From Burkholderiales bacterium (GTDB lineage: Bacteria > Pseudomonadota > Gammaproteobacteria > Burkholderiales > Burkholderiaceae): a stretch of DNA of 9,932 nucleotides. This document shows, piece after piece, positions 1-9,932 of this stretch (the first letter of the stretch is position 1; every line of letters begins with the position of its first letter). The position numbers and the translations under genes are program-made. The DNA lies in NCBI GenBank assembly GCA_903643055.1, contig CAHJWV010000269.1, positions 1 to 9,932 on the forward strand. Direction: 5' to 3'. The notes beneath the pieces were generated by a model. That model did no database searches and was not told the DNA's origin. It was given only the letters and a program-made list of their open reading frames with translations.

Positions 1-319
1 CATTGGCCGCGATCACGACATCGACTTCGTGAAAGATGCTGACCAAGCGCAGGCCTTGCTGGAACTCGACATGGCCGGTGCTGCGCACGCGCAGCGAGTC
101 ATAGGCGAACTTGTTGCGCGTCAGCGTGATGCCCAGCGTGATCGACATGCAGGTGGCGGCTGCCGAGACCAGCAGGTCTTCGGTATTGGTGCCGACGCCG
201 CGGCCCGACATGCTTGCCGGAACCGAGATTTCGTTGCGGAAGCTGGCGGCTTCGATGGTGCCGATGCCGGAGAGATCGCCGCTCCATTGAGCGACGGCGG
301 TGGTGCTTTGTGTTGCCAT
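1..319 (-). CDS. OsmC-family protein, N-terminal part (cut by window edge)
   Basis: Partial gene: the first 106 codons are present and the rest lies left of the window. The reading starts with ATG at 319 (MATQSTTAVAQWSGDL...), 5 bases after the stop of the upstream ligase, so it is the next gene of the same operon. The block GTNTEDLLVSAAATCMSITL (residues 43-62) matches the OsmC/Ohr signature in which a helix carries the first reactive cysteine (Cys57 here); the second cysteine of the family would lie outside the window. OsmC/Ohr proteins reduce organic hydroperoxides through a cysteine pair, though many family members have no assigned substrate. Here it may protect against peroxides made by the oxidase upstream, or it may have been recruited for another thiol-dependent step; that is inference. 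No good Shine-Dalgarno is visible, consistent with translational coupling. The family call is fairly sure, the role is not. Confidence 0.8.
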   Translation of the reverse strand, partial: MATQSTTAVAQWSGDLSGIGTIEAASFRNEISVPASMSGRGVGTNTEDLLVSAAATCMSITLGITLTRNKFAYDSLRVRSTGHVEFQQGLRLVSIFHEVDVVIAAN

Positions 320-324
320 GATGT

Positions 325-2016
325 TCAGACTGCGACTGCGATATTGCCTGGGAGCTTCTGACGCGACGAAGCGTCGGTCAGGACGGTTTTATAGGTTTCG
401 CGCACTTGGCGCTTCAGGATCTTGCCGGTGGTACCGACAGGGATCTGCTCGATCGGCACGACGACGACGGCGCTCAGGAAATGATCGCGCGTCGGGGTAC
501 GGTATTTGTCGTTCAGCGTCTTGAGGATCGTCGCGGCGTCCAGCGTTTTGCCTTCCACCGGCCAGACGAAAGCGACCGGGGCGCTGCCACCGTCGCCAGC
601 GTCAAAGCCCATCACCGACGCGTCCATCGCATCGTCGAACTCAAGCTGGACCTTCTCTTCGATGCGCAGCGTATAGACCGGGCCCTTGCTGCTGTGGATC
701 ACGTCGACGGCGCGGTCCAGGTGATAGAACCAGCCTTCTTCGTCGTAGTAGCCGACGTCGCCGACAAAGAAGTAGCCACGGCGCTGGAAGCGATAGGTGA
801 GCACCGAATCGTTCCAGTAGCCCGGCGTGATCGACGGTGACTTCAGCACGATGGAGCCGATCTGGTTCGGGCCGAGTTCGTTGTCGTTGTCGTCGAGGAT
901 CGCGGCCTTCACGAAGCCATAAGGCTTGCCGATGCAGCGGTCGTACTTCTCGTTGCCGACGGATTGCTCTTTGTGGAACATCGAGTAGCCGAGTTCTGAC
1001 GAGCCGAGCGTGTCCATGAACACCGAGCCTTCGACGCGCTTGCCGCCGACGAGGCGGCTGCCGACGCGGATCAGCTTGCTCACATGGGCTTCGTGTGCGC
1101 TGTCGCCGGTGTTGCCCCAATGCGCCACGGTGCTCAGGTCATAGCGGCCGAGGTCGGCCTTGGAAAGCTTGGCATAGACGGCAGAGAAGGCGCCGACCGT
1201 GGTCGCGCGGAACTTCTCGATGTTGCGCAGCACGTTGTCGGGCGTGACATCGGAGACCACCATCGTCGGCAGGCCGAGGAGGACCGAGCGCAGCAGGTAA
1301 GAGACGCCCACCGAATGGGTGTGCGGGAAGGCGCTCAGGACGCGCTGCGGCGAAGTCATCGGCACCTTCAGGCGGCTGCGCGGGCCGACGAAGTACTGGT
1401 GGTGATGGTTGATCACGCCCTTCGGAATGCCGGTGGTGCCCGACGAATGGCACACCAGCGTCGGGTCGTTCGGCGTGTGCTGGAACGGGTACCAGGCCGG
1501 CAGAGGCTTGGTCGGTGCCTTGATCTGCGAGTCGGCCACGACGAAGCGGATCGCATGGCGGCGGTTCTGCAGGTGCGGCTGCATCGCATCGAAGTGCGAG
1601 GGGTCAGTGACCAAGCCGACCGGCTCGACCTTGTCCAGGAACAGGCCGTTGATCTCGGGCTTCAGGTTGCCGTTGATCAGGATCGGCACAGCACCCAGGC
1701 CCGTCAGTGCGTTGTAGTGGATGAAGTTCTTGAAGTTGTTATCCAGGTAGATAGCAACCGGCGCCTTCGGGCCCACGCCCTGTTCGTTGTACCAGGCCGC
1801 GTACTGGTCGACGATTCGCTTGAGCGAACGCAGGCTGAACGAGATGTGCTTCTCGCCGAACAGCTCGATTTCCTTGTCGAGCCAGATCAGGTTTTCATCG
1901 AGGTTCGGGTTCTCGCGCACGGCCACATGCAGCACATTGCCGCTGCCAAGTGCGGGGTCGTCGTGCAGGCGATCCAGAATGTCCTGCGAGAGATAGGTGG
2001 TGGCTTGCGTACTCAA
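325..2016 (-). CDS. AMP-forming acyl/aryl ligase (ANL superfamily)
   Basis: A full-length adenylate-forming enzyme that would activate a carboxylic acid with ATP to an acyl-AMP and then pass it to CoA or another acceptor. Numbering here is from the TTG start (563 residues). The P-loop HSSGTTGIPKGV lies at about 190-201, the A5-like DTLGSSELGY about mid-protein, the A7-like block GDVGYYDEEGWFYHLDR further on, and the C-terminal TTGKILKR with the A10 lysine at about 532, so both domains and the catalytic lysine are present. Start choice: an in-frame GTG at 2094 overlaps the previous stop but has no Shine-Dalgarno. TTG at 2016 follows AAGAGGA at 7 nt, and the 26 codons between have AT-rich third positions unlike the rest of the gene, so I prefer TTG. 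It is the second of two AMP ligases in the operon. The substrate may be an aromatic acid made by the upstream enzymes (inference); a fatty acid cannot be excluded. Confidence 0.87.
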   Translation of the reverse strand: MSTQATTYLSQDILDRLHDDPALGSGNVLHVAVRENPNLDENLIWLDKEIELFGEKHISFSLRSLKRIVDQYAAWYNEQGVGPKAPVAIYLDNNFKNFIHYNALTGLGAVPILINGNLKPEINGLFLDKVEPVGLVTDPSHFDAMQPHLQNRRHAIRFVVADSQIKAPTKPLPAWYPFQHTPNDPTLVCHSSGTTGIPKGVINHHHQYFVGPRSRLKVPMTSPQRVLSAFPHTHSVGVSYLLRSVLLGLPTMVVSDVTPDNVLRNIEKFRATTVGAFSAVYAKLSKADLGRYDLSTVAHWGNTGDSAHEAHVSKLIRVGSRLVGGKRVEGSVFMDTLGSSELGYSMFHKEQSVGNEKYDRCIGKPYGFVKAAILDDNDNELGPNQIGSIVLKSPSITPGYWNDSVLTYRFQRRGYFFVGDVGYYDEEGWFYHLDRAVDVIHSSKGPVYTLRIEEKVQLEFDDAMDASVMGFDAGDGGSAPVAFVWPVEGKTLDAATILKTLNDKYRTPTRDHFLSAVVVVPIEQIPVGTTGKILKRQVRETYKTVLTDASSRQKLPGNIAVAV

Positions 2017-2093
2017 GGTGATGTCCTCTTGAAATGGGGTATGGCTGACGAAATTGAGAGCTTGGAAAGGATCTTGGTAACGATTACCAGGCA

Positions 2094-3389
2094 CTACCAG
2101 GGGTACTCGGTGGCCCAGGGCTCGTCATCGGCGAACACGTACTTGGGTTTGAGTGGCGTGGCTTGATGGGCGAGCGTTGACAGCGGCACGATCGTGCCGG
2201 GCGCAACCGGTGCCACGTCGGCCTGCACGCCGAGCTGCTGTTGCACCAGATCGGCCAGTGCCTGCTTGGCGCGAGCCTGCAGATGCGGCTCGCATTCGAT
2301 CTCGATGCGCAGCCCGTAGCTGCCATGGCGCGCACGCCAGAACAGCACGCCGAGGTCGGTCGGCAACGAGAACACGGCTTCTTCCAGCTGCACCGGGAAC
2401 AGCGTGCGGCCTTGCACTTCGAACTGGTTGACCGTGCGGCCATGCACGCGAATGGTCGGTAGGTGCCAGCCGCAGGCGCAGTGCTCATGCGAGATGTCGA
2501 CGGTGTCGCCCAGGAAGTAACGCAAGAGCGGCATGGCCTTGCGGTACAGCGGCGTGATTACCAATTGGCCGGTGCCTTCTCGCGAGCATTGGCCGGTCGC
2601 CGGGTCATAGACTTCGCACAGCAGGCGGTCGGCCCAGATGTGAAGCTTCTTGTGCGAGCACTCGCCGGCGATGCTGCCGGTCTCGGTCGAGCCGTAGTCT
2701 TGGTAGACATCGATGCCGCCCCACAGGCGCTCGATGTACGAACGCTTGACCTCGCTCAGGAACTCACCGGCCACCACCAGCGAGCGCAGCGACGGGAAGT
2801 CGCGCTCGGGTGCATAACCGGCCTGGCGAGCGGCGGCCGCGGTGACGAGCGAATTCGTCGGAATCCACCAGGCCACGGTGATCGGCAGGTCGTGCATCAG
2901 CCGCGCCACTTTGGCGTGCGGCATGATCCATGAGCGGTTATCGGCCGGTACCACGACGGCTTCGCGCAGTTCGGCTGCACGGTGCATCTGAAGTGCGGTA
3001 GTCAGCATCGAATACGGCGAACGCACGATCACCATGTCGCCACGTTGCACGTTCACTGCATTGCGGTTGAAGCGGGTGCAGATGTCGTACCAGTCGTCTT
3101 CGGTGAGGTAAGACGGCGTCGGGTCACCGGTCGTGCCGCTGGACTCGTGGTACGTCGCCAGCTCGGCAGTTTCCACGCCCAGCATGCCGAACGGATAAGC
3201 CTCGCGCAGATCTTCCTTGGTCGTGAACGGCACCGCGCTCCAGTCGGCTGCGGTGTGCCCGTTGCCGAGGCGAGCGCCATAAAACGGGGTGGCGCGGGCG
3301 CGCGCCAGCACCGCAGGCAGCTGCGTACGCTGAAGCGCGTGCAATTCTTCTTTCGACTTCCAGTCGCCGAGTTCAGGCAGTGCAGCCAT
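2094..3389 (-). CDS. PaaK-like AMP-forming ligase (phenylacetate-CoA ligase family)
   Basis: A 431-residue member of the phenylacetate-CoA ligase branch of adenylate-forming enzymes, which usually activates aryl acids. Visible motifs: ESSGTTGDPT (about 82-91), in which the usual P-loop lysine is replaced by Asp as part of a GDPT turn; DYGSTETG (231-238) for the adenylate pocket; FLGD (292-295); CACG...VHGR (304-318), the Cys-rich turn and hinge common in PaaK relatives; and LFPVQLEE after the hinge. The C-terminus is short and ends with KPKYVFADDEPW. A TTG at 3398 is in frame, but it directly abuts GGAG; ATG at 3389 has AAAGGAG 9 nt upstream and is the better start. The gene overlaps the 104-residue ORF by 17 bases, which implies coupling. 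By context it probably activates the aromatic acid made by the GriI/GriH-like pair or its oxidised form; whether the acceptor is CoA, an amine or a carrier is not visible. Confidence 0.88.
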   Translation of the reverse strand: MAALPELGDWKSKEELHALQRTQLPAVLARARATPFYGARLGNGHTAADWSAVPFTTKEDLREAYPFGMLGVETAELATYHESSGTTGDPTPSYLTEDDWYDICTRFNRNAVNVQRGDMVIVRSPYSMLTTALQMHRAAELREAVVVPADNRSWIMPHAKVARLMHDLPITVAWWIPTNSLVTAAAARQAGYAPERDFPSLRSLVVAGEFLSEVKRSYIERLWGGIDVYQDYGSTETGSIAGECSHKKLHIWADRLLCEVYDPATGQCSREGTGQLVITPLYRKAMPLLRYFLGDTVDISHEHCACGWHLPTIRVHGRTVNQFEVQGRTLFPVQLEEAVFSLPTDLGVLFWRARHGSYGLRIEIECEPHLQARAKQALADLVQQQLGVQADVAPVAPGTIVPLSTLAHQATPLKPKYVFADDEPWATEYPW

Positions 3390-3687
3390 GTCGGGCAACT
3401 CCTTTCATCAGGCGGGTCAGGTGGCCGCCCATCAAGCCGGCGCGTTTGGCCGGCGTCAAAAACAGGGGGCCCTCTTCGCGGTAACCGCGGTAACGGCGGC
3501 GGGCATCGGCCTTGTACGGGTTCGGGACGTCAGCGGGAATGAGCCGCTTCGCATCGACCCCACCGCCATCGGCCAGGTGATTGGCCCACGGCGATGGCGT
3601 GATCACGCCCTCGCCGGCCACCGACGATTCGGCGTCGGTGCGCAGGCGCGAGTGGCCATCAACGATGTGCAATGGGGCCGTGCTCAT
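3373..3687 (-). CDS. unrecognised 104-residue protein inside the operon
   Basis: I do not recognise this protein. It starts at ATG 3687 with GAAGGACG about 7 nt upstream (the longer in-frame start at 3750 would overlap the oxidase gene and lacks support). It begins 13 bases after the oxidase stop and its last 17 bases overlap the next ligase gene. Good ribosome site, tight packing and full overlap coupling argue that it is real. The protein begins MSTAPLHIVDGHSRL, has a Gly/Asp stretch (ADGGGVDAK), a basic patch (YKADARRRYRGYRE) and ends LMKGVARHGCTA with a single Cys two residues from the C-terminus. No signal peptide, membrane segment, carrier-protein serine motif or obvious zinc cluster is visible. 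It could be a small accessory subunit or stabiliser for the oxidase or a ligase, or a precursor peptide; none of these can be chosen from sequence alone. Confidence 0.75.
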   Translation of the reverse strand: MSTAPLHIVDGHSRLRTDAESSVAGEGVITPSPWANHLADGGGVDAKRLIPADVPNPYKADARRRYRGYREEGPLFLTPAKRAGLMGGHLTRLMKGVARHGCTA

Positions 3688-3700
3688 CAGCGAACGTCCT

Positions 3701-4522
3701 TCACGCCGGCTGCAACTGCTTTCCGGCAGCCTGGGCTTGAGACTGACCATCGGCAGCGCGCAGGAACGCCAGCATCTGGTCGAAGAAGCTTTCGCGGGCA
3801 GCCAGCGCGCGCAGCACGCCGATCGCGACGCCGCGGCGGCCGTCGACGGTGGTGGCCAATTGCAGCGTGATGTTCTTCAGCACTTCGGCGTGGTCGTCGT
3901 CGACGTGGGCATGCAGGTCGAAGAAAGCGCGGTCGCGCGAGCTCAGGTCGGGCCAGGCCTTCGAGATGCCGCGCATCAGCTTCAGGTAAACGTGGCGCAC
4001 GATGCCTTCGGTGCCGAGGCCTAACGCGCCGACGCTTTGGGCTTCGCCGCCGGTGCGGCACAGCGCCTGGAAGGTGTCGATCCAGGCAGCGGTCATCACC
4101 TGCGGGCGGTTGCGCTGCATCTGTGCGCGCGACAGGCCGATGGCTTCGAGGAAGCGGGTGTAGAGCTGCGGGTGCGGAGCGGCTGCGTCGTCGGGATTGA
4201 TGCCCACGGCAAGCAGCTCGCGGCGGTGCTCGTCATCGAGCATGCCGCCTTCTTCCATCGCGTTCGGCAGCAGCTGGGTGCGGTGCTCGGGCAACTCGAG
4301 GTTGGACATCACGGCAAACAGGTACTGCGTGAAGCGGTGGCTGTAGAAGTAGTACTCCTGCAGGAAGCGGGTGATCGCGCCCTTCAAGTCCTTGAACTCG
4401 CCATTCGCAATGGCGTCGAGCAAGGGGTGGTTGATGGCGCGGGAGTTTTCGGCGTAGGTCGCCAGTTCGGCCGCGAACTGCGCGGGCGAAACCGTCGGGG
4501 ATTCAATGATGTGGTTCAGCAT
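3701..4522 (-). CDS. heme-oxygenase-like diiron oxidase (HDO; TenA/PqqC fold)
   Basis: A 273-residue protein of the iron-containing, heme-oxygenase-fold oxidase group, whose known members include CADD, UndA, BesC and the central domain of SznF. The expected ligands can be read in order: Glu56 (QEYYFYSHRF), Glu90 or Glu91 with His99 (MEEGGMLDDEH), Glu172 (LGTEGIVRH), and His204-x3-Asp208-x2-His211 (HAHVDDDH). Those six or seven carboxylate and imidazole positions fit a dinuclear iron site using O2. Family members do N-oxygenation, oxidative C-C cleavage or unusual amination, so the reaction here is open. Placed directly after an amino-hydroxybenzoate-type pathway, oxidation of the aromatic amine to hydroxylamine, nitroso or nitro, or ring/carboxyl cleavage, are reasonable ideas. 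A plain TenA thiaminase is unlikely given the HxxxDxxH ligand set and the neighbours. It starts 48 bases after the aldolase; the ribosome site is weak. The C-terminal tail (about 255-273) is Ala/Gln-rich and probably disordered. Confidence 0.85.
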   Translation of the reverse strand: MLNHIIESPTVSPAQFAAELATYAENSRAINHPLLDAIANGEFKDLKGAITRFLQEYYFYSHRFTQYLFAVMSNLELPEHRTQLLPNAMEEGGMLDDEHRRELLAVGINPDDAAAPHPQLYTRFLEAIGLSRAQMQRNRPQVMTAAWIDTFQALCRTGGEAQSVGALGLGTEGIVRHVYLKLMRGISKAWPDLSSRDRAFFDLHAHVDDDHAEVLKNITLQLATTVDGRRGVAIGVLRALAARESFFDQMLAFLRAADGQSQAQAAGKQLQPA

Positions 4523-4570
4523 GTTGGGCTCTGGATTCGATTCGAAGAAAGGCGCGTTGCCACGCGCGGG

Positions 4571-5407
4571 TCAGTCGGCCAGGACGGCCTGAGGTGCTTG
4601 AGACAGCGAGGGAACCGCCGTTTCGAGCTGCGCGACCTTGGCTTCGGCCGCCAGCAGCGTGCGCTGCAGGTCCACCAGCAGTTGCACCGGATCGGCGCGC
4701 TGGAAGACGTTGCGGCCCAGGCACAGCCCGGCCGCACCGGCCAGCACCGCGCCTTGTGCCAAGGCCTGCAGTGAACGCTCGGAGGTCAGCGTGCCGCCAG
4801 CAAAGAACACCGGGATGTCCATGCCGCGCAGCAGTGTGGGCAGGTCATCGAGGTTGTCGGGCGCGGCCAGCTTCAGCGCGTCGCAGCCCAGCTCCAGCGC
4901 GATGCGCATCAGGTGACGCAAGCGCTTGACCTTGCCTGCGGCGTCGAGGCCGGTGACCTTGTCATAAACCATCGCCAGCACGGGCAAGCCATAGGCATGC
5001 GCCTCGTCGCTCACCAACCCGAGCATACTCAGGTTGTGGGCGTCGTTTTCGCCGTCGAAATTGACTTGCACCGACACCGCGTCAGCGCCGTGGCGCAACG
5101 CCGATTCGACGCTGGTCAGCATCTCCTTGCGATCGGGCTGCGAAGAAATGGAGCTCATGCCGTTGAGCTGCAGCATCACGCCGGCCTGACCGAGCACGTC
5201 GCGCTCAGCCAAGCGTTCGATCATGCCTTTGTGCGCGAGCACGCCGGTCACGGCCGGGTGGCCGATCCATGAAGCGAGATCCTGCGGGCTGTTCAGGCCT
5301 TCCACTGGCCCGATGGTCAGGCCGTGGTCGATGGGAACGATCAGTCCGACCCGCGAATGCGGATAACGGAATCGATTGAGACGAACTCGGGTGCCGGTTG
5401 ATGTCAC
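4571..5407 (-). CDS. DhnA/GriI-type class I aldolase (ADH/ADTH synthase-like)
   Basis: A 278-residue TIM-barrel class I aldolase of the DhnA family. GTG at 5407 is the start, with AGGAG 7-8 nt upstream. Catalytic positions are readable: Asp27-His28 in VPIDHG, Tyr148 in VLAMVYDK, the Schiff-base Lys179 in DALKLAAP, and phosphate-binding ends FFAGG (201-205) and GRNVFQ (231-236). Relatives are plain fructose-bisphosphate aldolase, archaeal ADTH synthase (aromatic amino acids) and GriI, which joins DHAP to aspartate semialdehyde to give the C7 amino sugar-like precursor of 3-amino-4-hydroxybenzoate. Being 46 bases downstream of a DHQS-II/GriH-like gene points to the GriI or ADTH role rather than glycolysis. 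In a bacterium expected to have the normal shikimate genes elsewhere, the GriI-like secondary role is more likely; that is inference. Confidence 0.88.
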   Translation of the reverse strand: MTSTGTRVRLNRFRYPHSRVGLIVPIDHGLTIGPVEGLNSPQDLASWIGHPAVTGVLAHKGMIERLAERDVLGQAGVMLQLNGMSSISSQPDRKEMLTSVESALRHGADAVSVQVNFDGENDAHNLSMLGLVSDEAHAYGLPVLAMVYDKVTGLDAAGKVKRLRHLMRIALELGCDALKLAAPDNLDDLPTLLRGMDIPVFFAGGTLTSERSLQALAQGAVLAGAAGLCLGRNVFQRADPVQLLVDLQRTLLAAEAKVAQLETAVPSLSQAPQAVLAD

Positions 5408-5453
5408 GTTGGTGCTCCTAGGGGCTTAAACGCTCTTGGCCTTGAGGATTGAT

Positions 5454-6788
5454 TCAGGATTCGATGATGTGTTCATCGACCTTGATACCGACGTGCCGAC
5501 CGGGGGAGGCGCGGTGGCCGAGGATGCGCTCGCCCGGCTTCAGGTCGGTGATGTTCAGCGGCTTGCCGGCTTCGGAGAAGATCCGAACGTGCCAGTCGTC
5601 TTGCATGATCGTGTTGATGCGCTCGCCACCGGCAAACTCGGCTTCGATCAGGCGCAACGGGCGCACTTCGGTCTTCATGCGACCTACGGCGGCGCGGCGG
5701 ATCTTGCCGTCGGTGCCGACCATCGCAATGCTGCTGCCCGCCGACAGCTCGGTCATGTAGTTGGTGCGGTTGTCAGCGTTGTAGACATAGCTGTGCACGG
5801 CACCAGCGTTGACGCGGAAGGGGCGCAAGTCCATGTACGGCAGGAAAAACACTTCCGGGCAGCACAAGATGCCGCCTTGCGACGTCGAGCCGACGACCAT
5901 GCCTTCGGTGGGCGAGAACAGGCTAGACACATCGATGCAGCTGCGATAGCCCATGCCGACCGGGCGGCTGGAGATGACGGTGGCGGTTTCGATCGTCATG
6001 CGCTCTTCGACCAGCGGGTCGAGGCGGCGCATCACTTCTTCGAGGCTGCCATGGTCGCGTGGCGAGAACGAGACGCCATCGGCGCCGACTTCCATCACAC
6101 CCAGCGAGACGATCGCGTCGTCCACATCGCGTGGGCTGGCGATTTCCTTGATCAGCACCGTGTCGGTGGCTTGCAGCGATGCAATGACCAGCTCGAGCGG
6201 AATGTTCGTCGGGTCGCGGAAGTGAACCATCAGGAAGTCGTGACGGTTGCCGAACTCGATCGAGGCGTGCAGGCTGGGTGCGTCATCGACGTAGGCGCGA
6301 TAGCAGGTGCGCAGGCCATCGGCTTGCAGCTTGCCGATGATGTCGAGGTTGCGACTGGAGATCACCACTTGGCCATCGGTGCCGGAATCGCGGCGTGCCG
6401 AGGCGAACAGCGGCAGTTGCGAGATCGCCTCAAGTTCACGGGCGTCGTCAATCTGAATGATTTTCTTGATGCTGCCCGGCACCAAGGGGCCCAGGCGCTC
6501 GACGTTCGACGGCAACAGGATCACGCCGGTGTAGCGCATGCGGACCGCACGTTCGAAGACCGCGCGGTCTTCATCGGTCGTGGTGTTCGCAGTGTCGTAC
6601 CAGAGGGTGACGGCGTCGTTGTCGGACAGGCGGTTGCGATCGCCTTCAACGCGTTCGAGCTTGACGCGCTGGCGCTGATTTTTCAGCTCCGCGGTTTCCT
6701 GGAAATCGGGCGAGGACGAGCCACGGCGTGCGGGTCCACGGTTTTGACCTTTCACAGGTGCGGCAGCTTCTTGGTGTTCGATGGTCAT
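5454..6788 (-). CDS. 3-dehydroquinate synthase II family / GriH-like 3-amino-4-hydroxybenzoate synthase
   Basis: A 444-residue member of the DHQS-II family, unrelated to normal bacterial AroB. The core runs from LWYDTANT (62) to the end; signature blocks are RPVGMGYRSCIDVSSL (275-290), TEGMVVGSTSQGG (294-306), the RPFRVNAGAVHSYV block (322-335) and a small C-terminal beta domain ending VDEHIIES. Archaeal members make 3-dehydroquinate by NAD-dependent oxidative deamination; GriH converts the same type of C7 substrate to 3-amino-4-hydroxybenzoate, keeping the nitrogen. The aldolase next door and the downstream oxidase and ligases favour the GriH-like role. About 60 N-terminal residues (Gln/Arg/Ser-rich) precede the core and are an extension or a start-site uncertainty. 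ATG at 6788 is preceded by an in-frame stop and has no Shine-Dalgarno; a composite hairpin ends 8 nt before it. It is the first gene of the operon. Confidence 0.88.
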   Translation of the reverse strand: MTIEHQEAAAPVKGQNRGPARRGSSSPDFQETAELKNQRQRVKLERVEGDRNRLSDNDAVTLWYDTANTTTDEDRAVFERAVRMRYTGVILLPSNVERLGPLVPGSIKKIIQIDDARELEAISQLPLFASARRDSGTDGQVVISSRNLDIIGKLQADGLRTCYRAYVDDAPSLHASIEFGNRHDFLMVHFRDPTNIPLELVIASLQATDTVLIKEIASPRDVDDAIVSLGVMEVGADGVSFSPRDHGSLEEVMRRLDPLVEERMTIETATVISSRPVGMGYRSCIDVSSLFSPTEGMVVGSTSQGGILCCPEVFFLPYMDLRPFRVNAGAVHSYVYNADNRTNYMTELSAGSSIAMVGTDGKIRRAAVGRMKTEVRPLRLIEAEFAGGERINTIMQDDWHVRIFSEAGKPLNITDLKPGERILGHRASPGRHVGIKVDEHIIES

Positions 6789-6796
6789 GATCAGTT

Positions 6797-6863
6797 TTGA
6801 TTCGAAGGAGGGTTGTCAGATGAAAATTGCGGCGTCGGTCGCGCCGCAATTCCTTCGAATCAA
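6797..6863 (-). promoter_or_regulatory. composite hairpin in the operon leader
   Basis: Two nested perfect inverted repeats. The outer arms are TTGATTCGAAGGA (6797-6809) and its complement (6851-6863). The inner arms are AATTGCGGCG (6825-6834) and its complement (6842-6851) around a 7-base loop; a 15-base bulge lies on one side only. In the minus-strand transcript the inner GC-rich stem is followed by TTTTC, a weak terminator-like layout, and the whole structure ends 8 nt before the start codon at 6788. The only Shine-Dalgarno-like AAGGA in the leader is locked in the outer stem. It could be an attenuator, a translational switch or an mRNA 5' stabiliser; the sequence shows the fold, not the function. 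Confidence 0.6.
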
Positions 6864-6947
6864 TTTATCTGATTATCTCGACGAATTGAATCTATTAATT
6901 TTGTAATAAATTTGCACGATCGTTCACGCTTGCCTGGTTGCCGCATT

Positions 6948-7057
6948 TCACTCGCTTTGCGAGAGTGAGATTTGCATCAACGTACGCCATTAACAAATCC
7001 TTAATAATTTTATTAACGTTTGACGTTGTTAATGGTGATTTGAGCGCTCACTATCAC
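6948..7057. repeat. cluster of three dyads in AT-rich leader/promoter DNA
   Basis: Three inverted repeats follow each other upstream of the biosynthetic operon: TCACTC/GAGTGA at 6948-6968 with a 9-base loop; CCATTAACAA (6987-6996) with its perfect complement TTGTTAATGG (7026-7035), enclosing the small dyad AACGT-TTG-ACGTT (7015-7027); and an imperfect dyad at 7034-7057 centred on the perfect palindrome TGAGCGCTCA (7041-7050). They may be operator sites for a regulator not encoded in this window, or transcript structures if the operon is transcribed from the motif at 7200. Confidence 0.45.
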
Positions 7058-7184
7058 TTTTGAGCTTTGTATCCAAACGATCTTCTATTCATCCCTACGC
7101 GACTCATGGCATTTGCCGACGTTTGAACCAGTTATCGAAATAGAGGAATGTGCAATATGTGACGGCAGTGATACAGTTATTCGA

Positions 7185-7200
7185 TGCAATTGGCATGCCA
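7185..7200 (-). promoter_or_regulatory. candidate sigma-54 promoter for the biosynthetic operon
   Basis: Read on the minus strand from 7200 the sequence is TGGCATGCCAATTGCA. Against the sigma-54 consensus TGGCACG-N4-TTGCW it has one mismatch (T for C) with exact GG-to-GC spacing. Transcription would start near 7174 and give a leader of about 385 nt before the ATG at 6788, long but possible. No gene other than the operon lies downstream. A single motif of this length can arise by chance, so this is a candidate only. Confidence 0.5.
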
Positions 7201-7311
7201 CATTCAGTTCTCCCTGGCGATGACTACAAATAGAACTTTACATACGAATTGAGTTTATTTGCATTCAATCTTTGATCGCTTCGGGCGTTATCACAGGCGA
7301 GCAAGAATATC

Positions 7312-7350
7312 GCGTGCAAATATGCAAAGCGAATTATCAAAATTGCACGC
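7312..7350. promoter_or_regulatory. candidate enhancer-type inverted repeat behind the operon promoter
   Basis: GCGTGCAA (7312-7319) and its exact complement TTGCACGC (7343-7350) lie 31 bases apart, about three helical turns, on the same face of the DNA. The centre is about 130 bp behind the minus-strand sigma-54-like motif, a usual distance for an enhancer-binding activator. The half-site order (GTGC then GCAC) differs from NtrC boxes, so the activator, if any, may be another one. Confidence 0.35.
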
Positions 7351-7751
7351 TGGCTAACTGGTCGTTGGCAGGCCGTGTATCCGAGGGGTTGGAAATTTTT
7401 AGTGCAATCAAGTTCGGCGCTAGGTTGAATGGCTACTTGCAAAGGGCACGATCGGCCTGACTCTTCGAGCATCAGAAAGAGCACGTGAGTGCAGTTCTGG
7501 TGGATGAAGGTGTTTGAGTGCTTCTCCGGCGGGTAGTCCACGTGTGGAGCGGTCGTTTGCCGATAAGAACGCTCGGAGCCTAGCGCTCGGCGGGCGCGGT
7601 GACTCTCAATCAGAGACACGCTTCAACGCACACGATCTGTAGATGTGGCTGAATAACCGATGTGGTGGGCGGCGCCAAATCGGCTTGGCTGTGCTGCACA
7701 GAGATGTGATCGCAACCGGTCGAATCAGCGCGTTCCGATTGCGATGCCAAT

Positions 7752-7867
7752 CGCAGTGTTTGAACTTTGCGGGATCGGCGATTCCGCGGGATGCCGCCTG
7801 CATGCACTCAAAGCGGTGCATGCATTTCGACGGCGACCGGCGCCTTGTGCACCAACGCAGTGTTTGA
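7752..7867 (+). repeat. 12-base direct repeat flanking the NtrC-type site
   Basis: CGCAGTGTTTGA is present at 7752-7763 and again at 7856-7867, 104 bases apart, with the palindrome at 7799-7824 between the copies. This may be a trace of a local duplication in the control region; no function can be assigned. Confidence 0.5.
7799..7824. promoter_or_regulatory. NtrC-type binding site upstream of glnK
   Basis: Perfect 9-base arms TGCATGCAC (7799-7807) and GTGCATGCA (7816-7824) are separated by 8 bases. The central 18 bases (7803-7820) follow the NtrC box TGCACCA-N4-TGGTGCA with the outer five bases of each half exact. It lies about 155 bp behind the sigma-54-like motif at 7967, a normal enhancer position, and in front of the classic NtrC target pair glnK-amtB. 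A second, tighter dyad TGCACA-gcag-TGTGCA at 7906-7921 may be a weaker accessory site. Confidence 0.65.
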
Positions 7868-7966
7868 GCGCCATGCGAATTCACATCGGCGTCAAATTGG
7901 TGCGATGCACAGCAGTGTGCAAAGCGTTTGGTCTCAACATGGGGCGTGATCCCTGCGGCGTGCCCA

Positions 7967-7982
7967 TGGCATAGAAGCTGCA
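7967..7982 (+). promoter_or_regulatory. candidate sigma-54 promoter for glnK-amtB
   Basis: TGGCATAGAAGCTGCA matches TGGCAC-N5-TTGCA with two mismatches (T for C; C for T) and exact GG/GC spacing. Start of transcription would be near 7993, giving a leader of about 150 nt that includes the short ORF at 8030. Position, the upstream NtrC-type site and the target genes support it together. Confidence 0.6.
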
Positions 7983-8029
7983 AAAAGATCGAAACAACCC
8001 CTCACGAAATCACCGCTGGAGAACGTTGC

Positions 8030-8484
<455 letters not shown>

Positions 8485-8509
8485 CGCGAAAACGAGAGAC
8501 AACCCAATC

Positions 8510-9932
8510 ATGAAGAAACTCATTGCAACCCTGGCCTTGGGCCTGTCGGTCCTGGGATTCACGGGCGCAGCCTATTCGCAGGCGGCATCGGCTCCCGAGC
8601 CGACGACGGCTTCTGCGGCCGTGGCCGCGTCAGCTGAAGCGCCTGCGATGGCGGCTTCGGCTGCAGACCCTGCGGCATCGGCTGCCCCCACGCCGGTTGC
8701 CAACAAGGGCGACGTCTCGTGGATGATGCTGTCCACGCTGCTGGTGATCCTGATGACCATACCGGGCCTGGCGCTGTTCTATGGCGGGCTGGTGCGCAGC
8801 AAGAACATGCTCTCGGTGTTGATGCAGGTCATGGTGACCTTCTCGTTGATCGTCGTGTTGTGGCTGATCTATGGCTACAGCCTGGCTTTCACCGAAGGCA
8901 ACAAATTCGTCGGCGGGTTGGATCGCCTGTTCATGAAGGGCATCTTTGATCCTGTGACCGGCGCCTTTGCCATGGGGGCGACCTTCAGCAAAGGGGTCTA
9001 CATCCCTGAACTCTTGTTCGCAGCCTTCCAAGCCACGTTTGCCGGCATCACCTGCTGCCTGATCGTGGGCGCCTTCGCTGAACGCATCAAGTTTTCCGCC
9101 GTGCTGCTGTTCATGACGCTGTGGTTCACCTTCAGCTACGCACCGATCGCCCACATGGTTTGGTACTGGATGGGGCCGGATGCCTACACCGCCGCTGGCG
9201 TGGTGGATGAGATGAACGCCAAGGCCGGCCTGCTCTGGCAATGGGGCGCCCTCGACTTCGCGGGCGGTACCGTGGTCCACATCAACGCCGCAGTCGCTGG
9301 CCTGGTGGGAGCCTTCATGATTGGCAAACGCGTGGGCTACGGCAAAGAAGCCTTCACGCCGCATTCGTTGACCTTGACGATGGTGGGTGCGTCGCTGCTG
9401 TGGGTGGGCTGGTTCGGCTTCAACGCTGGCTCGGCACTGGAGGCCGGCAACAGCGCTGTACTTGCCTTCATGAACACCTTCTCGGCAACAGCCGCTGCCG
9501 TGCTGGCTTGGTCCATCGGCGAGGCGCTAATGAAAGGTAAAGCCTCGATGCTGGGCGCCGCGTCGGGCGCTGTGGCGGGACTCGTGGCCATCACGCCGGC
9601 CGCGGGCAACGTCGGCCTGATGGGTGCACTGGTGATCGGCTTCGTCGCCAGCTTTGCCTGCCTGTGGGGCGTCAATGGCTTGAAGAAGTTGCTGGGTGCC
9701 GATGACTCGCTCGATGTGTTTGGCGTGCACGGTGTGGGCGGCATCGTTGGCGCACTGCTGACCGGCGTGTTCAACAACCAGTCACTGGGCGGCCCGGGCT
9801 TGGTCAGCGATTGGGTGACTGCAACGGTCAGTTCCAACGGCATTGGCGCACAAGTCTGGATTCAGTTCCAGGCCGTGGCAGTGACGGTGGTGTGGTCGGC
9901 GGTTGTGTCGCTGATTGCCTTCAAGATCGTTG
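8510..9932 (+). CDS. amtB: ammonium channel AmtB (3' end beyond window)
   Basis: 474 codons are present, open at the right edge. The protein starts with a signal peptide (MKKLIATLALGLSVLGFTGAAYS, cleavage near 23-25), then an Ala/Ser/Pro-rich stretch to about residue 66, then the channel core starting VSWMMLSTLLVILMTIPGLALFYGG. The conducting-pore twin histidines are His257 (GGTVVHINA) and His407 (VFGVHGVGG). The Phe gate residue lies in FQATFAGIT (about Phe177), the outer-site Trp in HMVWYW (about 218), and the WVGWFGFNAGSA block at 298-309. It forms trimers in the inner membrane and conducts ammonium/ammonia; GlnK from the gene just upstream (25-base gap, GAGAG ribosome site) gates it. The 40-residue low-complexity linker after the signal peptide is longer than in the E. 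coli protein. The C-terminal GlnK-contact tail is outside the window. Confidence 0.96.
   Translation, partial: MKKLIATLALGLSVLGFTGAAYSQAASAPEPTTASAAVAASAEAPAMAASAADPAASAAPTPVANKGDVSWMMLSTLLVILMTIPGLALFYGGLVRSKNMLSVLMQVMVTFSLIVVLWLIYGYSLAFTEGNKFVGGLDRLFMKGIFDPVTGAFAMGATFSKGVYIPELLFAAFQATFAGITCCLIVGAFAERIKFSAVLLFMTLWFTFSYAPIAHMVWYWMGPDAYTAAGVVDEMNAKAGLLWQWGALDFAGGTVVHINAAVAGLVGAFMIGKRVGYGKEAFTPHSLTLTMVGASLLWVGWFGFNAGSALEAGNSAVLAFMNTFSATAAAVLAWSIGEALMKGKASMLGAASGAVAGLVAITPAAGNVGLMGALVIGFVASFACLWGVNGLKKLLGADDSLDVFGVHGVGGIVGALLTGVFNNQSLGGPGLVSDWVTATVSSNGIGAQVWIQFQAVAVTVVWSAVVSLIAFKIV

Follow-up and report, generated by a model that had tools for sequence, protein, structure and literature searches.

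The window (the whole stretch of 9,932 nucleotides that was analysed) carries on its minus strand, between positions 325 and 6788, six closely packed genes of one direction, as follows from the ORF calls. This tight array agrees with the initial annotation: all ORFs were found at their positions, and Pfam confirms their families with the exception of orf104. The absence of NRPS and PKS genes, also claimed there, holds for the genes identified in the window by ORFs and Pfam. A seventh gene of the set follows at the window end. The features are:

5454..6788, minus strand: GriH-like 3-amino-4-hydroxybenzoate (3,4-AHBA) synthase (PF01959) with an N-terminal extension, 444 aa; DHQS 294 bits (Pfam)
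4571..5407, minus strand: GriI-like DhnA-type aldolase, 278 aa; DeoC 105 bits (Pfam)
3701..4522, minus strand: heme-oxygenase-like diiron oxidase (HDO), 273 aa; Haem_oxygenas_2 85 bits (Pfam)
3373..3687, minus strand: orf104, orphan protein, 104 aa; no Pfam match
2094..3398, minus strand: LigA, NatL2/AjiA1/BagE-type aryl ester (amide) ligase, 434 aa; AMP-binding (Pfam)
325..2094, minus strand: LigB, diazotase-like (nitrite-activating, N-N bond-forming) ANL ligase, 589 aa; AMP-binding (Pfam)
2..319, minus strand: OsmC-family peroxiredoxin-like protein, truncated by the window end; OsmC 28.6 bits, cut-off 27.5 (Pfam)

The genes are separated by 46 nt (GriH-GriI), 48 nt (GriI-HDO) and 13 nt (HDO-orf104). 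The overlap of orf104 with LigA is 26 nt, or 17 nt if LigA begins at ATG 3389, its likely start with AAAGGAG upstream; LigA and LigB overlap by 1 nt, and TTG 2016 is an alternative start of LigB. The OsmC gene opens with an ATG at 319, 5 nt past LigB, and runs out of the window. An Rfam scan of the window gave nothing at gathering thresholds, and the promoter/terminator scan of 6750-8160 found one of each, no excess over shuffled sequence.

The PF01959 gene adjoins the gene of the DhnA-type aldolase, and both families score above the Pfam cut-off. The best NCBIfam models of GriH are PRK02290.1-3 (290.8 bits), PRK02290.1-4 (243.5 bits) and BagC/FevH (240.5 bits, cut-off 750), all under cut-off; GriI reaches 193 bits with the ADH-synthase subfamily model and 110 bits with BagB/FevI (cut-off 500), both below cut-off as well. 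Since the BagC/FevH and BagB/FevI scores lie below the curated cut-offs, the pair is not the BagC/FevH equivalog. The closest GriH relative among the matches listed is a metagenome protein (76% identity), followed by the other 118 listed relatives at 55-65%; many of these come from myxobacteria or carry the JGI name 3-amino-4-hydroxybenzoic acid synthase. No GriH relatives were found in viral contigs and phages. PRK02290.1-3 is also the best model for the GriI-linked Streptomyces GriH of locus L026 (515 bits), and three lone DHQS-II proteins fit the PRK02290.1-5 equivalog instead. On the placement between GriH and DHQS-II, which the initial annotation had raised, the tree (22 rows without archaeal sequences, with long branches) sorts the window GriH with the GriI-linked proteins and splits them from the three lone DHQS-II proteins with support 100/100. 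GriI aligns with the MJ0400 aldolase at 137 bits, and the lysine of its "dalK" motif falls on that of "divK", which we take to be the Schiff-base lysine. At the sequence level, the assignment of GriI/GriH as a 3,4-AHBA pair is supported.

The initial annotation had described two AMP ligases. Both proteins are indeed adenylate-forming (AMP-binding scores of 40 and 128 bits in Pfam), but they are of different kinds: LigA belongs to the ester/amide-forming enzymes and LigB is not an ordinary carboxylate ligase. LigA gives 445 bits with the BagE/FevW model of NCBIfam (cut-off 800 not reached), and among solved structures 425 bits with NatL2 (6siw) and 416 bits with AjiA1, presumably the ligase of the AJI9561 pathway. 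In its alignment with NatL2, 202 of 426 columns are identical (47%), among them those of the zinc ligands Cys248, His254, Cys308 and Cys310, of Lys418 contributed by the other subunit, and of Arg156; Glu235 of NatL2 is replaced by Asp. The published Arg68 of NatL2 has no placeable counterpart, because the printed chain carries Gln at this position.

LigB scores 406 bits with the AvaA6 diazotase model of NCBIfam against 188 bits for the next family, with the cut-off of 975 not reached. A Streptomyces protein encoded two genes from a nitrosuccinate lyase (789 bits, cut-off 650) gives 357 bits with the same model, also below cut-off. The four best PDB matches of LigB are 9xb8 (325 bits), 9bq0/8tf7 (Tri17, 305 bits) and 8ztz (305 bits), the next one being at 96 bits; Tri17, an N-N enzyme, is the closest named solved relative. 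Among ANL ligases, LigB therefore appears by sequence closest to the nitrite-using CreM/AvaA6-type family that forms diazo groups or N-N bonds. As LigB falls with these ligases, the nitroso or nitro product suggested by the initial annotation is less likely than one with a diazo group. Relatives of LigB also occur outside 3,4-AHBA clusters: its two best plasmid matches lie in Streptomyces loci (L069, L070) that contain genes of the isochorismatase type and others resembling those of a type II PKS, and where annotation lists no DHQS-II.

The HDO has the heme-oxygenase fold with a complete six-ligand metal set (E/H/E/H/D/H) and matches Haem_oxygenas_2, which bears out its earlier assignment. It shares the fold and the ligand set with the HDO N-oxygenases HrmI, RohS and SznF. 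Its best NCBIfam model is the CADD family (68 bits, cut-off 200). In the fold comparison HrmI is ahead of CADD by 1.3 Z only, and in Foldseek CtCADD comes first, with CADD and BesC ranking above HrmI; this likeness is not evidence of function, because a shared fold shows none. The next gene of the array in the direction of LigA, orf104, is probably real, although the weakest of the set: its codon usage is coding-like (0.291, compared with 0.175 for the best of 490 off-frame windows and 0.308 for the worst of 98 in-frame ones). The product is as unfamiliar as first described, with no Pfam, NCBIfam or PHROG match and no relative but itself in 5.8 billion proteins (5 candidates scored); the fold prediction is uninformative (pLDDT 55).

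The neighbourhood is conserved in its core and not in its exact order. GriH, GriI and LigB occur together in all six other GriH+GriI loci that were read, from proteobacteria to Streptomyces, and LigB in none of three loci with a lone PF01959 gene. The HDO is present in two of these six clusters (G080, G1484) and was not found in four; LigA and OsmC were each not found in five, locus L065 being the second cluster with both ligase types. The exact gene order of the window is absent from both strong GriH matches and was not found in any locus read. GriH was detected in 2 of 399 genomes of the order (one match weak, E 4e-4) and in 1 of 379 genomes of the family. It is also found in 13 plasmid records (H7-H11 being further Sinorhizobium medicae and H13-H17 Streptomyces), three of which, H6, H18 and H12, provided the GriH-bearing plasmid loci read. 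Seventeen HDO relatives lie on contigs of at least 10 kb, and for six of them there is a GriH match on a contig of exactly equal size. Equality of size is the whole basis of this linkage in myxobacteria such as Haliangium, Hyalangium and Stigmatella; in one of the six cases the sequence is an entire genome, which places both in the same genome only. None of 20 loci of distant HDOs (L001-L020, 28-40% identity) holds GriH, GriI, LigA, LigB or OsmC at E 1e-4. The best HDO matches in two phyla are at 39% (63 of 392 genomes matching) and 43% (27 of 282).

The genes identified in the window include no CreD/CreE (ANS) pair that could supply LigB with nitrite. Sequence search found no CreE in G080, G1484, G1204 or the S. 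medicae and Klebsiella plasmids; its control, the plasmid of the query itself, was detected, which tests the search and not its reach. The nitrosuccinate-lyase search gave weak matches in all six genomes, with none of the six and none of 14 controls above cut-off. ANS genes are likewise missing from 72 of 134 ava-like clusters (PMC10777205). Since CreE is also absent from clusters without an HDO, its absence alone does not favour the HDO as a substitute.

Several known systems share parts of this gene set. The cremeomycin cluster (CreH/I, CreM, CreE, CreD; PMC11705231, PMC11429834) has the GriH/GriI pair and a CreM-like diazo ligase in common with the window, which lacks CreE/CreD and has in addition a NatL2-type ligase, an HDO and OsmC. 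The avenalumic/p-coumaric acid clusters (ava/cma) combine a 3,4-AHBA pair with the diazotase family that is the best match of LigB; these pathways rely on a type II PKS and a denitrifying reductase, to which ava and cma themselves add ANS genes (PMC10777205), and none of these were identified in the window. The bag/fev clusters share the 3,4-AHBA pair and the BagE/FevW-like ligase, but they contain an o-aminophenol oxidase, a copper chaperone, a tyrosine ammonia-lyase and FAD oxygenases (PMC6692506) where the window has an HDO and a diazotase-like ligase. The likeness to nataxazole lies in LigA with its kept zinc site; unlike the NatL2/AjiA1 systems, the window has no condensing amidohydrolase, and its starter would be 3,4-AHBA rather than 3-hydroxyanthranilate. 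The closoxazole clusters (clx, pfx) likewise pair 3,4-AHBA genes with two AMP ligases, and GriH is 63% identical to the Pyxidicoccus fallax protein P0111 (possibly other than PfxD); the window differs in lacking the amidohydrolase and in the N-N kind of LigB, and LigA is much nearer to NatL2 than to 9s3l (194 bits), which may well be ClxA. A plain benzoxazole cluster of the closoxazole kind was rejected, there being no gene for the condensing amidohydrolase in the window, which ends within OsmC on the downstream side.

The operon appears to combine known enzyme types in a new way. Observed gene content, family placement, ligand sets and recurrence of the core are consistent with a pathway free of NRPS and PKS which would yield 3,4-AHBA in coupled and diazotised form, a reading we infer with about even confidence. 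GriI and GriH would convert central metabolites to 3,4-AHBA. LigA would adenylate an aryl carboxylate, most likely that of 3,4-AHBA, and couple it to a phenol or amine group on another ring; the ester so formed may rearrange to the amide. LigB would activate nitrite with ATP and diazotise an aromatic amine that bears an ortho-hydroxyl group, giving an o-diazoquinone of the kind known from cremeomycin. For the HDO, the least certain step of the pathway, a reaction with oxygen is proposed whose target is most likely nitrogen: it may release nitrite from some amine, or oxidise the aryl amine beforehand. OsmC may be a partner of LigB or protect the cell. The diazo pathway is weakened by the fact that GriH, GriI, HDO, LigA and LigB all score under the curated NCBIfam cut-offs.

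It is a doubtful suggestion that the HDO itself is the source of oxidised nitrogen, oxidising an amine so that a nitro or nitroso compound, or a product that yields nitrite, is formed, and replacing the ANS flavin/lyase pair for a CreM-type diazotase. For clusters that lack ANS genes, the recurring HDO is a candidate source of nitrite and, if true, such a route would be a second bacterial way to aryl-diazo nitrogen, in Gram-negative 3,4-AHBA clusters. Described aryl diazo pathways, in the part of the review available, come from Streptomyces and other actinomycetes. The proposed pathway, if correct, adds small Gram-negative ones in which a NatL2-type ester ligase and a CreM-type diazotase act on 3,4-AHBA, a combination for which no description was found in the open-access literature.

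Formation of a product with no N-N bond is a tentative alternative that we consider rather unlikely. Both ligases would act on carboxylates and the HDO would make a nitroso group, resulting in an iron-binding nitroso-hydroxybenzoate ester or amide. Precedents are the Pyxidicoccus closoxazole pathway, where 3,4-AHBA units are the substrates that each of the two AMP ligases attaches (PMC12118335), and the bagremycins made together with the iron chelator ferroverdin from one cluster with the 3,4-AHBA pair and BagE/FevW (PMC6692506). Furthermore, CrxM, the CreM homologue of the crx cluster, is required for products without a diazo group (PMC11429834). The diazotase score of LigB, more than twice that of the next family, and its solved N-N relative argue against this alternative, as does the lack of a benzoxazole-type amidohydrolase, an o-aminophenol oxidase and a copper chaperone among the window genes. 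Even less probable is a deamination via diazotisation, as for avenalumic/p-coumaric acid, in which LigB diazotises and N2 is lost to leave a plain hydroxybenzoate ester. SDRs of G080 and the Klebsiella plasmid do have the denitrifying reductase AvaA7 as their best match (75 and 83 bits), but both are far below the cut-off of 400, the lead in G080 over the next family is small (75 vs 67 bits) and the genes identified in the window include no such reductase.

Two further alternatives were rejected. A role of the HDO as a CADD-type p-aminobenzoate synthase that sacrifices its own residues and supplies a second aryl building block is very improbable in spite of its best NCBIfam model and the place of CtCADD among the top fold matches: the sacrificed residues of CtCADD, Tyr27 and Lys152 (PMC13108848), fall on Leu35 and Leu182 in the pairwise alignment. 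It is hardly credible that the pair serves an archaeal-type shikimate route to dehydroquinate beside unrelated neighbours. Three archaeal control genomes contain PF01959 as well, and the MJ0400 aldolase matched by GriI is archaeal, but the best subfamily of GriH is that of GriI-linked proteins and not the equivalog of the lone DHQS-II proteins, the pair is clustered with LigA/LigB and a normal AroB is present in all seven relatives searched. With this AroB and the sorting of GriH in the tree, the archaeal-type grouping that the initial annotation had named as speaking against a 3,4-AHBA pair is not seen.

The interval given by the initial annotation leaves out the OsmC gene, which belongs with the set. 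The encoded protein gives 84 bits with the SACOL1771 family of NCBIfam (cut-off 166), and in S. medicae a LigB relative is fused to an OsmC domain.

The operon most likely encodes a pathway in which GriI and GriH would make 3-amino-4-hydroxybenzoate (3,4-AHBA), LigA would couple it to a second hydroxybenzoate and LigB would diazotise an ortho-hydroxy amine, before or after this coupling. The diiron oxidase HDO would be the source of an N-oxidation, and OsmC would either help LigB or serve in detoxification. All genes named by the initial annotation were recovered at the positions it gave by ORF and Pfam check. From GriH to LigB they are separated by gaps of 46, 48 and 13 nt and then overlap by 26 (or 17) and 1 nt. 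Two features adjoin this set:

start 5 nt beyond LigB, leaving the window, minus strand: OsmC gene
8140 onward, plus strand: glnK-amtB, divergent from the minus-strand operon

The operon is separated from glnK by ~1.2 kb (6900-8100) in which a recognisable gene is absent; the GC content, 61% for the window overall, goes down to 44% at 7001-7500 within this interval. Of 150 genomes from the order to which genome G080 belongs, 139 have a match to the glnK-amtB DNA (top match 75% over 1.8 kb). G080 was picked from the same order as the Sideroxyarcus genome G001, and this order is Burkholderiales in GTDB.

GriH, 444 residues long, belongs to PF01959 and is extended at its N terminus. Among NCBIfam models it scores highest on PRK02290.1-3 (290.8 bits), PRK02290.1-4 (243.5) and BagC/FevH (240.5), all below cut-off. 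PRK02290.1-3 is also the top model for the GriI-linked Streptomyces protein of locus L026 (515 bits, above cut-off), and it leads for the PF01959 proteins of genomes G1484 and G080 and of Sinorhizobium medicae as well; for GriH of genome G1204 it comes second to BagC/FevH. Three lone PF01959 proteins of Gammaproteobacteria match the DHQS-II equivalog PRK02290.1-5 instead, and GriI was not found beside their genes at those loci. The cyclase had been proposed to be of GriH rather than archaeal DHQS-II type; in a tree of 22 rows with long branches and no archaeal rows, the proposal holds as far as the three lone DHQS-II-type proteins, from which GriH is set apart with full support. Normal AroB is present in 7/7 relatives searched. 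Few genomes of the group have PF01959 (4 of 274 Gammaproteobacteria), and GriH itself was found in 2 of 399 genomes of the order (one match weak) and 1 of 379 of the family. A search of 5.8 billion proteins gave 1284 GriH relatives among 7995 candidates scored. The 120 listed comprise the window's own protein, one metagenome protein at 76% and a remainder at 55-65%, including Haliangium, Sorangium, Stigmatella, Archangium and Pyxidicoccus; many carry the JGI label 3-amino-4-hydroxybenzoic acid synthase.

LigA, a PaaK-like ligase, scores 445 bits on the BagE/FevW model (cut-off 800). Among solved ligases it is closest to 6siw (425 bits), which we take to be NatL2 from matching residue numbers, and to AjiA1 (416), the next one scoring 194. 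The code 6siw does not appear in the main text of PMC7204872, the NatL2 paper. LigA and NatL2 are identical in 202 of 426 alignment columns. In the alignment the zinc ligands Cys248, His254, Cys308 and Cys310 of NatL2 are all retained, as are Lys418, which extends into the partner subunit, and Arg156 from the pocket that takes the second ring; Glu235 is replaced by Asp. According to PMC7204872, NatL2 forms an aryl ester, and this becomes an amide by rearrangement if no amidohydrolase is there to close the benzoxazole ring. There is no amidohydrolase among the window's genes, so an ester or amide product is expected.

LigB matches the AvaA6 diazotase best among curated families (406 bits vs 188 for the next; cut-off 975). 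As a yardstick, a LigB relative on a Streptomyces plasmid reaches only 357 bits on this model; it lies two genes off a nitrosuccinate lyase (789 bits, cut-off 650), itself the neighbour of a CreE-like protein. The closest solved relatives are 9xb8 (325 bits), 9bq0/8tf7 (305) and 8ztz (305), far over the next at 96. PMC11705231 and PMC11429834 describe 9bq0/8tf7 as Tri17, a ligase of the CreM kind forming an N-N bond. The SSGTTG motif, the GSSELG glutamate and the TGK lysine of LigB are intact. The closest rival to diazotisation by LigB would have both ligases act on carboxylates and HDO make a nitroso chelator. On the side of nitrite supply, the window's genes include neither CreE nor CreD. 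A search for CreE found none in genomes G080, G1484 and G1204 or in the plasmids of S. medicae and Klebsiella (the query's own plasmid matched as control), and nitrosuccinate lyase above cut-off was found in 0/6 genomes. The candidate sources that remain are nitrite from outside, nitrate respiration and HDO; HDO in this role is a guess, since HDO-free clusters are also without CreE.

Six other loci with GriH and GriI were opened: plasmids of S. medicae, Klebsiella michiganensis and Streptomyces (L026/L071), and loci of G080, G1484 and G1204. A LigB relative occurs in all six, with AvaA6 as top model (238-399 bits), albeit ~20 kb off in Streptomyces, and was found in none of the three lone-PF01959 loci. 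LigA has a relative in one (G1204). HDO occurs in two, G080 and G1484; these HDOs are 46% alike but each only 27-30% like that of the window, so HDO was probably recruited to such clusters more than once. OsmC was found in one, S. medicae, as a C-terminal domain of the LigB relative (29.6 bits, Pfam cut-off 27.5), and this fusion links the window's OsmC gene, downstream of LigB, to LigB function. The SDRs of the G080 and Klebsiella clusters match the AvaA7 denitrifying reductase best (75 and 83 bits, cut-off 400), hence deamination via diazotisation may apply to their version of the pathway. Every enzyme of the operon is of an already known kind; for a NatL2-type ligase, a diazotase-type ligase, HDO and OsmC together on the 3,4-AHBA pair, no description was found in the open-access literature searched.

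The S. medicae locus (L024:1-19879) also holds an NRPS, a protein annotated as cobalamin-dependent, GriH (44%), GriI (49%), an HpaB-like hydroxylase and a SagB-family dehydrogenase besides the diazotase-like ligase fused to OsmC. The gammaproteobacterial G1204 locus (L065:1152-11155) contains GriI, GriH, a ring hydroxylase, a diazotase-like ligase, a transporter-like ORF, a NatL2/BagE-like ligase, a nitroreductase-fold protein and an amidohydrolase (Amidohydro_2); judged by its predicted genes, it is a benzoxazole-type set plus a diazotase-like ligase. The source of the Klebsiella michiganensis plasmid was a fruit fly. Its cluster (L025:9563-15496) consists of GriH, GriI, the AvaA7-like SDR, an MFS protein and a diazotase-like ligase, and is flanked on both sides by transposase genes. 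In the G1484 cluster an FAD aromatic-ring hydroxylase lies in two overlapping frames (L063:17526-19365), by assembly error or as a broken gene. LigB relatives are not limited to GriH loci: the two best plasmid matches, on Streptomyces plasmids (L069:13036-16755 and L070:13030-16713), adjoin type II PKS-like ketosynthase pairs together with genes of the isochorismatase and anthranilate-synthase types; neither locus has an annotated DHQS-II. These contexts suggest diazotase-like ligases in other aryl pathways.

In three relatives of the window's HDO (P0011, P0014 and P0023) the oxidase is joined to a cupin domain; this resembles the layout of SznF, an enzyme that forms an N-nitroso group. Two remoter relatives (P0062 and P0063, 40-42%) bear a domain of PF00027, a cyclic-nucleotide-binding family.
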